From NCBI RefSeq assembly GCF_031127875.1, contig NZ_JARXIA010000001.1, forward strand, positions 1-64,000: DNA of 64,000 bases, in the 5' to 3' direction. Within the stretch, counting starts at the first letter, position 1. Every line of letters begins with the position of its first letter. This stretch comes from Pelagicoccus sp. SDUM812005 (GTDB lineage Bacteria > Verrucomicrobiota > Verrucomicrobiia > Opitutales > Opitutaceae). The position numbers and the translations under genes were made by a program. Shown here one piece after another: positions 1-64,000 of the stretch. The notes beneath the pieces were generated by a model that worked only from the letters and a program-made list of their open reading frames with translations, did no database searches and was not told the DNA's origin.

Positions 1-2
1 AG

Positions 3-359
3 CGGTCCTGGGCCTCCTCGCTTTCGGCTTTGGGGGAGAAGGCGAATCGCTTCTGCTCTGCGCAAGTTGAACATAACGTTGTGTTTGTTTTGCGCAGGTG
101 GGGGGCGACTTGGCTCTGGATGGGTAGGGTCCGACCGCCGGGCGGACCGGGGTGCGGGATCTGTCGTCCGCGGCTCGCCGGGCCGTCGAGCCCTACCGGG
201 GAATCGGGTAGCTGCAGTTGAGGTTGTTAGCACCGCTCTTCTCCCTCGCAGCTGTGTTCGAATTCGATGGTGACCCGACTCGCGGGACGATGGGATGAAC
301 TTACTAGCGCCGGTGGTCTACGCGAGACGTTGAGAGGAAGGTTTGCGTGCTTGGCAAAA
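3..359. repeat. Tandem repeat unit 1 (~357 bp, non-coding)
   Basis: The sequence from base 3 reappears from base 360 with mostly scattered single-base changes for at least 210 bp and then with growing divergence. The unit contains a 38-bp palindrome (59-96), a GGTCCG...CGGACC hairpin near 128-148 and a GGCTCG...CGAGCC hairpin near 172-192. Open frames across it are short and do not resemble proteins. The left end is cut by the window, so more copies may lie upstream. Confidence 0.85.
59..96. repeat. 38-bp imperfect palindrome, copy 1
   Basis: Outer arms TGCGCAA and TTGCGCA enclose inner arms AACA and TGTT around a central AACGTT; the dyad axis falls exactly between 77 and 78. The spacers between arms are not complementary, so the pattern looks more like a protein-binding dyad or recombination site than a simple terminator stem. 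Confidence 0.8.
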
Positions 360-665
360 CGGTCCTGGGCCTCCTCGTTTTCGGCTTTGGGGGAGAAGGC
401 GAATCGTTTCTGTTCTGCGCAAGTTAAACATAACGTTGTGTTTGTTTTGCGCAGGGGGCGACTTGGCTTTGGATGGGTAGGGTCCGACCGCCGGGCGGAC
501 TGGGTTGCGGGATCTGCCGTCTGCGGCTCGCCGGGCCGTCGAGCCCTACCAGCGAAATTGGGTAGCTGCAGTTGTGTTTGCTGGCTCGGCTCTTCTGGCT
601 AGCGGGTTTGTTTGGAATCGATTGTGATGCGAGCGGGTGTGGGGGACGGAATGTGCTTACGAGTG
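360..665. repeat. Tandem repeat unit 2 (non-coding)
   Basis: Second copy of the unit that begins at base 3. Identity is very high over 360-573 (differences are mainly C/T transitions and small indels), still visible to about 665, and ends before the stop codon of the oxidoreductase gene at 692. The palindrome and both hairpins are kept, which suggests that structure rather than coding is conserved. Confidence 0.85.
416..453. repeat. 38-bp imperfect palindrome, copy 2
   Basis: Same length, arms and central AACGTT as the copy at 59-96, with the axis between 434 and 435. Only one spacer base differs (G to A). Confidence 0.8.
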
Positions 666-691
666 CAGAAGGGCCGCCCAAGGCTTTTCGG

Positions 692-2914
692 CTAGGTCCA
701 GGTGAGGTCGGTTTTGCTGAAGGGCATGCTGCGGATGCGTTTGCCGGTGGCTGCGTAGATGGCGTTGGCGATGGCGGGGGCGGCTGGAGGGAAGGCGGGC
801 TCGCCAAGGCCGGTAGGGGGATTGTCGCTTTGGTCGAAGTGGACTTCGATCTGGGGCGACTGGGCGATGCGGAGCATGGGGTTGTCGTCGAAGTTGGTCT
901 GGCGTACGCGCCCGCCTTCGATGGTCACCTCTTGTTGCCAGGCGGCGCTGAGGGCGTCGATGAGGGAGCCTTGCACTTGGTTTTCGGCGCCGGAGAGGTT
1001 GACGATGGGGCCGACGTCGACGCCGGCGACGAGCTTGTCGACGCTCAGGGAGCCATTAGGGGCGACGGTGACTTCGGCTACCACGGCCACGTAGCCGCGG
1101 TGGCTGAAGTGGAAGGCGATGCCTTGGCCGCGCCCTTTGGGAAGCTTTTTGCCCCAGCTCGCTTTCTCGGCGGCGAGTTGGAGGACGTTTTTCATGCGTC
1201 CGGAGTCGTAGTCGGGGCCGCGTTTGCCGGCGGGCGCAACTTGGCGGTCGGGACCGAGCAGCTCGAGGCGGAATTGCAGGGGATCGCGTTGGGCCTGGTG
1301 GGCGAGCTCGTCGATGAAGCCTTGGGTGGCGAAGGCGATGGCGCAGCTGCCGGGGGCCCGCCACCAGCCCATGGGGACGTTGGTAGAGAGAATCGTTTGG
1401 CTTAGGCGGGCGTTTTCCACGAAGCGGATGGGAAACTCGTCGCTGGAGATGCCAGCGCCGCGACCGGTTTTTTCGGTGGAGTCGAGGCCGAAGGTGACGA
1501 AGTGGTCGGACCAGGCGGATATCTTTCCTTGGGCGTCGACCGCGCCTTTGAAGTGGTGCCAGCCGGCGGCGCGATAGTAGTCGTGCTGCATGTCTTGCTC
1601 GCGGGTCCAGGTGACTTTGACGGGGGTGCCTTCGAGCTTGTGGGCGATGGCGGCGGCTTCGCAGATGAAGTCGGACATGAGGCGGCGGCCGAATCCTCCG
1701 CCGATGCGCGTGATGTCGATCTTGACCTTGTCGTCCTCGAGCTGGAAGAGCTCTTTGACGAGTCCGTGGCCGTTGATGGCGTTTTGGGTGGGGCTCCAGA
1801 TTTGCATGACGCCGTCTTGATAGAGGGCGGTGGTGTTCTGGGGCTCGAGGTTGGTGTGGGAGAGGAAGGGGTATTCGTAGGTGGCTTCTAGAACTTGCTC
1901 GGCGGAGGCGAGGGCGCCTTCCACGTCGCCGTCGGAGCGGAGCTCCTGGCCGGGCTCGCGGGCGAGCTGGCTGGCTTGTTCTTGGTAGAGCAAGGAGTTG
2001 TGCTGGGAGGCGTTGTCGTCTTGCCAGAGCACTTGCAGGCTCTGCTGCGCTTTGAAGGTGGTCCAGGTGTCGCGGGCGACGATGGCGACGCCGGGTCGGA
2101 GGCCGAAAGCGTCGTCGGTCCCTTCCACGATGAAGGCATCGACGATGCCGCTCATTCGTTTGATCGTATCCAGATTTGCGCTACGGGGCTTGCCTCCGAA
2201 TACGGGGCAGCGGACGAAACAGGCGTGGAGCAGCCCCTCGCGTTGCTGGTCGATGCCGAAGAGGGGCTGGCCGGTGACGATGGCTCGGTTGTCGACGCCG
2301 GTGATGCGGCGTCCGAGCAGCTTGAAGGTTTTGGGATCCTTGAGGGTGACGGAATCGGGATCGGGGACTTCCAGTTGGGCGGCGATGTCGACGAGGTCCT
2401 TGTAGGCCAGCTTCTTCTGGGAGGCGCTGTGCTTGACGTAGCCTTGATCGGCTTGGCATTGGGCGACGGGTACGCCCCACTTTTGGGCGGCCGCTTGTTC
2501 GAGTAGGGTGCGGCCGACGGCTCCGACTTTGCGGAAGTCCATGTAGTGGCCGGGGGTGGCTCCGCTGCCTCCGGCTCCTTGCCAGCCTTTGAGGCCGAGC
2601 ACCAGGCCGGCCTGCTCGACGGTGACGTTCTGCCAGGGGACCTCGAGCTCTTCGGCGATGATCATGGGGAGGGAGGTCTTGATGCCCTGGCCGATTTCGG
2701 GGTTCTTGGAGATGATGGTTACCAGTCCGTCGCTGGCGATTTTGATGTAGAAATTGGGGGCGAAGATGCTGGAGCCTTTGGTGGCGGCTGCGGCTTTGGT
2801 GGACGGAAAGAGGGCGCTGAGGAGGAGGCCTCCGCCGGCGATGGCGCTGGCTTTGACGAAGTCGCGTCGGGCGATGGCGGCGGGGTGGCGGGTGTCGGTG
2901 GGGGAAAGGTTCAT
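692..2914 (-). CDS. Molybdenum-containing aldehyde/isoquinoline oxidoreductase, large subunit (IorB-like)
   Basis: A 740-residue catalytic subunit of the xanthine oxidase/isoquinoline 1-oxidoreductase family. A twin-arginine signal (RRDFVKASA, residues 16-24, then a hydrophobic stretch) predicts folded export to the periplasm, as known for IorB-like enzymes. Molybdopterin-binding motifs visible are IGGGFGRR (about 402-409), WWRAPG (about 515) and GLGEP near residue 702, which carries the family's catalytic glutamate. The ATG at 2914 is chosen because the Tat signal begins directly after it; the frame stays open further upstream but overlaps the small subunit. The gene lies 29 bp after the 2Fe-2S subunit, so the two are co-transcribed. 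The substrate cannot be told from sequence. No Shine-Dalgarno is seen; the leader is pyrimidine-rich. Confidence 0.92.
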   Translation of the reverse strand: MNLSPTDTRHPAAIARRDFVKASAIAGGGLLLSALFPSTKAAAATKGSSIFAPNFYIKIASDGLVTIISKNPEIGQGIKTSLPMIIAEELEVPWQNVTVEQAGLVLGLKGWQGAGGSGATPGHYMDFRKVGAVGRTLLEQAAAQKWGVPVAQCQADQGYVKHSASQKKLAYKDLVDIAAQLEVPDPDSVTLKDPKTFKLLGRRITGVDNRAIVTGQPLFGIDQQREGLLHACFVRCPVFGGKPRSANLDTIKRMSGIVDAFIVEGTDDAFGLRPGVAIVARDTWTTFKAQQSLQVLWQDDNASQHNSLLYQEQASQLAREPGQELRSDGDVEGALASAEQVLEATYEYPFLSHTNLEPQNTTALYQDGVMQIWSPTQNAINGHGLVKELFQLEDDKVKIDITRIGGGFGRRLMSDFICEAAAIAHKLEGTPVKVTWTREQDMQHDYYRAAGWHHFKGAVDAQGKISAWSDHFVTFGLDSTEKTGRGAGISSDEFPIRFVENARLSQTILSTNVPMGWWRAPGSCAIAFATQGFIDELAHQAQRDPLQFRLELLGPDRQVAPAGKRGPDYDSGRMKNVLQLAAEKASWGKKLPKGRGQGIAFHFSHRGYVAVVAEVTVAPNGSLSVDKLVAGVDVGPIVNLSGAENQVQGSLIDALSAAWQQEVTIEGGRVRQTNFDDNPMLRIAQSPQIEVHFDQSDNPPTGLGEPAFPPAAPAIANAIYAATGKRIRSMPFSKTDLTWT

Positions 2915-2943
2915 GGGGAGAGTGGGTGCAGTGGGTTGGGGAA

Positions 2944-3402
2944 TCAGGCTTTGGCGGCGGTGTGGATGGCTTGCCGGATGCGGGTGTAGGTGGCGCAGCG
3001 GCAGAGGTTGCCGGACATGGCGGCGTCGATGTCCGAGTCGCTGGGCTTGCTGTTGCTGGCGAGCAGGGCGGTCGCGGTCATGATTTGGCCGGCTTGGCAG
3101 TAGCCGCACTGGGGGACGTCGTGCTCGATCCAGGCTTCCTGCAGCGGAGTGAGTTTTTCGTTTCGGGCGAGTCCCTCGATAGTGGTGATCTTTCCGGAGG
3201 CGGCGGCGCCGACGGGTAGCTGGCAGGAACGCACGGCGGCGCCGTTCAGGTGGACGGTACAGGCTCCGCAAAGGCCTTTTCCGCAGCCGTATTTCGTTCC
3301 GACGAGACCGAGGTGGTCGCGTAGGACCCAAAGGAGCGGGGTGTCGTCGGAGACGTCGACGGTGCGGTTTTGTCCGTTGATGTGGAGGGTGTGTTGGCTC
3401 AT
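2944..3402 (-). CDS. 2Fe-2S small subunit of molybdenum hydroxylase (IorA-like)
   Basis: A 152-residue electron-transfer subunit that passes electrons from the molybdenum subunit encoded just downstream. The plant-type 2Fe-2S ligands are C40, C45, C48 and C60; the second, helical cluster domain has C99-x2-C102 and C134-x-C136 (NLCRC). Length fits the family. The ATG at 3402 starts a protein whose first strand (TLHINGQ) is the usual N-terminus; an upstream in-frame ATG at 3456 would add 18 residues and is less likely. No third, FAD-binding subunit is present, consistent with two-subunit IorAB-type enzymes that hand electrons to a cytochrome. Confidence 0.93.
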
Positions 3403-3559
3403 GGGGAAGGCGATTGGGGTTGAGAGAAAGCTGATGGCTTCGTGGGTACGCTTCAACTACGCTTAGCTGCCTTTTCTGATTTTGCAGTATCGGAATTGAT
3501 TTTTGGTTTGGGTTTTAGGGGTCAAAGGGGAGGGGCGGCGGCTGTTTGCATGGGACGCG

Positions 3560-3593
3560 ACAGAGGCCGTCTCGGATGTGAGACGGCCTCTGT
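3560..3593 (-). terminator. Strong hairpin after tonB gene
   Basis: A perfect 14-bp stem (ACAGAGGCCGTCTC with GAGACGGCCTCTGT) and 6-base loop, 27 bp beyond the stop of the TonB gene. No T-run follows on either strand, so it may be a Rho-assisted or processing hairpin. Confidence 0.6.
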
Positions 3594-3619
3594 GGTGTAA
3601 CTGACTTGTTCTTAGTGCC

Positions 3620-4273
3620 CTATGGCTTGAAGTTTACGGGGAGACGGACGAGGGTGCGGACGTCCTTACCGCCTTTGCGGCCGGGTTGCCACTTGGACTT
3701 GAGCACGGCCTCGAGAGCGGCTTGCTCGAATTCGCGATGGCTCGACTTGACGATGCGGGGGCGAAGAACGCGGCCGTTTTCGTCGATGACGAATTCGACG
3801 GTTACTTGACCCGCAGTCTTGGAGTGCTGCATGGAGTAGGGGTAGAGCGGCTTGGTCGCGACCAGGGCCCGCGGTTGCTGGTCCAGCTCGCTGGGGAGGA
3901 AGTTGACGATGCCGGTCGCCCTGTCGTCGAGAAAGGTCCGGCCGGAATCGACGGCGACGCCTACCCCGTTGTCGCTGGGGTCGAGCAGCAGGGCCATTTG
4001 GTCGAGAGTGATGGGAGGCGGAGGTACCTCGAGCTCTTCCACTTTGAGGGGGGGCTTTTCGACGATCGGTTCAGGAGGTTCTACGATAAGAGGATCGGGG
4101 AGGTCGATGGGAACGTCTGGCGCGGGGACGAGCTCTACCTTTTTGAAGGGGTTCGGGATCTCCATCAGGATGGGAAGGAGGGCGAAGATGGCGGTGACGC
4201 CGAGGGCTCCGAGAGCGAGGGCCTTGAGGTTGGATGCGAGGGGGATGCGTACTTGGGTGTATATGTGACTCAT
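3620..4273 (-). CDS. TonB-family energy transducer (paralogue 1)
   Basis: A 217-residue TonB protein, which carries proton-motive energy from an inner-membrane ExbB/ExbD channel to outer-membrane receptors. Visible parts are a short cytoplasmic tail, one membrane segment (about 14-37), a proline/glutamate-rich periplasmic spacer (about 50-92) and a C-terminal TonB domain (about 130-217) with YPYSM and the GQVTVEFVIDENG strand. It is the same length as the TonB gene upstream and shares its C-terminal motif pattern, so the two are paralogues. It has its own 246-bp upstream region with two BlaI/MecI-like sites and lies beyond a terminator, so it is probably transcribed separately from the exbB-tonB pair. 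Confidence 0.9.
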   Translation of the reverse strand: MSHIYTQVRIPLASNLKALALGALGVTAIFALLPILMEIPNPFKKVELVPAPDVPIDLPDPLIVEPPEPIVEKPPLKVEELEVPPPPITLDQMALLLDPSDNGVGVAVDSGRTFLDDRATGIVNFLPSELDQQPRALVATKPLYPYSMQHSKTAGQVTVEFVIDENGRVLRPRIVKSSHREFEQAALEAVLKSKWQPGRKGGKDVRTLVRLPVNFKP

Positions 4274-4311
4274 GCTTTTTCCTGGGGTTGAGGTGATTGT
4301 CGAGTTGTGTA

Positions 4312-4323
4312 CTACGAATGTAG
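4312..4323. promoter_or_regulatory. BlaI/MecI-like operator, distal of pair upstream of tonB 1
   Basis: CTACGAATGTAG, embedded in TACTACGAATGTAGGA, matches the TACA-N2-TGTA dyad of BlaI/MecI/CopY repressors with one mismatch. It lies 39-50 bp upstream of the tonB start. A second site is centred 35 bp further upstream. Confidence 0.5.
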
Positions 4324-4346
4324 GAATAAATGCGGAAAAGTAAAGA

Positions 4347-4358
4347 CTACGGATGTAG
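4347..4358. promoter_or_regulatory. BlaI/MecI-like operator, second site upstream of tonB 1
   Basis: CTACGGATGTAG followed by GA, the same form as the site at 4312-4323; TACRNATGTAGGA is shared. Two dyads at fixed spacing are a common arrangement for this repressor family. Confidence 0.45.
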
Positions 4359-4464
4359 GATTTGGGTCGAATTCCTGGAAAAAGCGGATCTCGGGGCGGG
4401 CTTGGGATCTCGGCACCTGCAGTTTTGGCGGGCCGGTGAGTTGGGAAGGGGGCGACGGACGCAC

Positions 4465-4497
4465 AAAAAAAGCGATCGCTGGGAAGCGATCGCTTTT
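4465..4497 (-). terminator. Rho-independent terminator of exbB-tonB 2 operon
   Basis: A 13-bp perfect stem (AAAAGCGATCGCT with AGCGATCGCTTTT), 4-base loop, followed on the minus strand by seven T. It starts 23 bp after the stop of the TonB gene. Confidence 0.9.
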
Positions 4498-4519
4498 CGT
4501 GAAAGTGTTTGTTCGAGTT

Positions 4520-5173
4520 CTAGGGGGAGAAGTCGATAGGGATGCGAACCTTACAGGCAACCGGCTTGCCGTCTTTGGCGGCAGGGTTCCAGGTGGAGCG
4601 TTGCACGCACTGGATGGCGGGTTCTTCGAACTCGCGGTGGGTGGACTTAGTGGCGCGGACGCGGTGTACCTTGCCTTCGGCGTCGAGGACGAACTCTACG
4701 ATGACGCGACCCTTGGTCTTGGATTGCTGCATGGAGTAGGGGTAGAGCGGCGTGGACATGACCAAGGCGCTAGGCTTCTTGTCAACGTCGGCGAGGGAGA
4801 AGATCTGCATGCCGGCCAGCGCGTCGATGCCGGTATTGAAGTCGCCGAATCCGAAGTCGCCGACGGCGTCGCCGGAACCAGGATTGAGGGCCATTTCCAG
4901 CTGAGCGAGGGTCATGGGCGGAGGTGGCTCTTCCATCTCGGGCTCGTCGATCTCCTTTTCCTCTTCGGGGGGAGGCGGTTCTTCCTCGGGGGGAGGAGGC
5001 GGAGGCTGGACGGAGGCGTCTTCGGTGGCGACTTGCACGCCAGGGTTGGCGAACTTGCCGAGGTACTGCATGAAGGGGAGTACGGCGAAGACGGCTACGG
5101 TGAAAAGGACAGCCAAGGCGCCATTGGAGAAGGCGTTTCCTTGCTGGTTCGAAGGTGTGTAATTAGAGCTCAT
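4520..5173 (-). CDS. TonB-family energy transducer (paralogue 2)
   Basis: A 217-residue TonB protein with one N-terminal membrane segment (about 19-40), a very Pro/Glu-rich spacer (about 54-90, runs of PPPPPP and EEEPPPPEEE) and a C-terminal TonB fold (about 130-217) containing YPYSMQQSKTKGRVIVEFV. It follows the ExbB-like gene by 38 bp and ends at a strong terminator, so these two form one operon. The Pro/Glu spacer would span the periplasm. Its C-terminal domain is clearly similar to the neighbouring TonB at 3620-4273 but the spacers differ, which suggests that the two serve different receptors. Confidence 0.9.
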   Translation of the reverse strand: MSSNYTPSNQQGNAFSNGALAVLFTVAVFAVLPFMQYLGKFANPGVQVATEDASVQPPPPPPEEEPPPPEEEKEIDEPEMEEPPPPMTLAQLEMALNPGSGDAVGDFGFGDFNTGIDALAGMQIFSLADVDKKPSALVMSTPLYPYSMQQSKTKGRVIVEFVLDAEGKVHRVRATKSTHREFEEPAIQCVQRSTWNPAAKDGKPVACKVRIPIDFSP

Positions 5174-5211
5174 TGCGTCTTAAGGTTCGTGTTTCGTTTA
5201 GCTTGAGGCGC

Positions 5212-5829
5212 TTAGGCTTTGTTGGAGAGTCCGGCGAAGTGCTGGAGCGAGATGCTCTCGAGGCGGACGAGGAAGCTTTCGTAGTCGAGAACCTTTTGCT
5301 TGAGGAAGTAGACGAAGATGTAGCCGGGGATGGCGAGGCAGAGGCCCATCTGGGTGGTGATGAGGGCGACCTGGATACCGCCGGCCACGATGGAGGTGGT
5401 GCTTTCCGATCCGCCGAGGGCGATACCGTAGAAGGTGGTCAACATGCCGAGTACGGTACCGAGAAGTCCGAGCAGCGGGGCGGTGTTGATCATGATCTGC
5501 AGGAAGGTGATGTTCTGCTGGAGGCGTGGGATCTCGGCGGTGCGGATTTCCGAGAAGCGGTCCTGGATGTCTTCGACGGAAGAAACGCCGTCCTGGGAGT
5601 AGCGGATGATTTCGCCCACGGTGCCTTGCGCCTTGGAGCTGTCGCGTACCCACTCTTCGCAGGTGGCGATGGAGGTCTTCTTGTGGTTTCCTCGGAAGAA
5701 GAAGAGCAGCAGTCGCGCTCCGACGTAGAAAGCGACGAGCCCTAGCAAGAAGAGCGGAATCATGATCCAGCCGCCTGAAACGATGATGTTCCAAGCGTCA
5801 ATTAGCGTAGCTGCGAATGAAGTGTCCAT
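5212..5829 (-). CDS. MotA/TolQ/ExbB proton channel family protein
   Basis: A 205-residue ExbB-like inner-membrane protein expected to supply proton-motive energy to TonB. Three hydrophobic regions are visible: about 18-48, about 105-132 (NTAPLLGLLGTVLGML, the family's signature second helix) and about 145-175. The N-terminus lacks an extra periplasmic domain. Normally ExbB is followed by ExbD; here the next gene is TonB and no ExbD-like gene is present anywhere in the window. The start ATG at 5829 fits the first hydrophobic helix. Confidence 0.9.
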   Translation of the reverse strand: MDTSFAATLIDAWNIIVSGGWIMIPLFLLGLVAFYVGARLLLFFFRGNHKKTSIATCEEWVRDSSKAQGTVGEIIRYSQDGVSSVEDIQDRFSEIRTAEIPRLQQNITFLQIMINTAPLLGLLGTVLGMLTTFYGIALGGSESTTSIVAGGIQVALITTQMGLCLAIPGYIFVYFLKQKVLDYESFLVRLESISLQHFAGLSNKA

Positions 5830-6236
5830 TGAGGTATCTAAAATTGACGTAAGGGGCGAGTCGGCTCCGCTCCGTTGCGAGCTCGATGGGATCGGGCTTG
5901 GGTGGGTGGGGAGTGGGGAACTTCGCTACTTTTCGGGTGTTGGTTGAAATGGTGTTGTGAAAATGAGTCAAGCGTATCCCTGAACTTTGATCTGAGGGTG
6001 GGCGAACGCTTACGGCAAGGGGGTGTAGGGGGTCCGAGACGTGTGACAGGAAGCGTCGAAATCTGTTTCCTACATTTGTACGTCAAAGCATTTTCAGATA
6101 AAAATCAAGGCTCAGTATGCGCAGGGGCGAACTTCTGCGCGGAGAGCAGGCGCCGGAAGGATGTTTCGGGCGTGGGAAGAAAGGGGGAATTGCGGAGCTT
6201 CCCGAGCTCCGGCAGCTTCCTGAAGAGGGGAGCGGG
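5830..6236. other. Non-coding gap upstream of exbB
   Basis: 407 bp without a convincing gene. It carries the promoter region for the minus-strand exbB-tonB operon, including a perfect TACA-N2-TGTA dyad at 6071-6080. The stretch beside the SYLF gene (6120-6236) is GC-rich with a GAGCTTCCCGAGCTCC inverted repeat near 6196. Nothing else is recognised. Confidence 0.6.
6071..6080. promoter_or_regulatory. BlaI/MecI-like operator upstream of exbB
   Basis: TACATTTGTA is an exact TACA-N2-TGTA dyad. Read on the minus strand it gives TACAAATGTAGGA, matching the two sites before the other tonB gene. It lies about 240 bp upstream of the ExbB start codon; a TTTGACG that could be a -35 element overlaps its edge on the minus strand. 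Confidence 0.55.
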
Positions 6237-6953
6237 CTAGAATTCGTCGGAGGAGCCGGACTCGATCTCGCCGAGGAGCTTCAAGGTCCGTTCGAAGAAA
6301 AAAGGACTTTCCAGGGAATCGCTGGCGAGGATTTCCGAAATTTCGAGGCGGCGCTGGTAGCTGACTTCGTTGGACCGGCGGTCGGGCAGGAGGACTCCGC
6401 CTTCGAAGGTGGCTCCCGCGTAGTAGCCTTCGTTGACGGTGTAGGCGAAGATGTCGGCGACGTCGCTCATATTGGACTCGTAGTTCGCGCCGGTGGGGCC
6501 GCGGGTCACGGTGGCGTCGACGCCGATCTTGAATTTAGCCTTGTTGAGCATCTTGAGCCCGTCGTCGTTCATAATGATAAGGACGACGTTGAGCTTTTGG
6601 GCGCCGAGCTGCAGGCCGCCGCTGATCTCGCCGGTCTTGATCCAGGCCGGGGGGCTCCAGCTGCCGTCTGGCGTGCGGCGCAGGGCGACGCCGAATCCGC
6701 CTTTCGCTCCGAAGATGACGCCGGCTTCGTATTGCTTCAGGATGATGAGTCCCTTGGCCTTTTGCATGACCGCTGGCGGAATCATGGAGGTCTCCTTGGA
6801 CTGGATGTCGACGAGGGAGTTGGCCAGCTTTTCGCTGCGGCGCACGAGGCGGCTGGTATCCTTGTCCAGCTCTTCTTCGGCCTGGAGCAAACAGCCGAGG
6901 AGCAGGGCGGCGAGGAGCAGGTAAAGGTTACGAAGTGCGTGGCGTGGAGTCAT
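6237..6953 (-). CDS. SYLF (Ysc84-like) lipid-binding domain protein
   Basis: A 238-residue exported protein. Residues about 1-25 are a hydrophobic signal; LLLGC gives a possible lipoprotein cleavage site, so it may be lipid-anchored. The remainder matches the SYLF domain, visible in KGLIILKQYEAGVIFGAKGGFGVALRR and SWSPPAWIKTGEISGGLQLG. Eukaryotic SYLF domains bind phosphoinositides; bacterial homologues are envelope proteins of unclear role. The gene is transcribed alone, with non-coding gaps on both sides. The start ATG at 6953 precedes the signal directly. Confidence 0.88.
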   Translation of the reverse strand: MTPRHALRNLYLLLAALLLGCLLQAEEELDKDTSRLVRRSEKLANSLVDIQSKETSMIPPAVMQKAKGLIILKQYEAGVIFGAKGGFGVALRRTPDGSWSPPAWIKTGEISGGLQLGAQKLNVVLIIMNDDGLKMLNKAKFKIGVDATVTRGPTGANYESNMSDVADIFAYTVNEGYYAGATFEGGVLLPDRRSNEVSYQRRLEISEILASDSLESPFFFERTLKLLGEIESGSSDEF

Positions 6954-7105
6954 TAGGTGGTGGGATATCGGCAGGCAGAGGCTGCCGCTTTACTTAGTCT
7001 GCTACTTGGATTCGCCCCGCAAGCTTTGTTTGGGAGCTGCGGGTGGGGGCGGCAGCTTGGGGGAGCGGCGCCGTCCTGTTTTTTATGCCGCCGAGCGGAG
7101 ACGGG

Positions 7106-7135
7106 AAAACCCGCCTCGCAGGCGCGGGACGGGTT
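7106..7135 (-). terminator. Hairpin terminator after the LuxR-type regulator
   Basis: On the minus strand AACCCG pairs with CGGGTT around a GC-rich loop that can fold further (CGC/GCG), followed by TTTT. It is 30 bp after the stop at 7165. Confidence 0.5.
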
Positions 7136-7164
7136 CTCGAGTGGGGTAGGGAATGGAAAGGGGC

Positions 7165-7863
7165 TTAGCTGGGCATCGTGTAGGCGGCGGGCTTGCTTTG
7201 CCCAGGCAGTTCGATGATGCCGATCTCGAAGGCGCAGCGGGTGAGCTCCACGGCGCTGCGGGCGTCGAGCTTCTTCATGAGGTTGGCGCGGTGGGCCTCG
7301 ATGGTCTTGACGCTCACTTCCAGCATTTCGGCGATTTGCTTGGTGCTGAAGCCCTCCGCTACGGCTTGAAGGACTTCGCGCTCGCGGTTGGAGAGGCGAT
7401 TCTTCTTCTTGGAGACGGAGCTGCCTACGAGGTGGGACTCGCGCAGGAGGCTGGCGCAGACGGGGCAGAGGTAGCCGCTGCCGCTCTTGATTTCGCGCAG
7501 GCCTTCCTTGAGCTTGGAGGCGGCGGAGGATTTGGAGACGATGCCGTGGCAGCCGAGCTCCAGGAGCTCGCGGATGGAGTCGGGAGCGAAATGCGAGGAG
7601 ATCGCGATGAAGCGCGTGTTGGGGTGCTTCGGGCCGTATTGGCGGAGGATTTCGATGCCGTTGAGTCCGGGAAGGTACATCTCGAACATGACGATGTCGG
7701 GCTTTTCCTCTTCGCATAGGGCGAGGCCTTGGCGGCCTTCGCTTGCTTCGCCTACGACCATGATGCCGGGGACAGTGGTTGCTAGGGATGAAAGGAGGTC
7801 TCTCAGCAGGAGCTGATCCTCCAAAACGACCATGCGACTTGTCTGGTTGGTTGGTTGAGTCAT
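7165..7863 (-). CDS. NarL/LuxR-family response regulator with non-phosphorylatable receiver
   Basis: A 232-residue transcription regulator: receiver domain about 12-125 and LuxR-type helix-turn-helix about 160-222 (LSNREREVLQAVAEGFSTKQIAEMLEVSVKTIEAHRANLMKKL). The receiver keeps the acidic pocket (E15, D16), the Ser switch (S89/S90) and K111, but the phospho-acceptor position is E61 (PDIVMFEMYLPG), codon GAG at 7681-7683. Glu here often mimics phosphorylation. A CPVC pair (C133, C136) sits in the linker where YLSPEV is usual. No kinase gene is adjacent; the divergent neighbour also has a receiver domain. A start at M11 is possible but the upstream ATG at 7863 is equally good. Confidence 0.9.
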   Translation of the reverse strand: MTQPTNQTSRMVVLEDQLLLRDLLSSLATTVPGIMVVGEASEGRQGLALCEEEKPDIVMFEMYLPGLNGIEILRQYGPKHPNTRFIAISSHFAPDSIRELLELGCHGIVSKSSAASKLKEGLREIKSGSGYLCPVCASLLRESHLVGSSVSKKKNRLSNREREVLQAVAEGFSTKQIAEMLEVSVKTIEAHRANLMKKLDARSAVELTRCAFEIGIIELPGQSKPAAYTMPS

Positions 7864-8165
7864 GGTAGTGAGGGTTGGTTGGTTTGACAGGTTCGCTCCA
7901 ATTGCGGAATGGCGACGTCTTGCGACCCGCCAGGTAGGCTAGTATTCCGTGCTGCAGACTCAGTGACAGCCCCGAGGGGTATCCGCCATTCAGTTTGCGG
8001 GTAATTGAGGCTTTGCGCTAAGGTAACGCTGCTTGGATCCCAAGAATTGTCAAAGGGCTTTAACATTTTTTTTAAAAATGGAGAATTTGCGAGTCTTTTG
8101 CTAAAAATGCGGGCCGGGTCGAAAATTGCGGATTTTCCGGCAAGATTGTGGTTTCCCTTTTTCGA
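7864..8165. other. Divergent promoter region
   Basis: 302 bp between two divergent signalling genes. The right part is AT-rich, with TTGTCA at 8047-8052 and a T/A tract 17 bp further on that could be a promoter for the rightward gene. No gene or strong repeat is seen. Confidence 0.5.
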
Positions 8166-9323
8166 ATGAGTGAACCCACACGCAAGGACTCGGCGGGCCC
8201 GCTGCCTGAACTTCCCGCAGATTGGCGATTGTTGTTGATCGACAAGGGGATGAAGCTGCTTGCATTTGCTGGTTTGCCGGGGCTGGCGGGCGCGAAGCCG
8301 GCGCGTGGCTTGGATCTGGCGGACTATTTGGCGGATGAAGGCTTGGACTTGGCGGAGGTGGGCGAGCTGCTGGTTTGCCTGGAGGACATGCCGGCGGACT
8401 GCGAGTTGCGTCTGCGTTTGGGGAATCCCAGCTTGAGCGTGGTCGCTCGAGGTTTTGCGGATTCCAACGGGGTGAGCTGCGTGGTGCTGCGTCCGCGGGC
8501 GGACGAGGAAGCGGAGCGCGCCTTGCCGGCGGCGTGGGCGTGGGCTTCCTGGACGATCCGTTCCTTGGGTCTTAGAGTGGGCAATCCGGCGGAGGCACCG
8601 GTTCATATTTTAGTGGTAGACCAGAATCCGGAGGTGGTGGCCTACTGCCGCACGCTGTCGCGCAAGTTGGGCTGCCGCTCGACGGGAGCCGGGTCCGGAG
8701 GCGAGGCCTTGGCTCGGATCAAGGCTCGCGCTTACGATTTGGTCATCGTGGACAGCATGATTCCAGGCATGGGGGCGAGCGCCTTGGCCTCCATCATCAG
8801 CGAGCGCAGCAAGAAGGACTGGGGGCGGTCGCCGTTGTGGGCGGTAATGTCGCCCCACGAGCGCTTCGAGAGCGACGCCTCGGCCCACGTTCTGGAGAAG
8901 CCGCTGGCCATGAGCGACTTGAAGGGGGCGGTCAAGCTGGCCCGGGATTTTCGCATCCAAGCTTTGGCGGCCACCCAGGAAGGCGAGGAGCTGGCGGTTC
9001 TGAACCTGGACATTTGGCAGGAGGACCAGGCGTTGTTGAAGCGTTTGACGAAAGCCTTGGTGGCGCAGGGCATGGAGTTGAGGCTGCGTCTGAGCGAAAA
9101 TCCGAGCTATCCCGATAGCGTCGATTTCATGAAGGACCTCACTTCGCTCAAGAACGGCTGCGATATCTTGCATGCGTACCGTTTGGCGGAGGCCTGCAAG
9201 GACTTGCTGGATGTGAGCCAAGATGCCCAGTCGCGGCGCATGTTGGCTCGGCTGGACCGTTTACTTGTCGAGATTGAGGGATTTCGTCTATACGCGGCTG
9301 GGCGAGGTCTCCTACGTGATTAA
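8166..9323 (+). CDS. Receiver-domain protein with degenerate Hpt-like C-terminus
   Basis: A 385-residue soluble signalling protein. Residues about 1-130 have a PAS-like look but I cannot assign them firmly. A receiver domain spans about 148-265 with phospho-acceptor D196 (VIVDSMIPGMG) and a conserved Lys in LEKPL; the second acidic residue of the usual DD pair is Gln. The C-terminal 110 residues resemble a histidine phosphotransfer helix bundle (DLTSLKNGCDILHAYRLAEACKDLL) but the phosphorylatable His of HxLKG is replaced by Thr near residue 326. No DNA-binding or catalytic output is visible. It is divergent from the LuxR-type regulator. ATG 8166 is preferred over an in-frame GTG at 8148. Confidence 0.75.
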   Translation: MSEPTRKDSAGPLPELPADWRLLLIDKGMKLLAFAGLPGLAGAKPARGLDLADYLADEGLDLAEVGELLVCLEDMPADCELRLRLGNPSLSVVARGFADSNGVSCVVLRPRADEEAERALPAAWAWASWTIRSLGLRVGNPAEAPVHILVVDQNPEVVAYCRTLSRKLGCRSTGAGSGGEALARIKARAYDLVIVDSMIPGMGASALASIISERSKKDWGRSPLWAVMSPHERFESDASAHVLEKPLAMSDLKGAVKLARDFRIQALAATQEGEELAVLNLDIWQEDQALLKRLTKALVAQGMELRLRLSENPSYPDSVDFMKDLTSLKNGCDILHAYRLAEACKDLLDVSQDAQSRRMLARLDRLLVEIEGFRLYAAGRGLLRD

Positions 9324-9423
9324 GATTGATTTTCAGCAGGCTTGATTTGATCCGCTAAAATAGGCCGCCGAGCGGTTTATTTAAGTTGATTTGGCGGGGG
9401 GCAGTCGTATCCAAGAGAACCTT

Positions 9424-9699
9424 ATGGCAAAATCTTCTTCTTCAAAACCAGCCAACGCGGCTTTCATGAAACCTGTTACTCCTGATGCTGCTCTTGCTGC
9501 AGTTGTCGGTGCTGACCCACTTCCACGTACCGAGCTCACCAAGAAGCTTTGGGATTACATCAAGTCTAACAATCTCCAGAACCCAGAAAACAAGCGCGAA
9601 ATCATCGCTGACGCAGCCCTCAAGAAGGTCTTCGACGGACGCGACAAGGTTACGATGTTCGAAATGACCAAGCTTGTTTCTGGCCACGTAGTTAAGTAA
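9424..9699 (+). CDS. Stand-alone SWIB/MDM2 domain protein
   Basis: A 91-residue protein almost wholly made of a SWIB domain: PLPRTELTKKLWDYIKSNNLQNPENKREIIADAALKKVF is diagnostic. In eukaryotes SWIB is part of chromatin remodellers; in chlamydiae it can be fused to topoisomerase or stand alone, and small free copies are common in verrucomicrobia, where a nucleoid or DNA-associated role is inferred but not shown. A short basic, Ser/Lys-rich tail precedes the domain. Start ATG 9424 is chosen; an earlier TTG at 9391 would add 11 residues without similarity. The codon choice (many C-ending codons) and a perfect terminator suggest high expression as a single-gene unit. Confidence 0.93.
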   Translation: MAKSSSSKPANAAFMKPVTPDAALAAVVGADPLPRTELTKKLWDYIKSNNLQNPENKREIIADAALKKVFDGRDKVTMFEMTKLVSGHVVK

Positions 9700-9726
9700 G
9701 ACACCCCCCCTACAAATTTTCAGGAG

Positions 9727-9757
9727 AAGCCCGCAGCCTAATGGTTGCGGGCTTTTT
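9727..9757 (+). terminator. Rho-independent terminator of SWIB gene
   Basis: AAGCCCGCA pairs with TGCGGGCTT, extended inward by a G-T and two C-G pairs to a TAAT loop, followed by a five-T tract. It begins 27 bp after the stop codon. Confidence 0.92.
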
Positions 9758-9778
9758 CGTGGCGGCAGGGACTGGCTT

Positions 9779-9822
9779 GCGGGATCTGTCGGCTGTGGGG
9801 CACCGGGCCGTCGAGCCCCACC
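9779..9822. repeat. Dispersed copy of the 44-bp core of the left-end repeat
   Basis: Aligns without gaps to 154-197 and 507-550 (7 mismatches of 44 against the first). The ends GCGGGATCTGTCG and CCGGGCCGTCGAGCCC are fixed. The hairpin is kept by a different pairing: GGCTCG/CGAGCC in the left copies, GGGGC/GCCCC here. It sits between the SWIB terminator and the end of mutS. Confidence 0.75.
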
Positions 9823-9843
9823 ACCGCGCGCTCGCCACATTAA

Positions 9844-12432
9844 TTAAAAGAGGCCGAGTTGGTTTTTGTCGGTCTCGACCTTGATCTTCTTGCGAGGCTT
9901 CGCCACGGGGACGGGCGTGGGGCTGGAAACGGTGACGCTGGAGTCGTCGGACTCGAGCTTTTCCAGGATCTCCTTGGCGCGGTCGATGACGGGTGTGGGG
10001 AGGCCGGCGAGGCGGGCTACTTGAATCCCGTAGGATCGGTCGGCGGCGCCTTTGACGACTTGGCGGACGAAGACGATGTCGTCGTTCCACTCCTTGACGG
10101 CGACGCTGTAGTTTTCGAGGCGGCCGAGGTGCTTGTCGAGCTGGGTGAGCTCTTGGTAGTGGGTGGCGAAAAGGGTTTTGGGACCGGTTTGGGGATCGCG
10201 GTGAAGGTGCTCGATGACGGACCAGGCGATGGAGAGGCCGTCGTAGGTGGAGGTGCCGCGCCCGATCTCGTCGAGGATGATGAGGGAGTTTTCGGTGGCG
10301 TTGTTGAGGATGTTGGCGGTCTCGTTCATCTCGACCATGAAGGTGGAGTTGCCGCGGGCAAGGTCGTCGCTGGCTCCGACGCGGGAAAAGATGCGGTCGA
10401 CGAGGCCGATCTTGGCGGAGGTGGCCGGCACCCAGCAGCCGACTTGGGCCATGAGGGTGATGAGGGCGACCTGGCGGATAAAGGTCGACTTACCGGCCAT
10501 GTTGGGACCGGTGATAAGGTGTATTTGGTTTTCGGATGCGGAGATGCCGATGTCGTTGGGAACGAAGGCGTGGCTGCCGGCGAGGCCTTGGGTGTCCTTG
10601 CGGAGCATTTGTTCGACGACGGGGTGGCGGCCTTGGTTGATTTCGAGCAGGTCGCTGTCGTTGAGCTCTGGCTTGCAGTAGTCCCAGCGGCGAGCGATTT
10701 CGGCCCAGCCGCAGAAAACGTCGAGCTCGGCGAGAGCTTCGGCGGTTTGGGTGAGGGCGGCGCTTTCTTCGAGCACGGCTTCGATGAGGCCGAGGAAGAG
10801 CTCCTCTTCGCGACGCTTGGAATTCTCTTCGGCGTGGAAGATTTCCTTTTCCTTGGCCTTGAGGTCTTCGGTGATGAAGCGTTCGGCGTTTACGGTGGTC
10901 TGCTTGCGTATGTAGTTTTCGGGTACGAGGGAGAGGTTGGACTTGGTGACTTCGATGAAGTAGCCGAAGGCCCCGTTGTACTTGACCTTGAGGTTCTTGA
11001 TGCCGGTGCGGGCTCGCTCGTCCGCTTCGAGGTCGGCCAGCCAGACTTTGTTGTCGGTGGTCAGGGAGAGCATGCGGTCCAGCTCGGGGTCGTAGCCGGT
11101 GGCGATGTAGCCGCCGTCGTCGAGCTTGCTGGGGAGCTCTTCCTTGAGGGCGCGGTCGAGCAGTTCGGCGAGGGCGGGGAGCTCGTGGAGGCGGTTGGTC
11201 AGGTCGTCGAGCGGGGATGCGGCGGGGGAGTCCGGCGAGGTGGAGGACGCGACCTCTTGGATGTTGGCCTTGAGTTCGGGAATTTGCAGCAGGGTGTCGC
11301 GCACGCCGCCGAGCTCGCGCGGATTGCGGAGGCGGTTTTGCATGCGCGAGAGGATGCGCTTGATGTCGCGGACGGACTTGAGGGTGCTTTGCAACTCGGC
11401 GGCGGCCATAGGGTTGCGGTAGAATTGCTCGACGGAGTCGAGGCGGCGTTGCAGCTCGGGAATGTCTCTTTCGGGAGCGATGAGCCATTGCTCGAGGAGG
11501 CGGGCTCCGGCGGCGGTTTTGCAGCCGTTGATAGCTTCGATGAGGGAGCCTTCGCGCAGGCCGCGAGTAGACTTGAAGATCTCCAAGTTGCGCAGGGTGG
11601 CGGGGTCTATGAGGAGGGATGCCTTGGCGCTGTATTCACGGATGGAGGACAGGTTCTTTGGCTCGGAGCGGAGGGTTTCGCGAGCGTAGTGGAGCAGGGC
11701 GCCGGCGCAGCCGAGGGCGTCGTGGGTCTTTTCGATGCCGAATCCTTCGAGGTTGATGACGCCCAGCGTTTCCATGACGGCTTGGGCCCCGGAGTCGCAG
11801 TCGAACTGGAAGCCCGGTTGCTCGGAGGTGGAACGGGAGTTGGCGAAGTGTATCAGCTCCTCGAATACCGGATTGTTGTGCGACTGCTTTTGCCAAGACT
11901 CTTGGGTGCCTTCCATGAGGAGGAGTTCGGCGGGGTCGATGGAGACGAGCACCGGCAGGAGGTCGTCCGGCTTGCTGTCGTGGGCGATGCGGAATTCGCC
12001 GGTGGAGAGATCGATCCAAGCGAGGGAGAAGCCGGACTTGTCGTACTCGATGGCGGCCAGGTAGTGGTTGCGTTGGGAGTCGAGCTGGTTGTCCTCGATG
12101 GTCGTACCCGGAGTGAGGATACGGGTAAGGGCGCGCTTGACGAGCTTGCCCGCTTGGGGCGTTTCCACTTGCTCGCAGATGGCGACCTTCATGTTGGCGG
12201 CGAGGACTTTTCCGATGTACTGCTCGGCGGCGTGGAAGGGGATGCCGGCCATCTTGTAGTCGCTGCGCTTGGTGAGGGTGATGCCGAGGACCTGGGCGCC
12301 GATTTCGGCGTCTTCGTGGAACATCTCGTAGAAGTCGCCCAAGCGGAACAGCAGCAGCGTATTGGCCGGGAGGGTCTTGCGAACCTCGTAGTACTGCTGC
12401 ATCATGGGGGTCATCTTCTTTTCGCGAGGCAT
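9844..12432 (-). CDS. mutS: DNA mismatch repair protein MutS
   Basis: An 862-residue mismatch-recognition ATPase acting with MutL. The N-terminal mismatch-binding domain starts TPMMQQYYEVRK and includes the GDFYEMF motif whose Phe stacks on the mismatch; connector, lever and clamp domains follow; the C-terminal ATPase has Walker A GPNMAGKST and Walker B ILDEIGRGTSTYDG. Length is normal for bacterial MutS1. ATG at 12432 gives MPREKKMTPMM; longer in-frame extensions upstream have no MutS similarity. The gene stands alone, convergent with the SWIB gene, and ends close to the dispersed repeat. Confidence 0.97.
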   Translation of the reverse strand: MPREKKMTPMMQQYYEVRKTLPANTLLLFRLGDFYEMFHEDAEIGAQVLGITLTKRSDYKMAGIPFHAAEQYIGKVLAANMKVAICEQVETPQAGKLVKRALTRILTPGTTIEDNQLDSQRNHYLAAIEYDKSGFSLAWIDLSTGEFRIAHDSKPDDLLPVLVSIDPAELLLMEGTQESWQKQSHNNPVFEELIHFANSRSTSEQPGFQFDCDSGAQAVMETLGVINLEGFGIEKTHDALGCAGALLHYARETLRSEPKNLSSIREYSAKASLLIDPATLRNLEIFKSTRGLREGSLIEAINGCKTAAGARLLEQWLIAPERDIPELQRRLDSVEQFYRNPMAAAELQSTLKSVRDIKRILSRMQNRLRNPRELGGVRDTLLQIPELKANIQEVASSTSPDSPAASPLDDLTNRLHELPALAELLDRALKEELPSKLDDGGYIATGYDPELDRMLSLTTDNKVWLADLEADERARTGIKNLKVKYNGAFGYFIEVTKSNLSLVPENYIRKQTTVNAERFITEDLKAKEKEIFHAEENSKRREEELFLGLIEAVLEESAALTQTAEALAELDVFCGWAEIARRWDYCKPELNDSDLLEINQGRHPVVEQMLRKDTQGLAGSHAFVPNDIGISASENQIHLITGPNMAGKSTFIRQVALITLMAQVGCWVPATSAKIGLVDRIFSRVGASDDLARGNSTFMVEMNETANILNNATENSLIILDEIGRGTSTYDGLSIAWSVIEHLHRDPQTGPKTLFATHYQELTQLDKHLGRLENYSVAVKEWNDDIVFVRQVVKGAADRSYGIQVARLAGLPTPVIDRAKEILEKLESDDSSVTVSSPTPVPVAKPRKKIKVETDKNQLGLF

Positions 12433-12738
12433 GGGAAGGAAAGTGGTGAGTCGTGAGTGGTGAAAAGGGATCGGGCGGCGGCGCGGCAAATAGGACTGCG
12501 GCCGCTACCGGTTTGGCAAGGCAGGGAAATTTGGGGGCGGCTTGGGCGAGGTAAAGGGAGAAATTGGGAATCGGCGCTTTGGGGCTGGATTTCCGAGGGA
12601 CGGAATTGGGGAAGCGATCCAGGCGGGGCGTGGCGAGCACGATTGCAGCTTGCGAAGGGAAGCGTGCATTGCGCAGGGAGAAAGGGGACGCTTCTCCGGG
12701 GAGCGGGGCTTGGTACGGTCAATGCATAGGTTTCGTTT
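12433..12738. other. Non-coding gap between divergent mutS and small acidic protein
   Basis: 306 bp. It should hold the mutS promoter (minus strand) and that of the rightward small gene. I see no gene, no strong inverted repeat and no clear -35/-10 pair. Confidence 0.45.
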
Positions 12739-13056
12739 ATGAATATAGAAGAGAGAAAAAATGAGTCACGGGCTGCGAAGCCTTCGCCGCGTTTCAACCA
12801 GGAGCTGGACCCGGACAATGCCACGAGTCCGCAAAGCTTTTCCGAGCGCGAGCAGGAGGGAAAGGAGAAGTTCTATCCGGAGAAGCAAGGGGAGGCGTAT
12901 CCAGCGAGCTCGTCCGAGGGAAAGGAGCGAGACGAAAAGAAACCGAAACGTCCTGCGGAGAAGCCACTGGACGATGAGGAAAAGATCGACGAGGCGCTGG
13001 AAGAATCCTTTCCCGCTAGCGATCCGCCGTCCACCTCCGACCCGAGCCGCCGCTAG
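12739..13056 (+). CDS. Small hydrophilic protein ending in ESFPASDPPS motif
   Basis: A 105-residue, highly charged protein rich in Glu, Lys, Pro and Ser, with no hydrophobic segment and probably disordered. Its tail, DEALEESFPASDPPSTSDP, matches a short conserved motif (ALxESFPASDPP) found at the ends of small uncharacterised proteins in many proteobacteria and other phyla. Function is unknown; stress association has been suggested for relatives but nothing here proves it. The ATG at 12739 has no Shine-Dalgarno. The gene is monocistronic. Confidence 0.7.
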   Translation: MNIEERKNESRAAKPSPRFNQELDPDNATSPQSFSEREQEGKEKFYPEKQGEAYPASSSEGKERDEKKPKRPAEKPLDDEEKIDEALEESFPASDPPSTSDPSRR

Positions 13057-13198
13057 GCGGGGCCGTGTGCAGTCTTTTTGCGGGTCCGTCTCGGTTTGCG
13101 CTTTTCTTTGGGCCTGAAATTACGCGAGTTGATTGAAGGAAAAATCAGTCTGCTGGTTAGGCAATCGATGCAGTTGATACTCCGTTGCTCTCGCATCC

Positions 13199-14800
13199 AT
13201 GAAAAGACTCTTCCCGCTGCGGCCTCTTTGGCGCGGTTCGCACCTTATTTGTTGTCTCGCAGTTTCGGCAAGGGCCGAGGTGACGGATTGGCCTAAGGCC
13301 ATCGATGCTTTGCACGCGTCGCTGCCTGGATTCTTCGGGATTCAGACGCTTCCGACGAAGCCGTTAGCGGTGAAGCGAGCCATCGCGGAGTGGGAGCCGC
13401 TTGAGGCTTTAGCGGTGTGTCTGCCGATCAAGGAGAGCATGGACCATCCTCGCATATTGGCGTACTACTCGAATCTTATTGGCGTTGCCAGCGGTTACGT
13501 CGACGTGGTGGTGCTGCATCGCCCTCAGGACGAGAGGTATGTCGATTTGTTTTCCGAGCGTTTGCGGAAGATGGAAGGCGTTCCGGCGCAGCTGGAGCGG
13601 GTACGGTTTTTGCAGGTGCAGACGGGTGACTTTTGGGCTCGAGACTTTGGGCCGCTTTTCGCTCTGGGCGAGGATGGACGGCTTTTGTTGCTCGACAATT
13701 CGGATCGTCCGCTGATGGAGGAGCGGGAGGCGTGGCAAAAGGTTGCGATGAACGCGGAGGGGACCGATCCGGAGGAAGACGAGCGTGATTTCGAATCGTT
13801 AAGCGCTTGGAATCGGCGACGGGAAGTCACTCCGATGTACGTGGCGAAGTTCGTGCGGCAGCGGTACGGAGTGGATTGCGAGGTGGTGCGTCCGCCCTTG
13901 CACCTGCAGGGGGGAGATTACCTGACGGACGGGAGCGGGGCGGTGTTCGTCTCGGAGGATACGGTCTTGGGGAACGATGGTCGCCTGACTTACCTGCGCA
14001 GCGTTTTTCGGGACTACTACGGGGCGGATCGGGTGCATACGCTGAACGCCTTGCCGGGGATCACGGTGAAGCATTTGGACCAGCTGGTGAAGTTGGTGGC
14101 CCCGGACACGTTTTTGGTGGCGGAGCCGTTGGAGTTTAGCGGGCAGGCGAGCTCGGCGCACCTTCGTCGCTTGTCGCAGGAGGTAGGGGAGGTCTTGGCC
14201 GCCAACGAAGCTTATTTGCGGAAGCATTTTCCGGCTGCGAAGATCGTCCGGCTGCCGATGTTGCCGCCTGTGCCGGAAGACGCTCCCAACGTGACGCACC
14301 GCTTCCGCTCGCAGGTGTTCGCCCGCGTTTGCGAAGAGCTCGGGGTTAGCTACCTGCGATACGTCAAGTTGAGCGAAGGAGATAGCCAGAAGGAATTGGT
14401 GGAAAAGAAGGTGCTGGAATATTTGGTGAACCGGTTTCAGCGGAGCATCGATTTCTACGACGACGAGGATTTGAGTTTCCTGACGGAAACTTACTTGGGC
14501 GCGGATTTACAGGTGTTGCTGGAGACGAACGTCGATTCGAGCAGCGCCTACCGCACCTATTTGAACAGCGTTTATTTGCGAACCAAGGACGGGCGGGAAG
14601 CTTGGCTCTTGCCCCGCTACCTGCCGCAGCGGGGCGAGACGGAGGAGGCGATTTCAGATATTGAGCGGCGGGTTGAGGCTGTCTATCGATCGCTCTTTCC
14701 AGAGAGTCGCATTCATTGGATCGAGGCGGATGTGATGTCGGAAATGCTGGGAGCAATCCATTGCACGACCTTTACGATTCCGGCGCTTCCTGCGGAGTAG
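13199..14800 (+). CDS. Exported agmatine/peptidyl-arginine deiminase family protein
   Basis: A 533-residue protein of the guanidino-group-modifying superfamily (bacterial PAD/agmatine deiminase type), which hydrolyse agmatine or peptidyl-arginine to citrulline-type products. Catalytic landmarks visible are WARDFGP (about 146-152), LQGGDYL (about 238) and the C-terminal Cys C522 in AIHCTTFTIP, the equivalent of GxIHCxT in agmatine deiminases. It is longer than cytosolic agmatine deiminases (about 370 residues), and residues 1-25 look like a signal peptide (hydrophobic stretch ending SARAE), which favours an exported Porphyromonas-type enzyme. The middle (180-220) is an acidic insertion. Substrate is uncertain. 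Confidence 0.8.
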   Translation: MKRLFPLRPLWRGSHLICCLAVSARAEVTDWPKAIDALHASLPGFFGIQTLPTKPLAVKRAIAEWEPLEALAVCLPIKESMDHPRILAYYSNLIGVASGYVDVVVLHRPQDERYVDLFSERLRKMEGVPAQLERVRFLQVQTGDFWARDFGPLFALGEDGRLLLLDNSDRPLMEEREAWQKVAMNAEGTDPEEDERDFESLSAWNRRREVTPMYVAKFVRQRYGVDCEVVRPPLHLQGGDYLTDGSGAVFVSEDTVLGNDGRLTYLRSVFRDYYGADRVHTLNALPGITVKHLDQLVKLVAPDTFLVAEPLEFSGQASSAHLRRLSQEVGEVLAANEAYLRKHFPAAKIVRLPMLPPVPEDAPNVTHRFRSQVFARVCEELGVSYLRYVKLSEGDSQKELVEKKVLEYLVNRFQRSIDFYDDEDLSFLTETYLGADLQVLLETNVDSSSAYRTYLNSVYLRTKDGREAWLLPRYLPQRGETEEAISDIERRVEAVYRSLFPESRIHWIEADVMSEMLGAIHCTTFTIPALPAE

Positions 14801-14887
14801 GTCTTTTGGGGCCTCTCGGCGGGGCGAGCTCGGGATGTTTTTACATTGAGAAATCGATCGGGAGCCCTTGTGAATGCGGGCTTTACG

Positions 14888-15664
14888 ATGGATTTGCACT
14901 ACAGAGAGTTTGGGGAGGCGGGGAAGCCGGTGATGGTCATCCTGCATGGGCTGCTGGGCTCGTCGCGGAACTGGCAGGCGGCGGGGCAGGCCTTGGCTGC
15001 CGAGCACCACGTTTATTGCTTGGACTTGCGCAACCATGGGGAGTCCCCTTGGGAGGAGCCGCATTCCTACGAGGTGATGATGGAGGACGTGATGGCTTGG
15101 ATGGACGAGAACCTCGACTCTCGGCCGGTTTTGGTGGGGCATTCCATGGGAGGGAAGCTGGCGATGAAGCTGGCTTGCGAGTACCCGAAGGCGATCCGCA
15201 AGCTGGTGGTGGTGGATATCCAGCCCCGCTCGTATCCGAATAATCACGACAACGATTTCGCCGGCATGAAGGCGGTGGATATGGATTCCCTCCAGTCCCG
15301 CACGGATGCGGAGGCTCAGTTGGAGCCCCATGTCGCGAGCTGGGCGATGCGGAAGTTTTTGCTGACGAATTTGGAGAAGGATCGGGACACGGGCGAATTT
15401 CGCTGGATGGTGAACTTGGACGCGATCATCGAGGGGCGCGGGGATATCGAGTCGAGTCCCTTGGAGGAGGGCGACCGCTACGAGGGCGATACCTTGTTCA
15501 TCATGGGCGGCAAGAGCGGCTATTTCGTGCGCGACGAAGTGCCGCTTTTGCGGGAGCATTTTCCGGCGAGCGCCTTGGAGGTGATCCCGGAGAGCGGGCA
15601 CAATCCGCATTTCGAGTGCCGGGAACGCTTCGTGGAGATCCTAGGCGCGTTCGTGAGAGGCTGA
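14888..15664 (+). CDS. Alpha/beta hydrolase (YbfF-like esterase)
   Basis: A 258-residue cytosolic alpha/beta-hydrolase. The oxyanion motif HGLLGSSRNW near residue 18, nucleophile elbow GHSMGG with S86, and catalytic H238 in SGHNPHFE are clear; the pattern HGLLGSSRNW with DLRNHGES resembles the E. coli YbfF esterase group. The substrate is unknown. ATG at 14888 gives a start directly before the first strand; alternatives TTG 14846 or GTG 14870 would add residues without similarity. It lies 87 bp after the deiminase-like gene and 70 bp before the protease-like gene, both in the same orientation. Confidence 0.88.
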   Translation: MDLHYREFGEAGKPVMVILHGLLGSSRNWQAAGQALAAEHHVYCLDLRNHGESPWEEPHSYEVMMEDVMAWMDENLDSRPVLVGHSMGGKLAMKLACEYPKAIRKLVVVDIQPRSYPNNHDNDFAGMKAVDMDSLQSRTDAEAQLEPHVASWAMRKFLLTNLEKDRDTGEFRWMVNLDAIIEGRGDIESSPLEEGDRYEGDTLFIMGGKSGYFVRDEVPLLREHFPASALEVIPESGHNPHFECRERFVEILGAFVRG

Positions 15665-15734
15665 GCTCGAGCGGGGACGCGGGGTTCTGTTTAGTGTCGC
15701 TTGGCGGCAGGGAATGCTTTGGATGGGCTGAGTT

Positions 15735-16238
15735 ATGCTGCTGATGTTGGGAAAGTTCGTTTGTTTGGTGGGCTCCTATTTGGGCGGCTTGGTGGCGGGC
15801 GTGTTTTTGCACGAGCTCGGGCATGCCTTTGTGGCCTTGCTGGCGACCCGGCAGCGGGTGGAAGTGGAGATCGGCTCGGCGGGGAAACGGGGGACTTGCA
15901 GGCTGGGGCGCTTGTCCTTGGTGGTTCGCTCCGGTGGGCTTCGCTATGGGGCGACGCGCTACGAGCGGGCGGCGGAGTCGCGGGGGACCCAGGCGGCGGT
16001 GGCTGCGGGCGGACCGTTGGCGAGCTTGCTGGCCTTGGGCAGTTTTCTGGGGCTGATGGTGACTTCCGTGGTGGGAAGCTGGCTGTGGATCGTGGCCTTG
16101 GGTCTGGCGGTGGCGAATTTCCGCATCCTGATCGTGGCGGTCTGGCCGATCGCGTACCGTCCGGAGGGAGAGGGCGGCGAGCTGTGGCTGAGCGATGGCT
16201 TGGACCTCTGGCGTTTGCTGACAAAGAAGCGCGATTAG
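15735..16238 (+). CDS. Minimal M50-type membrane zinc protease
   Basis: A 167-residue membrane protein with the zinc-binding HELGH motif at 26-30 inside the first helix (LGGLVAGVFLHELGHAFVALL). Further hydrophobic segments lie at about 80-100 and 105-130, the latter ending NFRILIVAVWPI, and a late SDG (153-155) is placed like the third zinc ligand region of site-2 proteases (DG). It is far shorter than RseP or SpoIVFB and has no PDZ or CBS domain. A proteolytic role in regulated intramembrane cleavage is inferred only from the motif. It precedes the NtrC-type regulator by 97 bp. Confidence 0.7.
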   Translation: MLLMLGKFVCLVGSYLGGLVAGVFLHELGHAFVALLATRQRVEVEIGSAGKRGTCRLGRLSLVVRSGGLRYGATRYERAAESRGTQAAVAAGGPLASLLALGSFLGLMVTSVVGSWLWIVALGLAVANFRILIVAVWPIAYRPEGEGGELWLSDGLDLWRLLTKKRD

Positions 16239-16335
16239 GGTATTTGCGGGGCGAGTTGGGTGGAGGTATGGAAATTGCTGAATCGCGCTTATGGGGTTGC
16301 GCTCCATTGGCTCTTTCCCAGAAAACGGTCCTTGA

Positions 16336-17913
16336 ATGCCGAACGATACGACTATGAGCACCATTTTAATCGTCGATGACGACGAAGAGATCCGTTATTC
16401 GCTAGGACGCGTCCTAGGCAGTCGCGGTTACCACATCGAAACGGCCGGCAGCGGCGAGGAGGGCATCGAGAAGATCAAGGCAGGCTTGAAGCCGGACCTG
16501 ATCATGTGCGACGTGCGCATGGGCGGGATTTCGGGCATCGAAACCTTGCAGCACATGCGTTCGGCCAGCTCGAGTTTGCAGATCGTGTTGATGACGGCGT
16601 TCGGCACGGCCCAGACGGCGATCGAGGCCATGAAGTTCGGGGCTTACGACTACATCATGAAGCCCTTCGACGTGGACAAGGTGATCGAGATCGCGGAGAA
16701 GGCGATCAGCTCGTCGCAGGACATGAAGTCCGCCAATAAGTACGAGAAGAAGGTCAACTACGACGACTACAAGGAAGGCATCGTGGGTAATTCGCCGGCG
16801 ATGCAGGAAGTTTTTAAGGTGATCGGCCAGGTGGCGGCCAGCGACGCGACGGTTTTGGTCACGGGCGAAAGCGGCACCGGCAAGGAGTTGATCGCGAAAT
16901 GTATCGTGCAGCACAGCTTGCGTTCCGGCGGCCCATTCGTGGCGGTGAATTGCGCGGCGATTCCGGACAATCTGATCGAGAGCGAGTTGTTCGGCCACGA
17001 GAAGGGAAGCTTTACGGGCGCCACCACGCAGCGCATCGGCCGCTTCGAGCAGTGCGATCGCGGCACTATTTTTCTCGACGAGATCGGGGACATGGCTTTG
17101 GCGACCCAGACCAAGATTTTGCGCGTCCTGCAGGAGGGCGAAATCCAGCGGGTGGGCAGCACGGAGACCATCAAGGTGGACGTGCGCGTGATCGCGGCCA
17201 CCAACAAGGATTTGGAGAAGATGGTGGAGGAGAAGGAGTTCCGCGAGGACCTCTACTATCGCCTGAACGTTTTCCGGATCCGCGTGCCGGCCCTGAAGGA
17301 GCGCAAGGAGGACATTCCCGATATCGTGGACTTCATGCTGCAGAATTTGGTGAAGGAGCGGAAGGCTCGCGTGACGCGGGTGTCGCCGGATGCCTTGAAG
17401 GCGATCGTCTCCTATGCGTGGCCGGGCAATGTGCGCGAGCTGGGCAACGTGGTTTACCGCAGTGCCGTGGTGGCCCAGGGGGATGCGATTTTGCTGAAGG
17501 ATTTGCCGGATACGATCCGCGGCGCTTCCGGGGAGTCGGCGGCAGCGGTGGCCCCGGCGGCTCCCGTCCCGCCAGCGGAGCCCGTCGCGGCGCCGCTCGC
17601 CGCGGAGAAGCCTGCGGGTATATCGGAAAGCGCCGCGGTCGAGTCGACGGCTGCTGCGGCGGAACCGGTTCCGATGCCGGCGCCCGTTCTGCCGGTGGCG
17701 GAGGTGATGCCGATCTCGCTGCCAGCGATTTACGACAAGCTTTACCACGAGCTGCGGGAGCGGCAGGAGATGCGGATCCTGACCTTGATCGAGCGTCAGA
17801 TGATCGAGCGGGCCATCTCGGAAACGGGAGGCAACCAGGCTCGCGCTGCGGAGATCCTGGGGATCACGCGCAACACTTTGAAGAAGCGCTTGGACGAGTA
17901 CGCTTCGGAATAA
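16336..17913 (+). CDS. NtrC-family sigma-54-dependent response regulator
   Basis: A 525-residue activator: receiver about 8-125 (acidic D14-D16, phospho-acceptor D59), AAA+ domain about 150-390 with Walker A GESGTGKE (near 177), Walker B IFLDEIGD and the sigma-54 contact loop written GSFTGA (near 225) rather than the usual GAFTGA, then a Fis-type helix-turn-helix at about 475-523 ([22 protein letters not shown]). Between the last two lies a 65-residue Ala/Pro/Val-rich linker (about 395-460), much longer than usual. It would activate sigma-54 promoters after phosphorylation by an unlinked kinase. A second start at 16354 ([10 protein letters not shown]) is also good. Confidence 0.93.
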
Positions 17914-18047
17914 GGGGCAACGCTAGGTCGGATCCGTTTCCAAGGCAGGTCGGGCTCGCGGGGTGATGCGAGCCTGCGGCGGGGCGCTGGACTGGCGGTG
18001 TTTTTTGGTTGTCAGCTGGGGAGAAATCGATTGCCAAGTTTGCCCTT

Positions 18048-18953
18048 ATGACGACCGCGTTGATGTTTTCCGGACAAGGCGCCCAGAAAGTGGGCATGGG
18101 CAAGGACCTCTACGAGAACAGCGAGATTGCTCGCGCTCTCTACGACAAGGCCGACGAGATTCTCGGCTGGAAGATCACCGAGCTTTCCTTTGAGGGGCCG
18201 CAGGAGGCTTTGACCGAAACCAAGGTCTGCCAAGTGGCGCTTTTCGTGCACGGCTACGCGGTGTTCGAGATCCTGAAGTCGCAGGGGAAGCTCGACGACG
18301 TCAAGGTTGCCATGGGCTTGAGCCTCGGCGAGGTGACGGCCTACACGGCCGCGGGCGTATTCGATTTCGAGACCGGTCTGAAGGTCGTGGCCGAACGGGC
18401 TCGCCTGATGCAGGAAGCTTGCGAGGCGACCAATGGTTCCATGGCGGCGGTGATCGGCGTGGAGCGCGAGGTGGTCGCGTCGTTTTGCGAAGAGATGGGC
18501 GTGGAAATGGCCAATCTCAATTGCCCGGGCCAGATCGTCATCTCCGGCGAGGCGGCCAAGATCGAGGCTGCGGTGGCGGCCGGCAAGGAGCGCGGCTTTC
18601 GCCGCGTGATGCCGCTCGACGTGGCGGGCGCCTACCACAGCCGTCTGATGATGCCGGCTCGCGACGGTTTCGCGGCGTTTTTGGCGGGGATCGAATTCAA
18701 GGCTCCGCAGTACACGGTTTTCACCAACACGACCGGCAAGGAAGTATCCGAGCCCAACGACCTGCGCGAGGCCTTGGTCAAGCAAGTGGTTTCCTCGGTG
18801 CTTTGGGAGGACTGCATGGTGAACGCGGCCGCGGGCGGAGTGGATCTCTTCTGGGAGCTCGGCGTGGGCGGCGTGCTCAAGGGGCAGGTCAAGCGCACCA
18901 ACAAGGATTGGGCGAACGCGGCTTTCGAAACTTGGGCTGACTTGCAATCGTAA
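18048..18953 (+). CDS. fabD: Malonyl-CoA:ACP transacylase
   Basis: A 301-residue FabD, which loads malonyl groups onto acyl carrier protein for fatty-acid synthesis. The start MTTALMFSGQGAQKVGMG is typical. The nucleophile is S92 in GLSLGE (GHSLGE in E. coli; Leu at this place is found in other FabD proteins), and the catalytic His is H197 in AYHSRLM. ATG 18048 is chosen because the conserved first strand follows at once. It is a single gene here, 36 kb from the fabZ-fabI pair in the same window. Confidence 0.95.
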   Translation: MTTALMFSGQGAQKVGMGKDLYENSEIARALYDKADEILGWKITELSFEGPQEALTETKVCQVALFVHGYAVFEILKSQGKLDDVKVAMGLSLGEVTAYTAAGVFDFETGLKVVAERARLMQEACEATNGSMAAVIGVEREVVASFCEEMGVEMANLNCPGQIVISGEAAKIEAAVAAGKERGFRRVMPLDVAGAYHSRLMMPARDGFAAFLAGIEFKAPQYTVFTNTTGKEVSEPNDLREALVKQVVSSVLWEDCMVNAAAGGVDLFWELGVGGVLKGQVKRTNKDWANAAFETWADLQS

Positions 18954-19010
18954 CAGTAAAGCGGGAATCGGAGGAATCCGGCTGACTGTCTGACGCGTTA
19001 CAAGGTTGCA

Positions 19011-19025
19011 GGGGGACGTTCCCCC
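19011..19025. promoter_or_regulatory. GC dyad directly upstream of TonB-dependent receptor start
   Basis: GGGGGACGTTCCCCC is a 6-bp perfect inverted repeat with a 3-base centre, ending 10 bp before the receptor ATG. It could be an operator or an RNA hairpin over the initiation region; no matching regulator is known from the window. Confidence 0.35.
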
Positions 19026-19035
19026 GCTTGTAGCC

Positions 19036-21066
19036 ATGTGTGTGACCATTCGACCTCCTTTGCCTTTTGCATTTTCTGTTGCTTGCCTTGTAGTTGCTTG
19101 TGAACTACAGGCTCACGACGCGGTTTACCTGCCCGGTTTCGAAGTGACCGGACAGGATACGCCCTTGCACGGGGAGGCCATCAGCGCCTCGCAAGGGTTC
19201 GCGGGCGGGAGCGACCTGTCGCTAAGTATGGCGGATGGAGCGGGCGGCTTGCTGGAAGCGGTGCCGGGAATGGTTGCCACCCAGCACAGCGGCTCGGGCA
19301 AGGCGAACCAATACTTTTTGCGCGGCTTCAATCTCGACCACGGGACGGACTTCTCGGTTTCGGTGGACGGGATGCAGGTGAATACGCCGAGCCATGGGCA
19401 TGGACAGGGCTACGCTGACGTTAATTTCCTGATTCCGGAGATGGTCTCGATGGTTTCGTACTTGAAGGGGCCCTACTACGCTTTGGTAGGGGACTTCGCC
19501 TCGACCGGCTCCGCCAGCCTCCAGCTAAGGAACGTGTTGGAACAGGATTTCGCCGAGCTCGCCTTGGAGGAGCACGGTCGGCAGAGAGTGGTTGCAGGCA
19601 TGGGGCGCGATTGGGGAAAGGCTGACACGATCTTCGCGTTGGAGCTGGAGTCGAACGACGGGCCTTGGGAGCTCGACGAGAATTTGGACAAGCGAAACGC
19701 CTTGTTTCGCCTTTCCGGCGGCAGCTACGACGAGCGGTATTCGGTAACGGCGATGTCCTACGACTCCAGTTGGGACGCGACCGACCAGATCCCGGAGCGC
19801 TCGGTGCAAGCGGGTGAGCTCTCGGACTTCGGTTTCGTGGATCCGACAGTAGGCGGCAGGACGACCCGGTATAGCGTATCGGCAAATTGGAGACGAGACG
19901 TGGGCCACGTGAGGACTTTTGCGACGGCGTACGCGATCCACTACGACATGAACCTATGGTCGAACTTCACCTATTTCTTGGAGGATCCTGAGAATGGCGA
20001 CCAGTTCGAGCAGGCGGACCGACGGCAAAGCTACGGCATGACCTTTGGGAAAACGTTTTATTACCAGGAACTTTTCGGTAAGCAGATGAGCCAGACCGTT
20101 GCCCTGCAAGGCCGGTGGGACGCCATCGACCGATTAGGTCTGTACGCGACGAAGGAGCGGGAGCGGCTTGCGACAGTGAGGGAAGATGTAGCGGATGTGG
20201 TTTCCACTGCTTTGGCGTACGAAGCGAAGATCGATTGGACGCCTCGTTTCAGGAGTCACCTCGGGCTTCGTATCGATGGTACGGATATGTCGGTGAGAGG
20301 CGAACAGGCGGGAAATACGGGCAGCGCTACGGATTGGATCGCTAGCCCCAAGCTGAATCTCGTCTATACCATGAACGACTCGGTGGAGTGGTACGCGAGC
20401 GCGGGGGACGCCTTTCACAGCAATGACGCGCGAGGCGCGGCGGTGGGAATCGATCCTTTGGTACGTTCGCACGGAAGGGAAATTGGCGCTCGTTACCAGT
20501 TGTCAGGAAAAGTGAATACATCGATCGCTCTTTGGGACCTGGATCTCGATTCCGAGCTGCTGTATGTGGGGGATGCTGGCAGCACGGAGGCGTCACGGCC
20601 GAGCGAGCGGCAGGGAGTGGACTGGACGACGTTTTTCGCTTTGAGCGAAAAGGTGAATGCGGACCTGGATTTCGCCTGGAGCGACGCCCAGTTCAGTGAC
20701 AGCTCTCCCGACGGGAACTTGATTCCCGGGGTGGTCGAACGCAAGTGGGGCGCTGGCGTTTCGTACCAGTTGACCGAGTCGCTCAACTTGGCTGCTCGGT
20801 ATCGATATTTTGGAGGCAGGCCTTTGGTGGAGGACGGGAGCGTCTATTCGGAGGCGTCCGACAGCGTGTCGCTGCGTTTGAGCCGAGAAGGCGAATCGTG
20901 GGATTGGACGGTGCAAGTCTCTAACCTTTTTGATTCTCGGGATCCGGACATTAGCTACTATTACGAGTCGCGTCTGCCCGGGGAATCGTTGGCAGGAGTG
21001 GCCGACATCCATTCCCATGTGATGAAGCCACGCACGGTACAGCTGCGCGTGAAGCGGAAATTTTAG
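19036..21066 (+). CDS. TonB-dependent outer-membrane receptor
   Basis: A 676-residue receptor with a signal peptide (about 1-26, ending ACELQA), a plug domain (LPGFEVTG, then QYFLRGFNLDHGTDFSVSVDG and PSHGHGQGYADVNFLIPE) and a 22-strand barrel ending in RTVQLRVKRKF, with the terminal Phe needed for barrel insertion. The His-rich HGHGQGYADVNFLIP plug motif marks a specific receptor family that I believe is often linked to metal or cofactor uptake, but the substrate is not established. ATG 19036 is preferred to an earlier frame start at 19006 because the signal peptide begins there. The TonB genes at 3620-5173 could energise it. Confidence 0.92.
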   Translation: MCVTIRPPLPFAFSVACLVVACELQAHDAVYLPGFEVTGQDTPLHGEAISASQGFAGGSDLSLSMADGAGGLLEAVPGMVATQHSGSGKANQYFLRGFNLDHGTDFSVSVDGMQVNTPSHGHGQGYADVNFLIPEMVSMVSYLKGPYYALVGDFASTGSASLQLRNVLEQDFAELALEEHGRQRVVAGMGRDWGKADTIFALELESNDGPWELDENLDKRNALFRLSGGSYDERYSVTAMSYDSSWDATDQIPERSVQAGELSDFGFVDPTVGGRTTRYSVSANWRRDVGHVRTFATAYAIHYDMNLWSNFTYFLEDPENGDQFEQADRRQSYGMTFGKTFYYQELFGKQMSQTVALQGRWDAIDRLGLYATKERERLATVREDVADVVSTALAYEAKIDWTPRFRSHLGLRIDGTDMSVRGEQAGNTGSATDWIASPKLNLVYTMNDSVEWYASAGDAFHSNDARGAAVGIDPLVRSHGREIGARYQLSGKVNTSIALWDLDLDSELLYVGDAGSTEASRPSERQGVDWTTFFALSEKVNADLDFAWSDAQFSDSSPDGNLIPGVVERKWGAGVSYQLTESLNLAARYRYFGGRPLVEDGSVYSEASDSVSLRLSREGESWDWTVQVSNLFDSRDPDISYYYESRLPGESLAGVADIHSHVMKPRTVQLRVKRKF

Positions 21067-21073
21067 CGGTTTC

Positions 21074-21087
21074 GCGAGCTAGCTCGC
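21074..21087. terminator. 14-bp perfect palindrome between convergent genes
   Basis: GCGAGCTAGCTCGC lies between the stop of the receptor gene and the end of the convergent gene. As a true palindrome without loop bases it forms only a short hairpin; a weak bidirectional terminator is possible. Confidence 0.3.
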
Positions 21088-21092
21088 TCCTG

Positions 21093-21596
21093 CTATTTCT
21101 GGGGCGGGAGTGGCGAGTCCTGTTGGTCCACGAAGAGCATAAAGGGAGGATGCCAGCGTCCCGACTTGTCGCGATAGGTGACGCGTACGCCGAATCCGTC
21201 GGGCGGAAAGCGATTGAGGATGGGGGCGGACAGGCGGAGTTCGGGGTCGCTCGAAGGGGTGAAGACGTAGTCGATCTGTATGTCGTCCTCTCGGTTTAAG
21301 CCAATGGTGGCGGACTCGAGCTGGAGAGCGGATTCCGTATCCAAGATTTGGATGAGGTCGGGAGCGGCCGCTTGGAAGCGCTGCTGCCAAGCGGGGAACT
21401 CGGCTGGATCGAAAAGGATGCCGTTGGAGGGGGTGGGGTCGCAGGCGGCGACGCCGGTGGATCGGGCCATCTCCAGTTTCGCGACGGTCGACTTTCGTTT
21501 CTCTTGGATTTCGAGGGTGATTTCGAAGGAGTCGTGAGCGTGGGAGACGCACAGCCCTAATGAGGCGAATGCGCAAAGGAAGAAGGGACGTATCAT
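21093..21596 (-). CDS. Exported protein of unknown function beside TonB-dependent receptor
   Basis: A 167-residue protein with a clean signal peptide (MIRPFFLCAFASLGLCVSHAHD, cleavage near SHA-HD). The mature part is a beta-rich domain beginning HDSFEITLEIQ, with two short WQQRF and IQIDYVF segments and no membrane helix. The mature N-terminus resembles periplasmic AHD/AHE-starting proteins found near HupE/UreJ-type transporters, but I cannot name a family. It is convergent with the receptor gene, with only 26 bp between them. Confidence 0.7.
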   Translation of the reverse strand: MIRPFFLCAFASLGLCVSHAHDSFEITLEIQEKRKSTVAKLEMARSTGVAACDPTPSNGILFDPAEFPAWQQRFQAAAPDLIQILDTESALQLESATIGLNREDDIQIDYVFTPSSDPELRLSAPILNRFPPDGFGVRVTYRDKSGRWHPPFMLFVDQQDSPLPPQK

Positions 21597-21858
21597 GATG
21601 CTGGAGTCACTGGGGAAAAGGGATTTTTCCTAAAGCATTTATAGTGGAGCGGAGGGCTGCGATTCTTCCGCGATTTGACTGTCTGAATCGAGTTGGGTGG
21701 AGTTTTTCCGGTTGCTGTGAGGATTTAGGAAACTGCCTGTTTTTAGGCAAATTTTAACTTTTGTAGAAACTCACCCCATGCGTCTTTAGAGACCTTGTTT
21801 TCTTCGCTGTATTGAAACTAGCCCTACGCTAGCCCAACCCGTTTATAGACCTCGCCTG

Positions 21859-24800
21859 ATGTTTAGACCAACCCGCTTACTACGTGGGATAGCTGCTGCT
21901 TTGGCTGCATTTTCAGCTATCCTGTTGACTCAAATCCAAGCCCAGCCGCACCAGCTGGAGTTTCTCGACCGAGGCCTTGTCGCCGTTAAGGCGAATGAGG
22001 CGCAGATCTACGTGACCTGGCGATTGCTGGTGAGCGATTCGGATGAAGTCGGCTTTAACGTTTACCGCTCGGCCAACGGTCAGCCGGCCACCCGCTTGAA
22101 TGCGTCGCCCTTGTTCGCGACCACGGACTATACTGATAGCGCTGCTGATCTTTCTGTATCCAATTCCTATTACGTGCGTCCGGTGAAGAACGGGGTCGAG
22201 CTTGCTGCGAGCCGTCCCTTCGAAATTGCGGCGGGCGCTCCGGTGCAGCAGTACCTGAGTCTTCCGCTTCAGATACCGGAGGGAGGGACGACGCCCGACG
22301 GGGTCGAGTATTCCTATTCGGCGAATGACCTTTCGGTGGGAGATCTCGACGGGGACGGTCGCTACGAGATCGTGGTGAAGTGGTACCCTTCGAACGCGAA
22401 GGACAACGCCCAGTCCGGTCACACGGGCAATTGCTTGCTCGATGCCTACACCTTGGAAGGGGAGTTGTTGTGGCGGATCGATCTTGGCGTGAATATCCGC
22501 TCCGGATCTCACTACACGCAGTTTATCGTGTACGATCTCGATGGAGACGGCATCGCCGAGTTGGCCTGCCGTACGGCGGAAGGTTCGATGGACGCGAGCG
22601 GCGCTTTCGTGGGAGCGGAGGAAAAGTGGTTTGGCGATCGTCCGCCGATGGATCATAGCGCGGACCGCCGCAATGGCAGTGGATACATTCTGGATGGACC
22701 GGAGTTTCTTACCGTTTTCGATGGTCGCACAGGGCTCGAGCTCTCTTCGACCTTGTACGAGCCGCAGCGCGTTCCGGGAACTTATTTCCCGACGCCAGCG
22801 GAAACGGAAGCGATCTGGGGAGATGGATACGGCAACCGCATTGACCGTTTCTTAGGCACGGTTGCGTACCTCGATGGCGAGCGTCCGAGCCTTGTCATGT
22901 GTCGTGGATACTACACGGGTCGCAATGGCATTCCCGGGCGAACGGTGTTGGCGGCTTACGACTGGCGTGATGGAGTGCTCAGCAAGCGTTGGGTGTTCGA
23001 TACCTATGGCAATCCGGAGAACGATTCCTATCGTGGACAAGGGGCCCACAGCGTAACGGTAGGCGACGTGGATGGCGATGGCCGCGACGAAATCGTCTAC
23101 GGCGCCTGCGCCATCGACGACGACGGTACTGGACTTTACAATACAGGCATCGGTCATGGAGACGCGCTGCACCTGTCCGACATGGATCCGGATCGTCCCG
23201 GTTTGGAGGTTTGGATGCCGCACGAGTCTCCGTCGAGCTATGGCGAATACGGTTCGGAGCTGCACGATGCGGCGACGGGCGAGGTCTTGTTCGGCGTTTC
23301 GGGCGAAGGCTCGGACGTGGGTCGCGGCGCCGCAGCCGATATTGATCCGCGCTACCGTGGCTATGAAACGTGGGCGTCGCGTGGTGGCGTTCACTCGATT
23401 ACGGGCGAGTCTATTCCGACCAACGGAAATCCGTCCATGAACTTCCTGGTTTGGTGGGACGAGGATCCGCTGCGCGAATTGTTGGATGGAACTCGCATCG
23501 ACAAGTGGAACTGGAACTTGGGGGTGCGGGAAGAGATCTTCACCGATACGGGCATTTCTTCGAACAACTCTACCAAGGCGACTCCCAACTTGAGTGGTGA
23601 CATCTATGGCGACTGGCGCGAGGAGGTCATCTGGCGTTCGACCGATAGCTCCGAATTACGCATCTATAGCACGATCATTCCGGCGAGAAACCGGATGACG
23701 ACCTTGATGCACGATCGTCAGTACCGCATTGCGATCAGCTGGCAAAACGTAGCTTACAACCAACCGCCGCACCCCAGCTTCTTCATTGGAGAAGGGATGG
23801 CGACGCCTCCGAAGCCGGACTATTTTTACGCGAGCTCGAACGAAGCCCCGTTGGTAGAGCTGGTTTCTCCTGGGGAAGGTAGCATCTTTGAGGAAGGCGA
23901 TGTGGCTTCGCTGGTTGCGGAAGCGGCCGATGTCGATGGAAGCGTAGACGCGGTCGAGTTTTTCGAGAACGCGAGCTTCTTGGGAACGGATCTGACCGAT
24001 CCTTATACGGCGCTTTGGGACGCGAGCAACGGCGGTTCCTATCTCCTGAGAGCAGTGGCCACCGACAACGAGGGGCTGCAGTCCGTCTCGCTTCCGGTGA
24101 CGGTAACGGTGGGCCACACGGAGTCTCATGACGAAGCAACTGCGGAGAGCGGCTGGACGCCTTTGGAATCCGAGCATGCCGGGTATCGAGGCGATGGATA
24201 CTTCGCTTTTAGCCGCCCTTGGCATTTTATCGAGTTTAGCGAATTGGACGGCGGCCTGGTAGGAGGTGAGAAAACGTTGCGTATCCGCTACAGCGCGGCA
24301 CGCCCAGGCGTGAACCCTTGCTTTCTGATCGTGAACGGGGTGCGTCAAATGATCCAATTGCCGTCGACCGGCGCTTGGACGGAGTGGCGTACCTTCGAAA
24401 TCAAGGTGCCGCTCGATAGTGGTCCGGTGAATACAGTGCGTTTGCAAGCGCGCGGCGGTCAGGCGATGATCGATGAGTTGACGGTCGCGGGCGTGGTCCG
24501 CAACCAGGATCCGGAGCTCGATCTGGTCACGCCGCAGAACGGAGCGAGCTTCGCGGAAGGCTCCGACATCTTGATCCGTGTGCAGGCTCAGGACATCGGC
24601 GGCGCTATTGCGTCGGTGGAATTTTTTGCGGGAGAGGTGTCGCTCGGCAGCGTGACCGAAGCGCCTTACCAACTCGCTTGGAACGGTGTGAGCGAGGGGC
24701 TCTACACGCTTAAGGCCAGGGCGACTGACGATCTCGGCGCGAGCGCTGAATCGAACGAAGCGGTGGTGCTCGTGAACAATCCTCCGAGTGTGGCGATCAG

Positions 24801-27800
24801 CGCTCCTAGCCCGGGAGCTTACATTCCTTCTGGCGAAGTGGTTACGATCGTAGCGGATGCGGACGACGGCGTTGGCAACGTTGCGGCGGTAGACTTTTTC
24901 GAGGGCGAGAATCTGCTCGGCAGCGATTCCGAAGCACCGTTTTCGATGGATTGGTCGAGCGAAGTGGAGGGGCCTTACAGCTTTTCTGCGGTGGCGACCG
25001 ACAATCGCGGAGCGTCGACGCGTTCGCGGTCCGTGGAGGTCACGGTAAATCCGGCTGGATACAGTGTGGTCTACCAGGCGGAGGACGCCACTCTAGCGGG
25101 CGATTCCGCGCCGGAGTCGACCAATGCCGGCTTTAACGGAACGGGTTACGTCAACTCGCCCACGGAAGGTGGCTCGATCCTTTTCGAAAACGTGGACGGC
25201 GGTTCCGGTAGCATGGCTATCCTGCGGATTCGCTATGCGCTCGGCGCGGCAGCGTCCCGTACGGGAAGGCTCACGGTGAATGGCGCCAGCCAGGATATTG
25301 AGTTTCCGCCAACCGGTAGTTGGACGACGTATACGACGATGGATTTGCCGTTTCCCTTCGACGCGATGGAATCGAACTCCGTCGAGATCGAGTCGACCGG
25401 CGAAGACCTTGCCAACATCGACGAGATCGCGGTACTCGGCTTGCAGAGCGAAGAAGATCGTACCTACCACGCGGAAAACGCGGATGCGGAAAACGTATCG
25501 CTCGAATCGAACAACGCCGGCTTTAACGGAACCGGATTCTACAACTTCCCAAGCTCGGATGGAGTGCTCGAATTCCGCGAGATCGACGGCGGTATTGGCG
25601 GCAGCATTACGATGCGGGTTCGCTATGCTCTCGGAGCGTCGGGTGTGCGTACGGGAACGCTCACGATCAACGGTGTCGCGTCGCCGATCGACTTCCCATC
25701 CACCGGAGCTTGGACTTCTTATCAGTTCATCGAGTTGAACGTTTCCTTGCTGGCGGGACCTCAGAATACGATCCGCATCGCCTCGATCGGGAACGACCTT
25801 GGCAATGTCGACGAGATCGTGCTTTCCGGAATCACTCCGAACGAAATTCCAGAGGTTACGCTGCTCACTCCGACCGATCAGGAGAGCGATCCCGTTCGCG
25901 TATTCGCGGTGGGTGATTCCACAGTCGCGTCCTACGGCAGCAACTACTATCCGCAGCGTGGATGGGGCCAGGAGCTCCAGCATTTCTTGTACGATGGGGC
26001 GTTCGAGGTGGTCAACCGCGCTCGCGGTGGACGCAGCTCTCGCAGCTATATCGAAGAAGGGATCTGGGATTCCTTGAAGGCGGAGTTGGCGGAGGGCGAT
26101 TACGTCTTGATCCAATTCGGACACAACGATCGCGATTGGTCGAAGGCCGAGCGCTATACGCCGCCGGCTGACTACAAGGTCTACTTGGCTCAGTACGTCA
26201 ACGAGGCGCGAGCCCTGGGCGCGAACCCGATCCTTGTCACTCCGATGGTTATGAACGCTTGGAGAGACGGCGTCATGCGCAACGTCTTCACCGAGTCTGG
26301 AAACGATTACGCGGGAGCCATGAAGGAAGTGGCTGCGGAACTGAGCGTGCCGCTAGTCGATCTCAATGCCAAGTCGCACGCGTTCTTCAGCGTCATGGAC
26401 TACGAGACCGCAGGCCGCTATTACTTCAACAAGTATGAAGCGGGTGAGTACGCGAACTTTCCGGATGGCATCAACGACGGTACGCACTTCCAGCAAATGG
26501 GAGCCCTGCTGATGGCTAAGTTCATCGCCGAAGGATTCCGTGAACTTGAAGACGATGCCATCGTGGGCGAGCTCGCTGCGGCGTTGAAGGCTCAGTATCC
26601 GATTTCCGTTAAAGCGAATGACGGTAGCTATGGTATTGTAACCTTGAATACAGAGCTTCCGGAAGGAGCTACTGTTACCCTGAAGGCTCTCGCGGCCGAG
26701 GGGCACAGTTTCGTTAGCTGGAAGGACGGGGACAATGAAGCGGTCGCAGCTACGAACATCCACACCTTTGAAATGGGGCGTGAAGGCCTGACGTTCATCG
26801 CTTACTTCGACAACGAGACCGCTGTTTCCGCTCCGGCACCAGGGAGCAAGATTCCTGCGGGTTCGAACTCGGGAAGCGGTTGGAGCGTTGGCGACGAAAT
26901 GCTTTTCACGGCGGATGCGACCGATCCCGATGGCTCAGTGGTGAAGGTGGAGTACTTCGCTCGCAATTCGGATAACAAGATCGGCGAAGCGACCGAAGCT
27001 CCCTACGCCTTCGTTTGGGCGGTGCAAGGGGGAGTCTACGAGGTCTGGGCGGAGGCGGTTGACGAGCATGGAGCCCGTGGTCGTTCGCAGTCCTATTTGG
27101 TAGACATCGATATCCAGAACGACGCGCCGACCGTCGAGCTTGTTAGCCCAGTTAATCGCGCGATTGTGGACGCGGGCTCGAACGTTACTATCGAAGCGAA
27201 TGCAGCGGACGCGGATGGGGAGATCCTTCGCGTCGAGTTCTACGCAAACGGGAGCCTCCTTGGTAGCGACGAAGAAGCGCCTTATGCCTTGGATTGGTCG
27301 GTGCCGGAGGCGGGTACCCATATCCTAGGCGTCAGGGCTGTGGATAATTTCGGCGAAGCCTCGGCCGTCGACGAAGTAAAGGTCTCTGCCTTCTTCGCGG
27401 AAGGAGGAGAGCTGTTGCAGGAGGCCGAAGACGGTATCCTGTCCGGCAACTTCGTGATCATCGATGACGTAGCTGCAAGCGGCGGAAAAGCGGTCGAAGC
27501 TTTCGGTGGAAGCGGGGAGGATTGGGTCGAGTTCCAGTTCAACGTGGAAGTCGGCGGCTTCTACCAGATCCGCGCCTTGGTGAAGGCGATCGACGGCAAC
27601 AACGACTCCATGTTCGTAACGATCGACGGCGACACCAGCACGACGCACACCTGGGATGTCGCTCGTTCCTCGAACTTCATCAACGACTATGTGAAGAATC
27701 GTCGCGGCGAGGATCCGGTGATCGTTCTTTTGCCGCGCGGCGCTCACGTGGTACGTTTCGCTTACCGCGAGCACCTGGAGCTCGACCAAGTCGAGTTGGA

Positions 27801-30324
27801 GCTCGTAACTGCTTTCGACGGGGAAGAGGTTCCTGAGCTTTCCATCTCCTTCACTTCCCCTGCGGATGGAGCTACTTTCGACCCGGGCGAGAGGGTAGAG
27901 ATCGCTGCGGACGCGTCTTCGACCGCAAGCGAGATTGCCTCGGTGCAGTTCTTCCTAAACGACGCGTTGCTAGCGGAAGATACAGAGGCTCCCTTTGAAG
28001 CGAGCATCGCAAGCGTGGAAGCAGGTTTGCACGTTCTCGCCGCGACGGCTTTCGACGAATACGGTTTCGAGTCCGAGCTGGTGACCCGTTCCTTCAGCGC
28101 TGCCATCGAAGCGACAGGCGGTTTGGTGCAGGAGGCGGAAGTTGGCGACCTCGTTGGCGCCGCCGCGATCATCGATGATTCGGCCGCGAGCGGAGGGAAG
28201 GCAGTTAACTTACCGGCAGGCGACTTCTCAGCGGCGTATGCGGCAGAGAACTACGTGGAGCTTCGATTCGCGATCGTCGATGCGGGCGAGTACCACATCC
28301 GCGTGCATTTGAATGCGATCGGCGTGCAGAACGATTCCATGTATGTATCGGTAGATGGAGCGCCAGCAGGCCAATACCTGTTCGACACTGCGAGCGGATC
28401 GGGCTACCTTGAGGATTTGGTGAGCCAGCGCGACGGTCCGGATCCGGTTGTGGTTAACCTGAGCGAAGGGGTGCATGTCATCCGTTTCGGCGCTCGCGAG
28501 ACGCTGTCCTTGGATAAGGTCGAGCTTGTGCACCTAGGCGCGGCGACCCATACGATCTACACGATTGGAGACTCCACCGTGGCGGATTACGCCGCCGGAT
28601 ACTATCCTCAAACCGGTTGGGGACAGGTGCTTGGAGCTTTCTTCGAAGATGAAGTCGAAGTGAAGAACCGCGCCCTTGGCGGCACCAGTTCCAAGAGCTA
28701 CTACGAGAACCATTGGGCTCCCGTGCTCGCGGAATTGAAGGAAGGAGACTTTGTCTTCATCCAGTTCGGGATCAACGACCGAGCGAACGACGAGGCCCGG
28801 AAAACGGATAAGGAAACCTTCAAGGCTTTCCTCACGAGCTTCGTTAACGACAGCAAGGCTGTGGGAGCCAATCCTGTATTGGTTTCTACAGTACGCCGTA
28901 ACGCTTGGAACGGAGAGTGGAATGGCGGCGATCCTGCGATCATGTACGACGCTTACCACGAGCACCCGGTGGCGACTCGTGAACTCGCTGGCGAAATTGG
29001 AGTTCCCCTGATCGATCTCGATCTCGAGTCGAAGGCTTTGATCGAGCCGCTGGGTAGCGCTTACGCTGGCCCCTTCATGTACATGAACTTGGCGGCGGAC
29101 GAATACCCGATCGGCGCCAAGGCGGACAATGTCCACTTCCAGGAAATGGGCGCCATCGAAATGGCTCGTCTCGTTGTGGAGGGGATCGAAGCCCTTTCTG
29201 GCGATGCGCAAGTGAGCGAGCTGATCGAATGGATCAAGCCGTCCTACGAAGTCGCGGTATCGAGCAACGATTCCAGCATGGGCTTGGTGACTCGCACCGC
29301 CGCTTATCCGGAGGGCGCGGCCGTGACGATCAAGGCGTTACCAAATGATGGATACGAGTTCGTGCAATGGGAAGATGCCAGCGGCGAGGTGGTTTCGACC
29401 GAACGAATGTTGAGATTCACCATGGAGGCATCGGCCAGGAGCTATCATGCAGTGTTCGCTCAAGGCGCTCCGGACATTGGCCTCGAATCCGATGCTACTT
29501 ATGCGTTGGTGAACCGGGGAAGCGGCCTTTACTTGCAAGTTACCTCGACCGGCAGCGTCGGCGGATCCCTGTCCCAGGAAGCCAGGAATGAGGACGGGTT
29601 CCAATCGTTCGGAATCACCGATCTCGGTGGTGGCAACTACGCTATCCTTGCCAAGGGGAATGGCGAAGGCGTCGACGCTTATAACAATGGCTCGGTGGGA
29701 ACGTGGACCGAGAACACCGGCAACGTAAACCAGCAATGGGCGATCACTCTTGGCGATGACGGTTACCGTATCCAGACTGCGAACCGCGGCGACTTCGTTC
29801 TCGGCGTCGGTGATGGGTCAGGGGCTGGAGCGGGCATCGTTTGGGCGGCGGATACGCAAAGCGCCTACCAGCGTTGGGACTTCGTGGAAGTGGTCGAGGC
29901 GGATCCGGTTACCGGTATCTTCTCGGGTGCGAGCTATACGATAGCAAACGTCGGAAGCGGCCTGCAGCTGCAAAACGTTTCCGGGCGAGAAATCACCCAA
30001 GGCGTGGCGACGGCGGCGGAAAACCAGAAGTTCACTATCACCAAGCTCGATAGCGGCGCCTATGCGATCACGGCTCACGGCAATTCCGAGAACCTGGACG
30101 CGTACAATGGAAACCAGACCGGGACATGGACCGCTGATTCCTCGAACGCGAATCAGAATTGGTGGGTTTCCGTGGAGGACGGGGCCTACCGCTTCGAATC
30201 GCGGTCTCGGATCGGCAACGTCTTGAGCGTCGATGGCGATAGCGTGGCGGATGGGGCGAACGTCGGTTGGTCGACGGACGTGGCCAGCGACTTCCAGCGC
30301 TGGACGCTTACCCTTGTTGAATAA
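21859..30324 (+). CDS. Giant multidomain rhamnogalacturonan-degrading enzyme (PL11 + 2x CE12)
   Basis: A 2821-residue secreted protein. Order of parts: signal peptide (1-28); PL11 rhamnogalacturonan lyase (about 30-655) with calcium motifs GDLDGDGRYE, YDLDGDG and GDVDGDGRDE; Ig-like (660-750); CBM35-like (755-885); two Ig-like (882-1065); two CBM-like repeats sharing NNAGFNGTG-type motifs (1066-1325); SGNH/CE12 acetylesterase 1 (1345-1585; S1354, D1540, H1543); repeat domain (1580-1653); two Ig-like (1653-1848); CBM-like (1848-1984); Ig-like (1992-2084); CBM-like (2087-2228); CE12 esterase 2 (2228-2450; S2239, D2423, H2426, with GIND where GHND is usual); repeat domain (2463-2535); two ricin-type trefoils (2545-2821). 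It would cleave and deacetylate the pectin backbone RG-I outside the cell. No membrane anchor or sorting signal is seen at its end. Confidence 0.93.
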   Translation: MFRPTRLLRGIAAALAAFSAILLTQIQAQPHQLEFLDRGLVAVKANEAQIYVTWRLLVSDSDEVGFNVYRSANGQPATRLNASPLFATTDYTDSAADLSVSNSYYVRPVKNGVELAASRPFEIAAGAPVQQYLSLPLQIPEGGTTPDGVEYSYSANDLSVGDLDGDGRYEIVVKWYPSNAKDNAQSGHTGNCLLDAYTLEGELLWRIDLGVNIRSGSHYTQFIVYDLDGDGIAELACRTAEGSMDASGAFVGAEEKWFGDRPPMDHSADRRNGSGYILDGPEFLTVFDGRTGLELSSTLYEPQRVPGTYFPTPAETEAIWGDGYGNRIDRFLGTVAYLDGERPSLVMCRGYYTGRNGIPGRTVLAAYDWRDGVLSKRWVFDTYGNPENDSYRGQGAHSVTVGDVDGDGRDEIVYGACAIDDDGTGLYNTGIGHGDALHLSDMDPDRPGLEVWMPHESPSSYGEYGSELHDAATGEVLFGVSGEGSDVGRGAAADIDPRYRGYETWASRGGVHSITGESIPTNGNPSMNFLVWWDEDPLRELLDGTRIDKWNWNLGVREEIFTDTGISSNNSTKATPNLSGDIYGDWREEVIWRSTDSSELRIYSTIIPARNRMTTLMHDRQYRIAISWQNVAYNQPPHPSFFIGEGMATPPKPDYFYASSNEAPLVELVSPGEGSIFEEGDVASLVAEAADVDGSVDAVEFFENASFLGTDLTDPYTALWDASNGGSYLLRAVATDNEGLQSVSLPVTVTVGHTESHDEATAESGWTPLESEHAGYRGDGYFAFSRPWHFIEFSELDGGLVGGEKTLRIRYSAARPGVNPCFLIVNGVRQMIQLPSTGAWTEWRTFEIKVPLDSGPVNTVRLQARGGQAMIDELTVAGVVRNQDPELDLVTPQNGASFAEGSDILIRVQAQDIGGAIASVEFFAGEVSLGSVTEAPYQLAWNGVSEGLYTLKARATDDLGASAESNEAVVLVNNPPSVAISAPSPGAYIPSGEVVTIVADADDGVGNVAAVDFFEGENLLGSDSEAPFSMDWSSEVEGPYSFSAVATDNRGASTRSRSVEVTVNPAGYSVVYQAEDATLAGDSAPESTNAGFNGTGYVNSPTEGGSILFENVDGGSGSMAILRIRYALGAAASRTGRLTVNGASQDIEFPPTGSWTTYTTMDLPFPFDAMESNSVEIESTGEDLANIDEIAVLGLQSEEDRTYHAENADAENVSLESNNAGFNGTGFYNFPSSDGVLEFREIDGGIGGSITMRVRYALGASGVRTGTLTINGVASPIDFPSTGAWTSYQFIELNVSLLAGPQNTIRIASIGNDLGNVDEIVLSGITPNEIPEVTLLTPTDQESDPVRVFAVGDSTVASYGSNYYPQRGWGQELQHFLYDGAFEVVNRARGGRSSRSYIEEGIWDSLKAELAEGDYVLIQFGHNDRDWSKAERYTPPADYKVYLAQYVNEARALGANPILVTPMVMNAWRDGVMRNVFTESGNDYAGAMKEVAAELSVPLVDLNAKSHAFFSVMDYETAGRYYFNKYEAGEYANFPDGINDGTHFQQMGALLMAKFIAEGFRELEDDAIVGELAAALKAQYPISVKANDGSYGIVTLNTELPEGATVTLKALAAEGHSFVSWKDGDNEAVAATNIHTFEMGREGLTFIAYFDNETAVSAPAPGSKIPAGSNSGSGWSVGDEMLFTADATDPDGSVVKVEYFARNSDNKIGEATEAPYAFVWAVQGGVYEVWAEAVDEHGARGRSQSYLVDIDIQNDAPTVELVSPVNRAIVDAGSNVTIEANAADADGEILRVEFYANGSLLGSDEEAPYALDWSVPEAGTHILGVRAVDNFGEASAVDEVKVSAFFAEGGELLQEAEDGILSGNFVIIDDVAASGGKAVEAFGGSGEDWVEFQFNVEVGGFYQIRALVKAIDGNNDSMFVTIDGDTSTTHTWDVARSSNFINDYVKNRRGEDPVIVLLPRGAHVVRFAYREHLELDQVELELVTAFDGEEVPELSISFTSPADGATFDPGERVEIAADASSTASEIASVQFFLNDALLAEDTEAPFEASIASVEAGLHVLAATAFDEYGFESELVTRSFSAAIEATGGLVQEAEVGDLVGAAAIIDDSAASGGKAVNLPAGDFSAAYAAENYVELRFAIVDAGEYHIRVHLNAIGVQNDSMYVSVDGAPAGQYLFDTASGSGYLEDLVSQRDGPDPVVVNLSEGVHVIRFGARETLSLDKVELVHLGAATHTIYTIGDSTVADYAAGYYPQTGWGQVLGAFFEDEVEVKNRALGGTSSKSYYENHWAPVLAELKEGDFVFIQFGINDRANDEARKTDKETFKAFLTSFVNDSKAVGANPVLVSTVRRNAWNGEWNGGDPAIMYDAYHEHPVATRELAGEIGVPLIDLDLESKALIEPLGSAYAGPFMYMNLAADEYPIGAKADNVHFQEMGAIEMARLVVEGIEALSGDAQVSELIEWIKPSYEVAVSSNDSSMGLVTRTAAYPEGAAVTIKALPNDGYEFVQWEDASGEVVSTERMLRFTMEASARSYHAVFAQGAPDIGLESDATYALVNRGSGLYLQVTSTGSVGGSLSQEARNEDGFQSFGITDLGGGNYAILAKGNGEGVDAYNNGSVGTWTENTGNVNQQWAITLGDDGYRIQTANRGDFVLGVGDGSGAGAGIVWAADTQSAYQRWDFVEVVEADPVTGIFSGASYTIANVGSGLQLQNVSGREITQGVATAAENQKFTITKLDSGAYAITAHGNSENLDAYNGNQTGTWTADSSNANQNWWVSVEDGAYRFESRSRIGNVLSVDGDSVADGANVGWSTDVASDFQRWTLTLVE

Positions 30325-30344
30325 TTGCTTGCGAGAATACGACT

Positions 30345-30368
30345 GGACCGCTCCAGGGCGAGCGGTCC
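30345..30368 (+). other. Intercistronic hairpin
   Basis: GGACCGCTC and GAGCGGTCC form a perfect 9-bp stem with loop CAGGGC between the giant enzyme gene and the VPDSG-CTERM gene. No T-run follows, so it is more likely an mRNA-stabilising or processing hairpin, or a partial attenuator, than a full terminator. Confidence 0.6.
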
Positions 30369-30396
30369 CAACCTAAATCAAAGAACGACACATACA

Positions 30397-30981
30397 ATGA
30401 ACCTATCAGTAATGAAACGCGCTCGTATTTTGGCGGGCGCCCTCGCGGCTAGCCTTGCATGCGCCGGAGCGAACGCGATCGATTTCAGCTTCTCTCAAAG
30501 CGGCTTCGCTGGCGGCTCGGTAACGGGCAGCTTTTCGGGCGAAGACGTGGATGGCGACGGCTTCTTGAGTTTTGATCTCTTCGCTCCGGGAGCGGATACG
30601 GTGAGCGCCTTTAGCTTGCTGTTTTCCGGAGGTGGAGGCCTCGGGGCGTTCAGCCTCGGCCTTGCCGATCTGGAAGGCCTCATCTTTAAGATCGACGGGG
30701 ACGACATCCTAGGCAACGACTTCAATCCCGATGGGCTCCCGGAAGGTTTGACGGCTTTCGACGGCGCGACTGGAAACTACTTTTATGCGGGTGACGCGTT
30801 CACCCTTTCGGCCGGAGTTCAGGGCGAAGTCGGAAATTTCTATTCCTATGACTTTCTCGAGTCGACCAGCGATGCGACAGCGGTCGAGACGGTGCCGGAT
30901 TCAGGGAGCTCGGCGGCCTTGCTAGGCGGGGCGATGCTGGGTCTGTTTGCGGTGGGGCGTCGCTTTTCTCGCAACAAATAG
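30397..30981 (+). CDS. VPDSG-CTERM sorted surface protein
   Basis: A 194-residue exported protein: signal peptide (about 1-28, ending GANA), a Gly/Ser/Phe-rich beta domain with calcium-like DVDGDGFLSFD, and a C-terminal tripartite signal (about 166-194): VPDSGSSAALLGG, a hydrophobic stretch, then RRFSRNK. This is the VPDSG-CTERM variant of PEP-CTERM signals, recognised by exosortase-type enzymes in verrucomicrobia. It follows the giant enzyme after 72 bp and precedes the next gene by 3 bp, so it belongs to the same transcription unit or the next. Its function is unknown; a surface role in polysaccharide handling is only inferred from position. Confidence 0.85.
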   Translation: MNLSVMKRARILAGALAASLACAGANAIDFSFSQSGFAGGSVTGSFSGEDVDGDGFLSFDLFAPGADTVSAFSLLFSGGGGLGAFSLGLADLEGLIFKIDGDDILGNDFNPDGLPEGLTAFDGATGNYFYAGDAFTLSAGVQGEVGNFYSYDFLESTSDATAVETVPDSGSSAALLGGAMLGLFAVGRRFSRNK

Positions 30982-30984
30982 CTT

Positions 30985-32196
30985 ATGTCTGTAGTTGGTA
31001 GCAAACTACGTTTTGGGTTGGCGAGCAGTCTCCTCTTGGGGGGCTGCTTGCTTTCGTTTTATGCGGGACGTTGGAGCGCGGAAGGGGGCGAGGCGAGCGA
31101 AACAGCGAGGCTGATGCGGCTGGAGGGCCGCGGGCTCGATTCGGGTTCCCCGCTGTCGGTAGTGCCGGTGCCGGCTCCGGCCGGGAAGGCTTCGGCTGTT
31201 GCGCCGGAGCTTGGGAACATGGAGTCGACGGATCGGAACTTTGCGCGGCGGCTAGCCTTGCTCAAGGGAGAGCTCGGGCGGCTGGCGGAGAGGGATCCGG
31301 CGAGAGCTTTGGCTTTGGCGGACGGGGAGCGTTTCGAGGTGGATCGACGGGAGTTGCGTTTGGCGGCGCTGCAAGGGTGGGCCAAGTCCGATCCGGCTGC
31401 GGCGCTGGCGGCGGCCTTGGAATGGGACGAGGCGGAGGCGGCGGTGAAGGCGGTTTTGAGCGGAGCTGCGGTCGATCCGCAGGCGGCGACGGAGCTCTAT
31501 GCTCGCTTGCGGGCAGAGGGAGCGCTTTCGAAGCCGGAGCTGCAGAGGACGCAGCTCGCTTTGGTGGTGGCCTTGGCGGACGAGGGGAATTTCGAGCAGG
31601 CCCTTGCCATGGCCCGGAGCGAGGGCGAGGCGCGGCGGCGTCAGGAATTGTTGACGGCTGGGTTTTCCCGTTGGAGTCGCTTCGAGCCGGAGTTTGCGGT
31701 GGTCGCGGCCATGGACATCGAGGACCGGACGGAACGGCAGGAGGCCTACTCGGTGGTGACGGCGACTTGGAGCGAGGTCGATCCGGCGGGGCTGGCGCAG
31801 TTTGCGGAGAAACTGCCGCAGGGGGAGCCGCGTGCGTTGGCGATGAGCCGCGCCTTGCAGCAATGGGTCGGACGCTCGCCGCAGGAGGCTGCCCAGTGGC
31901 TGGAGAGCCGCGGGCCGGCCCAGGAGCTGGACGTTGGGGTGTTGGCTTTGGCGACGCATCCGTACCTTGCGGAGCGGAGCCCGCAGGTCGCGGTGAGTTG
32001 GGCGGAATCGCTTTGGGACGAAAATTTGCGGGCGGATACGGTGGCTTTGGTGGTGAAGCAATGGGCGGCGACCGACCGGAAGGCGGCGATTCGCTACGTG
32101 CGGGAGCATGCGGGCCTTGGCTTGCCGGAGCGGCAGGAGTTGCTCGCTCTCTTTGGCGAGTCCAAGGAATTTGGCATCGACGGGCCTTTGCCGTGA
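30985..32196 (+). CDS. Membrane-anchored helical-repeat protein, function unknown
   Basis: A 403-residue protein with an N-terminal membrane or signal segment (about 9-28, SSLLLGGCLLSFYAG; the Cys may be a lipidation site) and a long all-helical domain of about 30-residue repeats with the recurring pattern W-x3-DPxxA (GWAKSDPAAALAAAL, TWSEVDPAGLAQF, QWVGRSPQEAAQWL, QWAATDRKAAIRYV). Such repeats occur in many uncharacterised verrucomicrobial proteins and resemble TPR/HEAT-like scaffolds. It starts 3 bp after the VPDSG-CTERM gene, so the two are translated from one message. No catalytic motif is seen. Confidence 0.7.
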   Translation: MSVVGSKLRFGLASSLLLGGCLLSFYAGRWSAEGGEASETARLMRLEGRGLDSGSPLSVVPVPAPAGKASAVAPELGNMESTDRNFARRLALLKGELGRLAERDPARALALADGERFEVDRRELRLAALQGWAKSDPAAALAAALEWDEAEAAVKAVLSGAAVDPQAATELYARLRAEGALSKPELQRTQLALVVALADEGNFEQALAMARSEGEARRRQELLTAGFSRWSRFEPEFAVVAAMDIEDRTERQEAYSVVTATWSEVDPAGLAQFAEKLPQGEPRALAMSRALQQWVGRSPQEAAQWLESRGPAQELDVGVLALATHPYLAERSPQVAVSWAESLWDENLRADTVALVVKQWAATDRKAAIRYVREHAGLGLPERQELLALFGESKEFGIDGPLP

Positions 32197-32291
32197 GTGG
32201 GAAGGGCGGAATTCGTTCGCTCTTGGCCGTAATAGGCAAACTCCCGACTTGAAAGCCCCTCGGGGAGCGCTCAACTTCATCCGCTTTTCGA

Positions 32292-34088
<1,797 letters not shown>

Positions 34089-34229
34089 CTTCCAGCGTCC
34101 GCTCGGAGATCGATCTTGCCACAGGGGCGCGGCTGAAGCTCCGCGCGACCGACGGATTTTTCGGGGGATTTTTCGCTCGCGGGATCGAAGTCGGCTGGCC
34201 AGTGTCTGGCTTTCCTCAAGCGAAGCCCT

Positions 34230-35561
34230 ATGTTCTCCTTGTTCAAATCTGAATCCACCAAGTTGCGGGAAACCGCCAAGAATTGGCTCTACCACGCGGG
34301 TAAGGTCTACCATTTCCGCAAGGACCGGCTCAGCGAAACCGACGTATCCAAGCTCCTGCAACTGAGCGAAGAGGTGAAGGCGGGCATGAAGGACAAGTCG
34401 GAATCGGCGGACAGCCGGCTGCGTTCCTCGATCGAGTCCTTGAAGGAGCACATGGAGCATGTGGGCGGGAACTACTACCCGCGCGGTTCGATGGCAGAGA
34501 ACGTGGAGTTCTTCTTTGCGGCCCTCATCATCTACGTCGGCTTTACCACCTTTTTCATTAAGCCCTTCAAGATCCCGACCAATTCCATGTGGCCTAGCTA
34601 CTATGGGATGACGGGCGAGGTTTACGCGGACGAGGCGGAGAAGCCCAACGCGATCGAGAAGGCGTTCCGCTTCGTGGCCTTCGGCGCCAAGCACTACGAC
34701 GTGAAGGCTCCGGCCAGCGGCGAGCTGATGATCCCGATGGTCAAGACGGGCAGCGGCTCCTACCGGATTTTCGAGCGCCCGGCCAACGTGAAGCGGTATT
34801 TCGTGATCAATGCTCCGGGCATGGAGCGGGTGCTCTATGTCGGAGACCAGAGCGTTTCCTTCAAGTATCCATCGGATTTCAACATCGATCGCCAGGTGCT
34901 GATGCCGCTGCAGGAGGAAGGTGAGGAGTCTCCCTACGATCGGCTGCTGGCGCGGGGCGGGCTGAGCCAAAGAGCGTTCGCGAAAACGGTGAACGAAGTG
35001 GTCTACGACCCGCGTAGCGGGAGAAACATGAACGTCACCGTTTATCTCCTGCCTACCGGTCGTCAGGTCGAGAAGGGGGAGAGCCTGCTTTCGTTCGATC
35101 TCATGACGGGCGACCAGCTTTTCGTGGATCGCATGTCCTACCATTTCGTGTCGCCAAAAGTTGGAGACGGATTCGTTTTCAAGACCGACTCGATCCCGAC
35201 GGTTGCGGAAGACAAGTTCTACATCAAGCGCTTGGTCGGCACTCCAGGGGATACGGTTAAGATCGATGGCACGACGCTTTACGTGAACGGAAAGCCAGCC
35301 ACCGGTTCGGTGGCCTTCGAGAAGAATTCCAAGCTGGAAGACAACTACGGCGGCTACACGGACATGAAGGGGAAGGGGCCTTTGGCGGTCGACCTTTCGA
35401 CGGAGCAAACCGTACCGGAGGGGCACTTCTTCGCGATCGGCGACAATAGCCACAATAGCTCGGACGGACGCGTTTGGGGCTACGTGCCGCCGGAAGCGGT
35501 GGTGGGGCGCCCGGTTATGATCTACTATCCGTTCACGAAGCGCTTTGGCTTGGCCAAGTAG
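34230..35561 (+). CDS. lepB: Signal peptidase I with large insertion
   Basis: A 443-residue membrane serine protease that removes signal peptides of Sec/Tat exports. A 90-residue charged cytosolic region precedes the membrane segment (about 92-112, FFFAALIIYVGFTTFF). The catalytic Ser is S119 in IPTNSMWPS, the general base K333 in YIKRLVG, followed by GDNSHNSSDGR. S and K are 214 residues apart, against about 55 in E. coli, so roughly 150 extra residues are inserted in the periplasmic part. Such large signal peptidases are found in Bacteroidetes and PVC bacteria. It is downstream of lepA. Confidence 0.93.
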   Translation: MFSLFKSESTKLRETAKNWLYHAGKVYHFRKDRLSETDVSKLLQLSEEVKAGMKDKSESADSRLRSSIESLKEHMEHVGGNYYPRGSMAENVEFFFAALIIYVGFTTFFIKPFKIPTNSMWPSYYGMTGEVYADEAEKPNAIEKAFRFVAFGAKHYDVKAPASGELMIPMVKTGSGSYRIFERPANVKRYFVINAPGMERVLYVGDQSVSFKYPSDFNIDRQVLMPLQEEGEESPYDRLLARGGLSQRAFAKTVNEVVYDPRSGRNMNVTVYLLPTGRQVEKGESLLSFDLMTGDQLFVDRMSYHFVSPKVGDGFVFKTDSIPTVAEDKFYIKRLVGTPGDTVKIDGTTLYVNGKPATGSVAFEKNSKLEDNYGGYTDMKGKGPLAVDLSTEQTVPEGHFFAIGDNSHNSSDGRVWGYVPPEAVVGRPVMIYYPFTKRFGLAK

Positions 35562-35621
35562 CTGGGCGGGACGAGTTGGATTTCGGAGTTCGGCGAGGTC
35601 GCGAAAGCGCGCCGCAGCTCT

Positions 35622-38600
35622 CTAGTTCTTGGCGAAGGGGGAATCTCCCGAGAGGCGATTAGCGTGGCGTCGGTCCGCGTCGCCATTAGGCGAGCGAGGA
35701 AGCTCTAGGGTTACGGTGGCGCCTTTGCCGAGGCCCTCGCTGCTGATTTGGAGGTTTCCGCCGAGGTTGCGGGCTGCGATCGCGCAGCTGTGCATGCCGA
35801 ATCCGTGGCCGTCGGCCTTGGTGGTGAAGCCGTGGGTGAAGATCTTGCGCTCGTTCTCTTGGGCGATGCCGATTCCGTTATCCGAAATTTGGATACGCAC
35901 GCAATCGTTCTCCGGATCGGTATGGGCGGAGATGGTGATCAGGCCCAGCGGTTTTTCGGATTCGATGATCGCCTCCTTGGCGTTTTTGACGAAGTTGGTA
36001 ATCATCTGCAGGAGGCTGTGCTTGTCGGAGACGATCTCGAGGTCCGGCTCGAAGTCGCGCACGATTTCGAAGAAGCTGTGTTCCAGGTCGCCGGTGATCA
36101 TTTCCAAGGCGTCGTTGACGAGGGATTCGACCTTGATGGGTTGGCAGACGTCCACGGTCTTGGCGTGGGTCTGCTGGGTTGCGATGATCTTCTTAACGTG
36201 CTCGATGTTTTCCTGCATGCAATCGACCTCGAGCAGGTAGCGCGAATGGTCGTCGCCGAGCACGGAGGAGAGCTGCATGAGGTATTCGGGGATGGCCTTG
36301 CCTTTGGGATCGTTGGTAAGGAAGTGGGCGAGGTCATGCTGGTGGTCGTTTATCATTTTGGATACGCGTACCAGCTTGTTGATTCGTTGTTGGGAGAGCC
36401 TTTCGGAGACCGCTAGCAAGGAGACGTTGATGCTGTTGAGTACGTTGCCTACGTTGTGCAGCACGTTGGTGGCGACTTCCGCCATGCCCGCTTTGCGGGA
36501 GGCGCCCATGAGCAATCCCTGGGCGCTGCGAAGTTCGTCGAGGGTCTTGGAAAGTTCGTTGGCGTTGCGCTGCAGCTCGCTGTTTTTGTTCTCTATTTCG
36601 CGGGTGCGCTCGTTGACCATGCGCTCGAGCTTGAGGTTGGTTTTCTTGAGGTTTTTGGCGAAGAGGCTGTATCCAAAAAGCAGTAGCGCTACGAATGCGC
36701 AGGCGTAGAGAAGGTAGGCGATGGGGGTTTCAAAAAAGGTGGGGGCGATGTGGAGCGGGATGGCGATCTCCTCGGGCTCTGCGGATGCGTGGGGTCGGGA
36801 GCGGATTCTCAAGGTGTAGGAACCGGCGTCGAGCTTGGTGAAGCTGACCTCGTTGGAGGAGCTCCACTTTGACCAGTCTTTGGACATGCCTTCGAGCAGG
36901 TACTGGTACTGGGGAGCTTTGATGGTGGAGGAGCGAGTGGCTCCGACTCGGATAGAGAGGTTGCGCTGGCCGCTCGGGAACTCGAGCGATTCGGGCAGTT
37001 TTCCTATTCCGGAATTGAGATAGTAGATGGCGGATCCTTCGAGGTCCGAAATTTCGAAAAGGGAGAGGTTGGGTTCGGTCTTCGGGCTGGGAGGGGAGAG
37101 CTTGGCGCCTTCTATATGAAAGAGCTCGGTCGCGCTTAGGAGAAGGGTGTCTCCGTTTGAGAGAAACTTGAATTGGTTGAAGAATTGATCGCCCAGCTGG
37201 CTGAGCGAGTGGGAGTCTTTCAGGTAGGCGCCGTCGCCTTGCTTCCAGAGTATGTAGTTTGATTTTTCATACGACGCCCAAATGTTGCCGTGGGGGTCGG
37301 TGGCGACGCGGTGGAAGATGCCGCTGGCGGGCAGGTGCTGCTCGAGGATGTCGGTGGCGACGAAACGCTGCGAGTTGGGCTCGAAGCGGTAGATGCCTTT
37401 GCTGGAGGTGAAAAGGACCTCGCCTTCGTGCTCCCACACTGCGATCCAGGCGAGCGGTAGACCGTGGTCTCGGTTGAAAAGCTGATAGTCGATCGTTCCG
37501 TTCGCGACTTGGGCGCGAGCGATTTGGCCGATCCCGATTTCGAGCCAGAAGACGTCGTGATAGGCTCGAGCGACCTTGTTGATGTGGCCCGCTTGATGCG
37601 AGGTTTGGCTGAGGACTTCGATGGAGTCGGCTCTCGCTTGCAGGACGAGTAGGGAGTCGGGGGTCGCCGCGAAGAGCTTGTTCGCGTCTCCTTCAAAGGG
37701 GGTCATGCGTTCGATGCGGCCGGTTTTTCCGAGCTCCGTGGTTTGCCCTTGGGTATGGAAGTAGGTGGAGGCTTCGCCTTGCAGGTAGATGCCGTCCTGA
37801 ATCGCGGAAGCGGCGTCGATCGAGCGATTGAAACCGGGAAGCGCATCCGCGAAGCCCTGCAGGCTGCCATCCTCGCAGAAGTCGGGTTTGAGGAGCCGTC
37901 CCTTGGTGCGGAGGTAGACTTGGCCATCTACCTCGTGGGCGATCGGGTATTCGATGCCCTTGGTGAGGCGTTCGTCGATTTGGGAAACCGGGCTGTTGGC
38001 GATGACCTTGCCGACGGTGGAGTTGAACTGGACCCAGAGGGTTCCGCTTGGGTCGCGGTGGAGGGCGTTGGCGCCTCCCCAGCGGTAGTCGAAGCTTCGA
38101 TCCAAGGTGGAGAGCACCTGTCCGGCGTTGTCGAGAAAGTAGATGCCTTGGTGGGCGACGCTGATGGCGAGCTTTTCGGGGGTGACGAATTCCAGGTCGC
38201 GAATGGCCCCGTCGGGGCGGAAGGGGAAGGGGGCGAAGGCCTCGAGAGGAGCTCCGGCTGGAACCTGGTAGAGTTCGTTGCTTTCGGTGGCGAAGTAGAC
38301 TTCGCCAGCCTCGCTGACCTCGATATTCAGGATGACGCGCTTGTCGATAAAGCCTTGGAAGGCGGGGAGGACGGCACGCTCGTTTCCGTCGAACTGCACG
38401 ATGCCGTCTCGCGTCGTGGCCACGAGCAATTTTCCTTGGTAGATGGCTGAACCTTTGACCCAAGCCTCGAAGGCAGTGGCTCCCAGCTCGAGGGTGTCAA
38501 GGTCGAGATGGGCGACGCTGCGTTCGCCAATGAAGTAGAGCTTGTTCCCAAGGCGGTGGATCTTGGAGTAGAACTCGCCTGATCGCTTGGTCAAGGGGCT

Positions 38601-38990
38601 GTCGTTTAGGGCTTCGTAGCGCAGGCCGGAGTCGCCTTCGAAATGGAGCCGGCCGATGGTGCCGTACCCGGCCGCAAATACGCCGTATTCGGTCCAGGTC
38701 ACGCATTTGACCTTCTGTTGGGTGGATGGAGTTTCGAGAAGATGGTTCCAGCTGGTGCCGTCGAAGCTGTGCAGCCCGTTTTCGCAGCCGAAGAAAAGCC
38801 GTCCGTCGGGGGCGGTGGTGATGAAGTTGGCCCGCGAGCTGTTCTCGATATCCTTCTCCTCGTAGATCTGGTAGAAGGGGATGCCGTTGAGGCGCGGCGG
38901 AGGCGGGGAGCTGAGGAGTTCGGACTGGCCGAGGCAGGCGGTAACGGAGACCCCGAAGGCGAGGAAGAGCGGCGCGACAAAGCGAATCAT
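35622..38990 (-). CDS. Two-component sensor kinase with periplasmic beta-propeller
   Basis: A 1122-residue membrane sensor kinase. Signal peptide (1-20), a periplasmic region of propeller-type repeats with recurring G-x-L-x-F/V-x-F motifs (about 30-680), a Y_Y_Y-like domain (about 690-750, ending YTLRIRSRPH), one membrane helix (about 755-777, AYLLYACAFVALLLFGYSLFA), a coiled coil, an unusual H-box (VLHNVGNVLNSINV, His near 845) and a HATPase domain (about 950-1110; DNGIGI, GHGFGMHSC). The layout resembles hybrid sensors of polysaccharide breakdown in Bacteroidetes, but it has no C-terminal receiver. The start at 38990 precedes the signal peptide. It follows the hybrid kinase gene by 14 bp. 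Confidence 0.9.
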   Translation of the reverse strand: MIRFVAPLFLAFGVSVTACLGQSELLSSPPPPRLNGIPFYQIYEEKDIENSSRANFITTAPDGRLFFGCENGLHSFDGTSWNHLLETPSTQQKVKCVTWTEYGVFAAGYGTIGRLHFEGDSGLRYEALNDSPLTKRSGEFYSKIHRLGNKLYFIGERSVAHLDLDTLELGATAFEAWVKGSAIYQGKLLVATTRDGIVQFDGNERAVLPAFQGFIDKRVILNIEVSEAGEVYFATESNELYQVPAGAPLEAFAPFPFRPDGAIRDLEFVTPEKLAISVAHQGIYFLDNAGQVLSTLDRSFDYRWGGANALHRDPSGTLWVQFNSTVGKVIANSPVSQIDERLTKGIEYPIAHEVDGQVYLRTKGRLLKPDFCEDGSLQGFADALPGFNRSIDAASAIQDGIYLQGEASTYFHTQGQTTELGKTGRIERMTPFEGDANKLFAATPDSLLVLQARADSIEVLSQTSHQAGHINKVARAYHDVFWLEIGIGQIARAQVANGTIDYQLFNRDHGLPLAWIAVWEHEGEVLFTSSKGIYRFEPNSQRFVATDILEQHLPASGIFHRVATDPHGNIWASYEKSNYILWKQGDGAYLKDSHSLSQLGDQFFNQFKFLSNGDTLLLSATELFHIEGAKLSPPSPKTEPNLSLFEISDLEGSAIYYLNSGIGKLPESLEFPSGQRNLSIRVGATRSSTIKAPQYQYLLEGMSKDWSKWSSSNEVSFTKLDAGSYTLRIRSRPHASAEPEEIAIPLHIAPTFFETPIAYLLYACAFVALLLFGYSLFAKNLKKTNLKLERMVNERTREIENKNSELQRNANELSKTLDELRSAQGLLMGASRKAGMAEVATNVLHNVGNVLNSINVSLLAVSERLSQQRINKLVRVSKMINDHQHDLAHFLTNDPKGKAIPEYLMQLSSVLGDDHSRYLLEVDCMQENIEHVKKIIATQQTHAKTVDVCQPIKVESLVNDALEMITGDLEHSFFEIVRDFEPDLEIVSDKHSLLQMITNFVKNAKEAIIESEKPLGLITISAHTDPENDCVRIQISDNGIGIAQENERKIFTHGFTTKADGHGFGMHSCAIAARNLGGNLQISSEGLGKGATVTLELPRSPNGDADRRHANRLSGDSPFAKN

Positions 38991-39004
38991 CTTTATCGTG
39001 TTTG

Positions 39005-40843
39005 CTAGTGGGAGGAAGGGGAGGGCTTTTGCGGACGGTTGATCCAGCGCTCGAGCGTTTCGGCCAGCTCGTTGACGCGGAGCGGCTTGGTGAGGAAGTC
39101 GTCCATGCCTGCGTTCCTGCATTGCTCCCGAACGTCGGTGAAGGCGTTGGCGGTGAGGGCCACGATGGGAACTTCGCTGCGTGGGCCGTCGGTCTGCCGG
39201 ATCTTCTGGGTCGCTTCCATGCCGTCGAGCTCGGGCATCTGCAAGTCCATGAGGACTAGGTCGAAGTCTTGGCTAGTGGCGGTTTCGAAGGCTTCGCGTC
39301 CGTTGGTGGCGAGGGTGACGTCGAGCTTCATCTGTTGGAGGAAGCGCTTGCCGAGCTTGCGGTTGATGGCGTTGTCGTCGACGAGCAGGACTCGCTTCTC
39401 TCCGAAATTTTGGTGGACCGCCTTGTGCACGCGGGCGGCTTCCTGCTTCTTGGTTTGGGTCTTTTCGATGGCGACGCCTTGGACGCTGTCTTCGGGCAGC
39501 GGCAGATCGAGCACGAAGGCGAAGCAGGAGCCTTTTCCGAGTTCGCTGCTGACCTCGATGCGAGCGTCCATGGCGTCGGCGAGGAGTTTGCAGATGGCGA
39601 GTCCGAGTCCGGTGCCGCCGTATTCGCGGGTGGTGGAGGAGTCGGCCTGCATGAAGGCGGAGAAGAGGCGGTCAACGGTTTCGGGGGCCATGCCGATGCC
39701 TTCGTCGATGATTTCGATCCGCAAGGTGGCGGAGCTTTCGCGGATGGCGTCAGCTTTGATGGCGAGGGTCACGGTGCCGTCCCGGCCGAACTTGAAGGCG
39801 TTGTTGAGGAGGTTGAGTACGACCTGGCGGATGCGGGCGGGGTCGCCGACGACGAGTTCGGGGAGCTTCTCGTCCTGTTGCAGCTTGAGGTCGATGTTCA
39901 TGCCGGATTGGGCGGTGTCCATCAGGTTGGTGCATTCTCGGGCCAGGTCCCGGAGGGAGAAGGGGATCTGTTCCAGGTCGAGTTGGCCGCTCTCGTACTT
40001 TGAGTAGTCGAGGATGTCGTTGATGATGATCATCAGGGCGTCGCCGCTCTTTTGGATGATGCTGGCGAACTCGAGGTCGGATTCCGGCAAGCTGGAATTG
40101 TGGTTGAGCATGTGGGAGGCGCCGATGATCCCGTTGAGGGTGGTGCGTATCTCGTGGCTCATGGTCGCGAGGAAGCGACCTTTGGCGCGTTCGGCAGCCC
40201 TGGCTTCGGCGACCGCGGTTTGCAGCTCGGTGTTGAGGGCCTTGAGGCTTTGGTTGGCTTCCGTGATTTGCTGGGTGCGGTCCGCGACTTTCTGCTCGAG
40301 CTCGGCGAGCAGGTTGCGGGTCCGCTTTTCGGTATGCCACTTTTCGCTCAGGGCGACGGCGAGCTGGTAGACCTCGGCTTGGTCGAAGGGCTTCTTGAGG
40401 ATGAGCAACCGATCGGTGTGGCCGACTCGCTCGATGATCTCGCGCCAGGAGTAGTCGGAGTAGGCGCTGCAGATGACGAGCTGGATGTGCGGGTCGGACT
40501 TCGAGATTTCCTCGACGGTCTTGAGCCCGTCCCATCCGGGCGGCATGCGCATGTCGACGAAGGCGACGGAGTAGGGGGTACCGTTCGCGCGGGCGGCCGA
40601 GATTTGCGAGAGTCCTTCTTCGCCTTGGTAGGCGTGTCCGATCTCGAAGTTGAATTGGGGGGAGGAGGCTCGGGAAGGCGAGGGCTCTTCCTCGAACATG
40701 AGCCGGTCTAGCTCCTCGAGGGCGAGCTCGCTTTCGCTGGAGCTGGTGGGGGCGAGCACCTTTTCGAAGTCGGAGTGGATCGATTCGGTGTCGTCTATAA
40801 CGATGATGCGCCGAGGCAGCGCGTTAGGGCGCTGCTCACTCAT
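39005..40843 (-). CDS. Soluble hybrid kinase, REC-HisKA-HATPase-REC
   Basis: A 612-residue cytosolic protein. Receiver 1 (about 12-170) has phospho-acceptor D97 (FVDMRMPPG) and an inserted acidic loop; a coiled coil leads to HisKA with H230 (MSHEIRTTLNG; the usual Pro after Thr is Thr) and a HATPase domain (DEGIGM, GGTGLGLAI); receiver 2 (about 485-605) has D533 (LMDLQMPELDG). No membrane segment or DNA-binding output is visible, so it most likely relays phosphate. It is the first gene of a two-gene operon with the propeller sensor, and the two may form one relay. Confidence 0.92.
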   Translation of the reverse strand: MSEQRPNALPRRIIVIDDTESIHSDFEKVLAPTSSSESELALEELDRLMFEEEPSPSRASSPQFNFEIGHAYQGEEGLSQISAARANGTPYSVAFVDMRMPPGWDGLKTVEEISKSDPHIQLVICSAYSDYSWREIIERVGHTDRLLILKKPFDQAEVYQLAVALSEKWHTEKRTRNLLAELEQKVADRTQQITEANQSLKALNTELQTAVAEARAAERAKGRFLATMSHEIRTTLNGIIGASHMLNHNSSLPESDLEFASIIQKSGDALMIIINDILDYSKYESGQLDLEQIPFSLRDLARECTNLMDTAQSGMNIDLKLQQDEKLPELVVGDPARIRQVVLNLLNNAFKFGRDGTVTLAIKADAIRESSATLRIEIIDEGIGMAPETVDRLFSAFMQADSSTTREYGGTGLGLAICKLLADAMDARIEVSSELGKGSCFAFVLDLPLPEDSVQGVAIEKTQTKKQEAARVHKAVHQNFGEKRVLLVDDNAINRKLGKRFLQQMKLDVTLATNGREAFETATSQDFDLVLMDLQMPELDGMEATQKIRQTDGPRSEVPIVALTANAFTDVREQCRNAGMDDFLTKPLRVNELAETLERWINRPQKPSPSSH

Positions 40844-41337
40844 CGGCGGGGCAAGGGGTTGATGCTGCGATTCGTCGCATAAGGTTGGTTTGAGGTGTGT
40901 GGGAGCGAGCGCTGGCTCGGGGCGCTCGAAGAGTCAGTAGAGTTAGACTTCGGCGGGGCTGCCAGCTTTCTAAGGCGTTCGGGAGGGCTGCGGGCCCTTT
41001 TGAAACTACTTTTACCGGCGGGGAGTCGCCTTCGGGGCAAAGCGCAACCTGCGGGCGGTCCGGAGCGCTTCGAATTCAGCTGCGGCGCGAGCTTGGATCG
41101 GGCCTGGAGCAAGGACGGACTATGTCTTTAAATCTCAAGGCCTTTAGCCTTGACATCGAAGAGGTCAAAAAGGGTATTAGCCCCCTTTTCTGACAGCGGT
41201 TGCCTGCCCTGTCGTGCCTACTTTTTACGATCCCGTTCCTGGGGATACTTGCGCCAAGACGAACTCAGAGTATTAACATCTAGCACTGCAACGATGCCTT
41301 CCCGGTCAAATAGTCCGGCTGGCCCCTCTTTTGACAT
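40844..41337. other. Long non-coding region before the oxidase operon
   Basis: 494 bp between the divergent hybrid-kinase gene and the cytochrome operon. The left 260 bp is GC-rich. At 41135-41153 TCAAGGC and GCCTTGA form a perfect 7-bp hairpin, which lies inside a 23-codon open frame with a Shine-Dalgarno (41122-41193). The last 140 bp, AT-richer, probably carries the operon promoter; I see no certain -35/-10 pair. Confidence 0.5.
41122..41193 (+). CDS. Possible leader peptide upstream of the oxidase operon
   Basis: A 23-codon frame (starts MSLNLKAF, ends GISPLF) with AAGGA six bases before its ATG, in a genome where such sites are uncommon. A 7-bp hairpin overlaps codons 5-11. It ends 144 bp before the cytochrome c gene. 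A regulatory leader is possible; chance cannot be excluded. Confidence 0.25.
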   Translation: MSLNLKAFSLDIEEVKKGISPLF

Positions 41338-41991
41338 ATGAAATCGATTATCTCGTCTCTCTCGAAGACTGCTTTCCGGCTCGCGATGGTCGGATTTTTG
41401 GCGTCCCTAGGATCCGCTGTTTCCCATGCGAACGATGAGCGTGGCAAGCAGCTCTACGCGAACTGCGTCGCTTGCCACCAGGCGGACGGATCTGGCCTGA
41501 AGCTTCTCAACGCGCCTGCGATCGCTGGGCTTTCCGAGAAGTACGTCGCCGCTCAGATCGCCAAGTTCAAGGCAGGGCACCGCGGCGGAGATCCACGCGA
41601 CACCTCCGGTCTGCAGATGCGTCCCATGGCGAGCCTCTTGGCTTCCGAAGCGGACATCGCGGCCGTGTCGAAGTACGTGGCGTCGCTTGAGCCGAAGCCA
41701 ATCGCGGCCACCCTCGAAGGCGGCAACGCGGAGCGCGGCAAGGCCCTCTACGCGACTTGCCAAGCCTGCCACGGCGCCGACGGAGCGGGCAACGACCTGC
41801 TCAACGCTCCCTCCCTGCTGAACCAGCACGACTGGTACCACGTAGCCCAGCTGCAAAAGTTCAAGGATGGCGTGCGCGGCTCGAACCCGCAGGACACCAC
41901 GGGAGCCCAGATGCGTCCGATGGCCATGATGCTGACCGACGAGCAGGCCGTTAAGGACGTCGTCGCCTACATCCAAACCCTTTCGAACTAA
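41338..41991 (+). CDS. Dihaem cytochrome c (c4-like)
   Basis: A 217-residue exported protein with a signal peptide (about 1-31, ending VSHAND) and two similar haem domains: CVACH (C43, C46, H47) and CQACH (C141, C144, H145), each followed by a matching MRPMA segment that supplies the Met ligand. This is the c4/c553 pattern, a periplasmic electron donor to terminal oxidases. It is the first gene of the oxidase operon, so it probably feeds electrons to the CuA site of subunit II. Confidence 0.93.
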   Translation: MKSIISSLSKTAFRLAMVGFLASLGSAVSHANDERGKQLYANCVACHQADGSGLKLLNAPAIAGLSEKYVAAQIAKFKAGHRGGDPRDTSGLQMRPMASLLASEADIAAVSKYVASLEPKPIAATLEGGNAERGKALYATCQACHGADGAGNDLLNAPSLLNQHDWYHVAQLQKFKDGVRGSNPQDTTGAQMRPMAMMLTDEQAVKDVVAYIQTLSN

Positions 41992-42033
41992 GGTTCGTTG
42001 TATTTCTCCTCCTTCTAACCGCCTGACAGAATA

Positions 42034-42174
42034 ATGAGCGAAGAGCCCACCGAAATTGATCCGCAACAAGAGCAGTACGTGTACGCAGTCACGCGTCGGC
42101 TCTTCAAATATACCTTGGTCGGAACGGTTCTGTTCTCTGCCACGATATTGTGTTTTTGGTATTTCTTCGTGTAG
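42034..42174 (+). CDS. 46-residue single-span membrane protein in oxidase operon
   Basis: A short gene, ATG at 42034 to TAG at 42172, translating to an acidic N-terminus (MSEEPTEIDPQQEQYVY), a basic VTRRLFKY junction and one membrane helix (about 25-46, TLVGTVLFSATILCFWYFFV). It fills the gap between cytochrome c and subunit II exactly (42 bp after the first, 45 bp before the second), and the N-in charge pattern suits an integral membrane peptide. It may be a small accessory subunit or assembly factor of the oxidase, comparable in size to CcoQ/CtaF-type subunits but without recognisable similarity. Confidence 0.7.
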   Translation: MSEEPTEIDPQQEQYVYAVTRRLFKYTLVGTVLFSATILCFWYFFV

Positions 42175-42219
42175 GCGGCCTGACCGTCTGGCCTACGATC
42201 TTAACCTAATCCGTCTCCC

Positions 42220-42954
42220 ATGCTAGAGTACTTCCTTCCTAGAGCATCTTCATTTGCCGGAAGCATCGACCACCTGTTTGATTTGATCACCTACCTGGTC
42301 ATGTTCTGGTTCTTGCTGACCTTCGCGTTCTTCCTGTACGTCGTCTTCCGTTTTCGTGCCAAGCCGGGCCAAAAGGCTCAGTACATCACCGGGGAAACGC
42401 ACAAGCAGAAGCAAGCGATCGAAATTCCTCACTACCTCATCCTGGTCTGCGACTTGGCTATCCTCTTCTACACCTTCAAGGTGTGGCACGAAGTTAAGAT
42501 CGACATGCCGGAGTACGACGAGCAGGTGCGAGTCATTTCCCAGCAGTGGGCTTGGACCTTCGAGCACGCGGGAGCGGACGGAGTCTTGGACACCGAAGAC
42601 GACATCGTGCTGATCAACGAGATGGTCCTCAAGAAGGACACGCAGTACCAGTACGAGCTGCAGGCCTTGGACGTGATGCACAGCTTCTCGATCCCGGTTT
42701 TCCGCCTCAAGCAGGATTCGGTTCCCGGACGCAAGATCTTCGGCCACTTCAAGCCCATCCTGGAAGGGGAGTGGGATATCCAGTGCGCCGAGATGTGCGG
42801 CTACGGACATGGTTTCATGCCGGCGCGCGTCATCATCAAATCTGCTGAGGAATACGACGCTTGGATCGCTGAGAACACTCCAGCGCACCTGAAGCAAGAC
42901 ACCGCTTACGCTACTACAGAATCTGAATCGAAGGAGGCGCCTAACAATGGCTGA
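42220..42954 (+). CDS. coxB: Cytochrome c oxidase subunit II
   Basis: A 244-residue CuA subunit that takes electrons from cytochrome c. Two N-terminal membrane helices (about 20-45 and 68-88) anchor a periplasmic cupredoxin domain. CuA ligands are complete: H154 (DVMHSFSIP), C189, E191 (carbonyl), C193, H197 and M200 in QCAEMCGYGHGFM. The aromatic electron-entry patch QQWAWTF is present. There is no fused cytochrome c domain, so it is not a caa3-type subunit II; the separate dihaem cytochrome takes that role. The 3' end overlaps the subunit I start by 8 bp. Confidence 0.96.
   Translation: MLEYFLPRASSFAGSIDHLFDLITYLVMFWFLLTFAFFLYVVFRFRAKPGQKAQYITGETHKQKQAIEIPHYLILVCDLAILFYTFKVWHEVKIDMPEYDEQVRVISQQWAWTFEHAGADGVLDTEDDIVLINEMVLKKDTQYQYELQALDVMHSFSIPVFRLKQDSVPGRKIFGHFKPILEGEWDIQCAEMCGYGHGFMPARVIIKSAEEYDAWIAENTPAHLKQDTAYATTESESKEAPNNG
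42931..42937 (+). promoter_or_regulatory. Strong Shine-Dalgarno of coxA inside coxB
   Basis: AAGGAGG lies 9 bases before the coxA ATG, within the last codons of coxB. It stands out because most genes here have none, and it fits re-initiation for a highly expressed subunit. Confidence 0.8.
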
Positions 42955-44668
42955 TACCGCAACTGCAACGGCTACTGTCGACCATCACGACGACCACGGC
43001 CACACTGAATCTTTCTGGAGCAAGTACTGCTTCTCCACTGACCACAAGATCATCGGCTTCCAGTACCTCTTCACAGGTATGGCGATGGGACTTATCGGAG
43101 GCTTCTTCTCCTATGTCTTCCGCATGCATCTTGCCTTCCCTGGCTCCTCGATCCCGTTCTTCGGGGTGGTTTCGCCGGCGGCTTACAACTCTCTGGTGAC
43201 CAACCATGGAACGATCATGATCTTCTGGGTAGCGATGCCTGTCTTGATCGCTGCCTTGGGTAACTTCCTTATCCCGCTGATGATCGGCTGCGACGATATG
43301 GTCTTTCCGAAGATCAACCGTCTTTCCTACCAGATCTTCTTGATCAGCGCCATCGTGCTCATCGCTTCCTTCTTCGTCCCTCAGGGCGGCTTCGGCGGCG
43401 CTTGGACGGCCTATCCGCCTTTGTCTGCCGAATCCCAATACAACGGAACGCCCTTTGGCGCCCCGATGTGGCTGATAGCGGTGACCTTGGAAATCGTGGC
43501 CTTCCTCTTGGGCGGTATCAACTTCATCACTACCGTGATGAATGCCCGCGCCAAGGGAATGAAGCTCTACGACATTCCGATGGTTGTCTGGATGATCGTT
43601 ATCGCATCCATCCTCTTCATGGCCTCGGTTGGTCCTCTGGTTGCCGGCGCCGTAATGCTCCTCTTCGACCAGACGCTCGGCACGGGATTCTTCGATCCTG
43701 CAGCGGGCGGCGACCCGGTCATGTGGCAGCACTTGTTCTGGTTCTTCGGTCACCCTGAAGTTTACGTGGTACTGCTTCCAGCGATGGGAGTGGTGGCCGA
43801 AATCATCTGTACCTTCTCCCGCAAGAAGCTCTTCGGCTACAAGATGATCCTCTACAGCTCCATTGGCTTGGGCATTCTCAGCTTCTTCGTTTGGGCTCAC
43901 CACCAGTTCATCTCCGGGGTGGATCCGCGCGCAACCTACCTGTTCACGACGACGACGCTTTTGATCTCCATCCCGGTGGCCCTGATGCTTTTCGCCTTCA
44001 TCGGCACGTTGTGGGGAGGTTCGATCCGTTTCACCACTCCGATGCTGTTCGCTCTGTCCTTCATCGCTGAATTCCTCATCGGCGGTGTGACGGGCATCTG
44101 GCTCGGCTCGAGCGGTACCGACATCTACTTGCACGACACTTACTTCGTATTGGCTCACTTCCACTACACCTTCGTGCCGATCGCGATCATCGGAACCTTC
44201 TCGGCCCTGTACTACTGGTTCCCGAAGATGTTCGGTCGCAAGCTCAACGAGTTCTGGGGCAAGATCCACTTCTGGGGTACGATCATCCCGTTCAACGGCA
44301 TCTTCCTTCCGCTCTTCGTGTTGGGAGCCGCGGGACAGCACCGCCGTATCGCCGGCTACACTGCGTATCCGGACCTCTACACCGAGAACTTCCAGGACCT
44401 GCGCGTATTCGCCACCGGTTCGCTCATCGTTCTCATCCTCTTCCAGATTCCATTCTTCATCAACTTCATCGTTAGCTTGAAGCGCGGCCAGAAAGCCGGA
44501 CCCAATCCTTGGAAGGCCAACACGCTCGAGTGGGTGGCACCATCGCCTCCACCGCACGGAAACTTCGGCGACAACCTCCCGCAAGTTTACCGCGGCCCTT
44601 ACGAATTCTCGGTCGAAGGACGCGAGGAAGACTACTGGCCACAGAACGAGCCTGATAAATCCAAGTAA
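42947..44668 (+). CDS. coxA: Cytochrome c oxidase subunit I
   Basis: A 573-residue haem-copper oxidase core with 12 membrane helices, reducing oxygen to water and pumping protons. A His/Asp-rich N-terminus (DHHDDHGH) precedes the helices. Visible ligands: NHGTIMIFW (low-spin haem His), FFGHPEVYVVLLP with the Cu-B His cross-linked to Tyr and the D-channel Glu, which marks type A1, then WAHHQFISG (two Cu-B His) and LAHFHYTF (haem a3 and a His). C-ending codons (ATC, TTC) dominate, as in strongly expressed genes. Confidence 0.97.
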   Translation: MADTATATATVDHHDDHGHTESFWSKYCFSTDHKIIGFQYLFTGMAMGLIGGFFSYVFRMHLAFPGSSIPFFGVVSPAAYNSLVTNHGTIMIFWVAMPVLIAALGNFLIPLMIGCDDMVFPKINRLSYQIFLISAIVLIASFFVPQGGFGGAWTAYPPLSAESQYNGTPFGAPMWLIAVTLEIVAFLLGGINFITTVMNARAKGMKLYDIPMVVWMIVIASILFMASVGPLVAGAVMLLFDQTLGTGFFDPAAGGDPVMWQHLFWFFGHPEVYVVLLPAMGVVAEIICTFSRKKLFGYKMILYSSIGLGILSFFVWAHHQFISGVDPRATYLFTTTTLLISIPVALMLFAFIGTLWGGSIRFTTPMLFALSFIAEFLIGGVTGIWLGSSGTDIYLHDTYFVLAHFHYTFVPIAIIGTFSALYYWFPKMFGRKLNEFWGKIHFWGTIIPFNGIFLPLFVLGAAGQHRRIAGYTAYPDLYTENFQDLRVFATGSLIVLILFQIPFFINFIVSLKRGQKAGPNPWKANTLEWVAPSPPPHGNFGDNLPQVYRGPYEFSVEGREEDYWPQNEPDKSK

Positions 44669-44694
44669 TTCAACGTAACCTCTTTCTAGATACA

Positions 44695-45273
44695 ATGGGT
44701 CATAAAATCATTGCAACTGGCAGAAACCGCACAGGAATTCCAACTGGCCGTCTCGCGGTATGGTGGGTTGTCGGTTCTGAAATCGTCATCTTCGGCGGCC
44801 TCATCGCCGCCTATCTCCTGAACCGATTCTTACACGATTCGTGGGCTGTTTCGGCAGCCTACACGAACACCTTCATCGGAGCCGCCAATACGTTTTGGCT
44901 GCTCACTTCCAGCTACTTCGTGGTGCTCGCTCACGCGGCCGCCGAGAAGCGGGATGCCAAGACGGCGAGAAAATACCTCTGGTTTACGATCGGCTTGGGC
45001 GCCTGCTTCATGGGCTTCAAGTCCTACGAGTACGCCTCCGAAATCTCGCACGGCTTTACGATCTTCACCAGTAACTTCTGGAGCTTCTACTACACCGCGA
45101 CTGGCTTGCACGGCTTCCACGTTCTCTGCGGTATGGTGATCATGGCCATCATCGCCGAGAAGGACATCAAGCACGAGCAGAACTGGCACCGCGTGGAGAA
45201 CATCGGTATCTATTGGCACTTCGTGGATATCGTTTGGATCTTCCTCTTCCCACTGCTCTACATCGCCAAGTAG
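44695..45273 (+). CDS. coxC: Cytochrome c oxidase subunit III, first paralogue
   Basis: A 192-residue membrane protein with about five helices of the subunit III family; WWVVGSEIVIFGGLIAAYLL, TATGLHGFHVLCGMV and IYWHFVDIVWIFLFPLLYI are the usual family motifs (GLHGxHV and YWHFVDxVW). It lacks the first two helices of seven-helix forms, as is common in bacteria. It starts 26 bp after subunit I, without a Shine-Dalgarno. A second, more distant subunit III lies two genes downstream. Confidence 0.94.
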   Translation: MGHKIIATGRNRTGIPTGRLAVWWVVGSEIVIFGGLIAAYLLNRFLHDSWAVSAAYTNTFIGAANTFWLLTSSYFVVLAHAAAEKRDAKTARKYLWFTIGLGACFMGFKSYEYASEISHGFTIFTSNFWSFYYTATGLHGFHVLCGMVIMAIIAEKDIKHEQNWHRVENIGIYWHFVDIVWIFLFPLLYIAK

Positions 45274-45302
45274 TTGAATCTTAATTACGGAAACTATTAG
45301 AC

Positions 45303-45731
45303 ATGGCTTCAGAAAACCATCCAAGTTACTTTAAAATCTATCTGCTGCTGCTCGGACTTTTCGTCGTGAGCGTGCTCGGGCCGGAAGTTGCGCACTGGAT
45401 AGGGCTTGAGGACGATTCGGTTTCGCGAATGATCCTCGTCCTCGTCACGGCTTTCGGTATCGCCTTGGTGAAGGCCTACTACGTCTTGGCGTACTTCATG
45501 CACCTCAAGTTCGAGAAGATCTACGCTCCTTACTTGCTGCTTTCCATGGTAGCGATCCTCTTCGTCTTCTTCTTCGGAACTGCTACGGACTCGATGATGT
45601 CCGAGGGCAAGAACTGGGAGAAGCTGCCGATCGAGTTGCCTGAGGCCAAGGGATTCGACCATCACGGCGAATCGCACGGCGACGACCACGGCGACCATTC
45701 GCAAGACGACCACAGCGGCCACGCCCACTAG
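45303..45731 (+). CDS. Cytochrome c oxidase subunit IV family protein
   Basis: A 142-residue protein with three membrane helices (about 10-30, 42-64 and 75-98) of the bacterial CyoD/CoxD-type subunit IV; ALVKAYYVLAYFMHLKFE is the family motif. The last 35 residues (DHHGESHGDDHGDHSQDDHSGHAH) form a His/Asp-rich tail that may bind copper or zinc. It sits between the two subunit III genes. Confidence 0.9.
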   Translation: MASENHPSYFKIYLLLLGLFVVSVLGPEVAHWIGLEDDSVSRMILVLVTAFGIALVKAYYVLAYFMHLKFEKIYAPYLLLSMVAILFVFFFGTATDSMMSEGKNWEKLPIELPEAKGFDHHGESHGDDHGDHSQDDHSGHAH

Positions 45732-45749
45732 TTGGGCCAAGGCTGACCA

Positions 45750-45757
45750 GGAGGAGG
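45750..45757 (+). promoter_or_regulatory. Shine-Dalgarno of the second subunit III gene
   Basis: GGAGGAGG ends 4-5 bases before the ATG at 45762, one of the few clear ribosome-binding sites in the window. Confidence 0.7.
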
Positions 45758-45761
45758 GAAT

Positions 45762-46358
45762 ATGAGATACGCAGAAGCAGGAATTCAAGGAGAGGGCAGC
45801 TCGGTTCGCGAACCGGCCCTTTCGAACAGCGTGCTAGGGGTCATCGTCTTCATCATGGCGGAGATGATGTTCTTCTTGGGCTTGATCAGCGCCTTCATGA
45901 TTTCCAAGGCGAATGCGGTCGAATGGCCTCCAATCGACCAGCCTCGGCTTCCGATCGGAGCCACCGCCTTCAATACGGCGGTGCTCATGGCGAGCGGTTT
46001 GACCATGTACCTGACGGGACGCGTCTTCCAACGCGAAGGCTTCGGGGACAAGAGCAAGCTGCTGTTCCTGGTGACCTTGGGACTCGGCACCTTTTTCGTG
46101 CTTTTCCAGGGAGTGGAGTGGGTGCGCATCCTTAGCCAAGGCCTGACCATGCAGTCGAGCACCTACGGCGCGTTTTTCTACCTGATCATCGGAGCTCACG
46201 CAGTGCACGCCATCGGTTCCATCGTTGCTCAGGTTCGCCTCTTCTGGAAGTTCCGCAAGGGAACGCTTCGTTTGCAGAGCTTCCGGGCAGGACAGACCTT
46301 TTGGTACTTCGTGGTAGGCGTTTGGCCTATCCTCTACGTTCTCGTTTATCTCGACTAA
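45762..46358 (+). CDS. Haem-copper oxidase subunit III, second paralogue
   Basis: A 198-residue membrane protein of the subunit III superfamily with five helices. The pattern ALSNSVLGVIVFIMAEMMFFLGLISAFMIS, then LFQGVEWVRIL and YLIIGAHAVHAIGS, is related to but clearly different from the subunit III at 44695 and nearer to CyoC/CtaE-like forms. Two such subunits in one operon could alternate or form a six-helix plus accessory arrangement. It ends 8 bp before the last gene of the operon. Confidence 0.88.
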   Translation: MRYAEAGIQGEGSSVREPALSNSVLGVIVFIMAEMMFFLGLISAFMISKANAVEWPPIDQPRLPIGATAFNTAVLMASGLTMYLTGRVFQREGFGDKSKLLFLVTLGLGTFFVLFQGVEWVRILSQGLTMQSSTYGAFFYLIIGAHAVHAIGSIVAQVRLFWKFRKGTLRLQSFRAGQTFWYFVVGVWPILYVLVYLD

Positions 46359-46366
46359 GTTAAGAT

Positions 46367-46576
46367 ATGAGCTTTCTGACCCGCAACCGTTCCAACAAGG
46401 CAGCAATCCTTTCGCTAGCGTTCGCGCTCGCCGCTTCGGCCGAAGCCTGTTCGGTGTGCGCGGTGGGGAAGGAAGAGGCGCGCGTCGCTTACTACGCGAC
46501 GACCGCGATCTTGAGTTTCCTCCCGCTGATGATGATTGGCGGATTGGTCTACTTCCTCTTCAAGAAGAAGCGCTAA
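46367..46576 (+). CDS. Small CSVC-motif membrane protein
   Basis: A 69-residue protein: an N-terminal signal-like helix (about 11-27) ending in EACSVC, then VGKEEARVAYYATTAILSF and a second membrane helix (about 48-64) with a KKKR stop. The CxxC pair just outside the first helix faces the periplasm and could bind a metal or take part in disulphide chemistry, perhaps for copper delivery to the oxidase. It is the last gene of the operon, directly before the terminator. I do not recognise a named family. Confidence 0.7.
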   Translation: MSFLTRNRSNKAAILSLAFALAASAEACSVCAVGKEEARVAYYATTAILSFLPLMMIGGLVYFLFKKKR

Positions 46577-46607
46577 GGCTGCTCGATTCCGCTTGCTTAG
46601 CTATTTC

Positions 46608-46640
46608 AAAGCCCTCGCTGATGGACAGCGAGGGCTTTTT
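46608..46640 (+). terminator. Rho-independent terminator of the oxidase operon
   Basis: A perfect 13-bp stem (AAAGCCCTCGCTG with CAGCGAGGGCTTT), loop ATGGA and a T-run. It can also stop the convergent type I secretion operon, whose last stop codon is 68 bp away, although the T-run on that strand is only three bases. Confidence 0.92.
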
Positions 46641-46707
46641 AATGCTTTGGCGGAGGGAAAGGGTCTCCGTTCGGAAACGGATTAAGCATGGCCCTTCGGC
46701 GAGCGGC

Positions 46708-48129
46708 CTAGCGCTCGGTGAGGGCGTTCATCTTGGCCCGAAGCAGGGGCTTGAAGACGTAGTCGAGCACGGTCTTCTTACCGGTGAGAATGTCTACTTC
46801 CACCTGCATGCCGGGGATGATTTTGAGTTCTTGCGTGCTGGTTTTCAGCGAGCGTTCGCCGGTGCGGACTCGAATGGTGTAGTAGCTGTCGCCCCGCTCG
46901 TCGGTGAAGGTGTCGGCGCTGATGTGCTCGACGGTTCCTTTGAGCCCGCCGTAGATGGAGAAGTCGTAAGCGGTAAGCTTGACGGTGGCTTCCTGTCCGG
47001 GGTGGATGAAGCCGATGTCCTTGGGCAAGACGTTGGCTTCGACGATGAGGTCGCTTTCGTAGGGGACAATTTCGACGATGGGCTCTCCGGAGCGGATGAC
47101 GCCGCCGATGGTGTTGAAATTAACCTTGTTGATGGTGCCGTTGACGGGTGAGGTGACGTCGGTGCGGCGAATCTTGTCCTCGAAGGCGAGCAGGCTTTGC
47201 TCGATCTGCTCGAGCTTGGCTCGGGCTTCGTTGCGCTGGCTGAGGACTTCCTTGGTATAGTCGGACTGGATGCGGCTCAGCTCGCTTTCCGTGTCGTTCA
47301 CGGCGGATTGGAGGCGGAGCAGTTCCACTTGGGAGACGATTCCTCTTTCCGCCAAGGGGATGGTGATGTCTAGCTCCTTGCGCTTGAGCTCGAGGCTGCG
47401 GCTGAGGTGTCGGATAGATCCTGCCAAGTTGCCGCGACGACTTGCGAAAAGGGCTTGTTCGCTCTCCGCGAGATCGGGGCGTTTCTGGAGAATGTAGTTG
47501 GGGAACTCGATGCTTTCCCGGTTGTTCGCTTCCGCTTCGAGGCGGGCGATGGTAGCCATGAGGTTGTCCCGCTGGGCGGCGGTTTCGCTGCGGGCGGCGG
47601 AGAAGGCGGTGCTGTCGATGCGTAGCAGACTGTCGCCCTGGCTCACGCGATCTCCCGCGGAAACGTTGAGTTCGGCGAGGATACCGCCTTCCAGGCTTTG
47701 CACGACCTGGAGGAAGTCGGTAGGGACCACTTTTCCCTGGCCGCGAGTGATTTCGTTCACCTCGGAAGAGCTGGCCCAGAAAACGAGGGCGCTGACGATG
47801 CCGACGATGGTGAACATCAGCAGGGTGGCGAGGGGGCTGCGATTTTCGAGGAAAGCTGCTTTGGTATCGGAGACGAAGTCGAGGTCGGCCTTTTTGAGCT
47901 TAAGGTTTTTGCCTTCTTCCTGCCCTTCTGCGTCGGGTGGCGTCGCAGCGGCTTCGGTAGGAACGGGCTCCGGCTTGGCTTCGGGATTGGCTGCTGGCTT
48001 CGCGTCGGTTTCCGTTTGCGGTTCCGACTCAGCGGCTTTTTCCGGCTTTGGCTCGGGTGCTTCTGCTTTTTCCGGCTCCGTCTTGGCGGCGGGCTTGGAT
48101 GGTTCTGGCGTGTTCATGGGATCGGACAT
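46708..48129 (-). CDS. HlyD-family type I secretion adaptor
   Basis: A 473-residue inner-membrane adaptor. A long Glu/Pro/Ala/Lys-rich cytosolic stretch (about 1-90) precedes one membrane helix (about 104-124, LATLLMFTIVGIVSALVFWA); the lipoyl half-motifs (LEGGILAELNVSAGDRVSQGD and DVTSPVNGTINKV) flank a long coiled coil (about 200-310), and a beta-barrel domain follows (IHPGQEATVKLTAYDFSIYGG, typical of HlyD/LapC). It would link the ABC exporter to the TolC channel. Its ATG overlaps the exporter stop (ATGA). The disordered cytosolic tail is unusual in length. Confidence 0.94.
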   Translation of the reverse strand: MSDPMNTPEPSKPAAKTEPEKAEAPEPKPEKAAESEPQTETDAKPAANPEAKPEPVPTEAAATPPDAEGQEEGKNLKLKKADLDFVSDTKAAFLENRSPLATLLMFTIVGIVSALVFWASSSEVNEITRGQGKVVPTDFLQVVQSLEGGILAELNVSAGDRVSQGDSLLRIDSTAFSAARSETAAQRDNLMATIARLEAEANNRESIEFPNYILQKRPDLAESEQALFASRRGNLAGSIRHLSRSLELKRKELDITIPLAERGIVSQVELLRLQSAVNDTESELSRIQSDYTKEVLSQRNEARAKLEQIEQSLLAFEDKIRRTDVTSPVNGTINKVNFNTIGGVIRSGEPIVEIVPYESDLIVEANVLPKDIGFIHPGQEATVKLTAYDFSIYGGLKGTVEHISADTFTDERGDSYYTIRVRTGERSLKTSTQELKIIPGMQVEVDILTGKKTVLDYVFKPLLRAKMNALTER

Positions 48130-50366
48130 CAGTTTCTACCGGCTCCTCCTGAGAGTTGGCGCATGACTTCGGCCTTGGGGCCGTTGGCGGCGACGCGGCC
48201 TTGGTCCATCACGATGATGCGGTCGGCGAGTTTGAGCATGGAAGGCTTGTGGGTGGAAAGCACGAGGGTGCGGCCGCCTTCGTTTCCGTAGGCGTCCATG
48301 GCGGCGATGAATTCGCGTTCCGCATTGGCGTCCATGGCGCTGGTCGGTTCGTCCATGACGAGTACGGGCGGCTTGGCGATAATGGCGCGAGCGATGTTGA
48401 TCGCTTGGCGCTGGCCGCCGGAGAGGCGTTCGCCGCGTTCGCCGATTTGCATGTCGTAGCCCATGGGATGACGAGAGGCGTAACGTTCCACGCCGGAAAG
48501 CTGGGCAGCTTGCAGGAGCTCTTCCTCGTCGGCCCAAGGGGCGCCCATGAGGATGTTTTCTTTGAGGGAGCCATAGAAGAGGTTGTTCTCCTGGGCAATG
48601 TATCCGAGGCGGCGGCGCAGTTCGGCGGGATCGAGCTGGCGGATGTCGGTACCGTTGACCAGGATCATGCCGGAGGTCGGCTGGTAGAATCCGAGGATGA
48701 GGCGCAGCAGGGTGCTTTTCCCGGAGCCAACGCGTCCGAGAATAGCTACCTTCTCGCCGGGTTCGATGGTGAAGCTCGCGTTCCTGACGGCGGGTTCGGC
48801 ATCTTCCGAGTAGGAGAAGGTGACCTCCTTGAATTCGATGCTGGGGCGGAAGTCGCTTTTGCGCACGTAGTTGCGGCCGGCTTCGCGTTCTTGGGGGAGG
48901 GCCACGATTTCGTTGAGTCCCTTGAGGGAGACGAGGGAGGACTGCATGCGGGAGAGCAGGGCGGCGACTTGGCCGATGGGGCCCATGGCGCGGCCGCTAA
49001 GGATGGTGCAGCCGATGAGGGCTCCCATGCTCATCTCTCCTTCGCGTATCCGGTAAACGGATGCGACGACGATGACGACCGATACCATCTGCGTGACGAA
49101 CACGGTGAAGTTGGTGGCGGCGGCGGAGATGCGCCGGGAGGCGACCTCGCTCTTGGCGGAGCTGCCGAGGAAATTTTCCATGCGGCGCTGGAAGATGCCT
49201 GCAGCGGAGAGTCCTCGGATGGCTTCGAAGCCACCGATCGCTTCCACTAGCAGGGCATGCTTCTGCGCCGCGGATCCTTGGGCCGTTTCGGCAGCTCGCT
49301 TGAGCGGTATGTGCAGGATCGCTCCGACTGCCAAAATGAGAAGGATGCCGGCTGCCGGGATAAAGGCTACCCAGCCTGCCATGAAATACATGAATCCGAT
49401 GAAGAGGACCACGAAGGGGAGGTCGATCAAGGTCGCCATCGTAGCGGAGGTGAAGAACTCCCGCAGGCTTTCGTAGCCTTTGACTTGGTTGGCGAAGCTG
49501 CCTGCGGAGGCGGGCTTGTGTTCCATCTTGATGCCGAGCACTCGTTGGAAGATGAAGCTGGAGAGCAGCACGTCGGCGTTCTTTCCGGCTTTGTCGATGA
49601 GGGAGGTGCGCAGGATCTTCAGGAGGAAGTCGAAGCCGTAGACGAGGGTGACGCCGCTGGCGAGGACCCAGAGGGTTTCGATCGCGTTATTAGGAATGAC
49701 GCGGTCGTAGACGTTCATGACGAACATGGATCCGGCTACGGCAAAGAGGTTGATGAAGACGGCAGCGAGAAGGACGCTTTGGTAGACGCGGCGGTATTTC
49801 CAGAGGGTTCCCCAGAACCAGTGCTTCGACTTGACGGAGCTGTCGTTCTTGTCGGCCCGGGCGTCGAAGGCGAACTCCGGCTTAACGAAAATGGCGGTTC
49901 CGATGTATTCGGATTCCAACTTCGCCTTGTCTAGGACGACTTGGCCGGATCCGGTTTCGGGAAGGATAACGGAGAAGTCGTCGTCCTTGCGGCTGACCAG
50001 CACGGCGCTGCGATTGTCCTCGAGGAGCAGGACGCAGGGAAAGACGAGTTCGGGAATTTCCGCGAGCTTGCGCTTTACGAGGCGGGCCGAGAAGTTGGCG
50101 TTTTCGGCGGCTCGGATGAAGAGGCGCGGAGTGAGTCGGTTATCGACAAGGGGAAGGCCTGAGGTGAGCACGTCGCCGGAGAGCTGGCGATCATGCATCT
50201 TGCCGATCATGATCAAGCAATCCAGTAGCGAGTCGTCGAATACACGCGTTTCCTCAGCGGAAGGCGCAGGAGCGCTGGTCTCTGGCTTTGCCTTGTCGAT
50301 CCTGGGTCGGGGAGCTGCCTTCCGTATGGAGGGAGCGAGCCTCGTGTTCTTTTTGTCCGAGATCAT
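48129..50366 (-). CDS. LapB-like type I secretion ABC exporter
   Basis: A 745-residue ABC transporter with fused parts: a basic N-terminal tail, a C39-peptidase-like domain without catalytic Cys (about 40-165), six membrane helices (about 185-440) and an ATPase (about 510-740; Walker A GRVGSGKST near 543, signature LSGGQRQA near 652, Walker B VLVMDEPTSAMD). The degenerate peptidase domain places it in the LapB/HlyB group that exports large adhesins or RTX proteins without cleaving a leader. No RTX or adhesin substrate gene is found in the window. It overlaps the gene before it by one base (TAATG). Confidence 0.94.
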   Translation of the reverse strand: MISDKKNTRLAPSIRKAAPRPRIDKAKPETSAPAPSAEETRVFDDSLLDCLIMIGKMHDRQLSGDVLTSGLPLVDNRLTPRLFIRAAENANFSARLVKRKLAEIPELVFPCVLLLEDNRSAVLVSRKDDDFSVILPETGSGQVVLDKAKLESEYIGTAIFVKPEFAFDARADKNDSSVKSKHWFWGTLWKYRRVYQSVLLAAVFINLFAVAGSMFVMNVYDRVIPNNAIETLWVLASGVTLVYGFDFLLKILRTSLIDKAGKNADVLLSSFIFQRVLGIKMEHKPASAGSFANQVKGYESLREFFTSATMATLIDLPFVVLFIGFMYFMAGWVAFIPAAGILLILAVGAILHIPLKRAAETAQGSAAQKHALLVEAIGGFEAIRGLSAAGIFQRRMENFLGSSAKSEVASRRISAAATNFTVFVTQMVSVVIVVASVYRIREGEMSMGALIGCTILSGRAMGPIGQVAALLSRMQSSLVSLKGLNEIVALPQEREAGRNYVRKSDFRPSIEFKEVTFSYSEDAEPAVRNASFTIEPGEKVAILGRVGSGKSTLLRLILGFYQPTSGMILVNGTDIRQLDPAELRRRLGYIAQENNLFYGSLKENILMGAPWADEEELLQAAQLSGVERYASRHPMGYDMQIGERGERLSGGQRQAINIARAIIAKPPVLVMDEPTSAMDANAEREFIAAMDAYGNEGGRTLVLSTHKPSMLKLADRIIVMDQGRVAANGPKAEVMRQLSGGAGRN

Positions 50367-51241
50367 TAGAGATTGCTGGTGAGGTCGATTAGGGACTCGT
50401 GGAGTTGCTCCATTTCGCGGAGCTTGCGCTCCATTTCTCTTTGTTCGGTAACGTCTTCGATGGTGCCTTCGAGGAAAACGCTTTCGGTGCTTTCGTCTTC
50501 GATTGCCCAGACGTTGATGATGGCCTCCATGATGGAGCCGTCTTGTCGGTGGAAAATGGCTTCGAAGCGACCGCCTTGCTCGGCTTCGTCGGCGAGGTCT
50601 ATGGTCGCGGCCTGGTGGGTTTGGTGATCGTAGGTTTCAGGGACGAGCGTCTCGCAAACTTGGATACAGTCTTCACGCGTCTCGAAGCCGAGGGCGTGGG
50701 CGAGGAAGCTGTTCACGTCGAGCAGGTTGCTGTCCGCGTCGCAGCGGAAAATCCCGATGGCCGCGTTTTCGAAGAAGCCGCGGTATTGGGCTTCGCTTTC
50801 GCGCAGCTTGCTTTCGAGCTGGGTTTTCTCGCGGCGGTTGGCGGCGTCCTTGAGGTGGGACTCGATGGCGGGGAGGAGGCGGGCGGTATTGCCCTTCATA
50901 ATGTAGTCGTGGGCGCCCATCTTCATGAGGTCCACGGCGCTTTCCTCGCCGATCTTTCCGGAAACGAGAATGAAGGGGATGTCCAGATCGTAGGCTTGGA
51001 AGAGCTGCAAGGCTTGCATGCCGTCGAACTCGGGCATCTGGTAGTCGGAGATGACGATATCCCACTCGCGCTCGTCGAGTTGGAATTTCATGTCCTCGCG
51101 CGTTTCTACCCGCTCGCTAGTGACCTCGTATCCGTTCTTCTTGAGAAGGTTGGCGGTGAACTTCGCCTCGATCTTCGAATCCTCTACGATGAGGACTCGT
51201 AGTTTCCCTTTGGATACTTTCTCTTCTTTGTGACCGCTCAT
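50366..51241 (-). CDS. REC-PAS signalling protein inside secretion operon
   Basis: A 291-residue soluble protein: receiver (about 12-130, phospho-acceptor near D66 in IVISDYQMPEFDG), a short helical linker, a PAS domain (about 150-275; AAIGIFRCDADSNLLDVN and a PAC-like EGTIEDVTEQRE) and then a coiled-coil stub (MERKLREMEQLHESLIDL) that stops where a kinase or cyclase domain would normally follow. No output domain is present. Its stop overlaps the exporter start, so it is translationally coupled to it; it may tune secretion by protein contacts or feed a separate kinase. Confidence 0.85.
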   Translation of the reverse strand: MSGHKEEKVSKGKLRVLIVEDSKIEAKFTANLLKKNGYEVTSERVETREDMKFQLDEREWDIVISDYQMPEFDGMQALQLFQAYDLDIPFILVSGKIGEESAVDLMKMGAHDYIMKGNTARLLPAIESHLKDAANRREKTQLESKLRESEAQYRGFFENAAIGIFRCDADSNLLDVNSFLAHALGFETREDCIQVCETLVPETYDHQTHQAATIDLADEAEQGGRFEAIFHRQDGSIMEAIINVWAIEDESTESVFLEGTIEDVTEQREMERKLREMEQLHESLIDLTSNL

Positions 51242-51280
51242 TCTGGGTTGCTCTTAGTTGGAATCTTGGCTTCGGAAAGG

Positions 51281-52507
51281 TTAGCGGATGGCGTTGGTCA
51301 GCTCGCCCATGGCGGAGAGGAGTCGATAGGCGGCCTGCAGCCGGTTGAGGCGTTCCTCTTCGACGGAAGCGCGGGCGGAGGAGAGCTCGTTTTCGACGTC
51401 GAGCAGGTTGATCAGCGGGCGCTTGCCGAGCTCGAATTGCTCGTGGTAGGCGGAGACGACCGCTTCCATGGAGTCGCGGTGCGTCTGCAGCAGGTAGATT
51501 CGCTCGTTGGTGGAGGTCAGTTCGTTCCAGGCGTTGGCGAAGGTGGTCTCGGTTTCGACGAGGGTGTCCTGCAGCTTGTAGTCAGCCTCTTCGATTTGGT
51601 AGTTGGTGCGGGAGATTTCGGCGCGGCGTCGGCCGCCGTCGAAGATGTTATACGAGAGGGTTATGAGGGCTACGGCGTCCTCTTGGAGCTTGTCGTAGCG
51701 GTCGGAGCGAGCGGCGTCGCCTTCGACGACGAAGTTGAGCTTGGGGCGGAAGGCGCTTTCCGCTACCTTGCGGCGAGAGTAGGTGGCCTGGAGCTCCGAA
51801 TGGGCGGCTCGGACGCTGGGGTTGGCCTCGAAGGAGATTTCGTCGAGGGAATCGGGAATGGCCCATTCCGGAAACTCCGGTTCGATGAGCCGGGTGGGGT
51901 AGGAGCCGGTTAGCTTGAGGAAGGTATTGTTGGCGTTGTTGAGCTGGCGGTTGCGGGCTTCGAGGCTGGCCTTGGCCATGGCTAGGCGGGCCCTGACGAG
52001 AATGACGTCCGCTTTGGGGCCGGCTCCGGCCTCGAACTTTTCCTCGATCTTGTCGAGGGCGTCCTGGTGGAGGTAGACGCTTTGCTCGGCGAGGTTGCGC
52101 AGGCGAGTGTATTTGAGGACGTTGACGTAGGTAAGGGTGAGCTCGAGGGCGAGGTCTTCGCGGGTTTTGCGCAGGGACTCCTCGCTGGTGCGCAGGTTGG
52201 CTTGGGCCTCGGTGATGCGGTGGCGGGTGTTGCCGCCGTCGAAAAGCAGTTGCTTGCCTTGCAGGGAGGCGTCGCCGGTTTCGCCGTAGACCTGGAAGCC
52301 TTTGTCGTTGCCGAAGCGTTCTTCGCCCCCTCGCATGCTGAGGGAGAGCTGTGGACGGCGGGCGGCGCGTTCGCCTTCGAGCTTGTTTTGCTCGATCTGT
52401 ACGCGGGATTCGAGGACCCGCACTTTCGGGTAGCGGGAAAGGGTGGCCTCCAGGGCTTCGCCGAGCGTCTGGGCTTGGCTGGCGGAGGTCGCGGCCAGAG
52501 CGGCCAT
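51281..52507 (-). CDS. TolC-family outer-membrane efflux protein
   Basis: A 408-residue outer-membrane channel subunit: two OEP repeats of long helices (about 20-205 and 225-400), with family motifs in SRVQIEQNKLEGERAARRPQLS and LSYNIFDGGRRRAEISRTNYQ. It is the first gene of the secretion operon, 39 bp before the REC-PAS gene. The ATG at 52507 leaves only a 12-residue remnant of a signal peptide (MAALAATSASQA); in-frame codons upstream continue as a good signal (RRPIHTIWRLSLT) but no ATG, GTG or TTG starts them, so the true start may be a rare codon or a frameshift may be present. Confidence 0.88.
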   Translation of the reverse strand: MAALAATSASQAQTLGEALEATLSRYPKVRVLESRVQIEQNKLEGERAARRPQLSLSMRGGEERFGNDKGFQVYGETGDASLQGKQLLFDGGNTRHRITEAQANLRTSEESLRKTREDLALELTLTYVNVLKYTRLRNLAEQSVYLHQDALDKIEEKFEAGAGPKADVILVRARLAMAKASLEARNRQLNNANNTFLKLTGSYPTRLIEPEFPEWAIPDSLDEISFEANPSVRAAHSELQATYSRRKVAESAFRPKLNFVVEGDAARSDRYDKLQEDAVALITLSYNIFDGGRRRAEISRTNYQIEEADYKLQDTLVETETTFANAWNELTSTNERIYLLQTHRDSMEAVVSAYHEQFELGKRPLINLLDVENELSSARASVEEERLNRLQAAYRLLSAMGELTNAIR

Positions 52508-52722
52508 CGTTAGCGAGAGGCGCCAGATCGTGTGGATCGGGCGTCGTGATCGTCCGCATGGGAGCGGGGTTTGGCTGTGGGATGGAGCTTTCAGAGTACT
52601 AATTGGTTAGGTGTGGTACTCTATGATCGTTCAAACGAAGTGAAACTTGAGCTCGGGGTCCAAGAGAGGTGCAAAACTCATTTCGAGGCAGGCGAACTCC
52701 TCAGACCATGGGGTTCGAGCCC

Positions 52723-52748
52723 AAAAAAAGCTCCCAGATTGGGAGCTT
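52723..52748 (-). terminator. Rho-independent terminator of the phosphatase gene
   Basis: On the minus strand AAGCTCCCA pairs with TGGGAGCTT around a 3-base loop, followed by seven T. It begins 47 bp after the stop at 52795. Confidence 0.9.
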
Positions 52749-52794
52749 GGAAGGGGACGTAATGCGGAGGGCAGTCCGAGATGCGGGATTTTCC

Positions 52795-53799
52795 CTAGAC
52801 GGCTTTCGAGGATTGGCCGGAGGCGACCACCGCTTTTACGACCGTTTCAAAGACGGCGGGGGAGGTAGCCACGATGCCTTTGTTGTTCTTGAGCGTGCGG
52901 CCGAGGGAGAAGTCGAGCGGCTGGCCGAAGGTGTCGGCGATTTTGCCGCCAGCCTCCTGCAGCACGACGTAGCCGGCCGCGTGGTCCCAGATCTTTTCCT
53001 CGTAGCCGGGGCGGGTGGGGAGGCGAAGGTAGACGGAGGCTTGGCCGCGCGAGACGGCGGCGTACTTGCACTGGCTGTCCATGCGGAAGGGCTCCACGGC
53101 GGTGCCGAGGGCTTCGGCGATGGCGGCGGAGCGTCCGTGGGCGGTGTGCCCTGACTCGACGGATTCGCAAAAGACGGCATGGGCCGCCTCGGATACGGAG
53201 TCGGTGGAGATGGGAACGGCGGCAGCGATGTCGCTCAAGGGCGCTTGGAAGGCGCCTTGGCCTTGCACGGCGAAGAGGATGCAGCCCTTTTCGCTGTCGG
53301 GATTGGCGGGGTCGACGGGCAGGTTGGGGCAACCGAGCACGCCAAGCACGACTTGGCCGTTTTCGATGAGGGCGAGGGCGACGGCGTATTGCTCGCCGCG
53401 CAAGAAGCCCTTGGTGCCGTCGATGGGGTCGAGGGTCCAGAAGCGCCCGTCGGCTCCGCCGGCATGGTTGCCGCGATCGATGGCGGCTAGGACTGAATCG
53501 GCGTCGAGGGAGCCGTCGATCTTTTGGGCGTATTCGACGACGCGGGCGAAGAGTTCGGCGTTTTCCGGCTTACGCAGGTCGCTGGAGTCTTCCTCGCCGA
53601 CGGCGGGATCTTTGGGAAAGGCTTGGGCGAGGGTGGAGAGCACGAGGGCTTGGGCGCCGTAGTCGGCGACGGTGACGGGGGACTTGTCCGCCTTGTCGTG
53701 CTTTTCGGCGTCTACGAGTCCGCGTTGGGCGGCGGAGCAGAGGAGCGAGGCTTTGAGGACGGCTTCTTTGGCGACGTTGAGTTCCTGTTGGAATGGCAT
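52795..53799 (-). CDS. 3'(2'),5'-bisphosphate nucleotidase (Hal2/CysQ-type)
   Basis: A 334-residue metal-dependent phosphatase of the inositol monophosphatase superfamily. Metal-binding motifs are EED near residue 70, DPIDGTKGF (about 121-129) and WDHAAG (about 270-275). The GTKGFLRGEQYAVALAL stretch is the Hal2/PAPase signature, and the length is closer to Hal2 than to CysQ. It would remove the 3'-phosphate from PAP, a by-product of sulphate assimilation. It is monocistronic. Confidence 0.9.
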   Translation of the reverse strand: MPFQQELNVAKEAVLKASLLCSAAQRGLVDAEKHDKADKSPVTVADYGAQALVLSTLAQAFPKDPAVGEEDSSDLRKPENAELFARVVEYAQKIDGSLDADSVLAAIDRGNHAGGADGRFWTLDPIDGTKGFLRGEQYAVALALIENGQVVLGVLGCPNLPVDPANPDSEKGCILFAVQGQGAFQAPLSDIAAAVPISTDSVSEAAHAVFCESVESGHTAHGRSAAIAEALGTAVEPFRMDSQCKYAAVSRGQASVYLRLPTRPGYEEKIWDHAAGYVVLQEAGGKIADTFGQPLDFSLGRTLKNNKGIVATSPAVFETVVKAVVASGQSSKAV

Positions 53800-53878
53800 G
53801 GCGAAGACGATGGAAAGCTGGGCGGCTTGTGCAAGAAAGACTTAACACGGAGGAAAGTCCTCTCCTATATCTGTTGCC

Positions 53879-54733
53879 GTGTTAAAGACCATCGAGACCT
53901 GCCTGTTTTCTTTCGACTTGGAATGGATCCCCGATCCCTTGAGCGCGGAGATGCTTTTCGGTGTCGACACTAGCGGGGCCCACGGGAGCGAGGAGGCCAT
54001 GAAGCGGCTTTGGCGCGAGAGCGGAGCCACGGAGGAGAATCCGCAGCCGTACTTGAAGACGGTGCTCTGCCGCATCGTTTCCGTTTCGGGCGTGCTGCGC
54101 GAGGTAGTGGGGGGCGAGGTGAAGCTCAAGCTCGTGACCTTGCCGGCGACTGCGGGCGACGAGGAAAAGGCCAAGGAGCGGACCATTTTGAAGCAATTGC
54201 TCAAGGCGATCGGTTCCCGTAAGCCGCAGCTGGTCGGCTACAATTCGCACAACGCGGACGTGCCGATCATCGTGCAGCGGGCCATCGTGCACGGGCTTTT
54301 CAGCCAAGGCATGGGCGAGCGTCCGAACAAGCCCTGGGAAGGGGTGGACTACTTCGCGACCAGCGGCGACCACAACGTGGACTTGGCGCCCATGGTGGGG
54401 CGCTGGGGGCAGACTCCCCGCTTGCACGAGATCGCGACCCTGTCCGGAATTCCCGGCAAGGTGGACACGGAGGGCGGGTTCGTATCCGACCTCTGGTTAC
54501 AGGGGAAGCTGCAGGATATCTTGGACTACAACGAGTTCGATGCGATCACCACGCATTTGCTATGGGCCCGCATCGCCCACTTTTCCGGCTTGCTCAGCTC
54601 GGAGGGGTACGAGCGCGAGCAGACTTTGGTGCGCGAGCTCTTGGACGACGAGATCGAGAAGGGGAAGACGCACTTCATCCGCTACCTGGAGGAGTGGGAC
54701 CGCTTGGTGGCTTTGACGAAGAAGCGGGACTGA
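53879..54733 (+). CDS. Predicted 3'-5' exonuclease, PolB-exonuclease-like
   Basis: A 284-residue DnaQ-fold protein. The ExoI motif FSFDLEW (D13, E15), a middle LVGYNSHNADVPIIVQRA segment with the second Asp, and YNEFDAITTHLL with the third acidic residue give a complete metal site; this is the family of stand-alone exonucleases related to the proofreading domain of family B polymerases. Translation starts at GTG 53879 (TTA AAG follow); there is no ATG near. The role is probably DNA repair. It is divergent from the phosphatase gene and convergent with the cyclophilin gene. Confidence 0.85.
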   Translation: MLKTIETCLFSFDLEWIPDPLSAEMLFGVDTSGAHGSEEAMKRLWRESGATEENPQPYLKTVLCRIVSVSGVLREVVGGEVKLKLVTLPATAGDEEKAKERTILKQLLKAIGSRKPQLVGYNSHNADVPIIVQRAIVHGLFSQGMGERPNKPWEGVDYFATSGDHNVDLAPMVGRWGQTPRLHEIATLSGIPGKVDTEGGFVSDLWLQGKLQDILDYNEFDAITTHLLWARIAHFSGLLSSEGYEREQTLVRELLDDEIEKGKTHFIRYLEEWDRLVALTKKRD

Positions 54734-54772
54734 CTGGAGACGGCTTGGGCTTCCGCTCAGGCCTTGCTCCGC

Positions 54773-54806
54773 AAAAAAGCCCGCTCCTTGGCAGGAACGG
54801 GCTTTT
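54773..54806. terminator. Bidirectional terminator between exonuclease and cyclophilin genes
   Basis: AAAAGCCCG pairs with CGGGCTTTT, with an inner TCC/GGA pairing and a C-A mismatch. T-runs occur on both strands (four on plus, six on minus), and the hairpin lies between two convergent genes. Confidence 0.88.
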
Positions 54807-54828
54807 GTTTTGAAAGGGCGCCTTGGGC

Positions 54829-55305
<477 letters not shown>

Positions 55306-55470
55306 CTTTGTTACGAATTGCGCGTGTTGGGTGATCCGCAAGCAGAAAAGCTGAATTTGGGAGGGCGGCGTTCGGGGCGGAATCGCGGGTTCGGCGGAAA
55401 GCTCGGGGAATTTCCCAGAGGCGATTTCTCAGTTGTATTTCCCGTTTCCAGCCCTATTCGTTGGCCGCTT

Positions 55471-56955
55471 ATGGGCAAAAACTGGCTAGAAGGAGTAGAT
55501 GAGGAGTACGACGTGGTCGTAATCGGCAGCGGCCTAGGCGGGCTTACCAGCGCCAATGTACTCGCCAAATGCGGACACAAGGTCCTCCTGCTCGAGCATC
55601 ATTACCAATTCGGCGGGCTTGCCACTTGGTTCAAGCGCCCCGGCAAGCATATCTTCGACATCTCCCTGCATGGCTTTCCCCATGGCATGGTGAAGTCCTG
55701 CCGCAAGTACTGGACCAAGGAAATCGCCGACTCGATCCACCAGCTCAAGGACGTGCGTTTCATCAACCCGCAGTTCGACGTGTGGACCACCTTCGATCGC
55801 AAGGACTTCACGCGGATCCTGGTCGAGGACTTCAAGCTCGAGCTCGAGCAGGTGGAAGGCTTCTACACCCACTTGCGCCAGATGAATTTCTACGACGACG
55901 ACAAGCGCACCACGCGGGAGCTCTTCGAGGAGTTCTTCCCCGGCCGCAAGGACGTGCACCGCCTCCTGCTCGAGCCGATCGCCTACGCCAACGGTTCCAC
56001 CCTCGACGAGCCGGCGATCACCTACGGCATCGTATTTTCCAATTTCATGAGCAAGGGGGTCTACACCTTCCAAGGCGGCACGGACGTGCTGATCGGCAAG
56101 ATGGTGGAAGAGCTCGAACGCAACGGAGCGACCCTCAAGAAAAACGTGCTCGTGCGTCAGATCCTGACCGAGGAGGTGGACGGCAAGCCGCAGGTAACGG
56201 GCGTGGTCATCGAGGGCCGCACCCGGGATTCGGAGCCGGACAACGTGATGACGGTTCGCAGCAAGGCGGTCGTTTCCAACGCCAACGTGGTGACCACGGT
56301 CAAGAAGATGGTCGGCGCGGAGAAGTTCTCCAAGGAGTACCTCGAGGAGTTGGACGCGGTACGCATCAACAGCAGCTCCTGCCAAGTCTACATGGGCATC
56401 AAGGAAGGCGAAACCATCCCCAACATCGGCGACCTCGTCTTCACTTCCGACGCCCCCATTTTCAGCAGCGAGGAGCTGGTGGACCTGCACACGACCAGCC
56501 GGACCTTTTCCGTCTACTATCCCGAAACTCGTCCCGGAACCGACCGCTATACTATAGTTGCATCCTTGAACGCCAAGATGGTCGACTGGGAGAACCTCAG
56601 CGACGAGGAGTACGAGCAGCACAAGGAACGCCTCATCGAGGAGTCGCTGGTTTCGCTCGAGAAGTACATTCCCGACGTGCGTTCCAAGATCGACCACCTG
56701 GAAGCGGCCACCCCGCGCACCATCAACCACTACACCCGCCACCCGGAAGGCACTTCCTTCGGAACCAAGTTCGAGGGGCTGAAGTCTTCCATGGAGCTGC
56801 CGGAGCAAGTCACCGGACTCTATCACGCTGGCTCGGTCGGCATCATTATGTCCGGCTGGCTGGGCTCGATGAACTACGGCGTCATCACTTCCAACAAGGT
56901 CGACAAGCAGATTGTCGCGATGAAGGCCGCGGCGGCCGGCAAGCCTGTCGCCTAA
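55471..56955 (+). CDS. CrtI-like FAD-dependent oxidoreductase/desaturase
   Basis: A 494-residue flavoprotein of the phytoene desaturase/retinol saturase superfamily. The FAD-binding dinucleotide motif [11 protein letters not shown] is at 15-25 with EHH (about 42) after it, and the C-terminal FAD contact is seen in [22 protein letters not shown]. Enzymes of this fold desaturate, saturate or isomerise polyene chains. It is the first gene of an operon with fabZ (43 bp), fabI, oleA and oleB, so an acyl-chain or hydrocarbon substrate is more likely than a carotenoid; no phytoene synthase is near. ATG 55471 is chosen; longer frames upstream overlap the divergent cyclophilin gene. Confidence 0.88.
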
Positions 56956-56998
56956 TATTGAATACAACCCTTTCCGCAACCCACGACCCCGATTGACT

Positions 56999-57448
56999 AT
57001 GGCTACCGAAGAAGTTCTCAACGCGATCCCGCACCGTCCTCCTTTCCTATTCGTAGACGAAGTGGTTGAGCAGACCGAAAAATCGCTCACTGCCCGTCGC
57101 CATGTGCCGGAGACGGAAGCCTTCTTCGAAGGGCACTATCCCAACAATCCGATCATGCCGGGCGTGATCATTTCGGAAGCGGTTTTCCAGACGGGCGCCA
57201 TTTTGATGAGCCGTTTGTTTGCGGACAAGATCAAGGACGACCCTAGCTTGGTTCCGGTATTGTCGAAGATCGAGAACGCGCGTTTCAAGAGCATCGTGCG
57301 TCCGGGCGATACCCTGTTGATCACCGCGACTTACAAGGAAAGCGTGGGAAGCTTCAGCTTCATGGACGGCAGCGTGCAGACCGAGGACGGTCGCCGCGTG
57401 ATGACGGTTTCCTTCTGCGTGGCTTTGGCGAGCGCCCAAAACAAATAG
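56999..57448 (+). CDS. fabZ: 3-hydroxyacyl-ACP dehydratase FabZ
   Basis: A 149-residue hot-dog dehydratase that turns 3-hydroxyacyl-ACP into trans-2-enoyl-ACP. The start [13 protein letters not shown] and the active-site [20 protein letters not shown] (catalytic H46, E60) are textbook FabZ. It is followed after 4 bp by fabI, so dehydration and enoyl reduction are made together. ATG 56999 is preferred over TTG 56993. Confidence 0.95.
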
Positions 57449-57452
57449 TGCC

Positions 57453-58274
57453 ATGGGATTCCTAAACCTGGAAGGTAAGAACATTCTTGTGATGGGCGTA
57501 GCCAATCGCAAGAGCGTGGCCTGGTTCATTGCCAAGACTTTGGAAGAAGAGGGAGCGAAAGTCATCTACAGCGTGCGTTCCGAAGCCCGCAAGGAGAGCG
57601 CCGCCAAGCTGCTCAAGGACAAGCCGGTCTATGTCTGCGATGTGGAGAACAAGGAAGAGGTCGCCAAGCTCGCCGAAGAGGTGGGACGCGATTTTGGGAC
57701 TTTGCATGGCATCGTGCACTCGATCGCCTTCGCCAACTACAGCGAGGGGTTCAAGCCTTTCCACGAAACCAAGCGCGAAGACTTCCTGCAGGCGACGGCA
57801 ATCTCTGCCTTTTCGGTGGTCGAGGTTTCCAACGCGTTTAAGCCTTACCTCGACAACAAGGCGTCCGTGGTCGCGATCAGCATTTCGTCGCTCACCATTA
57901 CGGCAGAGAATTATGGATACATGTCGCCAGTGAAGGCGGCCCTCGATTCCTCGATTCGCTTCTTGGCCAAGTCCTTCAGCAAGGATACGCAAGTTCGTTT
58001 CAACACGGTGAATCCCGGTACGCTCAAGACCAGCGCTTCGGCGGGGATACCTGGTTACGCGGAAAGCTACCTCTTCAGCGAAAAGCTGACCTTCCGTAAG
58101 CAAGCTTTGAATACGCAGGAAGTTGCCAATGCGGCAGTTTTCCTGCTCAGCGAGCGCTCTAGCGGAATGAATGGGACCGGCCTGACTTTGGATGCGGGCA
58201 TGGGGATCAACTATTTCGACGCGGAAGTGATTAAGCTCGCGATGCGACCGGAGGAGAAGGGCGGGAACGCCTAG
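57453..58274 (+). CDS. fabI: Enoyl-ACP reductase FabI
   Basis: A 273-residue NADH-dependent reductase of the SDR fold that completes the elongation cycle. The nucleotide-binding [14 protein letters not shown], the Y154-x6-K161 catalytic pair (NYGYMSPVK) typical of FabI and the end [13 protein letters not shown] are present. The stop codon TAG shares its G with a GTG that may start oleA, so translation may be coupled. Its place between fabZ and oleA may supply saturated acyl chains for the head-to-head condensation. Confidence 0.94.
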
Positions 58275-58279
58275 TGCCG

Positions 58280-59314
58280 ATGAAGGTTCGCTCCGCAGTT
58301 ATCGATTCCCTTTCCTACGTCTCGCCGCCGACGGCTTGGTCGAGCGAATTGATCGAAGAGAAGTTGGCTCCGCTCTATCAACGCTTGAGGCTGCCCGAAG
58401 GGCGCCTGGAGTTGATGACCGGCATCAAGGAACGCCGCTTCTGGGATCACGAGGTACGTCCTTCCGAAATCGCAGCGGATGCGGGCCGCAAGGCGATCGC
58501 CGCATCCGGGCTCGCTCCCGAGCAGATGGAAGTGTGTATCCACTCTTCGGTTTGCCGCGACATGCTGGAGCCAGCCACGGCGTCGTTCGCCCACCGATTG
58601 ATGGGCCTGAGCCCGACAGTGCAGGTTTTTGACGTTTCCAATGCGTGCCTTGGATTCTTGAATTCGATCAGCCTGCTCAGTTCGATGATCGACTCGGGAC
58701 AGATCAAGGCAGGCGTGGTGGTTTCCGGCGAAAACGGCAAGCCGCTGCTCGAGCGTACCATCCAGATCCTGCTGGAGCGGGACCTCAACCGGAAGTCGAT
58801 CAAACCGTTTTTCGCGAACTTGACCATCGGGGCCGGAGCCGTTGCGGCAGTGGTATGCCACGAATCGCTTTCCCCCAATGGACATCGGATCCTGGGCGGT
58901 AGTGTTATGGCGGATACGTCGGCTAACGACCTGTGCAAAGGCGACTCCAGTGCCGCGGGCGGAGGTCTGGAGATGCAGACCGACTCCGAGGAAATGCTGC
59001 AGGCGGGCGTGGGCTTGGCTAAGCGTACCTGGGACGCTTTCAAGGGCGAGCTCGGTTGGGACGAGAGCACGGCGGATCGTATCGTTTGCCATCAGGTCGG
59101 AGCGGCCCACCAGCGCTTGCTCTTCGATACGCTCGGCTTGGATCACGCGAAGGATTTCTCCAGCTACCAGACTTTTGGAAATACCGGATCGGCTGCCTTG
59201 CCGATCACTTTGGCCAAGGCGGCGGAAGAAGGCGCCGTGAAGGCGGGGGACAAGGTGGCGTTGCTAGGTATTGGCAGCGGACTGAATTGCTTGATGATGG
59301 GAGTGGAGTGGTGA
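58280..59314 (+). CDS. oleA: OleA-like acyl-CoA head-to-head thiolase
   Basis: A 344-residue thiolase-superfamily enzyme. It matches OleA in ERRFWDHEV, VCRDMLEPATAS, FDVSNACLGFLNS (catalytic C123), NLTIGAGAVAAV, CHQVGAAH (H271), FGNTGSA (N301) and the end LLGIGSGLNC. OleA joins two fatty acyl-CoA in a Claisen reaction to a 2-alkyl-3-ketoacid, the first step of long-chain olefin formation; without OleC/D the product can decarboxylate to a ketone. Ordinary FabH lacks this RRFWD and SGLNC combination. Its start is GTG 58274 or ATG 58280; the latter is used here. Confidence 0.9.
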   Translation: MKVRSAVIDSLSYVSPPTAWSSELIEEKLAPLYQRLRLPEGRLELMTGIKERRFWDHEVRPSEIAADAGRKAIAASGLAPEQMEVCIHSSVCRDMLEPATASFAHRLMGLSPTVQVFDVSNACLGFLNSISLLSSMIDSGQIKAGVVVSGENGKPLLERTIQILLERDLNRKSIKPFFANLTIGAGAVAAVVCHESLSPNGHRILGGSVMADTSANDLCKGDSSAAGGGLEMQTDSEEMLQAGVGLAKRTWDAFKGELGWDESTADRIVCHQVGAAHQRLLFDTLGLDHAKDFSSYQTFGNTGSAALPITLAKAAEEGAVKAGDKVALLGIGSGLNCLMMGVEW

Positions 59315-60204
59315 GCGTAGTGACGATTCCAGACAGCTTGAAGGAAGAGTATCCTTTCGAACCGAAGCGCTTGAAGCTGAGTTGCGGTTTCGAGATGAGC
59401 TACGTGGACGAGGGCGAAGGCTTTCCGGTCCTCATGGTGCATGGAAATCCCACTTGGTCTTTCTACTATCGCAACGTGATCAAGAAGCTGCGCGGCAAGT
59501 TTCGCTGCATCGCAGTGGACCACATCGGTTGCGGGCTAAGCGACAAGCCTGGCTCGAAGTATTCCTACCGCATCAAGCAGCGTATCCAGGATTTGGGTGA
59601 ACTGATCGACCATCTCGGTTTGGAGCGTTTCGATATCGTGGTGCACGATTGGGGCGGCGTGATCGGGCTGGGTGCAGCCTTGAAGCGTTTCGAGAAGTTG
59701 CGTCGTGTCACGATTTTGAATACGGCGGCTTTTGTCGATTCGCGTATTCCGGCTCGTATTTCCCTGTGTCGCAATCCGCTCTTCGGCAAGTTTTTGGTGC
59801 AAGGCCTCAATGGCTTCGCGGGACCGGCAGCTTGGATGTCGGTCAAGAAGAAGCCGCTTAGCCCGACGGTAAAGGAAGGCATGCTGCTGCCGTACCGAAC
59901 TTGGTCGAATCGCCGCGCGGTCTACGAATTCGTGAAGGACATCCCGATGCACGTATCGCATCCGAGCTTCAACGATTTGCTAGCGGTGGAGAACGAGCTG
60001 CTGAAGCTGCGCCAGCGCGATGTATCCATTCTTTGGGGCGGCAAGGACTTCTGTTTCAACGTGCATTTCTACGACCGTTGGCGTCGCTTCCTGCCGGATG
60101 CGACCGCGTTTCGGTACCAGGAGGCGGGGCACTACATCCTCGAGGACGAGACGGAGTCGTGTTGCGAGGCGATCTACCAGATGGCCGACTACGACGAGAA
60201 TTGA
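59311..60204 (+). CDS. oleB: OleB-like alpha/beta hydrolase
   Basis: A 297-residue alpha/beta-hydrolase of the haloalkane dehalogenase-like branch. HGNPTWSFYYR (H44), DHIGCGLSDKPG, the nucleophile elbow VHDWGG with D113 and H274 in AGHYILED fit OleB, the beta-lactone decarboxylase of the olefin pathway, which forms the cis-alkene from the beta-lactone. It starts at GTG 59311, overlapping the oleA stop (GTGA), so oleA and oleB are translationally coupled. In many organisms oleB is fused to oleC; here it is free. Confidence 0.88.
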   Translation: MSVVTIPDSLKEEYPFEPKRLKLSCGFEMSYVDEGEGFPVLMVHGNPTWSFYYRNVIKKLRGKFRCIAVDHIGCGLSDKPGSKYSYRIKQRIQDLGELIDHLGLERFDIVVHDWGGVIGLGAALKRFEKLRRVTILNTAAFVDSRIPARISLCRNPLFGKFLVQGLNGFAGPAAWMSVKKKPLSPTVKEGMLLPYRTWSNRRAVYEFVKDIPMHVSHPSFNDLLAVENELLKLRQRDVSILWGGKDFCFNVHFYDRWRRFLPDATAFRYQEAGHYILEDETESCCEAIYQMADYDEN

Positions 60205-60273
60205 GCGAAGAGTCCGCTCAATTTGCGTATCGATTGGTTTGGAGTTAGTATTATCATCTACGCTTTCACTTGC

Positions 60274-60663
60274 ATGGCTTTGCACACTTATTATTCCGAG
60301 AAACGCTTGCTGCGGGTGAGTTGGGGGGACCGTTTGGATATCGAAGCCCTGCGCATGCATTTCGAGTTGTTGAAGGCCAACACGCGCTATGACCGGGACT
60401 TGCGGGTGATTTCCTCGACGGATGTGGAAGAAATCGCGATTCCGCTCACTCGGGAAAACATGCTTAAGATCAAGGAATGGCGGGAGGAGGCACTGGTTGA
60501 GTACCGATCGATCCGCAGCGCGATCTACAATTTGAAGCCAGTCCCTTCGGCCTACCTAAACTACTTCAGCGAGTTCTTCGATTCGAAGAAATCCCATCTG
60601 CGCCAGTTTTCCACGGAAGGGGCTGCCCTTTCGTGGTTGATGAGCGAGGATAAGGCCATCTAG
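60274..60663 (+). CDS. Small protein of unknown function at the end of the ole operon
   Basis: A 129-residue soluble protein from ATG 60274 (a TTG at 60223 would add 17 residues including a short hydrophobic run). The layout, RLLRVSWGDRLDIEALRMHFELLK near the start and FSTEGAALSWL near the end, recalls SpoIIAA/STAS-like single-domain proteins, but similarity is weak and I would not assign it. It follows oleB by 69 bp in the same direction, and its stop faces the convergent malQ stop. Confidence 0.6.
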   Translation: MALHTYYSEKRLLRVSWGDRLDIEALRMHFELLKANTRYDRDLRVISSTDVEEIAIPLTRENMLKIKEWREEALVEYRSIRSAIYNLKPVPSAYLNYFSEFFDSKKSHLRQFSTEGAALSWLMSEDKAI

Positions 60664-60675
60664 CCGGGGTACCGC

Positions 60676-62226
60676 CTAGATGGTGTTCACGGCTTTGTCG
60701 CCTTCGCGGAAGCTGTCCTTGGCTTCCTCGCGCAGGTAGGCGGCGGTGTCGCCGCGCAGCGCTTGCAGTTGCTCGGGACGGTAGCGCCAGGTCCAGTTGC
60801 CCACGGCTTCGCCCGGAGTGTTGAAGCGGGCTTCGGAGCCGAGGCTCATGAGGTCCTGCAGGGGAACGATGACCAATTTGGATACGCTCTTGTAGGCGGT
60901 TCGCAGGAGGTCCCAGCCGATCTCGCTCCCGTCGACGCGGAGGTAGCGGCGCACGTGGTCGCGCTCCAGTTCGGTGGCTTCCGCGTACCAGCCGAGGGAG
61001 GTGTTGTTGTCGTGCGTTCCCGGATACAGGACCGAGTTGGATTGAAGGTTGTGCGGGAGGTAGAAGTTGTCGGCTTCGCCGCCGAAAGCGAATTGGAGGA
61101 TGGCCATGCCGGGAAGGCCTGTATCGCGGCGGAGGATACGGACGTCGTCGGTAAGGTCGCCAAGGTCCTCGGCGATGAGCTTGCAGTTCTTGATCTTCTT
61201 CTTGATGGACTTGAAGAACTCGAGGCCGGGGCCTTTTTTCCACTGGCCGGTGCGGGCCGTTTCGGAGCCGGCGGGGATGCTCCAGTAGGAGTCGAAGCCG
61301 CGGAAATGGTCGATGCGCACGACGTCGTAGAGCTCGAAGCAGCGCCTGAGGCGCTTGATCCACCAGGAGTTTCCGTCCTTGGCGAGGGCGTCCCAGTCGT
61401 AGAGCGGATTGCCCCAGAGCTGTCCGTCGGCGGAGAAGTAGTCGGGCGGGCAACCGGCCACGGCGATGGGGCGGTAGGTTTGCGGATCGAGCTGGAAGTA
61501 CTCTGGGTTTTGCCAGACGTCGGCGCTGTCGAGGGCCACGAAGATGGGAATGTCGCCAATGACTTCCACGCCGCGTTCGTTGGCGTGGGCGCGAACGGCT
61601 TGCCACTGGCCTTCGAAGAGGTACTGGAAGAACATTTCGGCGTCGATCTTGCGGGCGAGTTCCTTGCGCAGCGGATTGCTCTGGGCGTCGGCGAAGGAAC
61701 GCAGCTCGGCGGGCCAATCGTACCAAGGCTGGCCGTTGAAGTGGGCCTTGAGGGCTTGGAAGTAGGCGTAGGGCTCCAGCCAGTCGGCGTGCTTTTTCTT
61801 GAAGGCGGTGAAGGCTCCGTAGGGACGGATCTTCTTGTCGCCTTGCACGAAAGTCTCGTAGACGGCGTCGAGCACAGGCCACTTGGCGTTGAAGAGTCCT
61901 CCGTAGTCGACGAAGCCGTTGGGGAGGGACTTGAGCTCTTCGAGGATTTCGCGGTCGATCAGGTTCTTGGCCTCGAGGGCGTTGAGCGAAATGAGGTAGG
62001 GGTTGCCCGCGAAGGAGGAGAAGGACTGGTAGGGGGAGTCGCCGAAGCCGGTGGGGCCGAGCGGGCAGATTTGCCAGTACTTGAAGCCGGCTTCTTCGAG
62101 GAAGTCCAGGAAGCGGTAGCAATGTTCGTTGAGGGTGCCGATGCCGTATTCGCCGGGAAGGGAAGTTGGGTGGAGGAGAACTCCAGCTGCGCGGTGGTCG
62201 AGCCAGTTGAAAAGCGGGTCTTTCAC
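60676..62226 (-). CDS. malQ: 4-alpha-glucanotransferase (amylomaltase)
   Basis: A 516-residue GH77 enzyme that transfers glucan segments between maltodextrins in glycogen and maltose metabolism. The start AAGVLLHPTSLPGEYGIG, WQICPLGPTGFGDSPYQSFSSFAGNPYLI, the nucleophile region VVRIDHFRGFDSYWSIPAG, acid/base IAEDLG and the transition-state Asp in GTHDNNTSLGW are all there. It is the short plant/Thermus-type form. The gene is transcribed alone, convergent with the ole operon, 12 bp apart. Confidence 0.96.
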   Translation of the reverse strand: MKDPLFNWLDHRAAGVLLHPTSLPGEYGIGTLNEHCYRFLDFLEEAGFKYWQICPLGPTGFGDSPYQSFSSFAGNPYLISLNALEAKNLIDREILEELKSLPNGFVDYGGLFNAKWPVLDAVYETFVQGDKKIRPYGAFTAFKKKHADWLEPYAYFQALKAHFNGQPWYDWPAELRSFADAQSNPLRKELARKIDAEMFFQYLFEGQWQAVRAHANERGVEVIGDIPIFVALDSADVWQNPEYFQLDPQTYRPIAVAGCPPDYFSADGQLWGNPLYDWDALAKDGNSWWIKRLRRCFELYDVVRIDHFRGFDSYWSIPAGSETARTGQWKKGPGLEFFKSIKKKIKNCKLIAEDLGDLTDDVRILRRDTGLPGMAILQFAFGGEADNFYLPHNLQSNSVLYPGTHDNNTSLGWYAEATELERDHVRRYLRVDGSEIGWDLLRTAYKSVSKLVIVPLQDLMSLGSEARFNTPGEAVGNWTWRYRPEQLQALRGDTAAYLREEAKDSFREGDKAVNTI

Positions 62227-62445
62227 GATAGGTGATGGTTAGTTGGTGAGCGGGAAGTAAGCGCCCGCCCTAGCGGAATCACAAGCTTCCTAGGAAGGCC
62301 GTTCGAAGATTTTTCGGCGGCGTAACCTTGTGGAGGCGAGTTGCATGAGCCAGGGCGCTGAATGTGGAGACCGTAGCTTATACCATGCCCCCTAGGTGTT
62401 CAAAGGAGGCAAATTTTCTTCAGCCCGTTCGCGGCGGATCCGATT

Positions 62446-62457
62446 AAGGAGGTGATC
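62446..62457 (+). promoter_or_regulatory. Perfect 12-base complement of the 16S rRNA 3' end
   Basis: AAGGAGGTGATC pairs fully with GATCACCTCCTT, the conserved 3' terminus of 16S rRNA. No start codon stands at a usual distance on the plus strand. Confidence 0.6.
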
Positions 62458-62536
62458 AGACTCAAGGAGTTAACGAAGTAAAAAACGGAATACCGATACT
62501 TAATAAAACGGAATTTCCACGAGTCGATTCAGCAAG

Positions 62537-62576
62537 CCGGCGCTCTCATCGCGAGATGCCGGTTTGTCGCGTTTTT
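62537..62576 (+). terminator. Terminator-like hairpin in the 62.5-kb gap
   Basis: CCGGC pairs with GCCGG and inner TCTC with GAGA; TTTGTCGCG and then five T follow on the plus strand. No annotated plus-strand gene ends before it, which suggests an unannotated transcript. Confidence 0.5.
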
Positions 62577-62638
62577 GGGGGAGGGAAGGCGCGTGTTACG
62601 AGGGGGTCCGTGGCAGAAAATGGAGAGCTTGTCTCAGC

Positions 62639-63679
62639 CTAATGACCGCTAGCTTCGACCAGTTCGGTGACCCAGCGGCGGTGGGGGCCGGAGAAGGGGA
62701 GTCTTTGCAATGCTGCGGGGGCGACCCAGACGTGGTGCTCGGGCAGTTTGGAGGGAAGCTTGCCGGGCGGCAGGGCGTGGATGCGTTCCGTGATGCGGTA
62801 CTTGGTGATGCCGCGCTTGCGGGTCAGGGTGGGTTTGCCTTTGGGGACGGGGATGCCGAGTTGGGCGAGGTCCGGCAGTTCGTGCAGGCCTTTCATGCGC
62901 TTGGCGTCGGCGGGAATCTTGTGCAGCAGGATGCCGTGCTCGCTTTGGATCCATGCTCGGTTGACGGTGACTTCCTTGAACTTCGTTTTAGCGAGGCGCG
63001 GCAGGGTTTCGGCGATTCCGAGGGCTTGGGCTTGGCAATGGCTTTGCACGGGGCAGAGCAGGCAGGTGGGCGACTGCTTGTGGCAAACGGTGGCGCCCAG
63101 CTCCATCATGGCTTGGTTGTGGTCGCCCGGGCGCTCGAGATTGAGCAGCTCCTGCACGAGTCCGCGGTAGGACTTGGCTGCGTCGGTGGAGGTCTTGTAG
63201 TCGGATTCGTCGGCGGTGAGGCGGGCCAGGATGCGTACAACGTTACCGTCGACCACGGCGGAGGGATCGGAGAAAGAGATGCTGCAGATGGCGGCGGCCG
63301 CGTAGGGGCCGACGCCGGGGAACTTGAGCCAGCTTTTGGCGTCGGTGGGGAGCTGGCCTGGGGGGATGGCGGCGACTTCGCGGGCCAGCTTGTGCAGGTT
63401 GCGGGCCCGGGAGTAGTAGCCGAGGCCTTCCCAGCTTTTGAGGACCTGCTCTTCGCTGGCGGCGGCGAGGCTGGCGAAATCAGGATAGGCCTCCAGCCAG
63501 GCGGCGAAGTAGGGCAGAACGGTTTTCACCTGGGTCTGCTGTAGCATGAATTCGGATACTACGGTCTTGTAGGTGGACGGTTCGCGGCGCCAAGGCAGGT
63601 CGCGGGCGTTCGCGTCGTACCAGGCGATCAAGGCTTCGCGGAAGGCTGCGGCGTTTCTGGAAAGGGGCTCGGAAGGCAT
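62639..63679 (-). CDS. mutY: A/G-specific adenine glycosylase
   Basis: A 346-residue DNA repair glycosylase that removes adenine opposite 8-oxoguanine. LPWRREPSTYKTVVSEFMLQQTQV includes the catalytic Glu, the helix-hairpin-helix is LKFPGVGPYAAAAI, the catalytic Asp lies in VVDGNVVRIL, and the 4Fe-4S ligands form C-x6-C-x2-C-x5-C (CHKQSPTCLLCPVQSHC). The C-terminal NUDIX-like domain that reads the 8-oxoG is present (about 230-346). ATG 63679 is chosen; longer starts would run into the lipocalin gene. Confidence 0.95.
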   Translation of the reverse strand: MPSEPLSRNAAAFREALIAWYDANARDLPWRREPSTYKTVVSEFMLQQTQVKTVLPYFAAWLEAYPDFASLAAASEEQVLKSWEGLGYYSRARNLHKLAREVAAIPPGQLPTDAKSWLKFPGVGPYAAAAICSISFSDPSAVVDGNVVRILARLTADESDYKTSTDAAKSYRGLVQELLNLERPGDHNQAMMELGATVCHKQSPTCLLCPVQSHCQAQALGIAETLPRLAKTKFKEVTVNRAWIQSEHGILLHKIPADAKRMKGLHELPDLAQLGIPVPKGKPTLTRKRGITKYRITERIHALPPGKLPSKLPEHHVWVAPAALQRLPFSGPHRRWVTELVEASGH

Positions 63680-63738
63680 GGAGGTCGCACTCTGGGCGAG
63701 GCGATTCGCTTCGGCTAGCTTTTTTGGGAAAACGGGCT

Positions 63739-64000
63739 TCAGCGCTGCTGGAGGCTTGGGTGCACGGTCTCGTGCTCGACCCAAATCAGCGAGTCGGTAT
63801 CGAAGCCTGCCGCTTCCGCTTTGCGGAGCAGGGCGTCGATGGTGCTTGGGGGGAGTTGGGGCGTGCGGGCGAGGATCCAGAGGTAGCTATGGTTGTCGCC
63901 GCTCACGAGGGCGTACTGGTAGCCTTCGTGGTCGAGGGCGAAGACGTGGTAGCCTGCGTAGAAGGGCCAAAAGAAGGTGACCTTGAGGCTGCCCACCTCG
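63739..64000 (-). CDS. Lipocalin (Blc-like), C-terminal part
   Basis: Only the last 86 or so residues lie in the window; the 5' end is beyond base 64000. GSLKVTFFWPFYAGYHVFALDHEGYQYALVSG and YLWILARTPQLP are the hallmark of Blc-type bacterial lipocalins, outer-membrane lipoproteins that bind fatty acids or lysophospholipids. The signal peptide and lipobox cannot be checked. It ends 59 bp before the mutY start and may share its transcript. Confidence 0.9.
   Translation of the reverse strand, partial: EVGSLKVTFFWPFYAGYHVFALDHEGYQYALVSGDNHSYLWILARTPQLPPSTIDALLRKAEAAGFDTDSLIWVEHETVHPSLQQR

What the first reader, a model, noticed from the sequence alone, without database searches (positions are those of the whole stretch)
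21859..30324. A 2821-residue all-in-one pectin backbone enzyme with one lyase and two acetylesterases
Seen: PL11 lyase, two CE12-type SGNH domains with intact Ser and Asp-x2-His residues, at least six Ig-like modules, about five CBM-like modules and two ricin-type trefoils in one frame. Known: PL11 cuts and CE12 deacetylates rhamnogalacturonan I, normally as separate proteins. Inference: one polypeptide both deacetylates and cleaves RG-I, like a covalent cellulosome. The second esterase has GIND where GHND is usual, so its specificity may differ.
Basis: partly seen in the sequence, partly recalled or inferred. Interest (0 to 1): 0.65.

Follow-up and report, generated by a model that had tools for sequence, protein, structure and literature searches.

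The report
Giant three-enzyme pectin (RG-I) degrader
One very large, probably secreted protein of a bacterium in the Opitutaceae family carries on one chain an enzyme predicted to cut the rhamnogalacturonan part of pectin and two different enzymes predicted to strip its acetyl groups, plus sugar-binding modules; such lyase-esterase fusions were already known elsewhere, so this is a new, larger variant rather than a new kind of system.

Summary
In detail: window 21859-30324 (+) is one intact 2821-codon frame. Both esterases keep Ser, Gly, Asn and Asp-x-x-His, and their models match rhamnogalacturonan acetylesterase and YxiM best. It is not an assembly artefact: two other species of the genus carry the same PL11-CE12-CE12 order at 68-75% identity, between fabD and lepA.

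Coupling of PL11 with CE12 is well supported: the nearest outside relatives of both esterases are separate genes in one Bacteroidia polysaccharide utilization locus that also holds PL11. But PL11+CE12 fusions are already described (Ruminococcus, Paenibacillus, 50 CAZy entries), and I found the full trio in two Paenibacillaceae, apparently of independent origin. No cohesin or dockerin is present. GIND also occurs in YxiM, arises more than once on the tree and leaves the catalytic Asn intact, so by itself it says little about specificity. Best reading: a new variant of a known kind. Activities are inferred, not shown.

The parts
21859..30324 (+). Whole gene: multimodular PL11-CE12-CE12 protein, 2821 aa, 302 kDa
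   Evidence: orthologs
21859..21942 (+). Putative Sec signal peptide (residues 1-28, end ...TQIQA/QPHQ; read by eye, no prediction program available)
   Evidence: sequence; similar N-terminus in orthologs
21949..22221 (+). RGI_lyase beta-sheet domain of PL11 (residues 31-121)
   Evidence: 9.5e-19
22252..23817 (+). PL11 catalytic beta-propeller RGL11_C (residues 132-653); lacks the loop insert seen in YesX
   Evidence: 5.6e-225; alignment to 4CAG, YesW, YesX
23848..24051 (+). Big_7 Ig-like module 1
24229..24471 (+). CBM_35_2/CBM_6-like module a (borderline Pfam score)
24511..24717 (+). Big_7 Ig-like module 2
24772..25050 (+). Big_7 Ig-like module 3 (approximate limits)
   Evidence: (two Big_7 stretches in 24490-25110)
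25075..25431 (+). CBM_6 module b
25471..25824 (+). CBM_6 module c
25900..26523 (+). CE12-type SGNH esterase 1 (GDST / GHND / DGTH)
26605..26814 (+). Flg_new_2 (InlB B-repeat) module behind esterase 1
26872..27123 (+). Big_7 Ig-like module 4 (approximate limits)
   Evidence: two Big_7 stretches in 26650-27450
27127..27327 (+). Big_7 Ig-like module 5
27394..27813 (+). CBM-like module d (weak CBM_35 match)
   Evidence: E 0.0087
27841..28038 (+). Big_7 Ig-like module 6
28078..28524 (+). CBM-like module e, 47% identical to module d; in both orthologs a ricin domain is inserted in it
   Evidence: no Pfam match of its own
28537..29214 (+). CE12-type SGNH esterase 2 (GDST / GIND / DNVH)
29257..29463 (+). 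Flg_new_2 (InlB B-repeat) module behind esterase 2
29497..29877 (+). Ricin-type beta-trefoil 1
29896..30321 (+). Ricin-type beta-trefoil 2 (C-terminus)
19006..21066 (+). TonB-dependent receptor, kept next to the gene in three species and near the CE12-less twin in a fourth; substrate unknown
30985..32196 (+). 403-aa gene without Pfam match, kept downstream of the fused gene and of the CE12-less twin in G001

Best explanation
It is a secreted, non-cellulosomal RG-I-degrading protein. CBM, ricin and Ig modules would hold it on pectin-rich cell wall and space the catalytic units; the two CE12-type esterases remove acetyl groups from the pectin backbone (most likely galacturonate O-2/O-3 acetyl esters of RG-I), and the YesW-like PL11 unit cuts the exposed rhamnogalacturonan backbone by beta-elimination, probably in endo fashion. 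It arose when two esterase cassettes (CE12 plus InlB-type module) became joined to a PL11-Ig-CBM protein in this genus, doing on one chain what other bacteria do with neighbouring separate genes. Shown here: frame, modules, catalytic residues, orthologs with the same order, relatives as separate genes beside PL11, and a non-sister position relative to the Bacillota fusions. Inferred: activities, RG-I as substrate of the esterases, endo mode, cooperation in cis, secretion and wall binding.
For: PL11: Pfam 5.6e-225 and about 57% identity to YesW; 8 of 10 YesW cleft/metal residues that I recall from the structure papers are kept, and the insert specific to YesX is absent. CE12: both domains pass the Lipase_GDSL_2 cut-off, keep Ser/Gly/Asn/Asp-x-x-His, and their AlphaFold models match YxiM 2o14 (Z 24.9 and 21.9) and RG acetylesterase 1deo (Z 23.6 and 20.8) clearly above all other SGNH folds (at most 19.0 and 17.5). 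Purifying selection: dN/dS about 0.05-0.2 for PL11 and both esterases, although dS is near saturation. Same order in G007 and G005. CE12-less twins in G007 and G001 with otherwise colinear modules, and a stand-alone CE12-InlB-ricin protein in G011 closest to esterase 2, show cassette assembly. Pairing of function: the nearest outside relatives of BOTH esterases are two genes in one Bacteroidia locus with PL11, SusC and SusD; 29 of 80 PL11 loci from GTDB genomes have a CE12 fused or within about 9 kb; TonB receptor-PL11-CE12-GH28-rhaM order in Sphingomonas. The twin's locus in G001 has GH28, GH2 and a second PL11.
Against: No activity data. CE12 covers homogalacturonan and xylan esterases too; NCBIfam's best match for esterase 1 is PaeY, a pectin acetylesterase, far below its cut-off. 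No SusD or other RG-I hydrolase genes were found beside the window gene itself; neighbours include housekeeping genes (fabD, lepA, lepB). The fifth CBM-like module has no Pfam match, and binding of none of the modules to RG-I is known.
Confidence: 0.8

Rival explanations
1. The two esterases act on different substrates or positions: one on RG-I and the other on homogalacturonan, or one on O-2 and the other on O-3 acetyl groups, so the protein deacetylates pectin in general while only PL11 is RG-I specific. (This refines rather than excludes the best explanation.)
For: The esterases are two separate, well supported clades, each with a Bacteroidia member in the same PUL, so both types have been kept together in two phyla. 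Esterase 1 resembles PaeY in a weak match. Pectin galacturonate can be acetylated at C2 and/or C3 (abstract of PMC5465549).
Against: The GIND letter alone is not evidence: it occurs in YxiM and needs several changes on the tree. No biochemical data for either clade were found.
Confidence: 0.35
2. One or both esterase domains are inactive and serve as binding or spacer modules.
For: Multidomain CAZymes can carry decayed units; the same genome has a three-CE12 protein whose middle domain lacks the aligned catalytic Asp.
Against: All catalytic letters are intact in both domains in all three orthologs, with purifying selection.
Confidence: 0.07
3. The long frame is an assembly fusion of separate genes.
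For: None found; the contig is 959 kb of a 118-contig draft.
Against: Two other genomes have the same PL11-CE12-CE12 order with the same neighbours fabD, TonB receptor, orf403, lepA.
Confidence: 0.01

Closest known systems
Paenibacillus cellulosilyticus single ORF PL11-CE12-CE12 (L054, NZ_CP054613.1) and its relative in G652 (L197)
   Same: One PL11 followed by two CE12 domains on one chain
   Different: Other linkers (no Big_7/CBM6 array; its end looks, by eye, cohesin- and dockerin-like), 1976 aa, esterases in another CE12 clade; so apparently assembled independently
CE12-(CBM35)-PL11 proteins of Bacillota, e.g. P. amylolyticus Pamy_4308 and Metabacillus HUW50_16055 (PMC6339884, PMC10483417)
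   Same: CE12 and PL11 on one chain, proposed synergy
   Different: Reverse order and a single CE12
Ruminococcus albus 8 PL11-CE12-CBM13-CBM13-CBM37; R. flavefaciens PL11-Doc-CBM35-CE12 and CE12-CBM13-Doc-CBM35-CE12 (PMC4081043)
   Same: PL11/CE12 fusion in the same order; also a double-CE12 protein
   Different: One CE12 with PL11, partly cellulosomal through dockerin
Bacteroidia PUL in L109 (PL11, SusC, SusD, CE12, CE12)
   Same: The same three catalytic units, with the closest outside relatives of both esterases
   Different: Separate genes; the PL11 and one CE12 protein have a T9SS sorting tail
B. subtilis YesW (PL11, 2z8r), YxiM (2o14) and Aspergillus RG acetylesterase (1deo)
   Same: Folds and catalytic residues of the three units
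   Different: Single-unit proteins

Membership tests
Polysaccharide lyase family 11 | Full-length RGI_lyase + RGL11_C domains over curated cut-off | tested here: met
   68 and 748 bits against cut-offs of about 27-28
Polysaccharide lyase family 11 | Conserved cleft and metal residues of YesW (list recalled from the structure papers; YesW letters checked on the alignment) | tested here: met
   N156, H397, H433, R489, N570, T572, K573, Y633 kept; D172 is Y176 and G533 is S571, the latter also Ser in the Paenibacillus PL11
Polysaccharide lyase family 11 | Rhamnogalacturonan lyase activity | not testable with these tools
   needs an enzyme assay
Carbohydrate esterase family 12 (both domains) | SGNH blocks: GDS, Gly, GxND, DxxH | tested here: met
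Carbohydrate esterase family 12 (both domains) | Nearest solved folds are CE12 (1deo, 2o14) and not other SGNH families | tested here: met
   Z 23.6-24.9 and 20.8-21.9 against 19.0 and 17.5 for the next entry
Carbohydrate esterase family 12 (both domains) | Match to the CAZy/dbCAN CE12 model | not tested
   dbCAN is not among the libraries
Carbohydrate esterase family 12 (both domains) | Acetylesterase activity on RG-I | not testable with these tools
   needs an enzyme assay
Cellulosomal enzyme | Cohesin or dockerin module | tested here: not met
   no such Pfam match up to E 1
Canonical SusC/SusD PUL | SusC-SusD pair next to the enzyme gene | tested here: not met
   a TonB receptor is upstream but no SusD match in the flanking ORFs scanned

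The most novel reading that the evidence does not exclude
PL11 plus two complementary CE12 clades is a functional trio that evolution has gathered repeatedly (as one PUL in Bacteroidia, as one chain in Opitutaceae, and with other CE12s as another chain in Paenibacillaceae), because the two esterases remove different acetyl groups of RG-I and the lyase cannot proceed well without both.
Probability: 0.25. Interest if true: 0.5.

Novelty: new variant of a known kind. Interest (0 to 1): 0.33.

Why it matters
Fusions of PL11 and CE12 have been listed but, according to PMC10483417, none had been characterised. This protein supplies a natural construct in which cutting and deacetylation of RG-I are on one chain, with natural controls in the same genus (twins without the esterases) and separate-gene equivalents in Bacteroidia. 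That makes it possible to test whether linkage in cis helps, and whether two CE12 clades divide the labour on acetylated pectin.

Tried and rejected
Assembly fusion: rejected by two syntenic orthologs. GIND as a marker of one esterase subfamily: eight GIND rows need four changes on the CE12 tree, and the Bacillota and Streptomyces GIND rows fall elsewhere; a 296-genome Bacteroidota search with an esterase-2 model gave one strong match (the L109 genome, 3.7e-89), the others being much weaker and, where my motif search could read them, GHND. A shared origin with the Bacillota fusions: the window esterases and PL11 do not group with them (one search is a FastTree tree without bootstrap, so the PL11 part is the weaker one). 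Other PL11-CE12 fusions in Verrucomicrobiota: none among the long PL11 ORFs fetched from relatives and from a 241-genome sample; ORFs between about 850 and 1090 aa were mostly not fetched. Literature on YesT/YesY and on regiospecificity of CE12 gave nothing usable. Plasmid and phage collections: no full-length match.

Full report
Observation. The frame 21859-30324 (+) is open over 2821 codons. Pfam on the whole protein and on ten overlapping pieces gives, in order: RGI_lyase and RGL11_C (PL11), Big_7, CBM_35_2/CBM_6-like, Big_7, Big_7, CBM_6, CBM_6, GDSL/SGNH esterase 1, Flg_new_2, Big_7, Big_7, a weak CBM_35, Big_7, an unassigned module 47% identical to the previous CBM-like one, GDSL/SGNH esterase 2, Flg_new_2, and two ricin-type trefoils.

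Host. 

Catalytic units. The PL11 unit is about 57% identical to YesW over 571 aligned positions and aligns end to end with three solved PL11 enzymes. It lacks the loop insert of YesX, as do YesW and the 4CAG enzyme, so endo action is likely; that this loop makes YesX an exo-enzyme is from my knowledge of the structure work, not tested here. Both esterases keep GDST, the Gly, GxND and DxxH. AlphaFold models (mean pLDDT 81.5 and 76.6) match YxiM (2o14) and RG acetylesterase (1deo) better than other SGNH structures. The GIND of esterase 2 also occurs in YxiM (LGIND).

Reality of the frame. Two other species of the genus (G007, G005) have 2954- and 2959-aa proteins with the same PL11-CE12-CE12 order, 75 and 68% identical, in the same place: fabD, TonB receptor, fused gene, orf403, lepA. 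dN/dS for PL11 and the esterases lies at about 0.05-0.2, with dS near saturation, so the numbers are rough but clearly below one.

How it was assembled. G007 and G001 also have 1865- and 1848-aa twins whose PL11, Ig and CBM modules are colinear with the window protein but without either esterase and its B-repeat module. A 671-aa protein of G011 is a stand-alone CE12-InlB-ricin protein closest to esterase 2. Ricin modules have moved: in both orthologs one ricin domain lies inside CBM-like module e and another in front of esterase 2, where the window protein has none. The protein is a product of cassette shuffling; whether the twins lost the cassettes or never had them is not resolved.

Why the units belong together. 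On the tree of 82 CE12 domains the window's esterase 1 clade and esterase 2 clade each have one outside neighbour in the same Bacteroidia contig (L109), supports 100/96 and 99/96. That contig reads PL11, SusC, SusD, CE12, CE12. Among 80 PL11 loci from GTDB genomes, 8 have CE12 fused and 21 more have a CE12 gene within about 9 kb (the 80 are the best-scoring of 580, not a random sample). A Sphingomonas plasmid has TonB receptor, PL11, CE12, GH28-related, rhaM in a row. The CE12-less twin in G001 lies in one region with GH28, GH2, another PL11, the same TonB receptor and an orf403 relative.

What is known. PL11/CE12 fusions are in the literature: R. albus 8 PL11-CE12-CBM13-CBM13-CBM37 and R. flavefaciens PL11-Doc-CBM35-CE12 (PMC4081043), 50 CAZy proteins with CE12 and PL11_1 (PMC10483417), and P. 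amylolyticus Pamy_4308 (PMC6339884). Here I found further CE12-PL11 proteins in Paenibacillaceae and Microbacterium, and PL11-CE12-CE12 in P. cellulosilyticus and one more Paenibacillaceae genome. The esterases of those fusions sit in another starred clade than the window's and the PL11 units do not group with the window's either, so the Opitutaceae trio looks independently assembled.

Verdict. New variant of a known kind; interest 0.33.

Noticed in passing
L025:6087-8960 (G000:C31 about 584-587 kb): The same genome encodes a 957-aa protein with three CE12-type domains; similar proteins in G006 and G002. The middle domain has Ala where the aligned catalytic Asp of the Asp-x-x-His motif should be, in all copies seen, so it may be inactive or use an Asp one residue earlier.
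   Followed up: partly
window:30985-32196: A 403-aa protein without Pfam or NCBIfam match is kept behind the fused gene in three species, and a relative follows the CE12-less twin in a fourth, where lepA was not found next to it: a candidate partner of the RG-I system.
   Followed up: partly
window:19006-21066: TonB-dependent receptor between fabD and the fused gene; in G001 its best relative lies about 11 kb from the PL11 twin. Its best weak NCBIfam matches are siderophore-type, so its cargo is open.
   Followed up: partly
window:35622-40843 (-): Large Y_Y_Y sensor histidine kinase overlapping a hybrid histidine kinase with receiver domains, close to the enzyme; a Reg_prop histidine kinase also lies by the twin in G001. 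Possible sugar-sensing regulators.
   Followed up: no
window:46708-52507 (-): Type I secretion-like set: HlyD protein, ABC exporter with a C39-peptidase-like domain, response regulator and outer membrane efflux protein; no cargo looked for.
   Followed up: no
L020 and L021, CBM-like module e: In both orthologs a ricin-type trefoil is nested inside a CBM-like module, while the window protein has the uninterrupted module: a natural before/after pair for domain insertion.
   Followed up: partly
L078:4832-10827 and L123:5780-10836: Paenibacillus sedimenti and P. prosopidis have one GHND and one GIND CE12 gene side by side next to PL11, a separate-gene parallel to the window's pair, although not in the same CE12 clades.
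   Followed up: partly
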